Assembly: GCA_001717025.1 (NCBI GenBank)
Contig: MAGU01000082.1
Coordinates: 1-51,725, forward strand
Length of the DNA: 51,725 nucleotides
Direction: 5' to 3'
From: Candidatus Methanomethylicus oleisabuli
GTDB taxonomy: Archaea > Thermoproteota > Methanomethylicia > Methanomethylicales > Methanomethylicaceae
Each line of letters opens with the position of its first letter. Positions within the stretch are counted from its first letter, which is position 1. The translations under genes and the position numbers were made by a program. Below, in pieces: positions 1 to 51,725 of this stretch. The notes beneath the pieces were generated by a model. That model had not been told where the DNA came from, did no database searches, and saw nothing but the letters and a program-made list of their open reading frames with translations.

Positions 1-33
1 TCTCGTGGGCTCGGAGATGTGTATAAGAGACAG
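1..33. other. Illumina Nextera transposase adapter left on contig end
   Basis: These bases match the Nextera read-2 adapter, including its 19-base mosaic end AGATGTGTATAAGAGACAG, ending at base 33. It is library-preparation sequence, not genome. Read through, it adds the false N-terminus MYKRQ, a known artefact in databases, to the first protein. Genomic sequence starts at base 34. Confidence 0.97.
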
Positions 34-807
34 GTCGCATTCTTAGAGGAGACCAAGGAGATACTCTATGCAATGGGGTTCGAGGAGACCGCCGGTCCTT
101 TCGTCGAGACCGAGTTCTGGAACTTCGACGTGCTATTCCAGGCGCAGGACCACCCGGCTAGGGCCATACACGACAGCTTTAGGGTCCGTGGTGTAGATCC
201 TGGCATCGATGCACCAGAGGACCTAATACAGCGTGTGAGGGCTGCCCACGAATCAGGCGGCGGCACCGGATCGCGTGGCTGGGGATACTCTTGGGACCTC
301 GACGTAGCGAGACAGCCGCTGCTCAGAACACAGATGACCGTCGCATCGGTGAGATACCTCGCATCACACAAGGAGCCGCCAGTGAAGGCTTTCTCCCTCT
401 CGAAGGTATTCCGCCCAGACGTCATAGACGCCAGGCACATGATCGAGTTCAGCCAGCTCGATGGCATCATTGGGGGCGAAGGCATAAACGTCAGGCACCT
501 CCTCGGCGTCCTGAAGGAGTTCGGGCACCGGCTGGGGTTCGACGACATGAAGTTCAAGCCAAGCTACTTCCCGTTCACAGAGCCTAGCATAGAGGCATAC
601 ATCAAGCACCCCACGCTTGGCTGGATCGAGTGCCTCGGATCTGGGCTATTTAGGCCGGAGGTCCTCGCCCCCCTCGAGATCACCTTCCCCGTCATAGCGT
701 GGGGCATCGGAATAGACCGATTCGCAATGATTAGGCTCGGTCTCAATGACATCCGAGACTTAAACACCTCAAGCCTAGAGCGGCTGAGGCAGTGGGGGTG
801 GTGGTAA
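34..807 (+). CDS. pheS: Phenylalanyl-tRNA synthetase alpha subunit, 5'-truncated
   Basis: This is the C-terminal catalytic half (257 residues; archaeal PheS is usually about 470-510) of the class II subunit that charges tRNA-Phe in an alpha2-beta2 enzyme. Motif 1 lies around EFWNFDVLFQAQDHPAR, the core has FSLSKVFRPD and EFSQLDG, and motif 3 is the end stretch GIGIDRFAMIRLGLNDIRDL. The N-terminal part is missing because the contig begins inside the gene, where an adapter sequence is joined. The reading frame through the adapter is fortuitous, so there is no real start codon here. The stop lies 3 nt before pheT, so the two subunits form an operon and are presumably translated together. Confidence 0.97.
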   Translation, partial: VAFLEETKEILYAMGFEETAGPFVETEFWNFDVLFQAQDHPARAIHDSFRVRGVDPGIDAPEDLIQRVRAAHESGGGTGSRGWGYSWDLDVARQPLLRTQMTVASVRYLASHKEPPVKAFSLSKVFRPDVIDARHMIEFSQLDGIIGGEGINVRHLLGVLKEFGHRLGFDDMKFKPSYFPFTEPSIEAYIKHPTLGWIECLGSGLFRPEVLAPLEITFPVIAWGIGIDRFAMIRLGLNDIRDLNTSSLERLRQWGWW

Positions 808-810
808 GGC

Positions 811-2472
811 ATGCCCACCATCACTGTTAACTCGAAAGACCTCGCCGCGCAGGTTGGGATAGGTGCCACCGCCGAGCAGCTAGAGGAACTGCTGTCATCT
901 ATAAAATGCGAGGCGGAGAATGTAGTGGGTGAGGAGATCTCGGTCGAGGTCACTTCAGACAGACCGGACCTCTTCAGCACAGAGGGCATCGCGAGGGCAA
1001 TAAGGTTCTATCTTGGGGCCGCGCCGCCTTATGAAATCGACAGCTTCGGAGGATCACCGCTGCAGCTGAGGGTCGACCCGGTAACAGCAAGCGTCCGCCC
1101 CATCATAGCCGCAGCGGCCGTGCGCGGCATCTGCCTCTCCTCGGAGGCTACCCGCCAGATTATGCAGCTGCAGGAGAAGTTGCATAACACGTACGCCTCC
1201 GGCCGCAAGAAGGCGTCGATAGGCATCTACGACATGGACACCGTCACCCACGAGTTCGTATACACCGCCTTGGAGCCGTCAAGGATATCATTCGTGCCGC
1301 TCGAGTGCGCCTCGCAGATGGACGGAACGGCGATCCTCACCGGAACCCAAAAGGGGAGGGAGTACGCCCATCTGCTCTTGGACAAGAGCCTCTACCCGCT
1401 GCTCACTGATCGTGACGGCAAGGTGCTCTCAATGCCCCCCATTATCAACAGCGACGGAACGAAGGTCACCGAACGGACAAAGAACGTCTTCATCGACGTC
1501 ACCGGGCTGGACGAGAAGGCGGTTGGCATATGCCTTGCAATAATGGTAACTTCCATACTCGAGCGCGGAGGCAAGCTACAGCAGGTCGAGGTGGCTTACC
1601 GCGACCGGAAGGTTGTCACGCCGCGCCTAGGGGCATGCGCCCAGACGATAACGGCCTCAGGCGTGAAGGCGTATTCCGGTCTTGACCTTCCATTAGGCGC
1701 CGTTGCCTCCCTCCTCATGCGCATGGGATACGCCTGCTCCGAGCCCAATGGCGACGCCATCGAGGTGTTAGTCCCGCCATACCGCGTCGACGTGTTACAC
1801 GAGGTCGACCTAGTCGAGGACGTCGTCATTGCTTATGGGCTCAACAGGATCGAACCAGAGTTCCCGCGCCTCATGACCTTCGGCAAACCACTTCCAGGAA
1901 GCAGGCTCGCGGCGCGCGTCCGGGACCTGATGATAGGGATGGGATTCCAAGAGGTCTCGACCTACCATCTGGCAAGCAGGGAAGTGATGGTCGAGAAGCC
2001 CATGCTCCCCGAGAGGAACCTGATCGAGGTCATCAAGCCGGCCTCACTCGAGTACACTGTTCTGAGGGACGCGCTCCTGCCGAAGCTGCTGCAGCTCCTC
2101 GGGATGAATACCCACGTCGAATACCCGCAGAAGATATTCGAATACGGGGTCGTGGTTAAGGAGCGCGGAGGCAGGCCGGAGAACATACCGCACCTCGGGG
2201 CTGCCATAAGCGACGACCGCCTCAGCTTCGAGGAGATGCAGGCGGTGGCGGCTGCCCTCTTCAGGGGGCTCTCAAAGGAGGCAACCTTCTCTCACCTGGC
2301 ATCTCCGCCATTCATAGATGGGCGCGCCGCCAAGGTATCCGTGGACGGCGTGGATGTGGGCGTTGTCGGCGAGACCTCCCCCCAAGTACTCGTAAACTTC
2401 GGTATGACGTGCCCGGTCCTGCTGCTGGAGCTCGACATGTCGCCGCTTCTGCACTTGGAAAGCTTATCTTAA
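811..2472 (+). CDS. pheT: Phenylalanyl-tRNA synthetase beta subunit
   Basis: This 553-residue protein has the usual length and order of archaeal/eukaryotic-type PheT: an N-terminal domain, the B3/B4 region, the B5 domain with the DLVEDVVIAYGLNRIEPEFP signature near residues 335-355, and a C-terminal pseudo-catalytic class II domain. It binds the tRNA and completes the heterotetramer with PheS. The ATG follows the pheS stop by 3 nt, and the GGTGGTAAGG just upstream, inside the end of pheS, is a good ribosome-binding site. A long GC-rich gap follows, so transcription may end there. Confidence 0.96.
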   Translation: MPTITVNSKDLAAQVGIGATAEQLEELLSSIKCEAENVVGEEISVEVTSDRPDLFSTEGIARAIRFYLGAAPPYEIDSFGGSPLQLRVDPVTASVRPIIAAAAVRGICLSSEATRQIMQLQEKLHNTYASGRKKASIGIYDMDTVTHEFVYTALEPSRISFVPLECASQMDGTAILTGTQKGREYAHLLLDKSLYPLLTDRDGKVLSMPPIINSDGTKVTERTKNVFIDVTGLDEKAVGICLAIMVTSILERGGKLQQVEVAYRDRKVVTPRLGACAQTITASGVKAYSGLDLPLGAVASLLMRMGYACSEPNGDAIEVLVPPYRVDVLHEVDLVEDVVIAYGLNRIEPEFPRLMTFGKPLPGSRLAARVRDLMIGMGFQEVSTYHLASREVMVEKPMLPERNLIEVIKPASLEYTVLRDALLPKLLQLLGMNTHVEYPQKIFEYGVVVKERGGRPENIPHLGAAISDDRLSFEEMQAVAAALFRGLSKEATFSHLASPPFIDGRAAKVSVDGVDVGVVGETSPQVLVNFGMTCPVLLLELDMSPLLHLESLS

Positions 2473-2875
2473 TGGCACGCGCATGGAGTACTGTGCGATG
2501 AAGTCGGGAGCGGAGCACTGCGGGGCGACACAGCAGGTCACAGGAGTCAAGCGAGCAAGGGCGAGAGCTCGGCGATGAACGAGACCTAACCCACACCTGC
2601 AACAGCCCCGCAATTCCCTTATCGAATAGCGGGCCATTCATGCAACGGCGCGCCACTCGAAAGCCAAAAAGGTCACCTCCGACCCATCTCATACTGCAGG
2701 CGGCCGGACATCACCCGGTGTAGAGAGCCCTGCCTAGCGGGATGCAACGTCCCTCAGTGAAGCTGGGTGTTAGCACCGGGCAACACGGCAGCCTGCACCA
2801 CCGCCGACCAAAAAGAGTAAAACGCAGTTCAGTATAGCAAGACCGTACAATCACGCTGGTAAGGGGGTTCATCTT
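2473..2875 (+). other. 403-nt gene-free, GC-rich, self-complementary region
   Basis: No credible protein lies here on either strand. The region is GC-rich, unlike the AT-rich gaps elsewhere in the window, and can fold. TGCGGGGC near 2518 pairs perfectly with GCCCCGCA near 2606, stacked on GCAGGT/ACCTGC. Inner hairpins CGAGC/GCTCG or CTCG/CGAG are possible. A second block at about 2695-2800 has GCAGGC/GCCTGC and several short hairpins. This suggests a structured RNA or long leader. I looked for RNase P RNA, but the conserved GAGGAAAGTCC element is absent on both strands. An A-rich promoter-like stretch at about 2810-2835 precedes tyrS. Confidence 0.4.
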
Positions 2876-3955
2876 ATGGACGTGTCAAGGAAGGTTGACC
2901 TAGTCGCAAGGAATTCGCTTGAGGTCATAACAAGAGACGACGCCGAGGAGGTCTTCCAGACCAATGCATCGCCCCGCGGCTACCTGGGCTTCGAGCCCTC
3001 TGGGATGTTCCACCTCGGGTGGATGATCTGGGTGAACAAGTTCAAGGACATGATGGATGCAGGCATAAAGATGACCCTGCTTGAGGCCACATGGCACGCG
3101 TGGATCAACGACAAGTTCGGTGGCGACATGTCCAAGATCCAGTCCTGCACCGCATACATCGAGCACTGCCTCAGGGCGCTGGGCGTAGACCTCGACCGGG
3201 TGGACATAGTCAAGGCCGATGCGATGGTAGGCAACAGCGATTACTGGGAGGGCGTCATAAAGGTCGGCAAGGCCATCTCGCTCTCGAGGGTGAAGAGGGC
3301 AGTCACCATCATGGGGAGGAAGGAGGACGAGACGCAGGTCGACTTCTCCAAGCTGATCTACCCCTGCATGCAGGTTGAGGACATCTTCTACCTGAAGCTA
3401 GACTTCGTGCTCGGCGGGATGGACCAGCGTAGGGCGCACGTCTTGGCGAGGGAGGTCGCGGGGCATTACGGTTTCAGGAAGCCCGTGGCGATCCACACGC
3501 CTCTGCTGTCGGGGCTGCAGGGCGCCGGCAGGATGGATATGGCTGGCGATGCCGACGCCGCAATGATAGAATGCAAGATGAGCAAGTCGAAGCCGGAGAC
3601 CTGCATCTTCATCCACGACCAGCCCGAACAGATCCGGGCAAAGCTTAACAACGCCTACTGCCCCCCGAAGGAGGTCGAGGGAAATCCCGTAATCGAGATC
3701 GCTAGGTATATACTAATGAGGGACGCACCACTGACCGTGACGAGGCCCGCCAAGTACGGCGGGGACATCTCGTTCGAGACCGCGGATGAGCTGATCAACA
3801 CCTACAGGGAGGGGGGACTGCACCCGATGGACCTCAAGGGGGCCGTCGCCAATGGCATGGTCTCCACCCTTGCACACGTTCGCGATTACTTCAAGAGGGT
3901 CCCGGAGGCGGCAGAGGCGATGGCGAAGATGGGGTTCACAGAGAGGTGCGGATAG
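2876..3955 (+). CDS. tyrS: Tyrosyl-tRNA synthetase
   Basis: This class I synthetase of 359 residues charges tRNA-Tyr. Visible features are the archaeal signature GFEPSGMFHLGW, the tyrosine-pocket strings YPCMQVEDIFYL and GGMDQRRAHVLARE, and the ATP loop KMSKSKPE. The C-terminal HPMDLKGAVA is typical of archaeal/eukaryotic TyrRS. The HIGH motif reads HLGW, so its last histidine is tryptophan, and the usual DLHA stretch reads TWHAW, which is a divergent active-site rim. The ATG at 2876 follows the purine-rich AAGGGGGT by 7 nt. A T-rich tract directly after the stop probably ends transcription. Confidence 0.93.
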   Translation: MDVSRKVDLVARNSLEVITRDDAEEVFQTNASPRGYLGFEPSGMFHLGWMIWVNKFKDMMDAGIKMTLLEATWHAWINDKFGGDMSKIQSCTAYIEHCLRALGVDLDRVDIVKADAMVGNSDYWEGVIKVGKAISLSRVKRAVTIMGRKEDETQVDFSKLIYPCMQVEDIFYLKLDFVLGGMDQRRAHVLAREVAGHYGFRKPVAIHTPLLSGLQGAGRMDMAGDADAAMIECKMSKSKPETCIFIHDQPEQIRAKLNNAYCPPKEVEGNPVIEIARYILMRDAPLTVTRPAKYGGDISFETADELINTYREGGLHPMDLKGAVANGMVSTLAHVRDYFKRVPEAAEAMAKMGFTERCG

Positions 3956-3959
3956 GAAG

Positions 3960-3980
3960 GTTTTTAAGTTTTTTTTATTT
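3960..3980 (+). terminator. T-rich terminator after tyrS
   Basis: A run of Ts broken only by AAG and A (GTTTTTAAGTTTTTTTTATTT) starts 4 nt after the tyrS stop. Oligo-T tracts of this kind end transcription in archaea without a hairpin. The AT-rich stretch that follows holds several TATA-like elements that could drive dnaG. Confidence 0.6.
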
Positions 3981-4133
3981 CCTAATGTTATAGGAAAATA
4001 AAACGCATAATATGAATCAGGTGTTATTGATTTAGGAGTTATGATTAACATGTTCTCAACTTATAGCAGAGAAAAACTTCTCTGTGCCGCAGGCCATGTG
4101 GAGGCCTAACCCATTTTTTTCTAGGTGGCTCAT

Positions 4134-5516
4134 ATGGGCGGCACGCCAACAACTGCAAAGTACACTATCTACGCAGGAATAAACATAGATGGTGTTGTAG
4201 ACAAACCGGACGTCATTGGGGCGATATTCGGTCAGACCGAGGGACTGCTCGGCGAGGAGCTCGACCTACGGGAGCTCCAGAAGAGCGGTAGGATAGGGCG
4301 CATACAGGTGGACATGGAGTCCAAGTCTGGCAAGTCCTACGGAACGATCATCCTGCCTTCTAGCCTCGACCGGGTCGAGACCGCTATAGTCGCGGCTGCG
4401 GTGGAGACGATCGACAAGGTCGGCCCTTGCTCCGCGCAGGTCGAGATCAAGAAGATCGAGGACGTGAGGGAGGAGAAGCGCCGTAAGATAATCGAGAGGG
4501 CTAGGGACATCCTCACCCACTGGGAGACGGAAGGGGCGTTTGAGATAAAGGAACTCTCAGAGGAGATCATGAAGTCAGTCCGCGTCCACGAGATAGGCAA
4601 GTACGGCCAAGACAACCTTCCATGCGGACCAGACGTTGACAAGTCCGATACCGTCATAATAACCGAGGGAAGGGCGGACGTCGTCAACATGCTGAGGCAC
4701 GGCTACAAGAACATAGTGGGCATGGACGGAGCATCTGTCCCTGACACGATCAAGGATCTGAGCAAGAAGAAGACCCTCATAGCCTTCGTGGATGGTGACA
4801 GGGGCGGTGAGCTGATCCTCCGGGAGCTCCTGCAGGTGGCCGACATTGACTACGTCGCGAGGGCCCCGCACGGCAAGGAGGTCGAGGAACTGACCGGCAA
4901 GGAGCTAGCGAAGTGCCTCCGCTCGAAGGTTCCGACGGAGCAGTACCAGCTAATGATGGGCGAGAAGAGGGGCGAGCCATCGCAAGAAGAACGCGAAGAG
5001 AGGAGTGATAAGGAGCGCGGAAGAAGGTATCCCCAGGAACGCCATGAGCGCATACAGGCGCAGGCACCAGGGAGCTCTCAGGCAGATGCATATGCCTATG
5101 AGGCGCCTCAGCAGGAGTACGCGCCCGCGCAGGTCCAGGAGCCAACAACTCAAGCCGAGCTCCATGAGCCTGCCCCAAAGGAGGAGAAGGCGCCAGCGCC
5201 AGTGGCGATACCCGGGGTGGACATGTCAAAGGTCAAGGCAATGATCGACCAGCTCCAGGGCAGCCTCGAGGCGATCCTTGTCGACGAATCATGGGAGCAG
5301 AAGCAGAAGGTTGCTGTGCGAGAGCTTGCAGAAGTGCTTCAGTCGTCAGAGGAGAAGTTCCACGCCGTCATCTTCGATGGAGTGATAACGCAACGCCTGC
5401 TCGACATATCGAACAACAAGGGCGTGGCATTCCTGATCGGGGCGAGGGTCGGGAACATCGCAAAGCGCCCGCAGAACATAACGATCCTCACGTTCGAGAA
5501 CCTGAGCTCCCGCTGA
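4134..5516 (+). CDS. dnaG: Archaeal DnaG primase-like protein (TOPRIM)
   Basis: This 460-residue archaeal DnaG has a TOPRIM domain: IITEGRADVVNML carries the catalytic glutamate and AFVDGDRGGELI carries the DxD pair. Archaeal DnaG can prime DNA in vitro and is a stable subunit of the RNA exosome, where it helps recognise A-rich RNA tails. A low-complexity, charged and Gln/Pro/Ala-rich linker (about residues 285-355) joins the TOPRIM core to the conserved C-terminal region. An in-frame GTG lies at 4125, but ATG 4134 is preferred because AGGTGG lies 5 nt before it. The 3' end overlaps the convergent acetyltransferase gene by 29 nt. Confidence 0.93.
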   Translation: MGGTPTTAKYTIYAGINIDGVVDKPDVIGAIFGQTEGLLGEELDLRELQKSGRIGRIQVDMESKSGKSYGTIILPSSLDRVETAIVAAAVETIDKVGPCSAQVEIKKIEDVREEKRRKIIERARDILTHWETEGAFEIKELSEEIMKSVRVHEIGKYGQDNLPCGPDVDKSDTVIITEGRADVVNMLRHGYKNIVGMDGASVPDTIKDLSKKKTLIAFVDGDRGGELILRELLQVADIDYVARAPHGKEVEELTGKELAKCLRSKVPTEQYQLMMGEKRGEPSQEEREERSDKERGRRYPQERHERIQAQAPGSSQADAYAYEAPQQEYAPAQVQEPTTQAELHEPAPKEEKAPAPVAIPGVDMSKVKAMIDQLQGSLEAILVDESWEQKQKVAVRELAEVLQSSEEKFHAVIFDGVITQRLLDISNNKGVAFLIGARVGNIAKRPQNITILTFENLSSR

Positions 5517-5970
5517 GCTCCATCACTATCGCCGACTCGCCGTCGGCATAGTAACCCTCTATTTTTTCCATGTCAACAAATCCAAACTTCCTGTACAGTC
5601 CGATTGCGGGGGCGTTAGACTCCCTGACCTCGAGCACGAACCTCTTAGCGCCTGCCACGGCAAGCCTAGCCAGGGCCTCCTCCAAGAGCGCCTTGCCCAC
5701 ACCGCTCCTTCTATGCGAGGTCGAGACAGCGACCGAGACGAGGTGGCCGGTCGTCCTATGCCTGATGATGCCTATGGCGTAGCCTATGACAGTTCCCCCG
5801 TCCGTGGCGACAAGGTAAGCGCCTGGCATGTAGAGGAACGACTTAAGTAGCCCCTTGGGGTAGGGGTCCGGGAACGCCCCCTGCTCTATCTCGACTATGC
5901 CGTCGATGTCCGCCAGGTTAGCTTCCCTTATGGCTATCCCATGGTCGACGCCGGTTCTTGCCATCTCCAT
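5488..5970 (-). CDS. rimI: GNAT N-acetyltransferase, RimI/Ard1 type
   Basis: This protein of about 160 residues is a GNAT-fold acetyltransferase. Its acetyl-CoA loop is HRRSGVGKALL (the R/Q-x-x-G-x-G/A signature), followed by the RimI-like stretch LEVRESNAPAIGLYRKFGF and GYYADGESAIVM. Archaeal RimI-like enzymes acetylate protein N-termini and act like eukaryotic NatA. The start is set at ATG 5970, because upstream in-frame codons continue into the promoter it shares with pelota and encode nothing RimI-like. The gene is divergent from pelota and convergent with dnaG. Confidence 0.9.
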   Translation of the reverse strand: MEMARTGVDHGIAIREANLADIDGIVEIEQGAFPDPYPKGLLKSFLYMPGAYLVATDGGTVIGYAIGIIRHRTTGHLVSVAVSTSHRRSGVGKALLEEALARLAVAGAKRFVLEVRESNAPAIGLYRKFGFVDMEKIEGYYADGESAIVMELSGSSGSRT

Positions 5971-6026
5971 GCACAATGAATATCTTACTGAAGCCGAATA
6001 TAACATAATTCCTGTTGGTGCGGGCG

Positions 6027-7109
6027 ATGCGTATAATCGAAACAGATCGCAAGCATGGGGGCGTCGAGGTGGAGGTCGAGGATTCGGACGACCTGTGGCA
6101 CCTCTATAACATAATCGACCGCGGCGACTCTGTGTGCGGTTACACCATGCGCGAGGCGAGGGTCTCCCGTGGCGCCGAGGAGGAGCGCGGCGGCAAGAGG
6201 CGAGTGTTCCTCTGCATCTCCGTCGAGGACATGGCCTTCCAGACATTCACAGAGAAGCTAAGGATAAAGGGGCGCGTCACCGTCGGACCGGACGACATGA
6301 ACATACAGGGCTCATTCCACTCGTTTGCGGTAGGGATAAGGGACCGAATAAGGATCACGAAGAGCGAGTGGCTATCTTTCCACGAGGAGCGCCTTCAGCG
6401 TGCGGCTTCGAGGTCGCGCCCCAAGGTCATAGTCGTCACGATAGACGACCAGGACGCCACTATATTTCTCATACGCGATTACCAGGTGGACGAGATACTC
6501 ACGATAAGCTCGCACATACCTGGCAAGTATGTCGAGACGTCTGACAGGCCTGCGCTCAAGTCCAAGTACTTCGGCGCGATAGGGGAAGAGGTCTCGAGGC
6601 TTCTCCAGCGGGAGCCGGCAGCCATCGTCACAGCCGGTCCCGGATTCACGAAGAACGACCTAGCAAGGGTTCTCAGGGAGAGGCTGAAGGGTGCGAAGAT
6701 CATCGAGGAGAACACCTCGAGCACCGGTGAGCCCGGGGTCAGGGAGGTCATGGCGCGGGGCGCCCTCACCAAGCTGATGGAGGACTCCACCATGCTGAGG
6801 GATTCGAGGCTGGTCGACGAGTTCCTGTCGAGGCTCTCGAAGTCGCCGAATATGGTCAGCTACGGCATCGCCGACGTGGAGATGACCGTAGACCGGGGCG
6901 CCGTCGAGTCGCTACTGGTCTCAGAGCGGCTCCTTAAGTCCATGCCCCCCGAGGAGCGGAGGGGAATAGAGTCCCTCTCAAGGAAGGTCGAGCGCTACGG
7001 CGGCAAGGTATTCTTCATAGGCGGAGAGCACGAGAAGGGCAGGCAGCTCGCCAATATGGGGGGGATCGCCGCCCTCCTGCGGTTCGCAGTCTCGCGGCGT
7101 AGCACCTGA
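6027..7109 (+). CDS. pelA: Pelota (aPelota), mRNA surveillance and ribosome rescue factor
   Basis: This 360-residue protein shows the three Pelota domains. The N-terminal Sm-like domain begins DDLWHLYNIIDRGD and has GSFHSFAVG; the central eRF1-like domain starts near KVIVVTIDDQDATIFLI and holds VTAGPGFTKNDL; the C-terminal eRF1 domain 3 holds YGIADVEMTVDRGAVESLL and FFIGGEHEKGRQL. It binds the empty A site of stalled ribosomes with aEF1A-GTP and lets ABCE1 split the subunits. TTG 6015 and GTG 6018 are in frame upstream, but ATG 6027 after GGTGCGG is the likely start. Confidence 0.95.
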   Translation: MRIIETDRKHGGVEVEVEDSDDLWHLYNIIDRGDSVCGYTMREARVSRGAEEERGGKRRVFLCISVEDMAFQTFTEKLRIKGRVTVGPDDMNIQGSFHSFAVGIRDRIRITKSEWLSFHEERLQRAASRSRPKVIVVTIDDQDATIFLIRDYQVDEILTISSHIPGKYVETSDRPALKSKYFGAIGEEVSRLLQREPAAIVTAGPGFTKNDLARVLRERLKGAKIIEENTSSTGEPGVREVMARGALTKLMEDSTMLRDSRLVDEFLSRLSKSPNMVSYGIADVEMTVDRGAVESLLVSERLLKSMPPEERRGIESLSRKVERYGGKVFFIGGEHEKGRQLANMGGIAALLRFAVSRRST

Positions 7110-7118
7110 GCCTGCTGG

Positions 7119-8153
7119 TCAGCAGGGGAACTCCGCGAACTTTTCCCTCGCCGCCGTCGGGTAGGCCTGGACGTACGACACTGCCGCGCCTGGAATGACT
7201 GTCCGAACAGCGTCGAGCATGCGCCTTGGGACCTCCACCGAGCTTCCGTCATCCGCCACGCCGACTTGGGCAACATCAACGCCGAGTGCCCTGGCAAGGA
7301 TGCGCTTCGCCGCCCTTCCTGATGCCCCCGGCACCTTGACTACGAACTTTCCGACGGTGCCATCATCGAGCCGCTCCTCCCACGGTCTTGCAGCGTTGGC
7401 AGCCCTCCTTGACAGCCTCATCCTAGTCTGAACGGCGTCCTTGACTGAGCTTGGGCAGTAGTGGACCGGAAACTCGATCCCCTCGGCCTCGGCCCAGCCG
7501 ACGACCTCCTTCGCGGCCTCCTCGCTCCCCTCGGCCGCCGCCATCGAACCGCCGATTACCCTGAACCCCCTCTGGCGAAGCTGGAATGCGTTCTGAGGGC
7601 AGAACTCCAGCTGGTTGATGTTTATGAAGTCAGCCCTGACCGAGGCGAGGTACCTTATGAGCCCCTTTATCTTGTCAGCTTCACCGGGGATGGATGGCAC
7701 CTCTGCCCCAGCGTACATCCCGAGCGCCTTAGCCTCAGCCACCCTTTCCCAGTCCCGCCTAGCCGGGTGGAACCTTATCTCGTCAAGCCCTGCGGACTTC
7801 AACCTAACAAGCGCATCCCTGCTGGCACGCCTGCCGTTTGTGTATAGGTGTATATGGTGGTCTTCCCCGAAGAAGCCCTTCAGGAGCCTGATGAACTTCA
7901 GCGTCCTCGTCAGCCTCATGAGCGGGTCGCCGCCGGTTATGCCCGTCCCCTCTGCGTCTATTGCCCTGCCCTCGAGTATTATGTCGAGGTCACCCTCCAC
8001 TGCCACCTCGTCGGCATAGATCACATCGAGGTTCTTCCTCCTCTCGCTGAGGGGGCAGTAGTAGCACGAGCCCTCGCACTTGCCCGTGACGAAGAGCACC
8101 ATCTTTGCGCCCCTCAGGCACGCCTCGCATCCCCTCGGCATATCGCCTGCCAT
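7119..8153 (-). CDS. Radical SAM protein of COG2108 type, function unknown
   Basis: The [4Fe-4S] motif is CEGSCYYCP, in which the three cysteines (CX3CX2C) bind the cluster that cleaves S-adenosylmethionine. The later GITGGDPLM is the SAM-binding GGE-like motif of PflA-like activases. A cysteine-pair segment GCEACLRGAK precedes the cluster, and a C-terminal domain of about 90 residues carries GASGRAAKRILARALG. The substrate is unknown. A TTG at 8189 would add a hydrophobic 12-residue lead; I prefer ATG 8153, where homologous sequence begins. It is the last gene of a four-gene minus-strand chain with a membrane protein, a nucleotidyltransferase and CutA. Confidence 0.82.
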   Translation of the reverse strand: MAGDMPRGCEACLRGAKMVLFVTGKCEGSCYYCPLSERRKNLDVIYADEVAVEGDLDIILEGRAIDAEGTGITGGDPLMRLTRTLKFIRLLKGFFGEDHHIHLYTNGRRASRDALVRLKSAGLDEIRFHPARRDWERVAEAKALGMYAGAEVPSIPGEADKIKGLIRYLASVRADFININQLEFCPQNAFQLRQRGFRVIGGSMAAAEGSEEAAKEVVGWAEAEGIEFPVHYCPSSVKDAVQTRMRLSRRAANAARPWEERLDDGTVGKFVVKVPGASGRAAKRILARALGVDVAQVGVADDGSSVEVPRRMLDAVRTVIPGAAVSYVQAYPTAAREKFAEFPC

Positions 8154-8193
8154 GAGGAGGACTATCCAGATGACTGCTAATAAAACCAACCGC

Positions 8194-8556
8194 TTAGAGG
8201 AGTACCTCAGCGACGAACGCCATTGCCAGCGCGCCGAGAACCAGCCTCTTCCCCGAGTACCTTGAGACGCCGGACGACCACATGAGGAAGCCAGCGAGGC
8301 CGACTATGAAATAGACTGCCTTTATCACCCCCTTCACGAGGCTGGTCATCGCCTCGGAGAGCCACAAGATGTTGGACTGGATTAGCGCGATCCACCCCTC
8401 TATCGTCGACCTGAACTTGTCCTCAACGTCCGCCGTCCCGTTAGTTTCAGCGCCGACCGGCATGACCAGCGCCGTGAATGCGCAGAGCGCAGCCACCAGA
8501 CGCCCCACCACCACAAGAGGAACCTTCACCCAGACATCCCCGTGGCTAAGGCTCAA
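8194..8556 (-). CDS. Small exported membrane protein, unknown family
   Basis: This 120-residue protein has a signal-peptide-like N-terminus (KVPLVVVGRLVAALCAFTALVMPVGA), a polar amphipathic middle, and two C-terminal membrane helices (about residues 75-92 and 103-120) ending in LGALAMAFVAEVLL. I do not recognise the family. The size and arrangement resemble small pilin-like or holin-like proteins, but there is no direct support for either. The TTG start overlaps the stop of the preceding nucleotidyltransferase gene (TTGA), so translation is probably coupled, and the radical SAM gene follows within about 40 nt. Confidence 0.6.
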   Translation of the reverse strand: MSLSHGDVWVKVPLVVVGRLVAALCAFTALVMPVGAETNGTADVEDKFRSTIEGWIALIQSNILWLSEAMTSLVKGVIKAVYFIVGLAGFLMWSSGVSRYSGKRLVLGALAMAFVAEVLL

Positions 8557-9278
8557 TATTTAAGACTGCCACCCCTGCTCTGGAGGAGCCTCCGGAGGCT
8601 CGGGTCCTCTGCCGCTCTTGCAGCCAGCCTCCCCTCGAAGGTCTCGTCGTCGAGGACCTCCTCCTTGAAGTAGACCCCAGTCCTGCCGACCGTGTCCCTC
8701 CTCGTTAGGACCCTGATCCTCTCCTCAACCGTCTCGACGCTGACCCCGACCGTCCTAGCGACCTCGGTCGCATTGCCTACAGCCGATACCTCGTAGTGCC
8801 CGACCTCAGTCGGGACTATCATCATGAGCCTCTTATCGACGCCGGGGGCGCGGACCCTGCCCTTCATCCCTGCGATGCCAACCTCCCCCCCGAACCTGTA
8901 AAAGTCCCTTTCCCTCCCCCTGAGGGGCACCAGCGGGAATGTGAGCTTGACCCTCTCATCCACGTGGATTATCGCCTTGACCGCATGGGCAGGCGTCGCC
9001 TGGGCGATCTCCCTCTTAGCGAAGTGTATGCCTGCAGCCGCCAGCGCCCCCTCCACCATCAGCGACGGCGCAACATCGGGAACCAGCACGTCCACGTCGC
9101 TCGCCGGTCCAACGTCCCCGCGGGCGGCGCTGCCGTGCACTATCGGCTCCATCCCCCTCGCCGCCAGCGCCCCCATAACGCACACGCCGGCCGCGCGCAG
9201 CTCCCAGAGGAGCTCCCACCTGCTTGGCGGGTACCTGACCTCCCTCATCTCGTATGAAGGCGCGACCTTCCTCGCCAT
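8553..9278 (-). CDS. Predicted nucleotidyltransferase (COG2413-like)
   Basis: The nucleotidyltransferase signature HGSAARGDVGPASDVDVLVP gives the GS...DxD metal site (about residues 48-67) of the polymerase-beta-like superfamily. The rest is archaeal-specific: a conserved GRERDFYRFGGEVG stretch and a C-terminal helix-turn-helix-like segment (NATEVARTVGVSVETVEERI) that may read nucleic acid. The 241 residues match the archaeal family and are too few for a CCA-adding enzyme. The substrate is unknown. The ATG overlaps the CutA stop (ATGA), and the stop overlaps the next start (TTGA), so it is translated within an operon. Confidence 0.82.
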   Translation of the reverse strand: MARKVAPSYEMREVRYPPSRWELLWELRAAGVCVMGALAARGMEPIVHGSAARGDVGPASDVDVLVPDVAPSLMVEGALAAAGIHFAKREIAQATPAHAVKAIIHVDERVKLTFPLVPLRGRERDFYRFGGEVGIAGMKGRVRAPGVDKRLMMIVPTEVGHYEVSAVGNATEVARTVGVSVETVEERIRVLTRRDTVGRTGVYFKEEVLDDETFEGRLAARAAEDPSLRRLLQSRGGSLKY

Positions 9279-9601
9279 CAGCCGACCGCCCCCGAGACGC
9301 TCTCGCCGATCCAGTCCAGATAGCTCTGGTTGCCCCCCTCGACCCTGAGCGCAATGACCTCGGGCACCTCGTAGCTGTGGAGCTCCCTCACCCTAGCGGT
9401 CACCCTGCCGAAGAGCCGCTCCTCGGTCTTCGCGATCAGGAGCCACTCCCTCCCCTCCTCGACTTTGCCCTCCCACCTATAAACCGAGTCTATGCCTCCT
9501 ACGATATTCACGCACGCCGCCAGCCTTTCCTCGACGAGCGTCCTCGCTATCTTTAACCCTTCATGCCTCGCTCCGACAGTTATAAGAATGACCATGTACA
9601 T
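9278..9601 (-). CDS. cutA: CutA divalent-cation tolerance family protein
   Basis: This 107-residue trimeric ferredoxin-fold protein shows typical CutA strings: ARTLVEERLAACVNI, SVYRWEGKVEEGREWLLIAKT and HSYEVPEVIAL. CutA1 proteins bind copper and other divalent metals in vitro; their physiological role in archaea is unclear. ATG 9601 fits the family N-terminus, with ATG 9595 as an alternative; longer in-frame starts run into the AT-rich intergenic region. It is the first gene of the chain CutA, nucleotidyltransferase, membrane protein, radical SAM protein. Confidence 0.92.
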   Translation of the reverse strand: MYMVILITVGARHEGLKIARTLVEERLAACVNIVGGIDSVYRWEGKVEEGREWLLIAKTEERLFGRVTARVRELHSYEVPEVIALRVEGGNQSYLDWIGESVSGAVG

Positions 9602-9642
9602 CGGACTTACACCGATCAACATTAGTCCTGATCTCAATATAA

Positions 9643-9677
9643 ACCATAAACCATAAACAACAAACCATAAACAACCT
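9643..9677. repeat. Short A-rich imperfect tandem repeat
   Basis: Units of AAACCATA and AAACAAC alternate here (four to five copies, e.g. ATAAACCATAAACCATAAAC), in the gap between the divergent cutA and site-2 protease genes. It may be slippage-generated, or a promoter-associated spacer for either gene. Confidence 0.6.
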
Positions 9678-9695
9678 GCCGGTCTGGTGGAATCC

Positions 9696-10862
9696 ATGGA
9701 TCAATGGGTATATCTACTTGCCTTTCTGCTCGCCTTCTGGTCAGCACTCTTTATTGCGAAGCAATTCCTGCCAAAGAGCTTTGAAGTTCATCCTTTCCTC
9801 GTCATGTGGAAGACCACCAGGTTCAACAACTTCATCGATAGGCTTGGTCGGAGGCTGAGCCGGTTCTGGAAGATAATATGGACCTTCGGTATCGCGCTGG
9901 GTCTCGGCGCGATGGGTTACATCACCTTCATTCTGGCGAGGAACCTCTACTACATCTTCTTCAGCACTGAGTCCGCATCCCCCGTCTCCCTTATCATCCC
10001 GGGAATCACGCTATCGCTCAACCTAAACACGCTCTTCTTCTTCGGGCTATCGATCGCCATAATCCTAGTGACCCACGAGCTTGCACACGGCCTCGCAGCC
10101 AGGGCCGAGGGCGTCAAGGTCAAGAGCACCGGGCTACTTCTCATGGTACTCATACCTGGCGCGTTCGTGGAGCCGGACGAGGAGGATCTCAACAAGGCAC
10201 GGAAGTCCACCCAAGCGAGGGTCTATGCCGCCGGATCGACTACGAACATACTCATAGGGCTGATTGCACTCCTGCTCCTCATCAATGCTGGGACCCTTAT
10301 CTCGCCCCTCTACTCGGCGACCCCGTCCGGCGTCGTCGTCATAGAGGTTGTAGCAGGCTCGCCCGCCTACGGCGTGCTGAACGCATGGGACGTGATCACA
10401 ACCATAAACGGCACTGCCCTGAGTGGCATCGAATCGCTGACGTTGGCTCTTAACGCAACGCTGCCAAACAGCACGGTCCCCATGGCCATAATAAGGGGCG
10501 GCGAGGAGACGGCCATCAACTTCACGCTAGGCTCCACCTCGAATAACGTCTCCTACATCGGGATCAACACCTACAACTACTACGCCCCCCACTACAGCTG
10601 GGCGCCTATCAGCCTGCCGTACTACGCACTCGGCTCCCTCTCGTGGATCTACCTATTCTCGCTGAACATAGGCTTGATCAACATGATGCCCGTTGCATTC
10701 TTCGACGGCGACAAGCTACTCACCATCATGCTGAAGTTCATATTCAAGGATGAGAAGAAGGCGCAGCCATACGCCAACCTCATCCGGTGGGGATGCGTGG
10801 CACTGCTGGTGCTCAATATCATGATGAGCTTTGTACTATTCCCCGGCTACAGGCTTGGATGA
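9696..10862 (+). CDS. Site-2 protease family intramembrane metalloprotease (M50) with PDZ domain
   Basis: This 388-residue polytopic membrane protein has the zinc motif HELAH at about residues 127-131 and the third ligand in NMMPVAFFDGDKLL near residue 335. Between them lies a periplasmic-side PDZ domain (about residues 205-270, VIEVVAGSPAYGVLNAWDVITTINGT) with several N-glycosylation sequons. Site-2 proteases cut membrane-spanning anti-sigma or regulator proteins; the archaeal substrates are mostly unknown. GTG 9687 is in frame, but ATG 9696 with GGTGG just upstream is preferred. It is transcribed away from cutA. Confidence 0.92.
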   Translation: MDQWVYLLAFLLAFWSALFIAKQFLPKSFEVHPFLVMWKTTRFNNFIDRLGRRLSRFWKIIWTFGIALGLGAMGYITFILARNLYYIFFSTESASPVSLIIPGITLSLNLNTLFFFGLSIAIILVTHELAHGLAARAEGVKVKSTGLLLMVLIPGAFVEPDEEDLNKARKSTQARVYAAGSTTNILIGLIALLLLINAGTLISPLYSATPSGVVVIEVVAGSPAYGVLNAWDVITTINGTALSGIESLTLALNATLPNSTVPMAIIRGGEETAINFTLGSTSNNVSYIGINTYNYYAPHYSWAPISLPYYALGSLSWIYLFSLNIGLINMMPVAFFDGDKLLTIMLKFIFKDEKKAQPYANLIRWGCVALLVLNIMMSFVLFPGYRLG

Positions 10863-10886
10863 TCACGTAAGATAAACTCAAAAAGG

Positions 10887-11858
10887 GTGGTACGCCTGCC
10901 ATCTGCACGGTGCAAATGCGGCAAGGATGCGTTCTACTTCAGAAGGGAGTCCGGCGAGGCGCTATGCCGCAGATGCTTTGCCAGGAGCATCGAGAGGACC
11001 GTCCACAGAACCATCAAGCGGGAGAAGTTATTCACCCCAGACGACAGGGTGATGATTGCCCTCTCGGGTGGCAAGGACAGCGTCGCCCTCGCCCACATCC
11101 TGTCAAAGATCGAGAGGCCATACCGCACGACGCTCTTCGCTTTGACCATTGACGAGGGGGTCAGCGGGTACCGTGAGGAGGGCCTCTCTATAACCCGGGG
11201 CGTTACTGATGACCTAGGGATGGAGCACCACATAGTCACCTTCAAGGAGGCATATGGTTACAGCCTCGAGGAGGTCTATGCGATGGCGAAGGGGCGTGGC
11301 ATCAGCCTACTCGGTTGCACCTTCTGCGGCATCATGCGCAGGCGCCTCCTGAACGACATGGCGATGAGGCTGGGTGCCACCAAGGTCGCAACCGGGCACA
11401 ACCTGGACGACGAGGCGCAGACATTCCTCATCAACATCCTGCGGGGCGACGTCGCGCGGTTAGGTCGTGCCGGCGTCCAGCCCGTCAAGGTCAGAGAGGG
11501 TTTCGTCCCTCGCGTGAAGCCTCTGCGCTACATACCTGAGAGGGAGATCGCCGCCTATGTCTACATGAAGGGGTATGCGCTTTACGAGCGGGAGTGCCCA
11601 TACGTCAGGGAGTCCGTCAGGGACGAGATCAGGGACATCCTGAACGGCATCGAGGAACGGCACCCCGGCACGAAGCACGCGATCGTAAATGGCTCTGACA
11701 AGCTCATGGAAGCCCTGAAACCATCGGTCGAGGCCTCAACTGTCGGCACGTGCAGCCGCTGCGGATCGCCATCTAGCAGGGGCGTCTGCCGCATGTGCGA
11801 GATCCTCGATATGCTGGGGATCAGCTCTAATACTTTTATAAACCACCTCGCAGAATGA
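10887..11858 (+). CDS. tRNA 2-thiolation PP-loop ATPase (TtuA/Ncs6 family)
   Basis: The PP-loop SGGKDS lies at residues 60-65, after an N-terminal zinc ribbon (CKCG...CRRC, residues 9-30). A GCTFCGIMRRRLLN segment supplies the [4Fe-4S] cysteines, GHNLDDEAQTFLIN follows, and a C-terminal zinc finger (CSRCG...CRMC) ends the protein. This is the architecture of TtuA/Ncs6, which activates a tRNA uridine with ATP and inserts sulfur donated by a ubiquitin-like protein; a candidate donor with a C-terminal GG lies at 32688-32963. The GTG start is preceded by AAAGG. Its last codons contain the TATA box of the SRP RNA gene. Confidence 0.9.
   Translation: MVRLPSARCKCGKDAFYFRRESGEALCRRCFARSIERTVHRTIKREKLFTPDDRVMIALSGGKDSVALAHILSKIERPYRTTLFALTIDEGVSGYREEGLSITRGVTDDLGMEHHIVTFKEAYGYSLEEVYAMAKGRGISLLGCTFCGIMRRRLLNDMAMRLGATKVATGHNLDDEAQTFLINILRGDVARLGRAGVQPVKVREGFVPRVKPLRYIPEREIAAYVYMKGYALYERECPYVRESVRDEIRDILNGIEERHPGTKHAIVNGSDKLMEALKPSVEASTVGTCSRCGSPSSRGVCRMCEILDMLGISSNTFINHLAE
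11834..11842 (+). promoter_or_regulatory. TATA box of the SRP RNA gene, inside the preceding CDS
   Basis: TTTTATAAA lies about 25 nt before the predicted 5' end of the SRP RNA, the standard archaeal spacing, and sits within the last coding triplets of the PP-loop ATPase gene. RNA transcription therefore does not depend on the upstream gene's promoter. Confidence 0.65.
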
Positions 11859-11863
11859 TTTTA

Positions 11864-12188
11864 GCGGTGCGGCAGGTAGGGCCGGAGGGTTCGGCCTCCT
11901 CTACACTACAAACGGTCGTCAAGGTAGGGCCAGCAACTCCGGGAGGCGGCGGTACCAGCCGCGATTCCTAGGGCTGCAGGCGTGGAAGTCTCGCCCTGTG
12001 GGGGCGTTGGAACGGGTTCAGCCCATCCGGAGGGATGGTCTTCCCGCGAGCCAGGCGAACCGGGTCAGATCCGGAAGGGAGCAGCCCTAAGTCTGGACAG
12101 TGCCGTTCACAGGATAACGGGATGGATGCCTGCTCACCCAAAGGGTCACGGCATGGGCCGCTCACTTCTGGGGGGCTGTCGCACCGTC
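11864..12188 (+). ncRNA. ffs: Signal recognition particle 7S RNA
   Basis: The helix-8 core is unmistakable at about 12045-12095: GAGCCAGGCGAACCGGGTCAG followed by ATCCGGAAGGGAGCAGCC, the SRP54-binding site. The 5' end (GCGGTGCGGCAG) pairs with the 3' end (CTGTCGCACCGT) to form archaeal helix 1, and the Alu-like part GGAGGGTTCGGCCTCC forms a perfect hairpin near 11882. The ends are set by this pairing, so they are good to a few bases; about 325 nt is close to the usual archaeal length. With SRP19 and SRP54 it delivers nascent membrane and exported proteins to the translocon. Confidence 0.93.
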
Positions 12189-12233
12189 CCATGCATTTCT
12201 TCCACACAGCGCGCCGGTTCGCCCCTAGGAGCC

Positions 12234-12250
12234 AAAATATATAATAAACC
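12234..12250 (+). promoter_or_regulatory. TATA box of tRNA-Ser
   Basis: AAAATATATAATAAACC is centred about 30 nt before the mature tRNA 5' end, and is the only strongly AT-rich stretch between the SRP RNA and the tRNA gene. Confidence 0.6.
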
Positions 12251-12273
12251 AGTTCGAATCACTCTTTGCAGAT

Positions 12274-12362
12274 GCCCGGGTTGCCTAGCCTGGTAGGGCG
12301 ATGGCTTGCTAAGCCATTGTCTAGCAATAGACTCGTGGGTTCAAATCCCACCCCGGGCGCCA
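12274..12362 (+). tRNA. tRNA-Ser (anticodon GCT), CCA encoded
   Basis: The acceptor GCCCGGG pairs with CCCGGGC. The anticodon loop TTGCTAA gives GCT, read by AGC/AGU codons. A long variable arm (GTCTAGCAATAGAC) marks a class II tRNA, and the T arm is GTGGGTTCAAATCCCAC. The 3' CCA (12360-12362) is encoded. No intron is visible. T-rich sequence follows within 15 nt and can end the transcript. Confidence 0.96.
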
Positions 12363-12400
12363 TTAAAACTTTTACTTTTTAAAGTTTTATCCACAAACGG

Positions 12401-13144
12401 TCATGGTTGGAACGATCTCTTCTCCACTATCTTCACACCAGGCGCATATTTCTTTATAAGATCCAGTGCCGTCGTAAAATTATCCTGAGTGCAAAAGACA
12501 CCTATTGGAAGAGCCAACTCTTTACCTCTGATCAAGATGCTGTGCTGCCCTTTGTAAGTGGTTACGCTCTTGATATCTTTCCACCGGATCGACTGCGATT
12601 CCCTGGAGATGGAGATGAGGCTCCCTCCCGCCACTACTGGCGAACGCAGCAGCACCGCCCCCAGTAAACCTGCTCTGTTAAGGGTTTTAGATGACTCGCC
12701 CGCCTCATACTCTATGCCCTTCTCATTTATGATAAACTCAGCGTCGATGCCGCCTTTCATTGCCCTTTCGAGTGCAAACATCACTATGAATGATAATCCC
12801 ATAATCGCCACGAAGAGCGACAACAGGACGGGTCCCATGCCTGTTATGACTAGGATCCAATCCTCGGGCACTAAAATTATGCCTAAAATCAACACAAACA
12901 GAAACCCGCCTCCAAGTGCCATGCTGAGCTGCCTTATCAAAAGGGTGTTTCTAACGAGAGGGATGCGGGTGCTCCAGCGCAGCTCGTAACCTTCCGTGCT
13001 GCTGAGGATCTCGCCCTGCGAAGGCGGAGGTGGGGGCTCTGATGGGGCGCCTGCCCCCGACCTGGCCGACTCCTTTATCGGGGCCTCACCGGCTTCAAAC
13101 GCCTCATCAATTTTGACCATCCTATTCCTATCATGCGAATTCAT
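12401..13144 (-). CDS. Membrane protein with two helices and a PH-like cytoplasmic domain, unknown
   Basis: This 247-residue protein has a polar, Pro/Glu/Ser-rich N-terminal tail (about residues 1-48, with a run of prolines), then two strong membrane helices (about 72-92 and 98-122). A C-terminal domain of about 110 residues follows, in which a start like EFIINEKGIEYEA and the later WKDIKSVTTYKGQHSILIRG resemble bacterial-type PH (bPH2/YdbT-like) folds. I do not recognise a specific family and assign no function. The ATG is the first available and the promoter region is AT-rich. Confidence 0.6.
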   Translation of the reverse strand: MNSHDRNRMVKIDEAFEAGEAPIKESARSGAGAPSEPPPPPSQGEILSSTEGYELRWSTRIPLVRNTLLIRQLSMALGGGFLFVLILGIILVPEDWILVITGMGPVLLSLFVAIMGLSFIVMFALERAMKGGIDAEFIINEKGIEYEAGESSKTLNRAGLLGAVLLRSPVVAGGSLISISRESQSIRWKDIKSVTTYKGQHSILIRGKELALPIGVFCTQDNFTTALDLIKKYAPGVKIVEKRSFQP

Positions 13145-13287
13145 TGATGGTGTTGACTAATCGGCGCCTTCTATAAATAAATTTATGCAGCAAGTTATGA
13201 ATTTTAAAGTTTTAAATCAGGTTAACCGAGGCAAGGGGGCACGATTCAGCGGCAAACGCCAATATCGAGGGTCCTCGGTCTAGTCTA

Positions 13288-13602
13288 TCACTCGGAACAA
13301 GCATTCATGTTCTTTATGTCTCCTCGGCCCCTTAGGCTTTCGGTATTCTGCACGTGGACGTGATCTCCAGCTTCTATGTTCTCGCTCGCCATGCCTATCA
13401 CTTCACCATACTTGATCACGTGCTCTCCCTTAGGGATCCTTTTTAATGCAAACTTGTGCCCAAATGTAATGTCGGATCTCAATTTAATCTTATATGAGGA
13501 CTGCCCGATTCCTGCCTCAACCACTGCATCCTTTTTCAAGCCGGTCAAGGCAGTCGCTACATTGTCGCGCTCATCAACCACGATGGCCCTTCCTTTTACC
13601 AT
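13288..13602 (-). CDS. UxaA-family lyase small subunit (SAF domain)
   Basis: This 104-residue SAF-fold protein matches the N-terminal domain of altronate/galactarate dehydratases (VATALTGLKKDAVV, then HKFALKRIPKGEHVIKYGEV and IGMASENIEAGDHVHVQN). It is encoded as its own gene immediately after the large subunit, the arrangement of two-component enzymes such as (2R)-sulfolactate sulfo-lyase SuyAB and some archaeal dehydratases. Its ATG directly follows the large-subunit stop, so the two are co-translated. The substrate cannot be told from sequence. Confidence 0.85.
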   Translation of the reverse strand: MVKGRAIVVDERDNVATALTGLKKDAVVEAGIGQSSYKIKLRSDITFGHKFALKRIPKGEHVIKYGEVIGMASENIEAGDHVHVQNTESLRGRGDIKNMNACSE

Positions 13603-14754
13603 CTAGATCACCGGTCCTTTAGTGTATATGTTAAAGAACTTTTCATAGCCACAAATTTCGGCTTTGGTCCTCTTCGACGACGCCACATCCGCCACCTCTT
13701 TGAAAAGCCGTTGGGCGGCGGCGTCCAGACCCTCCTCACCGTAGAATACCGCGCTAAGGTCTACGTCAATATGCTCCTTCAGTCTGGAGCAGGTCTCAGG
13801 GTTACCTGAGATCTTGACTACCGGTACGATTGGGAAGCCCTGCGGCGCGCCCAAACCCGTCGTGAACAGGATTAGCTGGGCGCCTGCCGCGGCAAAGCCT
13901 GTCAGTGCCTCAATCTCACGACCCGGACCATCCATGAAAACCAGCCCTTTCTTTGAAGGGACGTCGCCATAATCCACAACATCAACAAGTTTAGATGAAC
14001 CCGTCTTGCATATTGCTCCTAATGACTTTTCTTCTATCGTTGTTATGCCGCCTTTAATGTTGCCTTCAGTCGGTTGACCACCACGCATATCCACCCCCAT
14101 CGCAATGACCCTCTTCTCCATCTCGCCGATTGCATTATACAGCCTTCTTGCGACCCCTTCGCTCGCGCACCTTTTTGCAAGAATATGCTCCGCACCGATG
14201 ACCTCAGTTGTTTCACCGAAGATCACCGTTCCGCCCCCTCCGACGATCAAGTCGGCAGCCTTTCCGGCAACAGGGTTGGACACAATGCCGGAAGTGGCGT
14301 CCGATGCCCCGCACTTTATTGCCACTTTGACCTCGGAAAAATCCACGGCAGTCCGCCTGACCTTTTCAGCCTCCTCGCACATCCTCTTTGTGATCTCTGA
14401 ACCCCTTGCTACGGCGTGCTGCAGCCCCTTCTCTTGAACCTCAACAACGCCAACCTCCTTTAGAGCCGATATCTTGTCGGCAATCCTGTCGACTGAAACG
14501 CTTTCGCAACCTAAACTGACAAGCAGCACCGAGTTGACGTTAGGGTTGGATGCCAGGTTCACAAGAACTTTTTCAACCAACGCAACGTCTGGAGGTGTCT
14601 GAGTACAGCCCTGAGTGTGAACGAGAAGTTTTGCCTTGGGATTAAGTTGCGCGATCCTCTCAGCCGCATCGCCGGAACAGCCTACGGTCACCATGACCGC
14701 AACGTAATTTCTTATGCCTACGCCATTGGCTCTATTATAGCCTGCAATTTCCAT
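13603..14754 (-). CDS. UxaA-family lyase/dehydratase large subunit
   Basis: This 383-residue UxaA C-terminal domain protein begins GYNRANGVGIRNYVAV and contains the family strings HTQGCTQTPPD, VSLGCESV, IKCGASDATSGIVSNPV, MRGGQPTEGNIKGGITTIEEKSLG and TTGLGAPQGFPIVPVVKISGNP. The family eliminates water from sugar acids, or sulfite from sulfolactate, using an iron centre. ATG 14754 is chosen as the family N-terminus; GTG 14775 is also in frame. A TATA-like TTTAAATA at about 14790 would place the transcript start near either codon. It forms a pair with the SAF-domain subunit downstream. Confidence 0.88.
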   Translation of the reverse strand: MEIAGYNRANGVGIRNYVAVMVTVGCSGDAAERIAQLNPKAKLLVHTQGCTQTPPDVALVEKVLVNLASNPNVNSVLLVSLGCESVSVDRIADKISALKEVGVVEVQEKGLQHAVARGSEITKRMCEEAEKVRRTAVDFSEVKVAIKCGASDATSGIVSNPVAGKAADLIVGGGGTVIFGETTEVIGAEHILAKRCASEGVARRLYNAIGEMEKRVIAMGVDMRGGQPTEGNIKGGITTIEEKSLGAICKTGSSKLVDVVDYGDVPSKKGLVFMDGPGREIEALTGFAAAGAQLILFTTGLGAPQGFPIVPVVKISGNPETCSRLKEHIDVDLSAVFYGEEGLDAAAQRLFKEVADVASSKRTKAEICGYEKFFNIYTKGPVI

Positions 14755-14943
14755 GTTGATCGCTTTTCGACGCACCGCATTTAAGCTTTATTTAAACGCT
14801 CCATCTTTTCAAGGGGGCTTTGTGCTCCTCACACGCATTTCCAACTCTACGTTTTAGAAACAATCTCTTCAATAATCCGGGCCTATACTGCCGCTCGCTG
14901 GCAAGCCCATGCGCCCAGCTCTCCCAACGAAGCTGCCGGCGGC

Positions 14944-15114
14944 ATGGACATAAAAATGGCCGGCAAGCTCGCCGACTTCCTTCAAAAAGGTATGAAACTC
15001 ATTCAAGACGGGCAAAAAATACTTCCCGATGGAGTGTCAACTGAATTGAATGCTAATTTGAGGGAAGACTATAGAGAGCGTGCGCGTGCACGTGCGCAAG
15101 GACGTTATTATTAA
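14944..15114 (+). CDS. Small basic protein, possible, unknown
   Basis: This 56-codon open frame begins MDIKMAGKLADFLQKGMKLI and ends in an Arg/Ala-rich tail. The first half forms an amphipathic helix. Neither a clear ribosome-binding site nor a family is visible. The frame is open for about 30 further codons upstream without a start codon, so this may be the tail of another decayed gene, next to the broken DUF2299-like gene. Confidence 0.3.
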   Translation: MDIKMAGKLADFLQKGMKLIQDGQKILPDGVSTELNANLREDYRERARARAQGRYY

Positions 15115-15127
15115 AATGATTGGAGGC

Positions 15128-15859
15128 ATGAAAAAACATATTGAGCAAAGAAAGGATTGGAGAGATCGTTCTTGGCTGGTGCAAGGAGGAAGGCATATTC
15201 AGGGAGGAGGTAAAAGAGATCGATGCTGCGTTCCATTATAAGGTCAACGTTCCTGGAAATACCTCCTTTCCATGATCATCATCCAGCCAGTAGGCGCCGA
15301 CAAGGCGTTCATAACTTCAGGCGTGAGGCTAGAACCAGAGTTCATAGCCGCGATGAGGAGCATTGGCGAGCAGAAGAGGACGGAGTTCATCGCCTATCTG
15401 AGCTACAACCTGTACAGCTAACCAACGATATTCCACATACAGGAATCCGACGGCGTAATACAGCAGGTCACGATAACAGATCAGGTCTACTCGGACGAAC
15501 TCACCAAGGGCAGATTCATGAGGTCCATCCAAGACGTGTATCGCGTTACGGCACTCGCCTTTCTGCAGATCCAAGGCTTCCTCGCGACGATCCCCCTTGA
15601 GCGAGGCGCCGGTAAGGCTGCACCGCAGGAAGCCGGCACTCCCGGCGCGCAGGGCAAGCTTGAGACCTGCAGTCAATGCGGGGCCAAGTTGGCAGAGGGG
15701 GCAAAATTCTGCACAAAATGCGGAAAGCCACTCCAGCCCGCCGCATCCGTTGAAGTCAAGCCTCTAGTAGAAGCGAGGATCAACCGGTGCCCAAAGTGTG
15801 GGGCCGAAGCTAAGGGCGGGGGAAAATTCTGCACAAAATGTGGGGCTCCCCTTAAATAA
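15128..15859 (+). pseudogene. Decayed DUF2299-like protein with two C-terminal zinc ribbons
   Basis: Three pieces in changing frames give one protein. SKERIGEIVLGWCKEEGIF starts from TTG 15141; near 15271 a one-base loss (TTCCATG for expected TTCCAATG) shifts the frame to MIIIQPVGADKAFITSGV; a TAA at 15419 then interrupts ...AYLSYNL / PTIFHIQESDG. The frame continues through VYSDELTKGRFMRSIQDVY to two zinc ribbons (CSQCG...CTKCG and CPKCG...CTKCG). The order resembles archaeal DUF2299 proteins (type III chaperone-like fold); that name is moderate-confidence. The intact last 113 codons could still be expressed from ATG 15518. Confidence 0.7.
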
Positions 15860-15920
15860 TCGTACGACGCTCAAAAGGAGGACGCGCATCACTAGCGCTT
15901 TTTATTGAGCCGCGAGAATG

Positions 15921-15953
15921 CCGCGCCCGCAAGGCGCGGAGGAATCGCGCCTC
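15921..15953. terminator. GC-rich hairpins downstream of the decayed gene
   Basis: CCGCGCC-CGCAA-GGCGCGG is a perfect 7-bp hairpin. It is followed at once by GGAGG...CCTCC and a pyrimidine-rich TTCTTT. It lies between the convergent DUF2299-like remnant and the thioesterase gene, consistent with a shared end of transcription. Nothing else is seen in the surrounding 235 bases. Confidence 0.45.
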
Positions 15954-16094
15954 CTTCTTTGCCTCTTACGGCGGCAGCCCCCTTGGAACTTGTGGCGCTC
16001 CGCCGTCACCGCCCCCCCTCACCAAGCGGCTCCAAATAAAATCGCTATTGCTTGGCACATTGAATGGTTGCAAGCGCCCATCTGGTGCCGACGG

Positions 16095-16511
16095 CTACCC
16101 CTGCCTGTAGGCCAGGCCGTCCGCCACAGCGACCAGCTTCCCCTCCCCATTCGTGACCTTGATCCGGCACACGGCAGTGGTCTTACCCGCGCTCTCCTCG
16201 TACCCCTCGGCGGTCAGGACCTCGCCCTCGTGTGCCGGTCTCCTGTAGTTGATGTTCATTGCCAACGCTACAGACTTGGCGCCGCCTGAGTTGCACGTGG
16301 CTGCGAACGCGACATCGGCGAGCGCGTAGATAACCGCCCCGTGGGTTGCACCGTAGGCGTTTAGCATGTCCTTCCTTACCTTCATCCTTACCCTGCACGA
16401 TCCAGGCTTGGACTCTACCAGTTCCATGCCGTAATTCTGCGCCATCATGTCGTTCTTCACTAGCTCTTTCATGTCCGAATAAGGTTCCTCACGATACAAA
16501 AAAATCACCAT
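16095..16511 (-). CDS. PaaI-type hotdog thioesterase
   Basis: This 138-residue single hotdog domain carries the PaaI pattern: MLNAYGATHGAVIYALADVAFAA with the catalytic helix, then MNINYRRPAHEGEVLTAEG and a final VAVADGLAYRQG. Such enzymes hydrolyse acyl- or aryl-CoA thioesters. ATG 16511 is chosen because a TATA-like TAATATTTA lies about 25 nt upstream, indicating a leaderless transcript; ATG 16472 is the alternative and would give a more typical length. It stands alone on the minus strand. Confidence 0.88.
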   Translation of the reverse strand: MVIFLYREEPYSDMKELVKNDMMAQNYGMELVESKPGSCRVRMKVRKDMLNAYGATHGAVIYALADVAFAATCNSGGAKSVALAMNINYRRPAHEGEVLTAEGYEESAGKTTAVCRIKVTNGEGKLVAVADGLAYRQG

Positions 16512-16599
16512 CTCTCTATTGCATCTCTTAATATTTAGGGCGATTGGCTAATTTGAGGGGCCGGTTGCAATGCCAGACCTGCCACCACGACGCCCGGCA

Positions 16600-17178
16600 T
16601 CACTCGGTATCCTTGAGTTCGTCATGCCTAAAGCATCGTACCAGGTGGTCGTTGACCATGCCGACTGCCTGCATGTACGCATAGCAGATTGTAAGCCCTG
16701 CAAATGTGAATCCGCGCCTCTTCATGTCTGCGCTCATCGCCCTCGACTCCTCTGACTCCGTCTGCATCTCCGACGGCTCTTCCAGGTAGTGCTGAATCGC
16801 ACTCCCGCCGACGAATCCCCACGCATACCTCTCAAACGAGCCGAACTCCTTCTGCACCTCCACGACCCTCTTCGCGTTGTTTATGGCGGACTCTACCTTC
16901 CTTCTGTTCCTGATCATCCCGCCGGTTTCCATTATGCGCTCGACGTCCTTCTCGCCGTACCTTGCGACCCTCTCGGGGACGAAGCCCTCGAACGCCTTCC
17001 TCATCGCCTCTCTCCTGTTCAGTATCGTTCTCCAGCTCAGCCCCGCCTGGAACCCCTCAAGCACAAGGTGCTCGAAGAGGAAGCTGTCGTCGTGAGAGGG
17101 GGTGCCCCACTCCCTGTCGTGGTACTCGCGTTCGAGCGGGTTCTCGTCGCCCCAACACCTCGCCCTGTCCGGTGGCAT
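16600..17178 (-). CDS. tag: DNA-3-methyladenine glycosylase I
   Basis: This 192-residue protein matches Tag over its whole length: CWGDENPLEREYHDREWG at residues 8-25, LVLEGFQAGLSWRTILNRRE with the HhH region, and a C-terminal NDHLVRCF. Cys8, His20 and the terminal His/Cys pair correspond to the zinc snap of the E. coli enzyme. It removes 3-methyladenine from alkylated DNA. Tag is mainly bacterial, so it may have arrived by transfer, although its base composition is like its neighbours'. ATG 17178 follows GAGGT by about 10 nt. Confidence 0.94.
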   Translation of the reverse strand: MPPDRARCWGDENPLEREYHDREWGTPSHDDSFLFEHLVLEGFQAGLSWRTILNRREAMRKAFEGFVPERVARYGEKDVERIMETGGMIRNRRKVESAINNAKRVVEVQKEFGSFERYAWGFVGGSAIQHYLEEPSEMQTESEESRAMSADMKRRGFTFAGLTICYAYMQAVGMVNDHLVRCFRHDELKDTE

Positions 17179-17252
17179 GCATTCAGTACCTCCAGTGATC
17201 GATTTAGGTTTTTCTTGGCCATAACCTAGCCTAGGCGGTGTTACCTAGCGAT

Positions 17253-17266
17253 ACTTATAATAAATG
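17253..17266 (+). promoter_or_regulatory. TATA box of tRNA-Pro
   Basis: ACTTATAATAAATG is centred about 30 nt before the tRNA 5' end. The gap shared with the divergent tag gene also holds two ACCTAGC copies of unknown meaning. Confidence 0.6.
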
Positions 17267-17289
17267 GCTGGGCGTTTCATCTTTCACGC

Positions 17290-17367
17290 GGGGCTGTAGG
17301 CTAGCTTGGTCCAGACTGCGAGGCTTGGGCCCTCGTGACCCCGGTCCGAATCCGGGCAGCCCCACCA
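17290..17367 (+). tRNA. tRNA-Pro (anticodon TGG), CCA encoded
   Basis: The acceptor GGGGCTG pairs with CAGCCCC. The anticodon stem is CGAGG/CCTCG with loop CTTGGGC, giving TGG. The T arm is CCCGGTCCGAATCCGGG. CCA at 17365-17367 is encoded. There is no intron. Confidence 0.96.
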
Positions 17368-17557
17368 CCTCCCGAGGGCGCTTGGTCAGCCTGCCGAAAA
17401 TCCAAAAAATAAGGTAAATTAAAGCAAAGCAAGGCAATCGCGTAAGTTAGTTAATATGTAAACAACCAGCCAGCGTGCGAGCACCTTCGCAGAAAGGCCT
17501 ATACCATGCTGGTAGCCGACTAGTCTGGATGTTATGAATAAAAAGGTCTCTTGACAA

Positions 17558-17980
17558 TCAGAGGAAGGCCTGGAGCTTCTTGCCCCTCTCCTCTCTCTCC
17601 TTTCCCATCTTTATCAGGGCGTTCTTTGCGTTCCCAAGGAAGCCGAGCTTTGCTGCGGCGTCGGCATAGAACTTAGCGGCGCTCATCTCTACCCTCGCGG
17701 CGTTCCTTATGCCCTCCTTGAGGTCGTTGCCAACATCGTACTTGCCGTCGTAGTTGATCGTGTCGAGACCCGTTATCGCCTCGAGGATCATCTCCTGCAT
17801 CTCCATCCTCCTGATCCTCTCCAGCGTCTGCTTGTTCTTCTTTGAGGCGCCGGACATGCCGTTGAGCAGTGCCTTGCATTCGCCATCTGCCTTCTCAGAG
17901 AGCTTCGCATAAAAATGGGAGGCGGCGTCCTCCGCCTCTATGGCGTAATTGAGGACCGCGCCGAATGTACCGAGCTCCAC
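17558..17980 (-). CDS. Ferritin-like (rubrerythrin-type) protein with degenerate metal sites
   Basis: This 140-residue, wholly helical protein shows the two repeated helix pairs of the rubrerythrin/ferritin-like fold: EAEDAASHFYAKLSEKA...LERIRRM, then ARVEMSAAKFYADAAAKLG...KKLQAF. The carboxylate and histidine ligands are largely lost. The E-x-x-H of the first half reads K-x-x-K (GASKKNKQTL), and in the second half the histidine is missing (KEREERGKKL). It may be structural or bind something other than a di-iron site. The GTG start directly follows the stop of the aldehyde dehydrogenase gene, with a GGTGG site, so the two are co-translated. Confidence 0.72.
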   Translation of the reverse strand: MELGTFGAVLNYAIEAEDAASHFYAKLSEKADGECKALLNGMSGASKKNKQTLERIRRMEMQEMILEAITGLDTINYDGKYDVGNDLKEGIRNAARVEMSAAKFYADAAAKLGFLGNAKNALIKMGKEREERGKKLQAFL

Positions 17981-19432
17981 CTATAGCCACCTTGTGATTA
18001 CCGTCTTGCTCTGCGTGTAGAAGTTGACAATGTCCTGCGCCTGCGCGTGGAGGTCGCCATACATCGAGTTCTTCCAGCCTGAGAACGGGAAGAAGAAGAC
18101 CGGCGCCGGGACACCGATGTTGATGCCCACGTTGCCCGCCTCGATCCTGTAGGTGAACTCCCTCGCGCTCTTGCCGTTGCTCGTGAATATGGCTGCGGCG
18201 TTGCCGAACTGCGAGGTGTTAGCCAACGCTATGGCCTCATCCAAGCTCTTAGCCTTCATCATGCACACGACAGGGCCGAAGATCTCCTCCTTGAAGATCC
18301 TCATGCTCGGATTGACATTCTCGAAGACGGTCGGACCAACGAAGTAGCCGTTGGAGTACTTCTCGGGCTTCTTGTTCCTGCCGTCGAGCGCCAGCGTCGC
18401 GCCCTCCTTCAAGCCAATCTCGATGTAACTCATGACCTGGTCATAAATTGCCTTGTTCGAGAGCGGACCCATCTGCGCGTCAGGGTCCATGCCGTATCCC
18501 ATCTTGAGCTTCTTGACCCCATCGATATACTTCCTCTTCAGCTCATCGTAGATGTCGCCGACGGCTACGAAGATCTCGCCGGCTAGGCACCTCTGCCCCG
18601 CGCAGCCGCACGCCGATGTTATCAGCGCCGAGACCGTCGCGTCTAAGTTAGCGTCCGGCATGATCACAATGAAGTTCTTGGCCTGCCCCTGGCACGATGC
18701 CCTCTTGTTGGTCTGAGCGGCCTTCGTATATATCGACGAAGCGACCTCCGACGACCCCACGAATGAGACCGCCTTCACGTCCTTGCTGAAGAGCAGGGCG
18801 TCGGTTGCATCCCTGCCGCCATAAACCATGTTCACGACGCCTGGAGGTATGCCCGCCTCCTCGCACGCCTCTATTATTGCCTTGGCCGTGAGCGGGACCG
18901 AGCTCGCCGGCTTCAGTATGAATGTGTTCCCGCATGCAATAGCATTCGGAAGGAACCAGAGCGGTATCATCGCAGGGAAGTTGTACGGCGTTAGACCAAC
19001 GCACACGCCCAGGGGCTCCCTCACGAACGCCTCGTCGATGCCCTTAGCCACATCCTCTTCAACGTCGCCCATCATGTGGGTCGTTATGTTTGTCGAGTAC
19101 TCTATGGACTCTATGCCCCTCTTGACGTCTCCCCTAGCCTCGTCGAGGGTCTTGCCATGCTCCTTCACTACCGTCTGCGCTATATCCTCGAAGTGCTCGA
19201 CCATGATGTTCCTGAACTCGAACATGTAGCTTGCCCGCACAGCTGGTGGGGTGCAGCGCCACTCCCAGAATGCATCTTTGGCTGCCTTGATTGCCACCTC
19301 GACCTCGTCCTTCGTCGTCCTTGGGACCTTTGCCAGCGGCTCAAGGGTTGCTGGGTTGATGACATCCTGCAGCTGCGTGCTGCTGGACTCGACCCACTCG
19401 CCATTGATGTAGTTTTTCAGAACGTCAACCAT
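17981..19432 (-). CDS. mmsA: CoA-acylating methylmalonate-semialdehyde dehydrogenase family
   Basis: This aldehyde dehydrogenase of about 483 residues has the catalytic cysteine in GCAGQRCLA. The motif that normally holds the general-base glutamate reads CQGQAKN, without it, as in CoA-dependent methylmalonate-semialdehyde dehydrogenases. Other marks are LTPYNFPAMIPLWF, FILKPASSVPLT, SFVGSSEVA, EEIFGPVV and FFFPFSGWKNSMYGD. It converts malonate or methylmalonate semialdehyde to acetyl- or propionyl-CoA with NAD. ATG 19432 is preferred because GGAGGA lies 11 nt upstream; ATG 19450 is in frame. It heads an operon with the ferritin-like gene. Confidence 0.9.
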   Translation of the reverse strand: MVDVLKNYINGEWVESSSTQLQDVINPATLEPLAKVPRTTKDEVEVAIKAAKDAFWEWRCTPPAVRASYMFEFRNIMVEHFEDIAQTVVKEHGKTLDEARGDVKRGIESIEYSTNITTHMMGDVEEDVAKGIDEAFVREPLGVCVGLTPYNFPAMIPLWFLPNAIACGNTFILKPASSVPLTAKAIIEACEEAGIPPGVVNMVYGGRDATDALLFSKDVKAVSFVGSSEVASSIYTKAAQTNKRASCQGQAKNFIVIMPDANLDATVSALITSACGCAGQRCLAGEIFVAVGDIYDELKRKYIDGVKKLKMGYGMDPDAQMGPLSNKAIYDQVMSYIEIGLKEGATLALDGRNKKPEKYSNGYFVGPTVFENVNPSMRIFKEEIFGPVVCMMKAKSLDEAIALANTSQFGNAAAIFTSNGKSAREFTYRIEAGNVGINIGVPAPVFFFPFSGWKNSMYGDLHAQAQDIVNFYTQSKTVITRWL

Positions 19433-19610
19433 GTTTTTTATTTCCTCCATGCTGATGAGATGTAACGTCTCTTGGTTTAGACGCAGTAGGTTTATGTGAT
19501 ATTTTTACCATCTTATTTAAACTTTCGTCATATTGTAATCAATCTATAATTCCAAAGAGCGCGGGTCATAGATCTGTATTATGAATCGAGCATTTTTTTA
19601 AGGGCTCTTG

Positions 19611-19619
19611 AATATTATA
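19611..19619 (+). promoter_or_regulatory. TATA box for the PPC-domain gene
   Basis: AATATTATA is centred about 28 nt before ATG 19643, fitting an almost leaderless transcript. It lies in the AT-rich region shared with the divergent aldehyde dehydrogenase gene. Confidence 0.5.
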
Positions 19620-19642
19620 TCTGGTGATGCTCCTTGAAGGCA

Positions 19643-20056
19643 ATGCGCGCAGATAACTACCTCATCTTGCGCCTCGACCAGGGCGACGAGGTCATATCCT
19701 CGCTAGCCGAGGCTGTAAAGGTCGAGGGCATCCGCTCGGCCGCCATCCTCTCCTTCGTGGGCGCGATAATGGGCTGTCGCCTCATACTCAGGAAGGGGCT
19801 AGAGAAGGAGATACCCACCCACGTCGAGGCGGTAGGGAACGGGAACATATCCTACTTCAGGGGGTCGCCGATGATCCACCTGCATGTCTCTGTCGGCAGC
19901 GATGCCGGTACCTGGGTCGGGCACCTGCTGAGGGGGGTCACTGACGTCTTCTGTGAGGTAGTGCTCGCCGAGATCCCCGCGGAGATGGTCCGCAGCTACA
20001 GCGAGGAGCTCGCGTCCTCCGGCGTGACCGTGCCCTACGTCCTAGACATCGGGTGA
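19643..20056 (+). CDS. PPC-domain (DUF296) protein
   Basis: This 137-residue single PPC/PCC domain has the features RLDQGDEVISSLAEAV near the N-terminus, RSAAILSFVGAI, and the conserved IHLHVSVG of the fold. The domain forms trimers; in plants it accompanies AT-hooks, while prokaryotic forms stand alone and have no agreed role, so DNA binding should not be assumed. TTG 19634 is in frame, but ATG 19643 agrees with the TATA spacing. The dCTP deaminase gene begins 10 nt after the stop. Confidence 0.85.
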   Translation: MRADNYLILRLDQGDEVISSLAEAVKVEGIRSAAILSFVGAIMGCRLILRKGLEKEIPTHVEAVGNGNISYFRGSPMIHLHVSVGSDAGTWVGHLLRGVTDVFCEVVLAEIPAEMVRSYSEELASSGVTVPYVLDIG

Positions 20057-20066
20057 GGCGGCAAGA

Positions 20067-20519
20067 ATGCCTGTATACTCCGACTGCGATATTGTTGCAG
20101 CGATCGCGTCAGGAGCGATCTCCATCTCCCCATTCGCCGAGCAGTCACTCTCGTCATCAGGCTACGACCTCCGGTCTGCGGTCGAGGTGATGATGCCGCC
20201 GGGCGGGAGCGCCCTCATCCACAGCGTCGAGCGGGTCGGGCTCTCGCCATCCCTCTGCGCCCAGATCTTCATAAGGTCCTCCTTTGCAAGGGAGGGGATC
20301 GTCGGCAGCTTCGCGCTCGTCGACCCTGGCTTCAATGGGCAGCTCACCCTACGCGTAGCTAACCTCGGCGCCAGCACCGTCAGGATAGGGGAGGGCGAGC
20401 GGGTCGCGCAGCTTGTCTTCTACAGGCTCCAGACGCCGTCGAGTAGGCCGTATGCCGGCAGGTACCAGGATAGCTCTGGCACCGTCGGCAGCCGCCGTAA
20501 TTTTGCATCAGATATGTAA
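20067..20519 (+). CDS. dcd: dCTP deaminase / dUTPase family protein
   Basis: This 150-residue trimeric dUTPase-fold protein shows SGYDLRSA, the nucleotide-binding IRSSFAREG, the active-site strand VDPGFNGQLTLRVANLG, and a C-terminal RPYAGRYQDSSG that closes over the substrate. The DCDIVAAI start and SSFAREG favour dCTP deaminase over plain dUTPase; a bifunctional enzyme, as in Methanocaldococcus, is possible. It supplies dUMP for thymidylate synthesis; thymidylate kinase is at 49438. It shares an operon with the PPC protein. Confidence 0.9.
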   Translation: MPVYSDCDIVAAIASGAISISPFAEQSLSSSGYDLRSAVEVMMPPGGSALIHSVERVGLSPSLCAQIFIRSSFAREGIVGSFALVDPGFNGQLTLRVANLGASTVRIGEGERVAQLVFYRLQTPSSRPYAGRYQDSSGTVGSRRNFASDM

Positions 20520-20571
20520 AAAATAAATACGCCATCATACTAAACTGATATAGGTATTGGAGCGATGACAT

Positions 20572-21309
20572 TTGAGTGATGGCACAAGATACGAGTCTCT
20601 AAGGACGCAGATCAGGGCTGTCGAGTTCTTGCGCCTCACCAAGAGCGACTGCAGCTACCAAGAGCTGATGCAGCTGACCGGCATCCCTATCACCGTGCTC
20701 AACAGGTACGTCAAAGGGCACATACTGCCCAACCCGGAGCGCGCGCAGGCGATCCTTGAGAAGCTCGAGAAGGGCTACGACGTCACGCGGCACATCATGG
20801 ACAAGCTGGCGTTTGACAGGGGCGGGTTCCTCGACAACACCAAGATCGTTGGGGATACCCTCCTGCTTAGGTTCATAGCAAACCACGTCGTCCAGAAGCT
20901 TGCCGGCAGGAGGGTGAGCAAGGCACTCACGGTCGCCGTAGATGGCATCCCCCTTGCCGTCCACATAGCCGACTCGTTCGGCGTGCCATTCCTGTACGCC
21001 AAGAAGGAGAAGGAGATCGGCGTCTCCAACTTCCTAGAGGAGACATACACCGTCTCGAGGGCCGGCATACAGGTCTCGCTTTACATCCCCCGTGGCTTAC
21101 TTGACAAGAGGGACAGCGTCCTCATAACTGACGACGTCGTCCGGTCTGGCGAGCAGCTCAAGGCGTTGGTAAACTTGGTGAGGAAGAGCGGTGCCGAGAT
21201 CTCGGCGATCTTCGTCCTCATAGCCGTCGGAGACCGGTGGAAGAAGGAGATCGATGACTCCTCCGACTTTCCGATCTTCTCTATCGTGACGCTACCTGAA
21301 AAGGACTGA
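20572..21309 (+). CDS. GfcR-like transcriptional regulator: HTH plus phosphoribosyltransferase fold
   Basis: The 245 residues comprise an N-terminal helix-turn-helix (YQELMQLTGIPITVLNRYVK, about 27-46) and a type I phosphoribosyltransferase domain with the PRPP loop VLITDDVVRSGEQ (about 182-195). This arrangement is seen in archaeal proteins once annotated PyrE-like and in halophiles shown to be the sugar-metabolism regulator GfcR. The ligand here is unknown, perhaps a phosphoribosyl compound. The start is TTG 20572, because the nearby ATG frames close at once, with GGAG 9 nt upstream. The 3' end overlaps convergent mtnA by 18 nt. Confidence 0.85.
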   Translation: MSDGTRYESLRTQIRAVEFLRLTKSDCSYQELMQLTGIPITVLNRYVKGHILPNPERAQAILEKLEKGYDVTRHIMDKLAFDRGGFLDNTKIVGDTLLLRFIANHVVQKLAGRRVSKALTVAVDGIPLAVHIADSFGVPFLYAKKEKEIGVSNFLEETYTVSRAGIQVSLYIPRGLLDKRDSVLITDDVVRSGEQLKALVNLVRKSGAEISAIFVLIAVGDRWKKEIDDSSDFPIFSIVTLPEKD

Positions 21310-22314
21310 CAGGTCGTACGGAGGGGTGAAGACCCCCTTCTCAGTTATTATCGCAGATACCAGTTCGCTAGGCGTCAGGTCGAAAGCAGGGTTCAGCGCC
21401 TCTGTCCCAGCTGGCGCTATCAACGCTCCGCCCATGTGCGTCACCTCTTCGGGGGCGCGCTCCTCGATCGTTATGTCAGCCGCGTCGGCTTCCAGGTCGA
21501 CCGTCGAGAGCGGGGCGGCGACGTAGAATGGGATGCCGTAACGCCTCGCTATTATGGCATGCCCGCACGTCCCCACCTTGTTGACCACGTCGCCACGCCT
21601 TGTTATCCTGTCCGCTCCTACCACAACCTTCTTCACGAGCCCCCTCTGCATCACCGACGCTGACATGCTATCCGTTATTAGCCTGAAAGGTATGCCCTCG
21701 CTCTTCAGCTCAAATGCCGTTAGCCTCGCCCCCTGAAGTAGCGGCCTGGTCTCGCAGGCGTACACTAGCACCCCCTTGCCGGACTGCACTGCGCTGCGTA
21801 TCACGCCGAGCGCCGTCCCGTGCTCTACGCAGGCGAGTGCCCCGGCGTTGCAGTGCGTCATTACCCCATCCCCATCTTCAATGAGCGCCGCCCCGTAGCC
21901 TCCGATAGCCCTGCACCTCGCGACGTCATCCTCGGCTATCCTCCTCGCCTCCCTGACGAGCGCCTCCCTGATCGCTGCTGTGCCGCCTCCAGCCTCCTGC
22001 TCCCAGACCCCCCTCATCATCTCAAGCCCCCAGAAGAGGTTCCTCGCGGTTGGGCGCGTCCTACCTATTCGCTCTGCTGCCCGCTCAAGGTCTGCAACAA
22101 GCCCCCCCACGGTATCCGCGGTGCTGCTTCTGCCCGCCAGCGCTATCCCCATGGCTGCCGCTACTCCAAGTGCAGGGGCGCCCCTTATCTCCATGGTCTC
22201 TATCGCCCTCGCCAGCCTCTCGTAGTCGCCGCAGCTCACCATCCTGACCTCGGCCGGAAGCCTGGTCTGGTCTATTATTTCGACACGCCCGTCCTTCCAC
22301 TCAATCGTTCTCAT
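21292..22314 (-). CDS. mtnA: Methylthioribose-1-phosphate isomerase family (MtnA)
   Basis: The 340 residues begin with the canonical MRTIEWKDGRVEIIDQTRLP. They contain the catalytic cysteine string THCNAGALA, CETRPLLQGARLTAFEL, and GADRITRRGDVVNKVGT with the active-site aspartate. MtnA converts 5-methylthioribose-1-phosphate to the ribulose form in methionine salvage; related archaeal enzymes act on ribose-1,5-bisphosphate, but the N-terminal domain here is of MtnA type. The start overlaps the end of the hydrogenase-protease gene by 14 nt, so the two are co-transcribed. Confidence 0.92.
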   Translation of the reverse strand: MRTIEWKDGRVEIIDQTRLPAEVRMVSCGDYERLARAIETMEIRGAPALGVAAAMGIALAGRSSTADTVGGLVADLERAAERIGRTRPTARNLFWGLEMMRGVWEQEAGGGTAAIREALVREARRIAEDDVARCRAIGGYGAALIEDGDGVMTHCNAGALACVEHGTALGVIRSAVQSGKGVLVYACETRPLLQGARLTAFELKSEGIPFRLITDSMSASVMQRGLVKKVVVGADRITRRGDVVNKVGTCGHAIIARRYGIPFYVAAPLSTVDLEADAADITIEERAPEEVTHMGGALIAPAGTEALNPAFDLTPSELVSAIITEKGVFTPPYDLSVLFR

Positions 22315-22801
22315 GGCAGGTGCACCTTATTGCATTGGAGACCTCTTCTGACATCGCACTAATACCCCTTGCGACTGGCCTGCTGATGCCCCGGCCGAAC
22401 TCTGTAGTCTTTGGCTGTATGCCCGCCAGCGCTATCCGCACGCCCGGGATGCCTTCCCTAAGAACCATGAACAGGACCTTGACTGACTGCTTATGGGTCG
22501 AGAACGACTGCACGATCAGCTCGTCCTCCGCTATCATGGCGCGGCTCCCCGGCTCAGCCCCCATCTCCACGGCGTCGAAGAAGACCAGATGCGTCGGCTG
22601 GAACCTCTTCATATCGAGCGAGTAGTTCTCAGGCACCGTTCCACAGTCGAGCATGCCAACCGAGGGAGGGACCGCCCCCCTGAGCCTAGAGATCACGGCT
22701 AGGCCTGCGGCATCATCGCGCCTGATCCTGCTGCCGATCCCCACGAGCATCAGGCGGCGCCATCCTGTGAGGAACTTGGTCAGATCCTCTTCGAAGGGCA
22801 T
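22301..22801 (-). CDS. [NiFe]-hydrogenase maturation endopeptidase (HycI/HyaD family)
   Basis: This protein of about 166 residues has the family marks VGIGSRIRRDDAAGLAVI with the nickel-sensing acidic residue, LDCGTVPENY, and FDAVEMGAEPGS. Such proteases clip the C-terminus of the large hydrogenase subunit after nickel insertion. The HycI-like GIQPKTTEFG stretch suggests a group 3 or 4 target. No hydrogenase gene is in the window. ATG 22801 is chosen; TTG 22819 is in frame. The gene shares a promoter region with the divergent endA. Confidence 0.87.
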   Translation of the reverse strand: MPFEEDLTKFLTGWRRLMLVGIGSRIRRDDAAGLAVISRLRGAVPPSVGMLDCGTVPENYSLDMKRFQPTHLVFFDAVEMGAEPGSRAMIAEDELIVQSFSTHKQSVKVLFMVLREGIPGVRIALAGIQPKTTEFGRGISRPVARGISAMSEEVSNAIRCTCHEND

Positions 22802-22808
22802 ATTATTA
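22801..22808 (+). promoter_or_regulatory. TATA-like box for endA
   Basis: TATTATTA is centred about 27 nt before ATG 22832, giving a leaderless endA mRNA. It overlaps the start codon of the divergent hydrogenase-protease gene. Confidence 0.45.
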
Positions 22809-22831
22809 ACCAGCCCCAAACTAAGAGATAA

Positions 22832-23371
22832 ATGTTGGTCGTCATGTCCGAGGATACCCCGAAGGCGCTTCTTTCAGGTCGGTCCGCAAGAATGAGCGGT
22901 CCCGACGCCGACAGGACCCACCAGCAGGGCACCTTCGGCGAGATGGAGAGGGGGGTCCTGACGCTCTCGGACGTCGAGATAATGTACCTGCTCGAGAAGG
23001 ACAAGATAATGCTCATCGACCGCGACGGGAAGGCCCTCTCTATGGAGGACTTTTTGAGGCTGGCGACAGAAGAGGACCCGGACCTCTGGATGCGCTACCT
23101 GCTCTACTCCGACCTCAGGAAGAGGGGATACGTCGTCAAGCCGGGTTTCGGCCCCAAGCTGGAGTACCGTGTCTACAGGCGCGGCGCCGCGATGGGAACT
23201 GAGCCCGCCAAGTACCTCGTGTACGGGCTCGTCGAGGGGAAACCGGTCGCTATCAGCGAGATCGCAGCAGTCTCCTCCTCTGCAAAGCTCTCGAAGAAGG
23301 AGCTGATATTCGCCGTAACTGACAGACAGGGTGAAATTACCTACTATGACGCCTCGGAGATCGACTTCTAG
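22832..23371 (+). CDS. endA: tRNA-splicing endonuclease subunit (EndA family) lacking the catalytic histidine
   Basis: This 179-residue EndA fold begins with LTLSDVEIMYLLEKDKIML and YLLYSDLRKRGYVVKPGFGPK, and its catalytic domain runs from EYRVYRRG to ITYYDASEIDF. The active-site tyrosine (YRVY) and lysine (SKKELIFAVTD) are present. The histidine, expected immediately before the conserved A/S-K-Y-L-V, is proline (GTEPAKYLV). EndA cuts introns at bulge-helix-bulge sites. Loss of the histidine suggests the structural subunit of a heteromeric enzyme, as in many TACK archaea, with a catalytic partner elsewhere. It overlaps the UbiA gene by 26 nt. Confidence 0.87.
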   Translation: MLVVMSEDTPKALLSGRSARMSGPDADRTHQQGTFGEMERGVLTLSDVEIMYLLEKDKIMLIDRDGKALSMEDFLRLATEEDPDLWMRYLLYSDLRKRGYVVKPGFGPKLEYRVYRRGAAMGTEPAKYLVYGLVEGKPVAISEIAAVSSSAKLSKKELIFAVTDRQGEITYYDASEIDF

Positions 23372-24212
23372 GGCCGGGGCAGCCGTTAGGATGATGCGCC
23401 CTGTCAACTGTTCCATGATGGGCGCGGCCGTCATAGTCAGCGAGATCGCCATACTGGGCGCCATCCCCTCGCATGCCCAGATGGTTCTGGGCTTCGCCGT
23501 CGGCTTCCTGCTCACCGCATCCTCCATGATAATGAACGACATCGTGGACGTCGAGATCGACCGGATCAACGCCCCTGAGAGGCCACTGCCATCTGGTCTG
23601 CTCTCGCGGCGGCAGGCGATGTGGATGGCAGGCGCGACCGCGGTGCTCGGCATGTTGGCCGCCGTCCCCCTGTCTTACTATGCCCTTGCAGTGGCGGCGC
23701 TTACCTTCGCCTCATCATGCCTGTACAACACCCACGGTAAGCGGCACGGCATCTTGGGCAACTCGATGGTGGCATTCTGCGTGGCCATGCCTTTCCTCTT
23801 CGGCGGCCTCGTCGTCGTGGGATTCATCGACCTGCTTGTCGCCGTCTTCTTCCTTCTGGCATTCCTTGCCACCATCGGGCGGGAGGTGACAAAGGGCATC
23901 GCAGATATGGAAGGTGACCGTACGAAGAACATCAGTACCGTGGCGATCTCCAAGGGCGCACGCTTCGCCTCGAGGGTGGCTGCCCTCTTCTACATCCTGC
24001 CTGTCCTGTTGACACCGTTACCTTGCCTCTACGGCGCCATAGGGCTCGCATACGTGCCCGTTGTGGTCGCCGTGGATGCCGGTTTCTGCTACTCCGCAGT
24101 AAGCATACTGCGATCACAGGACAAGCAGAGCGCCCTCAGGGTAAAGACGCAGGCGCGGTACTGGATGCTACTCGCGCTGGTCGCGTTTCTCCTCGGCGGG
24201 CTCTTCCGCTGA
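23346..24212 (+). CDS. UbiA prenyltransferase, digeranylgeranylglyceryl phosphate synthase type
   Basis: This 288-residue polytopic membrane enzyme has two aspartate-rich motifs: NDIVDVEIDRINAPERPLPSG (about residues 63-83, Mg-prenyl diphosphate) and GIADMEGDRTKNISTVAI (about 185-202). Eight or nine membrane helices are visible. The sequence matches archaeal synthases that add the second geranylgeranyl chain to sn-glycerol-1-phosphate lipids. ATG 23346 is preferred over GTG 23331, which lies in the end of endA; AGGGTGA sits about 12 nt upstream. It follows endA in one transcript. Confidence 0.9.
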   Translation: MTPRRSTSRAGAAVRMMRPVNCSMMGAAVIVSEIAILGAIPSHAQMVLGFAVGFLLTASSMIMNDIVDVEIDRINAPERPLPSGLLSRRQAMWMAGATAVLGMLAAVPLSYYALAVAALTFASSCLYNTHGKRHGILGNSMVAFCVAMPFLFGGLVVVGFIDLLVAVFFLLAFLATIGREVTKGIADMEGDRTKNISTVAISKGARFASRVAALFYILPVLLTPLPCLYGAIGLAYVPVVVAVDAGFCYSAVSILRSQDKQSALRVKTQARYWMLLALVAFLLGGLFR

Positions 24213-24272
24213 TGTAGATGGTGGGGCGCGCGGGCGTTTTACTGCCCGCCATCTCCGTGATAAATAATAATG

Positions 24273-25562
24273 CTACCGCACGAGGGACGGGACTCCCTGC
24301 AGGTCCGTGACGGTCTCCCGCTTCTCCGCCATCTTCCGTAGCTTGAACTTGCCCGACTTGACCTCCTCGGGCCCTACTATCAGCACGTAAGGTATGCCCT
24401 TCTTCTCGGCATACTCGAGCTGCCTGCCTAGCTTCCTCCCCATTATGTCCGGCTCCGCAGGAACCCCCATCCCGACGAGCTCCCTGCTGACCTTGATTGC
24501 ATCCTCCGCCGCCGACTCGTTCACGCTGGCGACGAAGACCACCGCGCCAGACCGCCTCGCCTCCGCCCTTATCCTGTCCATCAAGACCTCGTAAAGCCTC
24601 TCGACGCCGAGCGATATGCCCGTCGCAGGCGTGGGCGGCCCTCCCAGCCTCTCGACGAGCCCATCATACCTCCCGCCGCCGCCTATGCTGCCTATCTGGG
24701 CAGTCTTGGTCTTTATCTCGAAGACCGGGCCCGTGTAGTAGTCGAGACCGCGGACGAGGCTGAAGTCTATGCGCATCGTGCCGCCCAGCCCGAATGCGCC
24801 GGAGAGCGCCTCTATACTCTTGAGCTCCTCGACGCCTTTCATCGCCTCCTTCGAGGACGCAAGCTCCTGGGTGACGTAGTCGAGCGCCTCCCGCCCCCTG
24901 AAGTTCGTGAACTCGAGCACCTCCGCCACCTTCTCACCTGGCAGGCCCATCGCTGCCAGCTCTTGAGCGACCCCCTCCTCGCCGACCTTGTCTAACCTGT
25001 CCAGCGACCGGAAGACCTTCGCCTTGCCATCCGCTTCCATCCCAAGCCCCTCGACCATGCCGTCGAGTATCTTCCTGTCGTTGACCCTGACCTCGAAGTC
25101 GCCCAGCCCGAGCGCCCTTAGCGCATCCACAGCTGTCGAGACGCACTCCATGTCTGCCTCTATCCTTGGCGCGCCGACTATGTCTATGTCGGCCTGGACG
25201 AACTCCCTGAACCTCCCGCTCTGGGGCTCCTCGTAGCGCCAGACCTTGGCGATGTTGAACCTCTTAAAAGGCTTGGTCAGGTCGGGCGCGTTTGCGACGA
25301 CCCTTGCCAATGGCACCGTAAGGTCGAACCTGAGGCCAAGCCACCTCTCTCCCTTGTCCTGGAACCTGTAGATCTGCCTCTCCACCTCGTCCCCGCCCTT
25401 AGCCGCAAGGACCTCCCACAGCTCAATCGCTGGGGTGTCCATCTCCTCGAAGCCGTGCATCTCAAATGCGTTCCTGATCGTGTCTATGATGACCCTCCTG
25501 ACCCTCATCTCATCCGGGAGGAAGTCTCTGGTGCCTCTTGGCCTTCCGAACTTAGTTGTCAT
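24273..25562 (-). CDS. hisS: Histidyl-tRNA synthetase
   Basis: This class II synthetase of 429 residues shows RGTRDFLPDE, motif 2 (RFNIAKVWRYEEPQSGRFRE), and the HisRS-specific strings LVRGLDYYTGPVFEI and GGGRYDGLVERLGG, then motif 3 (GISLGVERL). The C-terminal anticodon-binding domain includes GRKLGRQLEYAEKKGIPYVLIVG. ATG 25562 is chosen because GAGGGAAGG lies just upstream. It is transcribed alone and is convergent with the UbiA gene. Confidence 0.97.
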   Translation of the reverse strand: MTTKFGRPRGTRDFLPDEMRVRRVIIDTIRNAFEMHGFEEMDTPAIELWEVLAAKGGDEVERQIYRFQDKGERWLGLRFDLTVPLARVVANAPDLTKPFKRFNIAKVWRYEEPQSGRFREFVQADIDIVGAPRIEADMECVSTAVDALRALGLGDFEVRVNDRKILDGMVEGLGMEADGKAKVFRSLDRLDKVGEEGVAQELAAMGLPGEKVAEVLEFTNFRGREALDYVTQELASSKEAMKGVEELKSIEALSGAFGLGGTMRIDFSLVRGLDYYTGPVFEIKTKTAQIGSIGGGGRYDGLVERLGGPPTPATGISLGVERLYEVLMDRIRAEARRSGAVVFVASVNESAAEDAIKVSRELVGMGVPAEPDIMGRKLGRQLEYAEKKGIPYVLIVGPEEVKSGKFKLRKMAEKRETVTDLQGVPSLVR

Positions 25563-25679
25563 CGCCTTCCCTCTTGGAGTAAGGTTCACCTGCAGCCTCT
25601 ATAAAAGCATCTCCCGGAGTCGCGCTGGAGGCATCCGTTAGGATTAAAAGGAAGCTTCGGTTCGAGGTTATTCGGTCGT

Positions 25680-25771
25680 GGGCCCATAGCTCAGTACGGT
25701 AGAGCAGCGGGCTTTTAAGAGGAATCGGAGATACCCGTTGGCCGCGGGTTCAAATCCCGTTGGGCCCGCCA
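25680..25771 (+). tRNA. tRNA-Lys (anticodon TTT) with 15-nt intron, CCA encoded
   Basis: The acceptor GGGCCCA pairs with TGGGCCC, with discriminator G and encoded CCA at 25769-25771. The D arm is GCTC/GAGC and the T arm GCGGGTTCAAATCCCGT. The anticodon stem GCGGG pairs with CCCGT only if 15 bases, AGAGGAATCGGAGAT (25718-25732), are removed between positions 37 and 38, the canonical archaeal site. This leaves the loop CTTTTAA, anticodon TTT. The spliced tRNA has 74 nt before CCA. The intron needs EndA, one subunit of which is encoded at 22832. Confidence 0.93.
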
Positions 25772-26560
25772 CCAAACATTTTCGGTTCCTCTAGCATACC
25801 CATGGCATCATGCTCTATATGAATTGATTATTTACAGCATCATAGAAGAAAAAGCTGAAACGTTTTTTATTTAACAAACAACTCATTAGAATAATCAGCA
25901 CTACTTTACTTAATATGACGCTTATTTTTTATAGTTTTACTTACAAGAATATTATGCACTGATTTGTCAGACTGATTAACATGGTTCTTTGCATCTTCTA
26001 TGTTAGAATAGAGACGGCGCTTAAATTATCTCATATGGGTACGAGATATTATTCAACTCTACATGTCTAAGATGGTACCATCTCCTTTCTTTAAATTAGG
26101 CTGCCCCCCGCTCTTGGAATTGATACGCGATAGAACTCCGCTGAATTACAAAAACCAATTGCCTGGCAAAGAAATCAACAGTCGTCTCATCAGCTTTGCA
26201 TTATTGCTTGAGAGACGGTGTTAAAGTCATCATCCCCATCTTTTAGGAATTTTTCAAATGTGACGTAATACCGTGCATCCATCCCCCAAAGCCTGTTATT
26301 TTTGCATATTTTCCAATTTTCTTCAGATGTAGAAATACACCAGTACCTCATAATCCAAATTTATTATAATAACAAATATTTAAAATGATTATATAACATC
26401 ATTGTTTATAAAAATTCGCATAATACCTGCCGCATTGGATGCAGATGAATATGCAAATCTTATCTTTTCTGGCAGAGCTATGATGAGAGAACCTTAGCTG
26501 TATCTGCGACCGAAGCCCGCATCAAACACAAAACTGCTGGTATACTGTAAAGACTCCCGT
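25772..26560. other. AT-rich island with gene remnants between tRNA-Lys and NMD3
   Basis: About 790 bases markedly richer in A and T than their surroundings, with no complete gene. The minus strand holds an EVE-domain fragment (26190-26351). Further on, other minus-strand frames yield protein-like pieces with no starts, such as FKERRWYHLRHVELNNISYP (about 26035-26105) and RRLYSNIEDAKNHVNQSDKS (about 25945-26005). Several TATA-like stretches occur near 26360-26400. The location next to a tRNA 3' end and the foreign composition suggest a decayed insertion, but no integrase or duplicated tRNA end is visible. Confidence 0.5.
26190..26351 (-). pseudogene. Truncated EVE-domain protein
   Basis: This 53-codon frame starts MRYWCISTSEENWKICKNNR and continues LWGMDARYYVTFEKFLKDGD. 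This is the N-terminal third of an EVE (DUF55) domain, in which an M-x-Y-W start, a later N-W and W-G, and then K-x-G-D are characteristic. It diverges immediately after the GD and ends at a TGA, about 90 residues short of a full domain. EVE domains bind modified bases and often accompany restriction or toxin systems. TATA-like TTTATTATAATAA lies upstream. Confidence 0.6.
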
Positions 26561-27703
26561 CTAATAATGCCCCCTTTGCGCATTCCCCTCCATCTTATTC
26601 TCTGCCCCGCTCTTCGCATCTGCCTTCCTGTCCGCAAATATCCTCTTGGCTCCGCCAACTGCAACCATGATTCCGGTCTCCCCCTCCCTCATCCCCCTCG
26701 GAAAGGCGTCCGAGAGCGCCTCGAAGAACCGGTTCCCTGTGACGTCGTAGAACGTTCCACAGCCGGGCGACCTCGAGTCGAGCCTGACGGGCCTTATCTC
26801 GTCGTCCCTGATGATCCTGATTCTGCCCATATCCCTCTTGAGGATGCGCCTGCTCCTCCCGTCCTCAAGCCCCTCCACGACCGCCATGCCCCTGTCGAAG
26901 CCGGATATCCTGAACGCCTTCCCCTCATACTCTATGAGCGTGCCGGTCCTAGCGGCAGGCAGCCTCGCCGAGATCGTGTTCCTGTAAGCCCGGCCGCCGG
27001 TGTCCTTGCTGACGCCGATGAGCTTCGGGCTCTCACAGACCGTCGCGCCGAAGAACTCGGAGAGCCACCTCGAGAAGATCCGGGCGGAGTTGAGCGAGAC
27101 GAACTTGATGTCGTAACCCCCTCCCACCTCCTTTATCTCAGTGACCTCCTGCCTTCCCCTCCCGGCGGTCTTCCTGTCGACCTCCCTGAACGCCGCCTCG
27201 ATCGCCCCCTCGTCCTGGGCGTCGACCTCCCTGCCCTCGCCCCTTACCTGGACCGTCGCCTCGTAGGCGCCCCTCGTCGCGCCGTCGCAGTCGCCGCACT
27301 CCATGTAAGCGACCCTAGCCAACGATGTGACCTCCTTGGTCGTTCCGCACACCGCCTCCTTCAGGCCAACCTTAAGGGAGAGCAGCTTCGGGAGCCCCTC
27401 GTCGTCCTCGCCGACCACCTCTGCCCGGACGTAGCTGATCGCAACCCCCTCTGGCAGCTCGACAACCCTCCCAACCTCGGTCATCGCGGCATCCTCCATG
27501 TCCTCGCGGAGGGGTCTCGGCCTCATCCTGAACCACCTCTTGCCCTGCATGTGCGAGTGGCAGACCCTGCAGTAGAAGAGCCTGACCTCCGGCGGGATCT
27601 CGACATCCGCCGCCTCCCAGAAGCACTTGCTGCAGACGCCGTGGATGTAGCACCCCTCCTCGGAACCGCACCTAGCGCAGAAGCGACCCACGATCCCCAC
27701 CAC
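26561..27703 (-). CDS. nmd3: NMD3-family ribosome biogenesis protein
   Basis: The 380 residues begin with the NMD3 zinc module: FCARCGSEE, CYIHGVCSKCF, then LFYCRVCHSHMQG, followed after about 70 residues by ECGDCDGA. The middle holds the ferredoxin-like region around DIKFVSLNSARIFSRWLSEFFGA and the OB-like RTGTLIEYEGKAFRISGFD. In eukaryotes NMD3 escorts the 60S subunit; archaeal versions probably act in late large-subunit assembly. The tail is variable and Lys-rich. The GTG 27703 start overlaps the DUF424 gene end. It is third in an operon behind aIF2-beta and DUF424. Confidence 0.9.
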   Translation of the reverse strand: MVGIVGRFCARCGSEEGCYIHGVCSKCFWEAADVEIPPEVRLFYCRVCHSHMQGKRWFRMRPRPLREDMEDAAMTEVGRVVELPEGVAISYVRAEVVGEDDEGLPKLLSLKVGLKEAVCGTTKEVTSLARVAYMECGDCDGATRGAYEATVQVRGEGREVDAQDEGAIEAAFREVDRKTAGRGRQEVTEIKEVGGGYDIKFVSLNSARIFSRWLSEFFGATVCESPKLIGVSKDTGGRAYRNTISARLPAARTGTLIEYEGKAFRISGFDRGMAVVEGLEDGRSRRILKRDMGRIRIIRDDEIRPVRLDSRSPGCGTFYDVTGNRFFEALSDAFPRGMREGETGIMVAVGGAKRIFADRKADAKSGAENKMEGNAQRGHY

Positions 27704-27706
27704 GCA

Positions 27707-28024
27707 TCACAGGTAGACAAACTGGGCGTGGGGCACGCCGCCTATCATTATGACGCCCTCCTCGTGAACTATGCCTGCGTCTGTGCCGCACCTGACCGCG
27801 TTGACTCCGACGATATTCGCAATGGTTGCGGTCCTTAGCACGTCTGTAGCCGCCTCCGGAGTCATGAGCTCGCCCCCGTAGAACTCCCTAGAGACGTCCA
27901 GCGCGAGCCTCCCCTCCTTCAGCTTCTTCCCGATCAGTTCGCAGTCGCATGCGGCGACCATCAGCTCGCCCTTCCTAACGTTCCAGACCTTTACAAATAT
28001 GCACTTATCAGCCAACGCACGCAC
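27707..28024 (-). CDS. DUF424 family protein
   Basis: This 105-residue protein matches the archaeal DUF424 family: IFVKVWNVRKGELMVAACD, ELIGKKLKEGRLALDVS, REFYGGELMTPEAATDVLRT, ATIANIVGVNAVRCG, and the ending IGGVPHAQFVYL. The function is unknown. Its location between aIF2-beta and NMD3 suggests a role in translation or ribosome assembly. The start is GTG 28024, with a short purine-rich site upstream. Confidence 0.88.
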   Translation of the reverse strand: MRALADKCIFVKVWNVRKGELMVAACDCELIGKKLKEGRLALDVSREFYGGELMTPEAATDVLRTATIANIVGVNAVRCGTDAGIVHEEGVIMIGGVPHAQFVYL

Positions 28025-28085
28025 CCTTTTAACCCCCCTGCACCGGAGACGGCGCGGGAGCCGCCGCTAACACCCTGCTGCCCCA

Positions 28086-28505
28086 TCAGACGAGCGTCTT
28101 GGCGGGGTTCTTGGCGCCGCAGACCTCGCAGACTATGAACGTCATCCTGTCCTCGCGCAGGAGCTTGGTGTCCGGCTTGTTGCACGAGGTGCACAGGACG
28201 TAAGCCTTCATGTACCTCACCACGAGCTCGTCGAGCGCCTCCTTAGTGAACCTCCCGTGGAGCGATGCCCTCGAGTCCTCAAGCACCCCCGATGTCGCGA
28301 GCTCCCTCACCATGAACTTCAGCAGATGATTGGGGTCCCTGTTCAGCTTTGCAGCGACGTCCTTAAAGTTGTAGATTACCGTCTTGGCGCCTATGACGTT
28401 GGTCTCGGTCTGCGGCGTCTCATACTTGGACGACTTTATCGCCTTCTCAGGTATCTTCGACATGCCCCTGTTGAGCAGGGTCTCGTAGTCCATCTGCATA
28501 CGCAT
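28086..28505 (-). CDS. eif2b: Translation initiation factor aIF2, beta subunit
   Basis: The 139 residues form the normal archaeal length. A MDYETLLNRGMSKIP start is followed by the alpha-beta core (VIYNFKDVAAKLNRDPNHLLKFMVREL) and a C-terminal zinc ribbon (CTSCNKPDTK...CEVCGAKNP). With the alpha and gamma subunits it carries initiator Met-tRNA to the ribosome. ATG 28505 lies about 30 nt from a TATA-like CTTTATTAGG on the minus strand. Methionyl-tRNA synthetase is encoded divergently just upstream. Confidence 0.95.
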   Translation of the reverse strand: MRMQMDYETLLNRGMSKIPEKAIKSSKYETPQTETNVIGAKTVIYNFKDVAAKLNRDPNHLLKFMVRELATSGVLEDSRASLHGRFTKEALDELVVRYMKAYVLCTSCNKPDTKLLREDRMTFIVCEVCGAKNPAKTLV

Positions 28506-28639
28506 CCCAATGGAAATGGAGCAGAACCACCCTAATAAAGGGAACGCCGTCCAAGAATGGGGGGCAGCCGCCTGATGGCTATGAAAGACAAAAATAAGGC
28601 ATCCCCTCATAATAATAACAAATTTTGAAGGGATGCTCG

Positions 28640-30640
28640 ATGGAACCAATCGTAGTCACATCCGCCCTGCCTTACAGCAACGACAGGCTTCACCTGGGGC
28701 ACCTCAGGTCGACATATCTGCCGCCCGATGTATTCGTGCGATACCTCCGCCGCGCCGGGCGAGACGTAATCTTCATCTGCGCCACCGACGAGCACGGGAC
28801 TCCGATAGCCCTGAGGGCCGAGAAGGAGGGGGTAAACCCTAAGGCCATCACCGATAGGTACCACCCCATGATAAAGGACGACCTCGCGCGTATGGGCTGC
28901 AGCTTTGACTTCTTCTCGAGGACGACCACACCAACCCACTATGAGCTGACGCAGGAGATCTTCAGGAAGCTGCTCTCGAACGGGTTCATATATGAGCAGA
29001 CGCTCGAGCAGCTCCGCTGCCCAAAGTGCGACAAGTTCCTCCCGGACAGGTACGTCGAGGGGGTCTGCCCTTACTGCGGATACGATGGGGCGAGGGGCGA
29101 CTCCTGCGACTCCTGCGGGCGCTACCTGCGCCCGGTCGACCTCAAGGAGCCTAGGTGTGCGATCTGCGGCACCATGCCTGTTCCGACGCCCACGAAGCAC
29201 TGGTTCTTCAAGCTGACCGCCTTCCAGGAGAGGCTCAAGTCCTGGCTCGAGTCCAACGAGCAGACGCCAGACAACGTCAAGAACTACGCACTCGGCTGGG
29301 TTAACGAGGGCCTCAAGGACTGGTGCATCACCCGAGACATGGCGTGGGGGGTGCCGGTCCCGGTCGATGGGACAGAGAATAAGGTCATATACGTCTGGTT
29401 CGACGCTCCCATCGGCTACATCTCCTCTACAAAGGAATACTTCCAGTCGAAGGGGGAGCCGGACGGCTGGAAGAGGTACTGGCAGGGGGGCAACAAGATA
29501 TTCCACTTCATAGGGAAGGACATCATCTACCACCACGCTATATTCTGGCCAGCAATGCTCATGGGGACCGGTGAGTACGACATCCCGACAGCCGTCGTGG
29601 CTAGCGAGTACCTTACGCTCGAGGGCAAGAAGATGTCCAAGAGCCGCGGCTGGTACATCAGCATAGACGGTTACCTTAAGAGCTTCGAGCCGGACCCGAT
29701 GCGGTACTACCTTATGTCGGTAGCGCCCTTGGAGCGGGACGCCGACTTCTCGGTGGACGAGTTCATCAAGCGCTACAACAACGAGCTCGCCGACGTGCTG
29801 GGCAACTTCGTGCACCGCACGCTCACGTTCCTTGAGCGGTTCTTCGGCTCCACAGTCCCAGATGCGACGCTATCCGAGCAGGACAGGCGGATGCTCTCGG
29901 CTGTCGCTACGGCGCAGACCGAGGTGGCTTCCATGATCGAGTCCCTCAAGTTCAGGGAGGGGCTGGTCGCCATAATGGCGCTCGCGCGCGAGGGCAACAA
30001 GTACCTCAACGACTCCGCCCCGTGGGCTACAATGAAGACCGACCCTCAGAGGGCCGCAGCGGCGCTATACGCCTCTGTACAGGTCGTGAAGGCCCTCGGC
30101 TCAATGCTATCGCCTTACATGCCCTTCACCGCCGAGAAGATCTGCCAGATGCTTGGGCTGTCGCAGCCCGTGCACGCCATGCCGTGGTCCGCAGCCTCGG
30201 AGCCGCTGCCTGCAGGGAGCAGGATCGGGAAGCCCGTGCCGCTCTTTAGGAAGATCCTGCCGGCAGACGTGCCGAAGGTGAAAGCCGACCTGATCCCATT
30301 CAAAGAGATCGGCGCTAAAATAAAGATGGACGACTTCAAGAAGGCAAAGATCGCCGTGGGCGAGGTCGTCAAGGCCGAGAAGATAAAGGGTGCCCGCGAC
30401 CTGCTGCACCTCGAGGTGGACCTCGGTGAGTACGGGGTGAAGTCCTGCGTAGCCGGGGTGGCGAAGTACTACGCACCCGAGGAGCTACTGAGGAAGCGGA
30501 TAGCCGTCCTTGCAAACATCGAGCCCTCCGTGCTCTTCGGGGTCAAGTCCGAGGTTATGATCCTTGCAGCGGAGGGAGAGGATAACGTCTCGGTGCTGGT
30601 GCCCGACCGGGTCGTCCAGCCTGGCTCGGGGGTGCGCTGA
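28640..30640 (+). CDS. metG: Methionyl-tRNA synthetase with C-terminal tRNA-binding domain
   Basis: The 666 residues contain the class I HIGH-like LHLGHLRSTYLPPDVF, a zinc-binding connective region (CPKCDKFLPDRY, CPYCGYDG, CDSCGRYL, CAICGTMP), KMSKS in LEGKKMSKSRGWYI, and the anticodon domain. A C-terminal EMAP/Trbp111-like OB domain follows (about 555-666, FKKAKIAVGEVVKAEKI...). The OB module increases tRNA affinity and promotes dimerisation. ATG 28640 is preferred over TTG 28625 because GAAGGGA lies 6 nt before it. Confidence 0.97.
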   Translation: MEPIVVTSALPYSNDRLHLGHLRSTYLPPDVFVRYLRRAGRDVIFICATDEHGTPIALRAEKEGVNPKAITDRYHPMIKDDLARMGCSFDFFSRTTTPTHYELTQEIFRKLLSNGFIYEQTLEQLRCPKCDKFLPDRYVEGVCPYCGYDGARGDSCDSCGRYLRPVDLKEPRCAICGTMPVPTPTKHWFFKLTAFQERLKSWLESNEQTPDNVKNYALGWVNEGLKDWCITRDMAWGVPVPVDGTENKVIYVWFDAPIGYISSTKEYFQSKGEPDGWKRYWQGGNKIFHFIGKDIIYHHAIFWPAMLMGTGEYDIPTAVVASEYLTLEGKKMSKSRGWYISIDGYLKSFEPDPMRYYLMSVAPLERDADFSVDEFIKRYNNELADVLGNFVHRTLTFLERFFGSTVPDATLSEQDRRMLSAVATAQTEVASMIESLKFREGLVAIMALAREGNKYLNDSAPWATMKTDPQRAAAALYASVQVVKALGSMLSPYMPFTAEKICQMLGLSQPVHAMPWSAASEPLPAGSRIGKPVPLFRKILPADVPKVKADLIPFKEIGAKIKMDDFKKAKIAVGEVVKAEKIKGARDLLHLEVDLGEYGVKSCVAGVAKYYAPEELLRKRIAVLANIEPSVLFGVKSEVMILAAEGEDNVSVLVPDRVVQPGSGVR

Positions 30641-30734
30641 CGTCACTCCATGAACCCCGGTCGCCAAATACAGCACGGCACAGGGAAAGGATATGATATG
30701 AAAGGATAGTGTAGGATAGGGTGGCGAAACCGAA

Positions 30735-31436
30735 TTGAGGCTGCGCGTCGACCTCCACGTCCACTCCGCCGCATCCGAGGACGGCTGCTCCACCATTGGC
30801 GACATAATCGCCGCGGCCCGGATGAAGGGGCTCGACGGTGTTGCGATAACAGACCATGACGTTCGGCTCAGTGCACAGTCTGCCAAGGCGTTCTCAAGCG
30901 CCTCCTTCGTGGTCATCCCTGGGGTCGAGGTCAGCACCGACGCAGGTCACCTCCTCGTGATCCTCCCCCGGCGTGACTTCCGCAAGGGGATTCCGCTCAT
31001 GGAGGCCGTGGACCAGTCTCTATCCGACGGCTCAGCCGTTGCGATCCCCCACCCCACTGACCCGCTCAGCCACGGCGTGGGGGAGCCCGCCTCCGAGTCC
31101 GCCTCCCGCCATGGCGCAATCGCCCTCGAGACCATGAACGCCTCCACGCTAACCCGCTACAACCGGAGCGCCGCCCGCCTAGCCCTCCGCCTTTCGCTGC
31201 CACAGATAGGCGGTAGCGACGCCCACCTTGCGAAGGCAGTTGGCGACGCATGGACCGACATTGACATCGATATCGAAGGCGGACCGGGCGTCCCGCCCCC
31301 AGAGTCGATTGCCAACGCCATAATCGGGGGATGGGTATCGCCATCAGGCAGGCGCACCTCCAAGGCGACCTATCTCGAAACGGTCCTCAGGCGGACCATG
31401 AGGAAAGGAAGCGAGCGCCAGTGTCAATCTCCATGA
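30735..31436 (+). CDS. PHP-domain metal-dependent phosphoesterase
   Basis: This 233-residue PHP domain has all four motifs: VDLHVHSAASEDG, AITDHDV, GVEVSTDAGHLLVI with later IPHPTDP, and GGSDAHLAKAVGDAWT. These histidines and aspartates bind three metals. Related single-domain proteins hydrolyse 3',5'-nucleoside bisphosphates or act on RNA ends (RNase AM/TrpH type). The exact substrate is not shown. The start is TTG 30735. The stop overlaps the ATG of the methylthiotransferase (ATGA), so the two are translationally coupled, hinting at linked RNA roles. Confidence 0.88.
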   Translation: MRLRVDLHVHSAASEDGCSTIGDIIAAARMKGLDGVAITDHDVRLSAQSAKAFSSASFVVIPGVEVSTDAGHLLVILPRRDFRKGIPLMEAVDQSLSDGSAVAIPHPTDPLSHGVGEPASESASRHGAIALETMNASTLTRYNRSAARLALRLSLPQIGGSDAHLAKAVGDAWTDIDIDIEGGPGVPPPESIANAIIGGWVSPSGRRTSKATYLETVLRRTMRKGSERQCQSP

Positions 31437-32701
31437 AGGCATATGTTAAGACATTCGGCTGCGAGCAAAACAGAGCCGATACCGAGTCCATGCTGACGCT
31501 CCTCTCAGCCTCCGGCATCTCGTTGGCGCCGTCCGAGGAGTCCGCCGACGTCGTCATCGTAAACTCATGCACCGTCCGGGGGGAGACCGAGCGGAAGGTT
31601 CTGAGGTATGCCTCGTCTGTGCCATGCCGGCGCGTCATAATAACCGGCTGTATGGCGGCAGTCCAGCCTGCCCTGATACGCGCGAAGGTCCCATCTGCAT
31701 CTATAGTCTCACCAAACAACGCCGCCTCCATTCCGTCGATAATCCGCGAGGGCAGTCGGGCGGTCGAGCTGAGCCGGGACCGAGACGGGCTACCCCCAGC
31801 ACCGTTCTCCCGCGGACTAACCTACACCATCCCGATCTCCCGTGGCTGCACCGGCTCATGCTCTTACTGCATAGTCAGGCTTGCAAGGGGACCGCTCAAG
31901 AGCTCCCCCCCAGCATTCGTCGCCGCGCTGGCCGAAGAGGCAGTCAGGGCAGGTGCCTACGAGATACGACTGGCAGCCCAGGACACCGGCGTCTATGGCG
32001 CAGACATCGGGTCCAGTCTGCCAGAACTCCTTAGGGCAGTCACGTCTATTGATGGCGCGTTCAGGGTGAGGGTCGGCATGCTCAACCCCCCTCCCGCCTC
32101 CAACCCCGCGCAGCTGTGCGCCCTGGTCGACGCCTACTTGTCGGAGAAGGTCTACAGGTTCGTGCATATGCCATTGCAGAGCGGAAGTGGCACAATCCTT
32201 GAGGCGATGGGTCGAAGGTACTCCCCCGAGGACTTCTTGGGGGCGGTCTCGTTATTCCGGGGGCGCTTACCGGACATCACCATCGCGACGGACATCATTG
32301 TAGGTTACCCGGGGGAGTCTCAGGACGACTTCGGGATGACCGTCGCCGCCGTTCTGAAGTCCCGCCCCGACAAGATCCACATCGCCCGGTTCTCACCACG
32401 CCCACACACCGCGGCTGCTTCCCTACCGCAGGTCCATGAGCTCGTGAAGAAGCGCCGGAGCAGGGAGCTCGCCTCGGTCAAGAGGGAGGTGCAGCTATCG
32501 AACAACGAGCGGTGGCTGGGTCGCTCGGTCGAGGTATTCATCTTCGGTGCCTCCGGGGGGCGCGCAATGGCGGCGCGTATGGACAACTACAAGCCAGTCC
32601 TGGTAACCCCATGCTCGCGAGAACTCTTCGGCAAGCGGATAGCGGTGGATGTGGACTCCTGTACTCCGTTCAGCCTCAGGGCGTCCGTCACCCGCCGCTG
32701 A
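31433..32701 (+). CDS. Archaeal tRNA methylthiotransferase (MiaB-like, CDKAL1/MtaB type)
   Basis: The 422 residues comprise an N-terminal UPF0004 domain with TFGCEQNRADTE, VNSCTVRGETE and TGCMA (three cysteines for one [4Fe-4S]), a radical SAM core with GCTGSCSYCIVRLARG, and a C-terminal TRAM-like domain (RSVEVFIFGASGG...). Archaeal and eukaryotic members add a methylthio group to t6A at tRNA position 37, next to the anticodon. GTG 31421 is in frame, but ATG 31433 forms the ATGA overlap with the PHP gene. The end overlaps the convergent ubiquitin-like gene by 14 nt. Confidence 0.92.
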   Translation: MKAYVKTFGCEQNRADTESMLTLLSASGISLAPSEESADVVIVNSCTVRGETERKVLRYASSVPCRRVIITGCMAAVQPALIRAKVPSASIVSPNNAASIPSIIREGSRAVELSRDRDGLPPAPFSRGLTYTIPISRGCTGSCSYCIVRLARGPLKSSPPAFVAALAEEAVRAGAYEIRLAAQDTGVYGADIGSSLPELLRAVTSIDGAFRVRVGMLNPPPASNPAQLCALVDAYLSEKVYRFVHMPLQSGSGTILEAMGRRYSPEDFLGAVSLFRGRLPDITIATDIIVGYPGESQDDFGMTVAAVLKSRPDKIHIARFSPRPHTAAASLPQVHELVKKRRSRELASVKREVQLSNNERWLGRSVEVFIFGASGGRAMAARMDNYKPVLVTPCSRELFGKRIAVDVDSCTPFSLRASVTRR

Positions 32702-32963
32702 CCGGGGGCAGCAGCGCGACCCTCGGGCCGGCATTCTGCGCAAACCCTTCTGGCGGGACCACGCTCTGCCCGACAAGGACCTTGTACTTGTGGTTGAACT
32801 TGCCATTTGGCTTGAGCGACTGCGCAAGCGCGGGAAACTTGGCGATCGTGGCATCAATGACGTCGCCCACTGTAGGCGGTCTGCCGAAGTCGAGTAAGAC
32901 CGACCCTGCGCCAGCAACCTCCCTGAGGTCTGCGAAGAGTCTGACCTCTACCTTGAGCCTCAT
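32688..32963 (-). CDS. MoaD/ThiS/SAMP-type ubiquitin-like protein
   Basis: This 91-residue beta-grasp protein starts MRLKVEVRLFADLREVAGAG, contains VGDVIDATIAKFPAL, and ends in the diglycine VSGG that E1-like enzymes adenylate. It may be the MoaD subunit of molybdopterin synthase, a sulfur carrier for tRNA thiolation by the ATPase at 10887, or a protein modifier (SAMP). The sequence alone does not decide. ATG 32963 is preferred over TTG 32975. The DUF59 gene lies 34 nt upstream in the same direction, so they may be one operon. Confidence 0.88.
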   Translation of the reverse strand: MRLKVEVRLFADLREVAGAGSVLLDFGRPPTVGDVIDATIAKFPALAQSLKPNGKFNHKYKVLVGQSVVPPEGFAQNAGPRVALLPPVSGG

Positions 32964-32997
32964 ATTTTCAGGCAACGCAGTCCGCCCTTCAATTATG

Positions 32998-33282
32998 CTA
33001 AACGTTGACAGACTTGTTGATCTGGTCCTCCATCATGTGCCCCTTACAGTCGACCCTCACCTTCTTGACGCCGCCGACCTTCTGCACAGCCTCCTTTATC
33101 TCCTGCGCAAGGTAGAACGCTATCGGGCACATCGGGCTTGAAGGTATGAACTCGACGGTGACGTTGCCGTCCGCCTCCTCGACCTTGCTTATGAGCTGCA
33201 TGTCCACCAAGCTCATCCCTGTCTCGGGGTCCATGACCGTCTTAAGCGCTTCTATAACCTTCTCCTCGATCTCCTTGCCCAT
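32998..33282 (-). CDS. MIP18/DUF59 family protein (SufT/PaaD-like)
   Basis: The 94 residues carry the family marks EEKVIEALKTVMDPETGMSLVDMQLI, VEFIPSSPMCPIAFYLAQEIKEAV and VKKVRVDCKGH. DUF59 proteins assist iron-sulfur cluster maturation (SufT, MIP18, PaaD), and the cysteine in the PMCP motif is conserved. Clients here could include the radical SAM enzymes at 7119 and 31433. ATG 33282 is chosen with TGGGA 6 nt upstream. A TATA-like TTTATAAA at about 33317-33324 lies at the right distance. Confidence 0.92.
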   Translation of the reverse strand: MGKEIEEKVIEALKTVMDPETGMSLVDMQLISKVEEADGNVTVEFIPSSPMCPIAFYLAQEIKEAVQKVGGVKKVRVDCKGHMMEDQINKSVNV

Positions 33283-33294
33283 ATGAAATCCCAC

Positions 33295-33656
33295 TATAGA
33301 TTATTCTCCTCTACCGTTTATAAATAGCATCTGTAGGGGGCTGCCACATTCGGGCGGCTGAGGGCAGCATCGCATTGGTGTTGCTCCTCAATGAACAAGC
33401 CGATCCCCTATCAATGGCATACTAGGTCGGCTCACCCTTATGCGGCGAGACCCCGATGACCGGGTGGCACAGGCACGCCGCCGGCAGCGGGTTTGCTTAC
33501 CATCGCGGACAAATTATTCTATAATCTGTCTATATAACTAATTTTTTATATAAATATATTGTATGATGTATCTTAGATAAACCTTTTATATAAATTGAAC
33601 GAGTTGGTATTCAACTTAATTATACTGCAACACACTTGTGGTTGGTGCCCTGATAG
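33295..33656. other. Intergenic region between DUF59 and transporter genes
   Basis: About 360 bases without a gene. The first half is GC-rich, with a possible hairpin (GCTGCC near 33340 pairing with GGCAGC near 33362) and a CCCCGATGACCGGG stretch. The second half (33510-33600) is very AT-rich, with several TATA-like tracts and a repeated TTTTATATAAAT. I cannot assign an RNA or promoter firmly; the AT-rich half probably contains the transporter promoter. Confidence 0.4.
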
Positions 33657-35066
33657 TTGGCTGAAAACTCGTCGGAGAATGTCGGGCGCCCAAGGGACTT
33701 CGCGATATACCTTGGCGCGGTGGCCGTTACCGGTATCGTGCTATGGTTTGCTCTCGACAGCTTCCTTCAGGTTATGGCTGGGACCATATTCATAGCGACG
33801 GTCATCGGGACCCTCATGTTCTGGCGGTTCAGGCTGGCGATTGCATTCATCGGGATAACCTGCCTCCTCGCAACCCAGACGCTTGACATCGCTCACATGA
33901 TCGAGTTCATGAGCATCGACGTGATCATCTTCCTTGTAGCGATGATGATCCTTGTCGACATCGCGAAGGACAGCGGCTTCTTCACATGGCTTCTTGGCAA
34001 GCTCCTCAGGCTAACGAATTATGACCCTAAGAAGGTGCTGATATCCATGATGGTGGTCTCCACCCTCATGGCCGCGATGGTCGACGAGGTCACCTCGATC
34101 CTATTCATCACCGCGATCGTCTTTGAGTACTGCAGGCACTTCGAGCTGGACCCCCTGCCCTACACCCTCTCTTGCGTGCTCGCCACGAACGTCGGCAGCT
34201 CGGCAACGATGCTAGGAAATCCCGTGGGCATACTGATCGGGCTCAGGGGCAACCTGACCTTCGAGGACTTCTTGGTCTGGTCTATGCCGGTCGCTATGAT
34301 GTCGCTCGTGCTCCTGATATTCGTATGCACCTTCTGGTACCGGAAGCCACTCCGGGAGGCGAAGTATAAGGTCGGCGCTCATATGCGGGGGGGCGACAAC
34401 GCACTCTTCGAAGAGATAAGCAATGACAAGATGCGCGAGGTCAAGCTCAGCGGCATCCTGCTCTTCGCCACGATCATAGCTGTCGCCCTCCACTACCGCA
34501 TAGAGCTCCTCCTCGGCGCCGAGAAGTTCACATACCTGCTCGTTGCGGCATTCGCCGGGGCAGGGATAGGTCTACTCTGGAAGCGCAGCAAGGCGCAGCA
34601 CATAGTGGAGCGGGGGGTCGACTGGTGGACCCTCCTCTTCTTCACGTTCCTCTTCGCCAAGGCAGGCGCACTCAAGTACACCGGTCTGACCGACATCCTC
34701 GCTGGCGGGATAGCGTCGATGGCTACATCACAGCTGCAGATAACGACCTTCATGCTATGGTTCAGTGGCATCATGTCCGCCCTCCTTGACAACGTGGTGC
34801 TCATCGCTGCTCTGATCCCCGTTGTGCAGAGCCTAGCCACGATCGGCTTCAACGCTGCGCCGCTTTGGTGGGCCCTCCTCTTCGGCGGCGTCTACGGTGG
34901 CAACATCACGATGATTGGTAGCACCGCCAACATTGTGGCGCTTGGCATGCTTGAGAAGCAGTTCAACTATCACATGCGCTTCTTCAAGTGGCTCGGCATA
35001 GGCATAGCCGGCGGGGTGATACCCATGCTGGTGGGGCAGGTCTGGCTGATGGTATTCTTCCACTGA
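33657..35066 (+). CDS. ArsB/NhaD (IT superfamily) ion transporter
   Basis: This 469-residue membrane protein has about 11-12 helices in two halves, each with the family's inner motif: DEVTSILFITAIVFEYCRHF with ATNVGSSATMLGNPVGILIG in the first, and SALLDNVVLIAALIPVV with YGGNITMIGSTANIVALG in the second. The paired N-x-G-S/T-x-T/G loops are the substrate site of ArsB, NhaD and dicarboxylate transporters. Sodium/proton exchange or anion export is likely, but the substrate is open. The start is TTG 33657 with GGTG upstream. It is transcribed alone. Confidence 0.9.
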   Translation: MAENSSENVGRPRDFAIYLGAVAVTGIVLWFALDSFLQVMAGTIFIATVIGTLMFWRFRLAIAFIGITCLLATQTLDIAHMIEFMSIDVIIFLVAMMILVDIAKDSGFFTWLLGKLLRLTNYDPKKVLISMMVVSTLMAAMVDEVTSILFITAIVFEYCRHFELDPLPYTLSCVLATNVGSSATMLGNPVGILIGLRGNLTFEDFLVWSMPVAMMSLVLLIFVCTFWYRKPLREAKYKVGAHMRGGDNALFEEISNDKMREVKLSGILLFATIIAVALHYRIELLLGAEKFTYLLVAAFAGAGIGLLWKRSKAQHIVERGVDWWTLLFFTFLFAKAGALKYTGLTDILAGGIASMATSQLQITTFMLWFSGIMSALLDNVVLIAALIPVVQSLATIGFNAAPLWWALLFGGVYGGNITMIGSTANIVALGMLEKQFNYHMRFFKWLGIGIAGGVIPMLVGQVWLMVFFH

Positions 35067-35138
35067 TGGGCGGATTGGCATCCGGTCAGCCAATGCCCAA
35101 CATGCCACCGCTGCGGAGCACCGTCGCCAAGCCGCGCG

Positions 35139-35582
35139 TCACTTGGAGCTCACGTTGTGCTCGACTATGTCGTTGATGTACCTCTCTATCCAGCTGTGGC
35201 TGACCAAATCGCTGCCGCCGGTGGCAACGTTCACGAGTGACCTGAAGAAGAACTTCTGGTCGAGCCTCCCCACCGGCACGTTCTTGCTGTCAACGACTAT
35301 GAGCCGCCAGACCTTCTTGTCCCTCATGTGCTTAAGAGCATACTCAAGGGACATATTCTGGTTCACCGTCACGGGGTCTCGTGTCGCCACATCCTTGAGG
35401 CGGGTCTTCTTAGGGTCCAAATTTGCGCCTATAACCCTGAAGACGAGGTCGCTCTCGGTGACGACTCCAATCTTCCCATCCTCAAGCTTAACTATAACGA
35501 ACCCGATGTCGCATTCCATCATCTTATCAACGGCATCTGAAACCGTTTCGTTGCCGTCCAATATCTCTCCCCTATCCTGCAT
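35139..35582 (-). CDS. Paired CBS-domain protein
   Basis: The 147 residues form two CBS motifs (VSDAVDKMMECDIGFVIV...GVVTESDLVFRVI and the later YALKHMRDKKVWRLIVVDS...VGRLDQKFFFRSL), a Bateman module that senses adenine nucleotides or similar ligands. The ATG is the only start, yet the frame stays open 18 codons further upstream in family-like sequence (FFTRPVRYT) before a stop. The true start could thus be a rare codon, or the gene may have lost its beginning. Its partner is not identified. Confidence 0.87.
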   Translation of the reverse strand: MQDRGEILDGNETVSDAVDKMMECDIGFVIVKLEDGKIGVVTESDLVFRVIGANLDPKKTRLKDVATRDPVTVNQNMSLEYALKHMRDKKVWRLIVVDSKNVPVGRLDQKFFFRSLVNVATGGSDLVSHSWIERYINDIVEHNVSSK

Positions 35583-35891
35583 CGTGTACCTTACTGGTCT
35601 AGTGAAGAAGTTGTGGACGGTAGTCGTGATTTCAGCTCACCCAAATCCCACATATAATCCTAATGCCCGAACGCCCGCTGCGAAAGACAGGGCCAGCGCC
35701 GCCCCGCATAGAAATCGGCGTATATCGCATCCAGCAAGCTGCACGCCTGTCCAATACCGCGAATTCCGCACCCCCGTCCATCGATGAACCGCCGTCCGGG
35801 GCCGTCAGGTGCTCCTTTGAGGCGTATCGGGAACACGCATCTTAATATTGGGGGTTGCAGGATATGTAATTTTATCTTAAGGTGGTAAGTA
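35583..35891. other. Intergenic region upstream of the surface-protein gene
   Basis: About 310 bases with no gene apart from the open upstream frame of the CBS protein. TATA-like CTTAATATT (about 35841) and TAATTTTAT (about 35866) precede the surface-protein gene, whose TTG has GGTGG 6 nt before it. Nothing else is seen. Confidence 0.5.
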
Positions 35892-37181
35892 TTGCATCAT
35901 AGGACTTTAGCGGCCTTAGTAATGCTCTCGCTGATCTTCACTTCATTCACGCCGTCCGTAAGCTCAACTGATGCCGCCGTGCAGAGGTATGTGTATCTGG
36001 AGCCGGGATATCAGATCTATATCGACGACTACAGCCTACCTGCTCCTGCAGGCAACTTTACCATCAGCTTCAATCTTGGGTCTCTCTACTACCTATACTC
36101 CGTGAGGGCATTCGGTCCTGAAAACCAGGCCCTCGGCATATCCGGCAACTGGACGCAAGAATCAAGCACCTTCAAGGTCACGGTCCAGGCTGGAGAGCTA
36201 ACGAACTTCAAGGTCATAACGACGCTCATCGGGACAACGACGTACTCATCTAACTACACGACCCCCATCAACTTCTTCCCGTCCATAAACGCCTCGCTGA
36301 GCGCCACGACAACGGTCCGGCTGCCTGCCGGAGCCGAGCTGCTCGAATTCAACGAGACCGGCGTCTCCCAGTCCACCATCGATGGGGTGATCCTCCTCTC
36401 CGGGTCGATCCAGACGACGCCAGGCGCCCACTACTACAGCAACGTAACCTACAACGGCACATTTGACCTCTTGGCTATACAGTCGTTGGAGCGGACCATT
36501 GAGGTCCACGCCGCCGGCGAGCACGTCCGCGAGTCCTTCAAGCTCATAAATGTCGGGAACGTCAAGGCTACGAGCGTCACGTTGGGCATCCCTGAAGGCG
36601 CCACAAACCTGCGCGCCTACGACCTGATCGGCAACCTCCCCATGACTTTCGGCGACGACAACGTGACCATCGCCTTCCACGCCAGGATACTCACGGGCGA
36701 GTTCGCCGCCTTCACGCTCGAATACGACCTTCCTCAGTCCTCGATCTCCATGAGCGGAAACACAATCTCCGTCTCCGGAAGCCTCCTGCCTGAATGGTGC
36801 AACTTCCTCGTCCGGCAGCTCAACCTGACCGTCGTGATGCCAGAAGGCAGCTCGAACGCGGTGGTGCAGGGCGGGACGGTCAATACGAGCGGTGGCAAGA
36901 CAATTGCATCATTCTCCAACGTGAGCCTAACGCCGTTCTTCAATGCAGATTACTCTCTATCCTTCTCCTACTCCCCGGTCGCTACAATGAGCTGGGGTGC
37001 CGCTATTGCGGTCATTATCGTGGTTGCCGTTGCTGCATATCTGGCATACCTCGCCTTCAGGCGTAGAAGGGTTGCCCATGACGAAGGCAATGCCCGCGCG
37101 CCCGCGCAGCAACCATCGCCCTCCCGGCAACCCCCTCCATCGCCCCGCGACCATTCAAAGGGCCAGAAAGCCAAGAAGTAA
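35892..37181 (+). CDS. Exported, C-terminally anchored surface protein rich in N-glycosylation sites
   Basis: The 429 residues start with a signal peptide (LAALVMLSLIFTSFTPSVSS). A beta-rich extracellular region of about 330 residues carries at least eleven N-x-S/T sequons (for example NFT, NWT, NYT, NVT, NGT, NLT). One membrane helix (AAIAVIIVVAVAAYLAYLAF, about 371-390) is followed by a basic, proline-rich cytoplasmic tail with lysines at the end. I know no family; it looks like an S-layer-type or envelope glycoprotein. TTG 35892 has AAGGTGG at good spacing. The next gene is dolichol-kinase-like. Confidence 0.7.
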   Translation: MHHRTLAALVMLSLIFTSFTPSVSSTDAAVQRYVYLEPGYQIYIDDYSLPAPAGNFTISFNLGSLYYLYSVRAFGPENQALGISGNWTQESSTFKVTVQAGELTNFKVITTLIGTTTYSSNYTTPINFFPSINASLSATTTVRLPAGAELLEFNETGVSQSTIDGVILLSGSIQTTPGAHYYSNVTYNGTFDLLAIQSLERTIEVHAAGEHVRESFKLINVGNVKATSVTLGIPEGATNLRAYDLIGNLPMTFGDDNVTIAFHARILTGEFAAFTLEYDLPQSSISMSGNTISVSGSLLPEWCNFLVRQLNLTVVMPEGSSNAVVQGGTVNTSGGKTIASFSNVSLTPFFNADYSLSFSYSPVATMSWGAAIAVIIVVAVAAYLAYLAFRRRRVAHDEGNARAPAQQPSPSRQPPPSPRDHSKGQKAKK

Positions 37182-37328
37182 AAGGCAGCCGTCATGGCAA
37201 CGTTATCTCCAACCTTCATTCGTACTCTTCCTCAAGTCGCCTTCGCTGGCGCCTCCACGCCACCTGCGCCGCCGCGCCATCCTTCTACAAAAGGTTGATA
37301 AAGTCCTGCATCCAAGTGTGTGCAACAC

Positions 37329-38051
37329 ATGAGCCGAGCTGATTACATGGTTTTCGGCCTTCACTTCGAGACGCTCGTGCACACTAATCCGACACAGGAA
37401 CTATTGATAGCATTTCTGATGTTTGCGTACCTTCTGGCGGTCGTATTCGGTACAAAGTTCACATATGAGAGCATGATGAAGCACAACTTCGACAAGGGCG
37501 TGGCAGTGTACTACAACCGCAAGATCATCCACATCTTAGGCGCGGGGGTGATCACGCTCCTCTTCCCGATATGCTTCACCGCCCTCACAATCCCTGCGAC
37601 ATTGGTATTGCTCCTCGTTCTTATCATATACCTCCCCCACCGCACGAACCGGCTACTGTACTGGTTCCAGGTACCTGAAAATGCATACGAAGTAAACTTT
37701 GCGATCGCATGGGGCATAGTGATTGCCTTCTCTTGGTTCTTCCTAGGAGACCCGATATACGGGGTCATCCCCGCCCTCTTCATGGCTTTCGGAGACGCGG
37801 TCACGGGGCTCGTGAGGAACGCCGTCTTCAAGAGGCGGACCAAACACTGGATAGGCAACTTAGCCATGCTCTTTGTCTGCCTCCCGATAGGGTGGTTCTA
37901 TGCCGGCACGGCTGGGCTCGTAGCAGCGGTCGTCGCCTCGATCGCAGAGCACTTCGAGTACAAGCCTATAGACGACAACATATTGATCACCTTAACCTCC
38001 TTTGTTACCCTGCTTATTCTGAGGGGGGCTCTGACCGTTCGCGCCGGCTAG
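37329..38051 (+). CDS. Dolichol/polyprenol kinase or CDP-lipid (SEC59/CdsA-like) membrane protein
   Basis: The 240 residues form about seven membrane helices. The family marks are YNRKIIHILGAGVITLLFP at the first cytoplasmic side, FMAFGDAVTGLVRNAVFKRRTK (the D-A-V/A and basic loop), HWIGNLAMLFVCLPIGW, and ASIAEHFEYKPIDDNILI at the end (the E...DDN motif). Relatives phosphorylate dolichol, phytol or diacylglycerol with CTP. GTG 37320 is in frame, but ATG 37329 is preferred. It follows a heavily sequon-bearing surface protein, consistent with supplying lipid carrier for N-glycosylation. Confidence 0.82.
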   Translation: MSRADYMVFGLHFETLVHTNPTQELLIAFLMFAYLLAVVFGTKFTYESMMKHNFDKGVAVYYNRKIIHILGAGVITLLFPICFTALTIPATLVLLLVLIIYLPHRTNRLLYWFQVPENAYEVNFAIAWGIVIAFSWFFLGDPIYGVIPALFMAFGDAVTGLVRNAVFKRRTKHWIGNLAMLFVCLPIGWFYAGTAGLVAAVVASIAEHFEYKPIDDNILITLTSFVTLLILRGALTVRAG

Positions 38052-38092
38052 AACAACAAAAAATAAAACTGACCCGCCCACACTCTTCTCTC

Positions 38093-38168
38093 AGCCCGGT
38101 GGTGTAGCGGCCAAGCATAGCGGGCTTTGGCCCCGCCGACAAGAGTTCGAATCTCTTCCGGGCTACCA
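38093..38168 (+). tRNA. tRNA-Gln (anticodon TTG), CCA encoded
   Basis: The acceptor AGCCCGG pairs with CCGGGCT. The anticodon stem is GCGGG/CCCGC with loop CTTTGGC, giving TTG. The T arm is AAGAGTTCGAATCTCTT. CCA at 38166-38168 is encoded. An A-rich AAAAAATAAAA about 30 nt upstream may be its promoter. Confidence 0.95.
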
Positions 38169-38523
38169 CCTCCTTCGTCTACGGTACTGCTATCATACAA
38201 AGCGCCTCTAGCGCCCTTTGAATGATGGCGCCAATGATGCCTCGGCGCGCGCCGTGGGGCGATGAGTCCGATCGATGTGGGGCCCTTGCAAATTTGCTCT
38301 TCTGAGCTATCTGCATAAATGCCATGGCCGACAGGCGCTGCTATGGCTCCAAAGCGTTGAATTCGGTCGAAGCGAACGTCGAGATCTGCTAAACTTTGCG
38401 ATCGCCTTTCCTGCCCCGCATCCTAATCATTCTTGCATTGCGCCACTTTGTCTCGCCCATCAGTGAATTTATGACTAACCGCCCATCATTCATTTAAATT
38501 TAAATAAATGTATCCTTCCCATT
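38169..38523. other. Intergenic region between tRNA-Gln and the acyl-CoA synthetase gene
   Basis: About 355 bases with no open frame of note. It includes ATGATGGCGCCAATGATG and a GGCGCGCGCC palindrome near 38243-38255, and ends with a strong AT tract that is the promoter of the following gene. I considered a box C/D RNA here but the box order does not hold up. Confidence 0.4.
38491..38508 (+). promoter_or_regulatory. TATA box of the acyl-CoA synthetase gene
   Basis: CATTTAAATTTAAATAAA, an almost perfect palindrome, is centred about 26 nt before ATG 38524. That places transcription start on the start codon (leaderless mRNA). Confidence 0.6.
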
Positions 38524-40248
38524 ATGCATGCTGGAGGCATATCAACGTCATACCTTGAGCGACCTTGGCTCAATCTTTACCCGCCGAACGTCAATATCGA
38601 TATGGAGGTTGAACAGGTACCGCTCTTCTCACTAGTTGATGACTCCATTCTGCGCTATCCAGACCGCGCAGCGATGGTCTATCTTGGCACGACCATAACC
38701 TACAGGCAGCTTGGTGGCTACATCGACCGGACGGCCGAGGCGCTCTTTTCAATGGGCATCAAAAAGGGTTCCGTCGTCGCGATCTACCTCCCCAACTGCC
38801 CACAGTTCGCGATGGCGTTCTATGCGCTGCTGAAGATTGGGGCGATACCTACCGCCGTCAGCTTCCTATACACGCCCCGCGAGATGAGGCAGCAGCTCTC
38901 CGACTCCGGCGCCGAATGCGTCATAATGCTCGATCTGATGTACGAAAAGCAGATGCAGATGCTGAGCGAGCTGAAGATAGAAAAGGTCATACTCACGAGC
39001 CTTGTATGCTTCCTGTCTCCGGTGAAGCGGCTCTTTGGGCGGCTGGCTGGGAAGATCCCGAAGTTCACCCCGCCTGAAGGCACGAGCCCCCCATTCCTAG
39101 AGCAGCTCATCGCTCCCCTCTCCGGAAAGGTATACCCGAAGGCCGATGTGAAGCCGGGCGATGTCGCCTTGATATCCTACACTGCCGGCACAACCGGACT
39201 GCCAAAGGGCATTAAGCTGACCCACTACAATTTCGTCGCCGGCATGAGGCAGGTGCTGGAGTTCTCCAACGGCTACGACCTCGGCAAATCGAACTACCTG
39301 TTGTCTTACCTTCCGTTCTTCCACATCTATGCGCAGTCGATAATGCTCACCGCTGGGCTGGCAAAGGGGATGACCTTGGTCGTGATCCCGGTTCCCAAGT
39401 TCGATGAGATCTTGTCGATGATCGACAAGTACGCGGTGTCGATGTTCTTCGGCGTGCCCGCATCGTATAGCCTTATGCTGAAGCACCTCCATGGTGACAA
39501 GTACCGCCTCAGGTCGCTGAGGATCTGCTTCAGCGGCGCCGACAAGATGCCCCCTAACGTCATGAGGGAGTTCTCACAGCTTACCGGCGCCCCTATTGCT
39601 GAGGGCTACGGCCTCACGGAGACCTGCGGGGCTGCGCTGGCCCAGCTATGCAGAGGGCAGAAGGATGGATCCGTAGGCATACCTCTACCGATGACATACG
39701 CCGCGATACTCAATCCGGAGGCGGACGAGTTCGTCCCAGTTGGCAAGGTGGGCGAGATCGCTGTCTGCGGTCCACAGGTCACGACAGAGGTCTGGAGGAA
39801 CCCAGAGCGGACAGCCAAGTACTTCGCGACCGTCGGGGGCAAGAGGTGGCTGAGGACCGGAGATATAGGGATGATGGACGACGAGGGTTGGTTCTATTTC
39901 GTTGAGCGCATAAAGGACATCATAAAGTACAAGGGCTTCCAGGTATTCCCCAAGGAGCTCGAGCGCATAATGTGCGCGCACCCTGCCATCAAGGAGGCGG
40001 CTGTCATTGGTGTATCCGCTAAGGAGGGATATCAGGTGATCAAAGCGTTCATAGTCTTGAAGGATGGCATGCTTGGCAAGGTCAGCAAGGAGCAGATAAC
40101 CGACTTCTGCAGCCAGAACCTTGCCCCTTACAAGATTCCCAAGGAGATCGAGTTCATAGACGAGCTGCCAAGGAACCGGCTAGGCAAGGTGATGAGGGAG
40201 GACCTGCGCGAGCGCGAGAACCACGCCAACGGCAACCACACGAAGTAG
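38524..40248 (+). CDS. Long/medium-chain acyl-CoA synthetase (AMP-binding)
   Basis: This 574-residue ANL-superfamily ligase has the phosphate loop YTAGTTGLPKGIKLTH, the signature EGYGLTETCGAALAQ, LRTGDIGMMDDEGWFYFVERIKD with the AMP-binding aspartate and hinge, and IKYKGFQVFPKELE. The catalytic lysine lies in the C-terminal NRLGKVMRED. It activates a carboxylic acid to its CoA ester through an acyl-adenylate. The chain length is not evident. ATG 38524 agrees with a strong TATA box. The gene has no operon partner. Confidence 0.92.
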   Translation: MHAGGISTSYLERPWLNLYPPNVNIDMEVEQVPLFSLVDDSILRYPDRAAMVYLGTTITYRQLGGYIDRTAEALFSMGIKKGSVVAIYLPNCPQFAMAFYALLKIGAIPTAVSFLYTPREMRQQLSDSGAECVIMLDLMYEKQMQMLSELKIEKVILTSLVCFLSPVKRLFGRLAGKIPKFTPPEGTSPPFLEQLIAPLSGKVYPKADVKPGDVALISYTAGTTGLPKGIKLTHYNFVAGMRQVLEFSNGYDLGKSNYLLSYLPFFHIYAQSIMLTAGLAKGMTLVVIPVPKFDEILSMIDKYAVSMFFGVPASYSLMLKHLHGDKYRLRSLRICFSGADKMPPNVMREFSQLTGAPIAEGYGLTETCGAALAQLCRGQKDGSVGIPLPMTYAAILNPEADEFVPVGKVGEIAVCGPQVTTEVWRNPERTAKYFATVGGKRWLRTGDIGMMDDEGWFYFVERIKDIIKYKGFQVFPKELERIMCAHPAIKEAAVIGVSAKEGYQVIKAFIVLKDGMLGKVSKEQITDFCSQNLAPYKIPKEIEFIDELPRNRLGKVMREDLRERENHANGNHTK

Positions 40249-40359
40249 TTGCCTTTACTTTATGTGCATGCTGCCAACCCTGCACTGGGGTATACATAGT
40301 GGACTACATGCCCTAAACGTTTATTGGCGCTTTGCATAAGTGCGTTATTACTGGGTAAT

Positions 40360-40779
40360 TTCATAGCAAGCCAAATACTGATGGGCCCACTGAACGCAGG
40401 AGCGGCAAGTGATGTCCAGGTCAATACCTTATATCTGCGGCACATGGTTTGTAGGGGGATGTTCAGTGAGCCCGCCTCAAAGGTATTCGAGGGGGGGCTT
40501 GCGATAGCTGAGATGAAGCGCTATAAACTGATCGCAGAGAGGATGGACTATCTGGGCGGGAACCCTGCAACCAACATGCACGCATCAAGTTCGGCAAGAC
40601 CGTAAAGGGGGGCGCTCCCGGACATGAAGGCGGAGGAAGAAGCAATTGCCATCTACAAGCAGACTGTAGGAGCCGCGATGGAAGAGAATGACTGTGCTAC
40701 AGCGCTCCTCTTAGAGGAGATCTTGAAGGACGAGGAGGGTCGCCACTACAAGTTATCGACACCACTGGAAAATGATTAG
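40360..40779 (+). pseudogene. Decayed bacterioferritin-like gene
   Basis: Pieces in three frames make one bacterioferritin. DVQVNTLYLRHMVCRGMFSE and AERMDYLGGNPATN are in the first; IKFGKTVKGG is shifted near 40580; MKAEEEAIAIYKQTVGAAME and LLLEEILKDEEGRHYKLS, ending at a TAG at 40777, are shifted again near 40620. Metal ligands are also lost: the usual EMKHAE reads EMKRYK, and the terminal E-x-H pattern reads DEEGRHY. Frameshifts plus substituted ligands mean genuine decay rather than sequencing error. No usable start is visible. Confidence 0.82.
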
Positions 40780-40988
40780 TGAACCTAATAACTTTATATA
40801 AATAAAACAATTTATTATATTTTTTCCCCATGTTTTTATACAACTGTTTAAATCCATCAACATCATTGCGCCTCCATCAGCTACCATAACCCCCATTAAC
40901 GCCACTTGTTGATGGTACATCCTTACCATAACTCTTTTTAATATCATGGACCATGATTATCATCAGAAGCTCTTGGAGTAGATTCGCG
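40780..40988. other. AT-rich promoter region of the small zinc-ribbon gene
   Basis: About 200 bases, strongly AT-rich at the start (AACTTTATATAAATAAAAC near 40790), with a second TATA-like TTTTTAATATC near 40935 that better fits the small gene at 40989. No coding frame is supported. Confidence 0.4.
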
Positions 40989-41132
40989 ATGGCCAAGTGT
41001 CCGAAATGCGGCGTAGAAGTTGCTAAGCCAACCAAGACCTGGCGCTTAGCACCTAAGGGTAAGAAAGCAATCACGATTGGCCTGTACAAGTGTTCAGGCT
41101 GTGGTGCATTCTTCAGGGCAGCTCAAAAGTAA
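40989..41132 (+). CDS. 47-residue zinc-ribbon protein
   Basis: This 47-residue protein begins MAKCPKCGVEVAKPTKTWRL and contains a second cysteine pair, YKCSGCGAFFRA, at the end: a single compact C-x2-C...C-x2-C zinc ribbon with a basic centre. It resembles small archaeal ribbon proteins that accompany transcription or translation, but I cannot name it. GGAG about 10 nt before the ATG supports translation. The intact, economical frame argues that it is real. Confidence 0.75.
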   Translation: MAKCPKCGVEVAKPTKTWRLAPKGKKAITIGLYKCSGCGAFFRAAQK

Positions 41133-41240
41133 GCGGCGCCCCAGTTTCCCTTTTTTTGTCCTAATCTCTTATCCCAAGATCAGCGCCGCCCTGCCTCCCT
41201 TTTTGCCCATGATTTAGGCGCCGGGTATGGGCTAGATCCT

Positions 41241-42053
41241 TCAGAACCTCGCCGCTTTTGCCGCCTCGATGCAGCTGAGCCTGCGCCGGACCTGCTCGAC
41301 CATCGCTGCGCTGATGACGGCTGATATAATGCATTCCTCGGTGCCGGCGCGCGCAAGAACCCTCCCCCACGGGTCTATTATGCAGCTGTGGCCGTAGTAA
41401 TGTGCCCCAGGCCCATCGCTCAAGGCCTGGTTGGCGGCAACGACGTATACTTGATTCTCGATCGCCCGTGCCCTCAGAAGCGTCATCCAATGCGCCCTCC
41501 CAGTCTCCATCAGGAATGATGCGACATTGGTGATCACTTGTGCGCCCTCCATTGTTATCTTCCTGTATAACTCCGGGAACCGCAGGTCAAAGCAGGTGGT
41601 CATCCCGATCCTCAGCCCCGCGACCTCCGCAAGACCGATTCTGTCCCCAGGCGTGAAGATCTGCGCCTCGTTTATGCCCCCGTATGAGAAGAGGTGCGTC
41701 TTCCTATACTTCGCAACTATGCCATCCGGAGCTACTGCGAAGCACGTGTTGTATATCCTGCCGCCATCCCTCTCTGCCATGCTGCCAGCGATTATGCAGA
41801 TCCCTCTCCTCTTGGCGGCATCAGATAGCATCGAGAGCGTCTCGCCCCCAATCCCCTCTGCCTGCTCCTCGTAGCCCTCCCACGCCGTCCGCGCAGGCAA
41901 AAAGTTGAAGAACTCCGGCAGCAGCACCATCTCCGCACCGGCATCCGCCGCCTCACCCATCATGCCCCGCGCCTTTGAGAGGTTCCTCTGCTTGTCTCCG
42001 CAGCTCGCCATCTGCACAACAGCGGCACGGACTGCCGCCTTGCCTCCAGACAT
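41241..42053 (-). CDS. Carbon-nitrogen hydrolase (nitrilase superfamily, Nit1/Nit2-like)
   Basis: The 270 residues have the catalytic triad in place: Glu47 in LLPEFFN, Lys118 in YRKTHLF, and Cys154 in TTCFDLRFPELYR. The FSYGGINEAQIFTPGD stretch and the LRARAIENQVYVVAANQ region are typical of omega-amidase/deaminated-glutathione amidase relatives. It hydrolyses an amide to an acid and ammonia; the natural substrate is uncertain. The gene is alone on the minus strand, convergent with the zinc-ribbon gene. Confidence 0.9.
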   Translation of the reverse strand: MSGGKAAVRAAVVQMASCGDKQRNLSKARGMMGEAADAGAEMVLLPEFFNFLPARTAWEGYEEQAEGIGGETLSMLSDAAKRRGICIIAGSMAERDGGRIYNTCFAVAPDGIVAKYRKTHLFSYGGINEAQIFTPGDRIGLAEVAGLRIGMTTCFDLRFPELYRKITMEGAQVITNVASFLMETGRAHWMTLLRARAIENQVYVVAANQALSDGPGAHYYGHSCIIDPWGRVLARAGTEECIISAVISAAMVEQVRRRLSCIEAAKAARF

Positions 42054-42257
42054 CCTCCAGCACCCTGTGACGCTGCAGCATCTTCACTAAAAAAATTTGC
42101 CCTCTTGCTCAGACCCATTTAACAGTCAATGTGTGCGTGCTAAGGCTCCCTGAAGCATGTCTTTTCCTTCCGAAATTCGGAAATGCCTAGACCTAATAAT
42201 GTTTATATATCAGGTCAAAGTTTTAGGACTGTCGATCTATCCGGAGGTGTAACTGGA

Positions 42258-42401
42258 ATGCCATCGTGCGCTCTGTTTGAGATTTACAAGACTCCGTCTG
42301 GTAGCACATACTATATCTGCCACCGCCCGCCATTCGGCGAGGAAGGGACGATGCTGCCGAACGGGGAGATCCATTGCCAGAAATGCGATAAGAGGAAGTA
42401 A
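42258..42401 (+). CDS. 47-residue CxxC protein, unknown
   Basis: This 47-residue protein begins MPSCALFEIYKTPSGSTYYI and ends with HCQKCDKRK. It has cysteines at position 4, in YICHRPP and in the C-x2-C end, possibly a small metal site. A longer frame from ATG 42183 exists, but TATA-like GTTTATATATC near 42200 places the transcript start near 42226, and GGAGGTG lies about 11 nt before ATG 42258, so the short form is preferred. I do not recognise the family. Confidence 0.65.
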   Translation: MPSCALFEIYKTPSGSTYYICHRPPFGEEGTMLPNGEIHCQKCDKRK

Positions 42402-42547
42402 ATAAGCAAGCAGATAAGCTAGCTAACGAGTAAGCAAGCGACCCTTTCCATTTAAAGTAAAATCTGGGCGCTGCTCTTCCCCTTCTCTCCATTATTTCCG
42501 AGGTCGTCTTTTTAAAGATGCATATGATTGCATATGACGGTTCAGCC

Positions 42548-42817
42548 TCATTCGAGGCTGAATGGCTTGCCGCCCTTCAAGACACCCTCCGGCAGGTGGG
42601 GCTTCCACTTCTCCAAGAACCCCCTGTCCTCCGTTGCGTCCCTGAGGTCGTCCGGCAGCATCCGCGGTATCGTCTCGATAATGGGGTACCACCTGCCGCA
42701 TCTGCCGCAGAGCAGTACGCCCTCATCGATCTCATCTTTCTCTGTGAAGACGATGAGCTCGAGCGGGTGGCTCTTGCAAATCGGGCAAGCGAGGATATCC
42801 ATGAGCCTTCTCTTCAT
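42548..42817 (-). CDS. Trm112-family zinc-finger protein
   Basis: The 89 residues start MKRRLMDILACPICKSHPL and continue with a second cysteine pair, LLCGRCGRWYPIIETIPRMLPDDLRD, the hallmark of Trm112. Trm112 proteins stabilise and activate SAM-dependent methyltransferases that modify tRNA, rRNA and release factors. ATG 42817 is preferred, with AGGTGTG just upstream. It is convergent with the 47-residue CxxC gene. Confidence 0.9.
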   Translation of the reverse strand: MKRRLMDILACPICKSHPLELIVFTEKDEIDEGVLLCGRCGRWYPIIETIPRMLPDDLRDATEDRGFLEKWKPHLPEGVLKGGKPFSLE

Positions 42818-42932
42818 AGCACACACCTGTTGAAATAGGCATTCAGTATGCCTATAAGCTTTCCAACGTCAACCGTTCAGAACGAAAAAACGGCATCGTG
42901 CGGCCACTGAGCGGTCGCACGATCCTTGCCGA

Positions 42933-44297
42933 TCAGAGCTTCTTGAGGTACCTCTCAACCTCCCAGCTCGAGATCTGCATCTTGTAGGCGTCCCACTCCT
43001 TCATCTTGACCGAGAGGAAGTTTTGGTAAGCCGTCTCTCCAAGCGCCTCCCTCATGAACTCGCTCCTCTCTATCTCGTCGATCGCCTCCTTGAGGCCCTC
43101 TGGGAGCGAGACTATGCCCTTGGCCTTCCTCTCCTCGTAGCTCATCTTGTAGACGTTCAGCTCCATGGGCGGGCCCGGGTCCGTCTTCTTCTTGACGCCG
43201 TCAAGCGCCGCCGCCGCCAGGACCGCTATCTGCAGGTACGGGTTCCCGGACGGGTCAGGGCACCTTATCTCGAACCTCGCCGCGTTCTTCCTTCCGCCGA
43301 AGTTCGGCACCCTTATGAGCGGTGACCTGTTCTTCAGCGCCCATGCCACGTAGACCGGCGCCTCGTAACCTGGGACCAGCCTCTTGTACGAGTTGGGCCA
43401 AGACGCAAGGACGCCCCACATCTCCCTCCCGTGCGCCAGCTGCCCGCCGATGCTGTATCGGGCGATATCAGAGAGGTAGCCGGTCGCCGGGTCATCTGCG
43501 TAGAAGAGGTTCGCGGTGGCGTCGGCGTTCCAGAGGCTCTGGTGCACGTGCATGCCCGAGCCGTTGACGCCGAAGAAGGGCTTCGGCATAAACGTCGCCA
43601 CGTAGCCGTTCTTGGCTGCCACGACCTTCGTCACTACCTTCATGGATACCGCGCGATCCGCCGTTGCGAGCCCCTCGTCATACTTGAAGTCCATCTCGTT
43701 CTGCCCCCGCGCCACCTCGTGGTGGGATATCTCGATCTCGATGCCGAAGTTCTCCGCGGCATCGGCTATCTCCCTCCTGAGGTCATCGGTCAGGTCGCTC
43801 GGATGGAAGTCGAAGTAGCCTCCCATGTCTATCGGCGTCGGCGCATCGCCGTTCTGCCCCTCCTTCACTATGAAGAACTCTAGCTCAGGGGCGCAGAAGT
43901 AGGTGAACCCCGCATCGCGGCACTTGCCCAACGCCCTCTCCAGGACGTACCTCGGGTCCCCCTCGAAGCGCTTGTTGTCTGGGGTGTATACGTCGCAGAG
44001 CAGCCTGCAAGACGACTTCTCCTTCGCCCTCCACGGGATTATCGCAAAAGTCGCCGGGTCCGGGTAGAGGACCATGTCCGACTCCTCTATGGCCCTGTAG
44101 CCAGTTATGGACGACCCGTCAAACGACTGGCCGTTCTCGAAGATCCCTTCTATGTTCTTCGAGTTGACCGCTATGCTCTTCACCATTCCGTTAATGTCCG
44201 TGAACTGAAGCCTGACGAACTTGATCTCCTCCTCCTCAAGCTTATTCACGACCTCCGTCACCTTCTGCTTCCATACTGCATCCTTGATGTTCCTCAT
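42933..44297 (-). CDS. glnA: Glutamine synthetase, type I
   Basis: The 454 residues carry the beta-grasp domain with FTDINGMVKSIAV and FDGSSITGYRAIEESDM, FFCAPELEFF-like YFCAPELEFFIV, the ATP region KPFFGVNGSGMHVHQSLW with active-site residues, and NRSPLIRVPNFGGRKNAARFEIRCPDPSGNPYLQ. The adenylylation tyrosine loop of GS-I-beta is absent. It makes glutamine from glutamate and ammonia as a dodecamer. ATG 44297 has GGTGA 5 nt upstream; a TATA-like TTTTATATATG lies at about 44340-44350. It is monocistronic. Confidence 0.97.
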   Translation of the reverse strand: MRNIKDAVWKQKVTEVVNKLEEEEIKFVRLQFTDINGMVKSIAVNSKNIEGIFENGQSFDGSSITGYRAIEESDMVLYPDPATFAIIPWRAKEKSSCRLLCDVYTPDNKRFEGDPRYVLERALGKCRDAGFTYFCAPELEFFIVKEGQNGDAPTPIDMGGYFDFHPSDLTDDLRREIADAAENFGIEIEISHHEVARGQNEMDFKYDEGLATADRAVSMKVVTKVVAAKNGYVATFMPKPFFGVNGSGMHVHQSLWNADATANLFYADDPATGYLSDIARYSIGGQLAHGREMWGVLASWPNSYKRLVPGYEAPVYVAWALKNRSPLIRVPNFGGRKNAARFEIRCPDPSGNPYLQIAVLAAAALDGVKKKTDPGPPMELNVYKMSYEERKAKGIVSLPEGLKEAIDEIERSEFMREALGETAYQNFLSVKMKEWDAYKMQISSWEVERYLKKL

Positions 44298-44462
44298 TGT
44301 TTCACCACTTATCAAAACAATTTTTTACACATATTTTACATCATATATAAAACTATCTGGTAAAAAAATGAACAACATTCAAATATACTGCTAAAAAATA
44401 AAAATACTTGCTAAGGCGCCATGTGCATCAGCGCCTCAAAAAATAGGGATGGCGGTCGAGCA

Positions 44463-44843
44463 TCACTTCTTGCTCGCCCACAGCCCGTGGACTGTGCAGT
44501 ACTCCCTGGCCCTGTCGACCTTTGATGGCGCCTCGAACAGCGCCTCTGGCGCGATCCCGGGCTTGAGGAACCTCAGCATGACCGTCTCGCCCGCATCCGC
44601 CTCCACCCACTCGATGTAGTGCTTCTCCTCCATCGGGTGCGGCACACTGCCGACCTTCACGAGCACGCCCTTAGCGGACTTCTCCACTACTGGGACGTGC
44701 TTCTCCTTGCTTGCGTCAACGGTGTTCTCCTGCTGAAGCTTCATGGGCTGCCCGCAGCAGACCAGCGCCCCGGCACCCGCGTGCAGTACCATCACTATGT
44801 TCCCGCACACCTCACACTTGTATACCTGTAGCCTCTCGGTCAT
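44463..44843 (-). CDS. Desulfoferrodoxin (superoxide reductase, two-iron type)
   Basis: The 126 residues keep every ligand in the order known from Desulfarculus baarsii. Cys10, Cys13, Cys29 and Cys30 form the desulforedoxin-like centre I. His49, His69, His75, Cys116 and His119 form the catalytic centre II, and Glu47/Lys48 are the conserved pair. It reduces superoxide to peroxide without releasing oxygen. ATG 44843 is preferred over TTG 44852 because GGAGGG lies about 9 nt upstream. It follows the peroxiredoxin gene by 36 nt, so the peroxide it makes can be removed by the neighbour. Confidence 0.96.
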
Positions 44844-44879
44844 TGCAACCAACCCTCCATTTATGTTACATCAATCCCA

Positions 44880-45533
44880 TTATTCGAGTTTGCGGTGGCA
44901 GAACCACCAGTCGTAGCACTCGTACTTCTTCGTCCTATCCTTCGCCTCGTCCTCGTTGGTTGGCGCCGGCACAATTACCCTGTCCCCTATGAGCTCGTTC
45001 TTAGGCCAGTTCGCCGGCAGCGATACGCCCTCCTTGTCAGATACCTGCAGCGCCTTGATGATTCTGAGGATCTCGTCTATGTTCCTGCCTACCGAGAGCG
45101 GGTAGTACAGTATCGTCCTTACGACGCCTTCCCCATCCAGTATGAAGACAGCCCTCACCGCCTGGGTCCCTTTAGCCTCCGGCTGCAGCATGCCGTACTT
45201 CGTCGCCACCTTCCCCGTGCTGTCCGCGATCACCGGGAATGGTATCTCCTTGCCGAGCTTCTCCTTGATCCACTCGGTCCACTTCATGTGCGCGTAGACC
45301 TGGTCCACCGATAGTCCGACAAGCTCCGTGCCAAGCGCCTTGAAGTCGCCCGCCCTGCTCGCGAAGGCGTAGAACTCCGTCGTGCACACCGGCGTGAAGT
45401 CTCCTGGGTGGCTGAAGAGGACTACCCACTTCCCCTTGTATCCATTTGGGAAGTCGATTACGCCCTTCGTCGTCTGCGCCGTGAACTCAGGCGCCCTGTC
45501 ACCAATCAGCGGTAGCTTCATATTTTCTGACAT
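44880..45533 (-). CDS. Peroxiredoxin, Prx6-like archaeal type
   Basis: This 217-residue protein has the peroxidatic cysteine Cys50 in [14 protein letters not shown] and the Prx6 strings [19 protein letters not shown] and [24 protein letters not shown]-terminal cysteine pair in [14 protein letters not shown] lies where archaeal enzymes carry their resolving cysteines. It reduces hydrogen and alkyl peroxides. ATG 45533 has GGGGATA about 6 nt upstream, so TTG 45545 is disfavoured. A TATA-like TTTATATTTTA lies at about 45560. It shares an operon with desulfoferrodoxin. Confidence 0.95.
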
Positions 45534-45675
45534 TTTTATCCCCAAATATTATTGTAAAGGCTAAAATATAAACCTTAAATCAGCCGACAGCGGGGCGCCA
45601 ACCTAAAATCCCTGCTCGCTAATAGTAAGCGTCGCGGCGGGCCGCCCAAAATCCGCCGCCTGGAGCTTAGCAAAG

Positions 45676-46563
45676 ATGTCCGGCACGCCCCCATCATACG
45701 CGCTGGTCGCCGCCGACGAATTCAACCGTCGGATCTCGAACGGCTATGCCGTCGAGGTCTGCGGGTCACACGGCGCAGCGCTCGAGGTCGCTATCAGCGG
45801 CGACGCCGGTTCTATCAGCGGCCTCTACCATAGTATCGGCGACCTATTGTCACTCTTGGAGTCTAACTCGGGGTGCCCGCATGCCCTCTGGCTCCTCAGG
45901 CAACCGTCGACCGGTGATCCGCGCAGCCGCGCCGTTATCGCCCGAATCGGCTTCATCGACGAGATCGCCCGCGCAGCCGCCTCCGTCGGGGGGGTTGTGA
46001 AAGCCCGCCTGCGTGAGTTCGAGTCTGTGCGGGGCTCCGAGGACGCCACCTTCAGCGAGCTATGCTTCTGCATCCTCACCGCCAACTACACCGCCGAGGG
46101 GGGGATGCGGATACAGCGCGAGCTCTCACGGGACTTCATGACTGCCGGTCGGGAGGAGATCGCGGCCAAGCTGAAGAGGATGGGGCACAGGTTCCCCAAC
46201 ACGCGTGCGGCGTTCATCGCCGAGTCGCAGCCCCTCCGCTGGACGCTGTGCAGCACGCTCCAGGGGTTCGCAAGCGGCCCAGAGGCGAGGGAGTGGCTAG
46301 TTGAGAACGTCAAGGGGTTCGGCTACAAGGAGGCAAGCCACTTCCTCAGGAATGTCGGCTTCAGGGACGTCGCCATAATCGACCGCCACATAATATCCTA
46401 CCTCGCCGGAAATGGGCTGGTCGACCAAGGTAAGGCCCTGACCAAGAGGCGATACTTGGAGATTGAGCTCCTCCTCTCTGCCATCGCCACGAAGCTTGGC
46501 ATTGATCTTGCCGAGCTTGACCTATACATCTGGTACCTCAAGACCGGGAAGGTCCTGAAGTGA
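45676..46563 (+). CDS. Ogg2-type 8-oxoguanine DNA glycosylase/lyase with N-terminal extension
   Basis: The last ~195 of 295 residues match archaeal Ogg2: FSELCFCILTANYTAEGGMRIQ, KLKRMGHRFPNTRA, and the helix-hairpin-helix VKGFGYKEASHFLRNVGF with the catalytic lysine, followed by DVAIIDRHIISYLAGNG with the catalytic aspartate. It excises 8-oxoguanine and cuts the abasic site. The first ~100 residues form an extra domain beyond the usual ~205-residue protein; part (GYAVEVCGSHGAALEVAI) looks beta-rich, and I do not recognise it. The ATG is the only plausible start. It is transcribed alone. Confidence 0.85.
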   Translation: MSGTPPSYALVAADEFNRRISNGYAVEVCGSHGAALEVAISGDAGSISGLYHSIGDLLSLLESNSGCPHALWLLRQPSTGDPRSRAVIARIGFIDEIARAAASVGGVVKARLREFESVRGSEDATFSELCFCILTANYTAEGGMRIQRELSRDFMTAGREEIAAKLKRMGHRFPNTRAAFIAESQPLRWTLCSTLQGFASGPEAREWLVENVKGFGYKEASHFLRNVGFRDVAIIDRHIISYLAGNGLVDQGKALTKRRYLEIELLLSAIATKLGIDLAELDLYIWYLKTGKVLK

Positions 46564-46589
46564 GGATGGATGGATGGAGGGAGGGGGGT

Positions 46590-46643
46590 GGCAGAGCCAG
46601 CGCTGGCTCTGCCGCCTCTTCAACGATGCCAGTCACTGGCATC
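46590..46643. terminator. Two consecutive palindromes between convergent genes
   Basis: GGCAGAGCCAGC|GCTGGCTCTGCC (46590-46613) is a perfect 24-bp palindrome. Eleven bases later, GATGCCAGT-C-ACTGGCATC (46625-46643) is a 9-bp hairpin with a one-base loop. They lie between the Ogg2 stop and the convergent tRNA-Leu, where a bidirectional end of transcription is expected; an operator or protein-binding site is the alternative. Confidence 0.45.
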
Positions 46644-46699
46644 ACATAAAATTCCATGCTATATGGCATTATATGATGCCATGCAGCAGAGCAGAATAG

Positions 46700-46784
46700 T
46701 GCGGGGAGTGGGATTCGAACCCACGAAGGCCTTCGCCATAAGGTCCTGAGCCTTACGCCTTTGACCTGGCTTGGCAACCCCCGC
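46700..46784 (-). tRNA. tRNA-Leu (anticodon CAG), CCA not encoded
   Basis: The acceptor GCGGGGG pairs with TCCCCGC (one G-U). The anticodon stem is TAAGG/CCTTA with loop CTCAGGA, giving CAG for CUG codons. A long class II variable arm follows, and the T arm is GTGGGTTCGAATCCCAC. Unlike the other four tRNAs of the window, no CCA follows the discriminator A (ACTA instead), so it must be added enzymatically. There is no intron. Confidence 0.95.
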
Positions 46785-46796
46785 CCGTTCCTACTA

Positions 46797-46804
46797 ATTT
46801 AAAA
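46797..46804. promoter_or_regulatory. Shared TATA-like box between tRNA-Leu and the IMPase gene
   Basis: ATTTAAAA is centred about 28 nt before ATG 46829 on the plus strand, giving a leaderless mRNA. Its complement lies about 17 nt before the tRNA-Leu 5' end on the minus strand, so the two divergent genes may share it. Confidence 0.45.
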
Positions 46805-46828
46805 ATGCCTACATATATTCTTACAGCT

Positions 46829-47635
46829 ATGGCTCTAGATCTTCTTCAAGGCATATGTGCCGCCGCACAAAAGGCCATCTCTGCACTGCCGCGTGAGACC
46901 GCCGCGCAGGTCCTAAGGAAGGGCGCCAGCGGCGACTACACGAAGATCATCGACTCCACTGCGGAGGCTGCAGCGGTCGCCTACCTCGAGGCCGCCGGCT
47001 TCCGCGGTCGGCTCGTCAGCGAGGAGCTTGGAGAGAGGCGCTTCGGCGCTGAGGACTACCCGATCGTGGTGCTGGACCCCGTAGACGGCACCACCAACGC
47101 CACTAGGGGCATAAGCTTCTACTCCATATCAGCCGCTATTGCCGACGGTCGGTTGCTGAGCGACGTCTACGCCGGCGCGGTACTGGAGCTCCCTGCAGGC
47201 AGGCTCTTCGCGGCAGAGCGCGGTAAAGGCGCCCTCCTCGACGGTCGCACGATAAGGGCAAACGGGGACGAACCCATTGCCTCGGCGCTGATAGGCGTCG
47301 ACCTCAACGTCATGGGCAACCGGGCAAAGTTCATGGAGATGGCTCCACTCTGCATAACCGCCAAGCACGTGCGCAACATGGGCTCCGCCGCCATCGAGCT
47401 CTGCTACGTCGCCAGCGGTGCGCTCGCCCTCTACGCTGACAACCGGAGCAAGCTAAGGGTGACCGACATTGCCGCAGCCCTCCTTATACTGAGGGAGGCA
47501 GGCGGAGTCGCGCTCGACCTCTCGGGGAACGTTCTTGACTGCCCGCTTGACCTCAAGCAGAGGGTCTCGTTGGTGGCCGGCTCGAGAGGCACCTGCTCGG
47601 AGGCCCTCTCCATAATCGGGAGCAGTAGCAAGTGA
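46829..47635 (+). CDS. Inositol monophosphatase/fructose-1,6-bisphosphatase family
   Basis: This 268-residue Mg-dependent phosphatase shows the metal sites in order: SEELGERRFG (Glu), VVLDPVDGTTNATRG (the DPxDGTxN signature), and KLRVTDIAAALLILREAGG (the C-terminal W/T-D-x-A-A-G-like motif). Archaeal members hydrolyse inositol-1-phosphate, fructose-1,6-bisphosphate or NADP; the substrate is not decided. ATG 46829 is preferred over ATG 46805 because the TATA box spacing fits and the family starts with ALDLLQGI. Confidence 0.9.
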   Translation: MALDLLQGICAAAQKAISALPRETAAQVLRKGASGDYTKIIDSTAEAAAVAYLEAAGFRGRLVSEELGERRFGAEDYPIVVLDPVDGTTNATRGISFYSISAAIADGRLLSDVYAGAVLELPAGRLFAAERGKGALLDGRTIRANGDEPIASALIGVDLNVMGNRAKFMEMAPLCITAKHVRNMGSAAIELCYVASGALALYADNRSKLRVTDIAAALLILREAGGVALDLSGNVLDCPLDLKQRVSLVAGSRGTCSEALSIIGSSSK

Positions 47636-47819
47636 GAAGCCATGGCGCCGGCGGGAGAGCCCTCTGCCATGCTACAAACTCCATCAACAGGACGAAATTG
47701 AACAGAAATGGAATGGGCTGATACGGAATTGAACCTGAACCTCGACCGTCGTAAATATGCTATAAATCAGAATTCGATCTTCAATCTTTAAATTCGGTCT
47801 TTGAATCCCCCAGCCCGCA

Positions 47820-48074
47820 TCAATCCTTGATCTGCTCAAGGACGCTGATTGCCTGCCAGATGGCCGTCCTCGCGAAGAGCGGCATATTCGGGTCCTGGCT
47901 GCACTCCTCAAGGATGCTTATCGCGTTCGATGCCTTCACGGCGCTCGAGTAGGTCTTCCCCTGTAGAACCCTCATCGCATCTGTCGCCGCCCGCCTTATG
48001 TTCCTCGGCACCCCATTGTCCTCTGCAATCTTCTGCAGGACATTAAGCGCCTGCGCCATTTTATCATCGACCAT
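47820..48074 (-). CDS. UPF0147 family protein
   Basis: The 84 residues are all-helical and match archaeal UPF0147: [57 protein letters not shown] and [17 protein letters not shown]. The function is unknown; the family is nearly universal in archaea. ATG 48074 has GGTGGC 5 nt upstream. The gene is divergent from UPF0148 at 48143, separated by 68 bp that must hold both promoters. Confidence 0.93.
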
Positions 48075-48113
48075 GTGAGCCACCCTTGTACCAGCAAATA
48101 GCATATAATCCTA

Positions 48114-48122
48114 CTTATATTA
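48114..48122 (+). promoter_or_regulatory. TATA box of the UPF0148 gene
   Basis: CTTATATTA is centred 25 nt before ATG 48143, so transcription starts on the start codon (leaderless mRNA). Confidence 0.6.
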
Positions 48123-48142
48123 TTTTTACTCGTGATCCAGAG

Positions 48143-48496
48143 ATGGTCGACAAGGACGAGAACGTCAAGAAGATGGCAGACCTACTCAGGGGCGGATCCA
48201 CTATGCTATCCCATTCATGCCCCGACTGCAAAATCCCGCTCTTCAAACTCACCGATGGCGACATAATCTGCCCTGGATGCGGCAGGAAGGTCGTATTCGC
48301 CAAGCCACACGAGGTGGAGGCGGTGAAGGCGCAGGAGGAGGAATCATCGGAGATTGAGGCTATAGTCGTTCAGAAGATCTCCCGGATCAAGCTGAAGATC
48401 GCCGAGAGCGACGACCCAAGCGAGCTTGCCAACCTCTCGAAGACGATGACCTCCCTATACGACCTGTTGAACCGGGTGCGTCGGGAGAAGAAGTAA
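48143..48496 (+). CDS. UPF0148 family zinc-ribbon protein
   Basis: The 117 residues match UPF0148: KKMADLLRGGSTMLSHSCPD and PLFKLTDGDIICPGCGRKVV form one zinc ribbon, followed by an acidic and then a helical C-terminus (ISRIKLKIAESDDPSELANL) resembling a coiled-coil. The related eukaryotic protein is the Sjogren/autoantigen p27 domain; the function is unknown. ATG 48143 is set by the TATA distance, although the frame is open back to 48086. It is divergent from UPF0147. Confidence 0.9.
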   Translation: MVDKDENVKKMADLLRGGSTMLSHSCPDCKIPLFKLTDGDIICPGCGRKVVFAKPHEVEAVKAQEEESSEIEAIVVQKISRIKLKIAESDDPSELANLSKTMTSLYDLLNRVRREKK

Positions 48497-48528
48497 GAAT
48501 TAAGAAGTAAGAAGTAAGCACCATCTCC

Positions 48529-49257
48529 TTAGGGATGCCTGCCGTACTCGCCGGAGACCACTTCCCTTATCCTCTTTGCCTTCTTGGGACCTATCTTGTC
48601 TATCTGCTGCAGCTCCTCCTCGCTCGCAGTGAAGACCCCCTCCACCGTCTTGAACGCAGTTAGCAGGCGCTTAGCCAGCGTCGCCTCGACGTAGGGGAGG
48701 CTGGCAACGACGTACTCCCTCTCGCCATCCGGAGTCTGCGGCTTCCTCCTGTCCTTTATCGAGAGGTCGTTGGGGGGTCCCCTCTGAACCCTCTTCGCCA
48801 CCGCCACGAGCATCTCTGCTGCGTCTCTTGTGTCTTTCCCGACAAGAGCCGGCACCCCGATGTCAAGCACGATGCTCAGCAGCGCACCCCTCATCGCCTC
48901 CTTCGATATCCCCCGCTCCACCCCCTCCTCATTCTCTAGCAGCAGCAGCGGGCGAGCATAAGCGTCCTTCATCGCCTTTGCCTGCTCGAAGAGCCTCCTG
49001 TCTATTATCGAGCTGATGAAGTCGTTGAGGGTCTTCCTCTCCACAGCCACTTCGTTCGAGACGATATAGTCGCCGACCTTGAGCGCCCTGAACTCAAGCT
49101 CAACGCCGAGCCTACGAAGCTCCTCGACGAAGGGCGTCCCGTTCTCCCTGTGGTCAGCAACGATGGATAGCGCCTCCTTGGATGAGCCCTTCTTGACGTA
49201 GCCCGCCAGCGTCGCCTGCCCTTCAGGCTTCGTTCTACAGGCCTTCACCTTGACCAT
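48529..49257 (-). CDS. xpf: XPF/ERCC4-type nuclease without helicase domain
   Basis: The 242 residues comprise the ERCC4 nuclease domain (IVADHRENGTPFVEELRRLG, then VGDYIVSNEVAVERKTLNDF with the GDx(n)ERKx3D active site, and IIDRRLFEQ) and a C-terminal double helix-hairpin-helix (LPYVEATLAKRLLTAF, IDKIGPKKAKRIREVV). It cuts 3' flaps and branched DNA as a dimer. Euryarchaeal Hef carries a helicase as well; this short form is typical of Crenarchaeota and relatives, where it works with PCNA. No clear PCNA-box is visible at the end. ATG 49257 has GGAGG upstream. Confidence 0.93.
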   Translation of the reverse strand: MVKVKACRTKPEGQATLAGYVKKGSSKEALSIVADHRENGTPFVEELRRLGVELEFRALKVGDYIVSNEVAVERKTLNDFISSIIDRRLFEQAKAMKDAYARPLLLLENEEGVERGISKEAMRGALLSIVLDIGVPALVGKDTRDAAEMLVAVAKRVQRGPPNDLSIKDRRKPQTPDGEREYVVASLPYVEATLAKRLLTAFKTVEGVFTASEEELQQIDKIGPKKAKRIREVVSGEYGRHP

Positions 49258-49437
49258 AGCGTAACCTCCTTTGCGCTCGATAAAAATATAGCCCCTGTGC
49301 CCTGTTGGCATCATCCTGTGAAAAAATCAGGTCGATGCCAAAGCCGTGCAACGAGCAGGTTTTTGCCCTCATGATCATGGTCGGCAATGCAAATTAAAGA
49401 GATAGGGATATAATCGCTGCACCCCAAATTACAAAGC

Positions 49438-50061
49438 ATGCCCGCTATCAAGCGCGGAATATTCATAGCCCTCGATGGGGTTGACGGCTCAGGGTCTTCT
49501 ACGCAGGCGAAGATGCTGGTCGACCTTCTGAGGGAGAAGGGCTTCGACGCCGTCGCCACGAAGGAGCCGAACCCTGAGGGCAGGGTCGAGCCGGTCATAA
49601 GGGGCTATCTTGCGGAGACCGGTGGGCTGCCTGCGCTGGACGCTCTGCTCTTCGCGGCCGACCGAGTCGACCACTCATGCCGCCTTGTCGCGGGGTGGGT
49701 CGAGTCGAGGAAGATCGTCGTCTCCGACCGCTATCTCGAGTCCTCGGTAGCCTATCAGACGTCGCAGGGGCTCAGCGAGCGCTGGGTACTTTCCATTAAC
49801 CGCTTTGCCCTGAAGCCCGACCTCACGATCATAATGGACATCGACCCGGAGGTCTCGCTCTCCAGAAAGGGCGGCCAGCGCGAGCGCTTCGAGAGCCTCC
49901 CCTTCCTCTTGAAGGCGAGGGCGCGCTTCCTTGAGCGGGCAAAAAAGATGGGCTACGAGGTCGTGGACGCCAGCAGACCAGTCGAGGAGGTGCACGCCGC
50001 GATCGTGAGGGCCGTCCTGCCCCTCCTGCTCTCGGTCACCGTCCTGCCCTCCAAGGGGTGA
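49438..50061 (+). CDS. tmk: Thymidylate kinase
   Basis: This 207-residue P-loop kinase has the nucleotide loop LDGVDGSGSSTQAKML, the DRY-like VVSDRYLESSVAYQ, and substrate strings TKEPNPEGRVEPVIRGYL and LLFAADRVDHS. A lid region (KGGQRERFESLPF) follows. It phosphorylates dTMP to dTDP, completing the dTTP route that starts with dCTP deaminase at 20067. The C-terminus LLLSVTVLPSKG is longer than usual. ATG 49438 starts directly in family sequence. Confidence 0.92.
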   Translation: MPAIKRGIFIALDGVDGSGSSTQAKMLVDLLREKGFDAVATKEPNPEGRVEPVIRGYLAETGGLPALDALLFAADRVDHSCRLVAGWVESRKIVVSDRYLESSVAYQTSQGLSERWVLSINRFALKPDLTIIMDIDPEVSLSRKGGQRERFESLPFLLKARARFLERAKKMGYEVVDASRPVEEVHAAIVRAVLPLLLSVTVLPSKG

Positions 50062-50136
50062 CCCGCCGCTCGGGACCCTGAGGCGCGCTTACATCTCGGC
50101 TCGGAGCTAGTGCGTTATAGGCCAAATCCGCCAGCG

Positions 50137-51402
50137 TCAGTAGGAGATCCTGGCCGAGTCGGGGATGTTGCCGAGGACCTTCTTGGCCGCCTCCTCAACC
50201 TTGCCCCTCTGCTCTGCCTCTGTGTAAACCCTTACTATGTTGACGAAGCCCTTCAGCACCTGTATCGTCTTGGAGACCTTGGTCGCCTTCAGCAGCCTCC
50301 TCCCGCTGCCCTCCCCCTCAAGCACCGGGACCTCCATCGGGTCCAGGCTTAGCTTGTGGAGGTACGGTATCGACGGCAGCGAGGGCGTGTCTATGAATAC
50401 GCTCCCCTGCGGCACCCCTGCCATAGACGCTACCTCCTCCTCAACCTGCCTCCTTATGCCCTCGAGCCCGAAGAGGCTGCTTACAGACTTGTCCTCGGCC
50501 TGGACCTCCCTCTCGTATGCGCACTTGAGCAGCCTGCGCCTCTCGAGGTCCCTGATCAGCTTGCTCGATTTGCTGCATGCCTTAAGCCTCGCCCAGACGC
50601 TGTAGTCGTCCAGCTCCATGTACTCCTCTGGCGTCCTGAAGTCGCATAGCCCGAGCTCCTCGTCAGCCGCCTCCATCGCCCTTACGAGCTGTATCTGCCC
50701 TGCCCTTGTGGTCTTGTGGTAGTATATGGCGCGGAACGACTCGACCCTTGCGATCAGGAACGCCTCGAGTGCCGGCAGCGATGAGCTGTCGACTGCAAGG
50801 GTATCGTCGAAGACATCCATAGTATATATCAGCCTGTAGATGTCGATCTTCCCATACTCGGCGCCGGTGTGGTGCGTGTCACGCACGAGGAAGTCCATCT
50901 TGTCGACGTCCACCGCGCTCGTTATGATCTGGTTCATATATGCCCTCTCCCCCGCTGCCCTCCCGACCGCGAGATCGGCGATCGCCACGGGGTCTATGCC
51001 GCAGCCGGAGATGACATCCCTCAGCTCCCCCTCCTTGACGATCCACGCCGTCAGGTCCTCGTGGGTCTTATTGAGCTTCTTGAGCAGGATCTGCTCGAAG
51101 GTGTGCGAGAACGGCCCATGCCCGACGTCGTGGCAGAGCCCAGCCAGCCTGAGCCTCTGAAGCTCCTCCTCGCCCATTTCGACAGGCAGCGACCTCCCGA
51201 GGACCCCCGCTAGGTGCATGACCCCTATGGAGTGCTCGAAGCGGGTGTGGTTGGCCCCGGGGTATACGTAATCCGCAAAGACTAGCTGCTTGATCCTCCT
51301 GAGCCTCTGCATTGGCAGCGTGTCCATTACCCTCTGCTCGTCCTCTGAGATGTGGACGTAGCCGTGGACCGGATCCTTGATCATCCCCCAGGGTGTTACC
51401 AT
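50137..51402 (-). CDS. HD-domain phosphohydrolase, SAMHD1/dGTPase-like
   Basis: The 421 residues begin IKDPVHGYVHISEDEQRVMDT, then IKQLVFADYVYPGANHTRFEHSIGV (first metal histidine), LAGLCHDVGHGPFSHTFE (the HD pair) and TSAVDVDKMDFLVRDTHHTG (the final aspartate). This is the catalytic core of deoxynucleoside-triphosphate hydrolases and SAMHD1. The activity could be dNTP breakdown, opposing tmk next door, but many archaeal members are untested. ATG 51402 follows GGGAAGG closely. It lies 34 nt after the DUF126 gene, in one direction. Confidence 0.9.
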   Translation of the reverse strand: MVTPWGMIKDPVHGYVHISEDEQRVMDTLPMQRLRRIKQLVFADYVYPGANHTRFEHSIGVMHLAGVLGRSLPVEMGEEELQRLRLAGLCHDVGHGPFSHTFEQILLKKLNKTHEDLTAWIVKEGELRDVISGCGIDPVAIADLAVGRAAGERAYMNQIITSAVDVDKMDFLVRDTHHTGAEYGKIDIYRLIYTMDVFDDTLAVDSSSLPALEAFLIARVESFRAIYYHKTTRAGQIQLVRAMEAADEELGLCDFRTPEEYMELDDYSVWARLKACSKSSKLIRDLERRRLLKCAYEREVQAEDKSVSSLFGLEGIRRQVEEEVASMAGVPQGSVFIDTPSLPSIPYLHKLSLDPMEVPVLEGEGSGRRLLKATKVSKTIQVLKGFVNIVRVYTEAEQRGKVEEAAKKVLGNIPDSARISY

Positions 51403-51436
51403 GATCCTTCCCGATTAACCTCTGACCTTCATAAAC

Positions 51437-51725
51437 TTATACCTGATGGTCACCGCGAACGGAAACGGTGCCGGATCTGCCATCCACCAAGACCCTGTCG
51501 CCTGCCCTGATCGCCACGAGCGGGTCCGCCTCCATCCTGTCCACGAGCGGCACCTCCGCCAGTATGCACCCCGCCGCTATGATCGCCTCGGTCTCCACGT
51601 TTATGATGGCTGCCGGCGCCTTCCCGTTCTTCTTGAGCTGGTATATCACATAGGACCCCACGGTGCTGCCCTTCCCCTTGGGGAATACGAGCACCCTGCC
51701 CGCCACGCTCTCCCCGAAGAGCTCG
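51437..51725 (-). CDS. Phosphomevalonate dehydratase small subunit (DUF126), 5'-truncated by contig end
   Basis: The visible 95 residues match the DUF126/AcnX small subunit: GRVLVFPKGKGSTVGSYVIY with the conserved active-site serine, KKNGKAPAAIINVETEAIIA and VPLVDRMEADPLVAIRAGDR. With a large AcnX subunit it dehydrates mevalonate-5-phosphate in the archaeal mevalonate pathway described in Aeropyrum pernix. GTG 51706 is in frame, but the coding sequence continues upstream through ELFGESVAGR to the window edge, so the true start is outside; the large subunit would lie upstream. Its product feeds the prenyl chains used by the UbiA enzyme at 23346. Confidence 0.88.
   Translation of the reverse strand, partial: ELFGESVAGRVLVFPKGKGSTVGSYVIYQLKKNGKAPAAIINVETEAIIAAGCILAEVPLVDRMEADPLVAIRAGDRVLVDGRSGTVSVRGDHQV

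Follow-up and report, generated by a model that had tools for sequence, protein, structure and literature searches.

The window, by which we mean the entire 51,725-nucleotide stretch of DNA from Candidatus Methanomethylicus oleisabuli that was analyzed here, contains a gene at positions 22832 to 23371 of the plus strand for a protein of 179 amino acids with both an N-terminal and a C-terminal endonuclease domain. The two domains score above the curated Pfam cut-offs, with 40.2 bits for PF02778 (N-terminal, cut-off 21) and 67-68.5 bits for PF01974 (C-terminal, cut-off 27). The start codon is ambiguous, as an alternative in-frame ATG is found at residue 5 (position 22844). The gene is flanked on one side by an ORF resembling hydrogenase maturation proteases (22301-22819, minus strand) and on the other by a UbiA-like prenyltransferase ORF (23331-24212, plus strand), both named by eye; the latter, as listed, overlaps the 3' end of the gene. 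For reasons developed below, the product is referred to as beta, the putative structural subunit of the tRNA-splicing endonuclease EndA.

The AF2 model of the single beta chain has a pLDDT of 88.9 and a pTM of 0.84. The homotetrameric EndA of Methanocaldococcus jannaschii (1a79) is its top match both in Foldseek (1a79_A, E 2.0e-16, TM 0.87 by query) and in VIA-align (Z 22.7, with an rmsd of 1.9 across 168 residues), while the structural subunit of Nanoarchaeum equitans (3if0) is matched with a Z of 15.4 in VIA-align. By its predicted fold, beta is thus an EndA-type, two-domain member of the tRNA-intron endonuclease superfamily. The NCBIfam equivalog TIGR00324, 'tRNA-intron lyase', also accepts beta, with 82.2 bits against a cut-off of 59.6. 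This is a hazard for naming, because automatic annotation may label a subunit that probably does not cut as the enzyme itself.

When aligned with M. jannaschii EndA, whose catalytic triad is Tyr115-His125-Lys156, beta possesses Tyr115, Pro125 and Lys156 in the corresponding columns, the numbering of the two proteins coinciding by chance. The codons are TAC at 23174-23176, CCC at 23204-23206 and AAG at 23297-23299, all on the plus strand. The complete Tyr-His-Lys triad, which is the mark of the catalytic EndA subunit (alpha), is therefore absent from beta, and the original prediction that histidine has given way to proline while tyrosine and lysine are kept is borne out. The nearest named relative of beta, from Ca. 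Methanomethylicus mesodigestus (88% identity), also has proline at this position and reads EPAKYLV.

The genome comprises 1.37 Mb in 86 contigs, is 95.2% complete and is close to that of Ca. Methanomethylicus mesodigestus, which the NCBI taxonomy places in the phylum Thermoproteota, class Methanosuratincolia, order Methanomethylicales. In GTDB the class is named Methanomethylicia. Gene content had at first pointed to the Thermoplasmata, an assignment abandoned in view of the named matches to Methanomethylicus. Near the start of both contigs considered here (window positions 18-33, and positions 5-20 of L003, the contig encoding alpha), 16 bases match the Nextera transposase end sequence exactly. 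This is adapter left untrimmed, and it adds the spurious residues VYKRQ and VSYTHL to ORFs at the contig ends.

The same genome contains two matches to PF01974, the window gene and a second gene on another contig (G000:C82:7125-7367(-), 97.5 bits). The latter, at positions 7083-7643 of the minus strand of L003 (contig C82), encodes a protein of 186 amino acids in which Tyr, His and Lys are all present. Its best match is the catalytic chain of the Aeropyrum pernix enzyme, 3p1z_B, with 149.4 bits for residues 10-184 of 186, followed by 3ajv_B (144.8 bits; the printed alignment shows Ala in place of His for this chain) and 2cv8_A from S. tokodaii (144.4 bits). When beta and alpha are compared with NF006795, a model of fused EndA, beta aligns with its N-terminal half, whereas the match of alpha is to the C-terminal half, presumably the catalytic one. 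A second subunit supplying the complete triad, as in the heteromeric EndA of TACK archaea, had been predicted from the window; the search for EndA paralogues found one such gene with its triad intact, in an organism that belongs to the Thermoproteota.

The features of alpha are widely conserved. The comparison covered 59 alpha proteins: 31 from the class, one for each genome in which alpha was matched, and the 28 hits with the best scores in the remainder of the phylum. This sampling would under-represent broken alpha from beyond the class. The Tyr-His-Lys triad is present in all of them (31/31 and 28/28). Additionally, all 59 possess Lys in the column of A. pernix Lys44, the lysine of the Crenarchaea-specific loop (CSL), which one review ties to a broad substrate range (PMC6379350).

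Splicing of tRNAs is clearly needed in this organism. A tRNA-Lys(UUU) gene with the anticodon TTT lies at 25680-25771 on the plus strand, and it is interrupted after position 37 (Sprinzl numbering assigned by hand) by a 15-nucleotide intron at 25718-25732. The intron-bearing tRNA-Lys that had been proposed 2.3 kb from the endonuclease gene is thus real, although plain ARAGORN run without the intron option miscalls it as tRNA-Leu(aag). Read by the standard rule for the bulge-helix-bulge (BHB) motif, bases 32-35 of the anticodon loop pair with four intron bases, and two 3-nucleotide bulges are formed, one per splice site. The minimum-energy fold of this stretch contains a similar but non-identical stem, in which the internal loops measure 2 nucleotides and the central helix has just three pairs. 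The central 4-bp helix forms in all 12 tRNA-Lys genes compared, which include 10 distinct introns. Changes within this helix among relatives are one-sided, from U-G to U-A, while the outer pairs show two-sided changes (G-C to A-U) in L128 and L151. In one relative (L122, 3886-3989) the tRNA-Lys intron is 27 nucleotides long, compared with 13-15 elsewhere, and the central helix is kept. Of 15 named loci scanned, 11 have the corresponding intron-bearing tRNA-Lys gene some 2.3 kb downstream of beta, and the other four had no tRNA-Lys in the stretch scanned.

Other potential substrates are encoded elsewhere in the genome, which has 40 tRNA matches. The intron option of ARAGORN was applied to 23 tRNAs, 18 that were long or weak and five from the window, and assigned an intron to 12 of them, two of which (L239 and L241) are doubtful calls. 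Three further genes of 95-100 nucleotides, L229 tRNA-Glu(TTC), L231 (tRNA-Met-like) and L232 tRNA-Glu(CTC), were given no intron by ARAGORN; each may contain an intron that is read as a long variable arm or lies at a non-canonical place.

The presence of alpha and beta was surveyed across the class. Among 33 genomes searched, 28 gave beta. The five without it were four genomes at 73-85% completeness with alpha only and one at 59% with neither, and a single genome, 87% complete, had beta only. By hand count, both subunits were present in 23 of the 23 class genomes that were at least 90% complete. Of 250 genomes of the phylum (E 0.001, counted by hand), 218 had two EndA matches, 31 had one and one had three. 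The 31 count against a general pairing, though some of them gained a second EndA at looser settings.

Position 125 of the 28 class beta proteins is occupied by Pro in 22, Gly in five and Glu in one, and His is absent, while Tyr115 and Lys156 are each present in 28/28. Outside the class, 70 beta proteins were hand-picked across the families of the phylum, from 71 chosen, one (L119) having been dropped when no ORF could be extracted. None of these 70 has His125 (12 are gapped there), while Tyr115 is found in 42, Phe at this position in nine and Lys156 in 50. The original prediction had implied that the missing histidine was an oddity. This part did not stand, since His125 is absent from all 98 sampled beta proteins (12 of them gapped at the position), and the proline of the window protein is consequently neither an error nor an exception. 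Ten families of 'degenerate' beta, comprising 21 sequences, keep Tyr in only three cases and Lys in only two. When these families are set aside, a post hoc exclusion made after the residues had been seen, Lys156 is kept in 76 of the 77 remaining beta proteins, class members included, and Tyr or Phe115 likewise in 76 of 77, with Phe accounting for nine.

A similar state was observed by eye in six loci taken as Asgard from their titles (L138, L139, L140, L142, L146 and L148), where Tyr and Lys are kept and His is replaced by Thr, Pro or Ala. An alignment of 28 rows, in which the window beta is joined by 27 named relatives (five from Asgard archaea), has only 11 invariant columns, among which are Tyr115 and Lys156. 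Some of the named loci lie on the same contigs as the surveyed class and phylum genomes, and the two sets of counts are kept separate. In a 70-row tree built with a quick method, one branch (SH-aLRT 98) has 24/24 alpha on a single side, and another (SH-aLRT 96) does the same for 45/45 beta, including five Asgard sequences. This tree contains no member of the ten degenerate families.

The charge of the L10 loop provides further evidence on how the subunits assemble. The loop, by our own assignment, was scored at M. jannaschii position 168. This residue is Glu or Asp in 28/28 class beta, 48/49 other non-degenerate beta and 11/21 degenerate beta, whereas in alpha it is Lys or Arg in 43/59 and acidic in 9/59. 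An acidic L10 in beta and a mostly basic one in alpha argue for alpha-beta pairing, while the nine acidic alpha and the 10 degenerate beta that are not acidic speak against it. An obligate pairing of the two subunits is consistent with these charges, the docking itself being a prediction from sequence.

Based on this evidence, the product of the window gene is very probably structural beta in a tRNA-splicing endonuclease of the (alpha-beta)2 type, with alpha doing the cutting; we infer the stoichiometry, the identity of the cutting subunit and the docking of L10. Two alpha subunits, encoded on the other contig and carrying Tyr-His-Lys, would cut the pre-tRNA at both bulges. Two beta subunits would complete the tetramer, with their acidic L10 loops docking into alpha, and would be non-cutting as a result of the lost catalytic histidine.

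It could instead be that alpha, which has all of the triad residues, works alone as a homotetramer and that the window protein binds RNA in some separate capacity. The retention of Tyr or Phe115 and of Lys156 in non-degenerate beta suggests a constraint beyond that of the fold and would suit such a role. The solved relatives of alpha are, however, (alpha-beta)2 enzymes according to PMC6379350, and beta accompanies alpha in every near-complete genome of the class. Moreover, a homotetramer uses an acidic L10, which most alpha lack and beta possesses, so we regard an independently working alpha as very unlikely.

Another possibility is that beta has an activity of its own, weak or of a different kind, that uses Tyr115 and Lys156 without a histidine. 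The near-universal presence of Lys156 and Tyr/Phe115 in non-degenerate beta speaks for this, but the nine proteins with Phe lack the presumed general base, Tyr115. Furthermore, both of the sites needed by a BHB are already supplied by alpha, and most of the degenerate beta have lost Tyr and Lys, which together make an active beta extremely improbable. Finally, the fragmented assembly and the adapter sequence on two contig ends might invite the suspicion that the gene is an ordinary catalytic EndA whose Pro codon arose through faulty sequencing or assembly, but relatives of the same genus and the same family carry Pro in assemblies of their own and His occurs in none of the 98 beta proteins, so that this explanation is ruled out for practical purposes.

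If beta is the structural subunit, the persistence of two of its three triad residues calls for an explanation. One that we offer tentatively, and would not yet favor, is that the beta of TACK and Asgard archaea has a half-kept active site. The histidine would have been lost before these lineages split, and Tyr/Phe115 and Lys156 would have been held by selection since, for example because they grip the backbone of the pre-tRNA at those two positions of the tetramer that do not cleave it. The ten other families, which resemble the hyperthermophilic Thermoproteia, would have decayed later. A literature search by titles and the starts of abstracts returned no mention of which triad residues beta retains, either for this class or for Asgard archaea, which is weak evidence of absence. 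Similarly, the retention of Tyr/Phe115 and Lys156 without His125 was not met in the available parts of PMC6379350, PMC12397907, PMC2738675, PMC4090602, PMC4033280 and PMC11291895. Very many tRNA introns are reported for Asgard genomes in PMC11291895, and in the portion of its text available the word endonuclease does not occur. The stepwise decay seen here, in which all sampled beta lack His but the loss of Tyr and Lys is confined to certain families, provides a series for the transition from an enzyme to a structural subunit, a question that also bears on the eukaryotic Sen54 and Sen15.

Among known systems, the closest in sequence and fold to the window beta is the alpha4 EndA of M. jannaschii (1a79), which is its best sequence match (80.6 bits) as well as its best structural match, and with which it has in common the two-domain layout and the residue numbering. 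In contrast, beta has Pro for His125, and its genome has a second, diverged gene. An alpha4 homotetramer goes with one EndA gene per genome and a full triad; here there are two genes, and beta is without His.

The eukaryotic TSEN54/Sen54 is a weak sequence match to beta, with 20-21 bits over residues 34-104 or 34-117, and a match in fold (7zrz_CP1, E 8.6e-11). However, it is a much larger protein and part of a four-gene complex, and no orthology with beta is claimed.

For the Crenarchaeota and Thaumarchaeota, the reviews PMC4090602 and PMC6379350 describe alpha2-beta2 endonucleases in which some subunits are catalytic and others structural. As in the window organism, the crenarchaeal (alpha-beta)2 enzymes of A. 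pernix (3p1z, 3ajv) and Pyrobaculum aerophilum (2zyz) are encoded by two genes, one of which carries Tyr-His-Lys and the CSL lysine. Compared with crenarchaeal beta, the window beta is less degraded, having both domains, Tyr115 and Lys156, and the A. pernix beta (3p1z_A) matches it with only 25.4 bits. The orthology of the two is accordingly drawn from the pairing of genes in the genome and from architecture, rather than from close sequence similarity. Catalytic and structural subunits likewise make up the (alpha-beta)2 enzymes of Methanopyrus kandleri (5x89, a construct in which the subunits are fused) and N. equitans (3iey, 3if0), as covered by PMC6379350; the same review gives the M. kandleri enzyme no CSL, whereas the alpha described here has the CSL lysine. 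Overall, the (alpha-beta)2 kind is already known from reviews and the window gene adds a member to it. The reach of this heterotetrameric splicing enzyme now includes the methanogen class to which Methanomethylicus belongs, where the genes of both subunits are identified.
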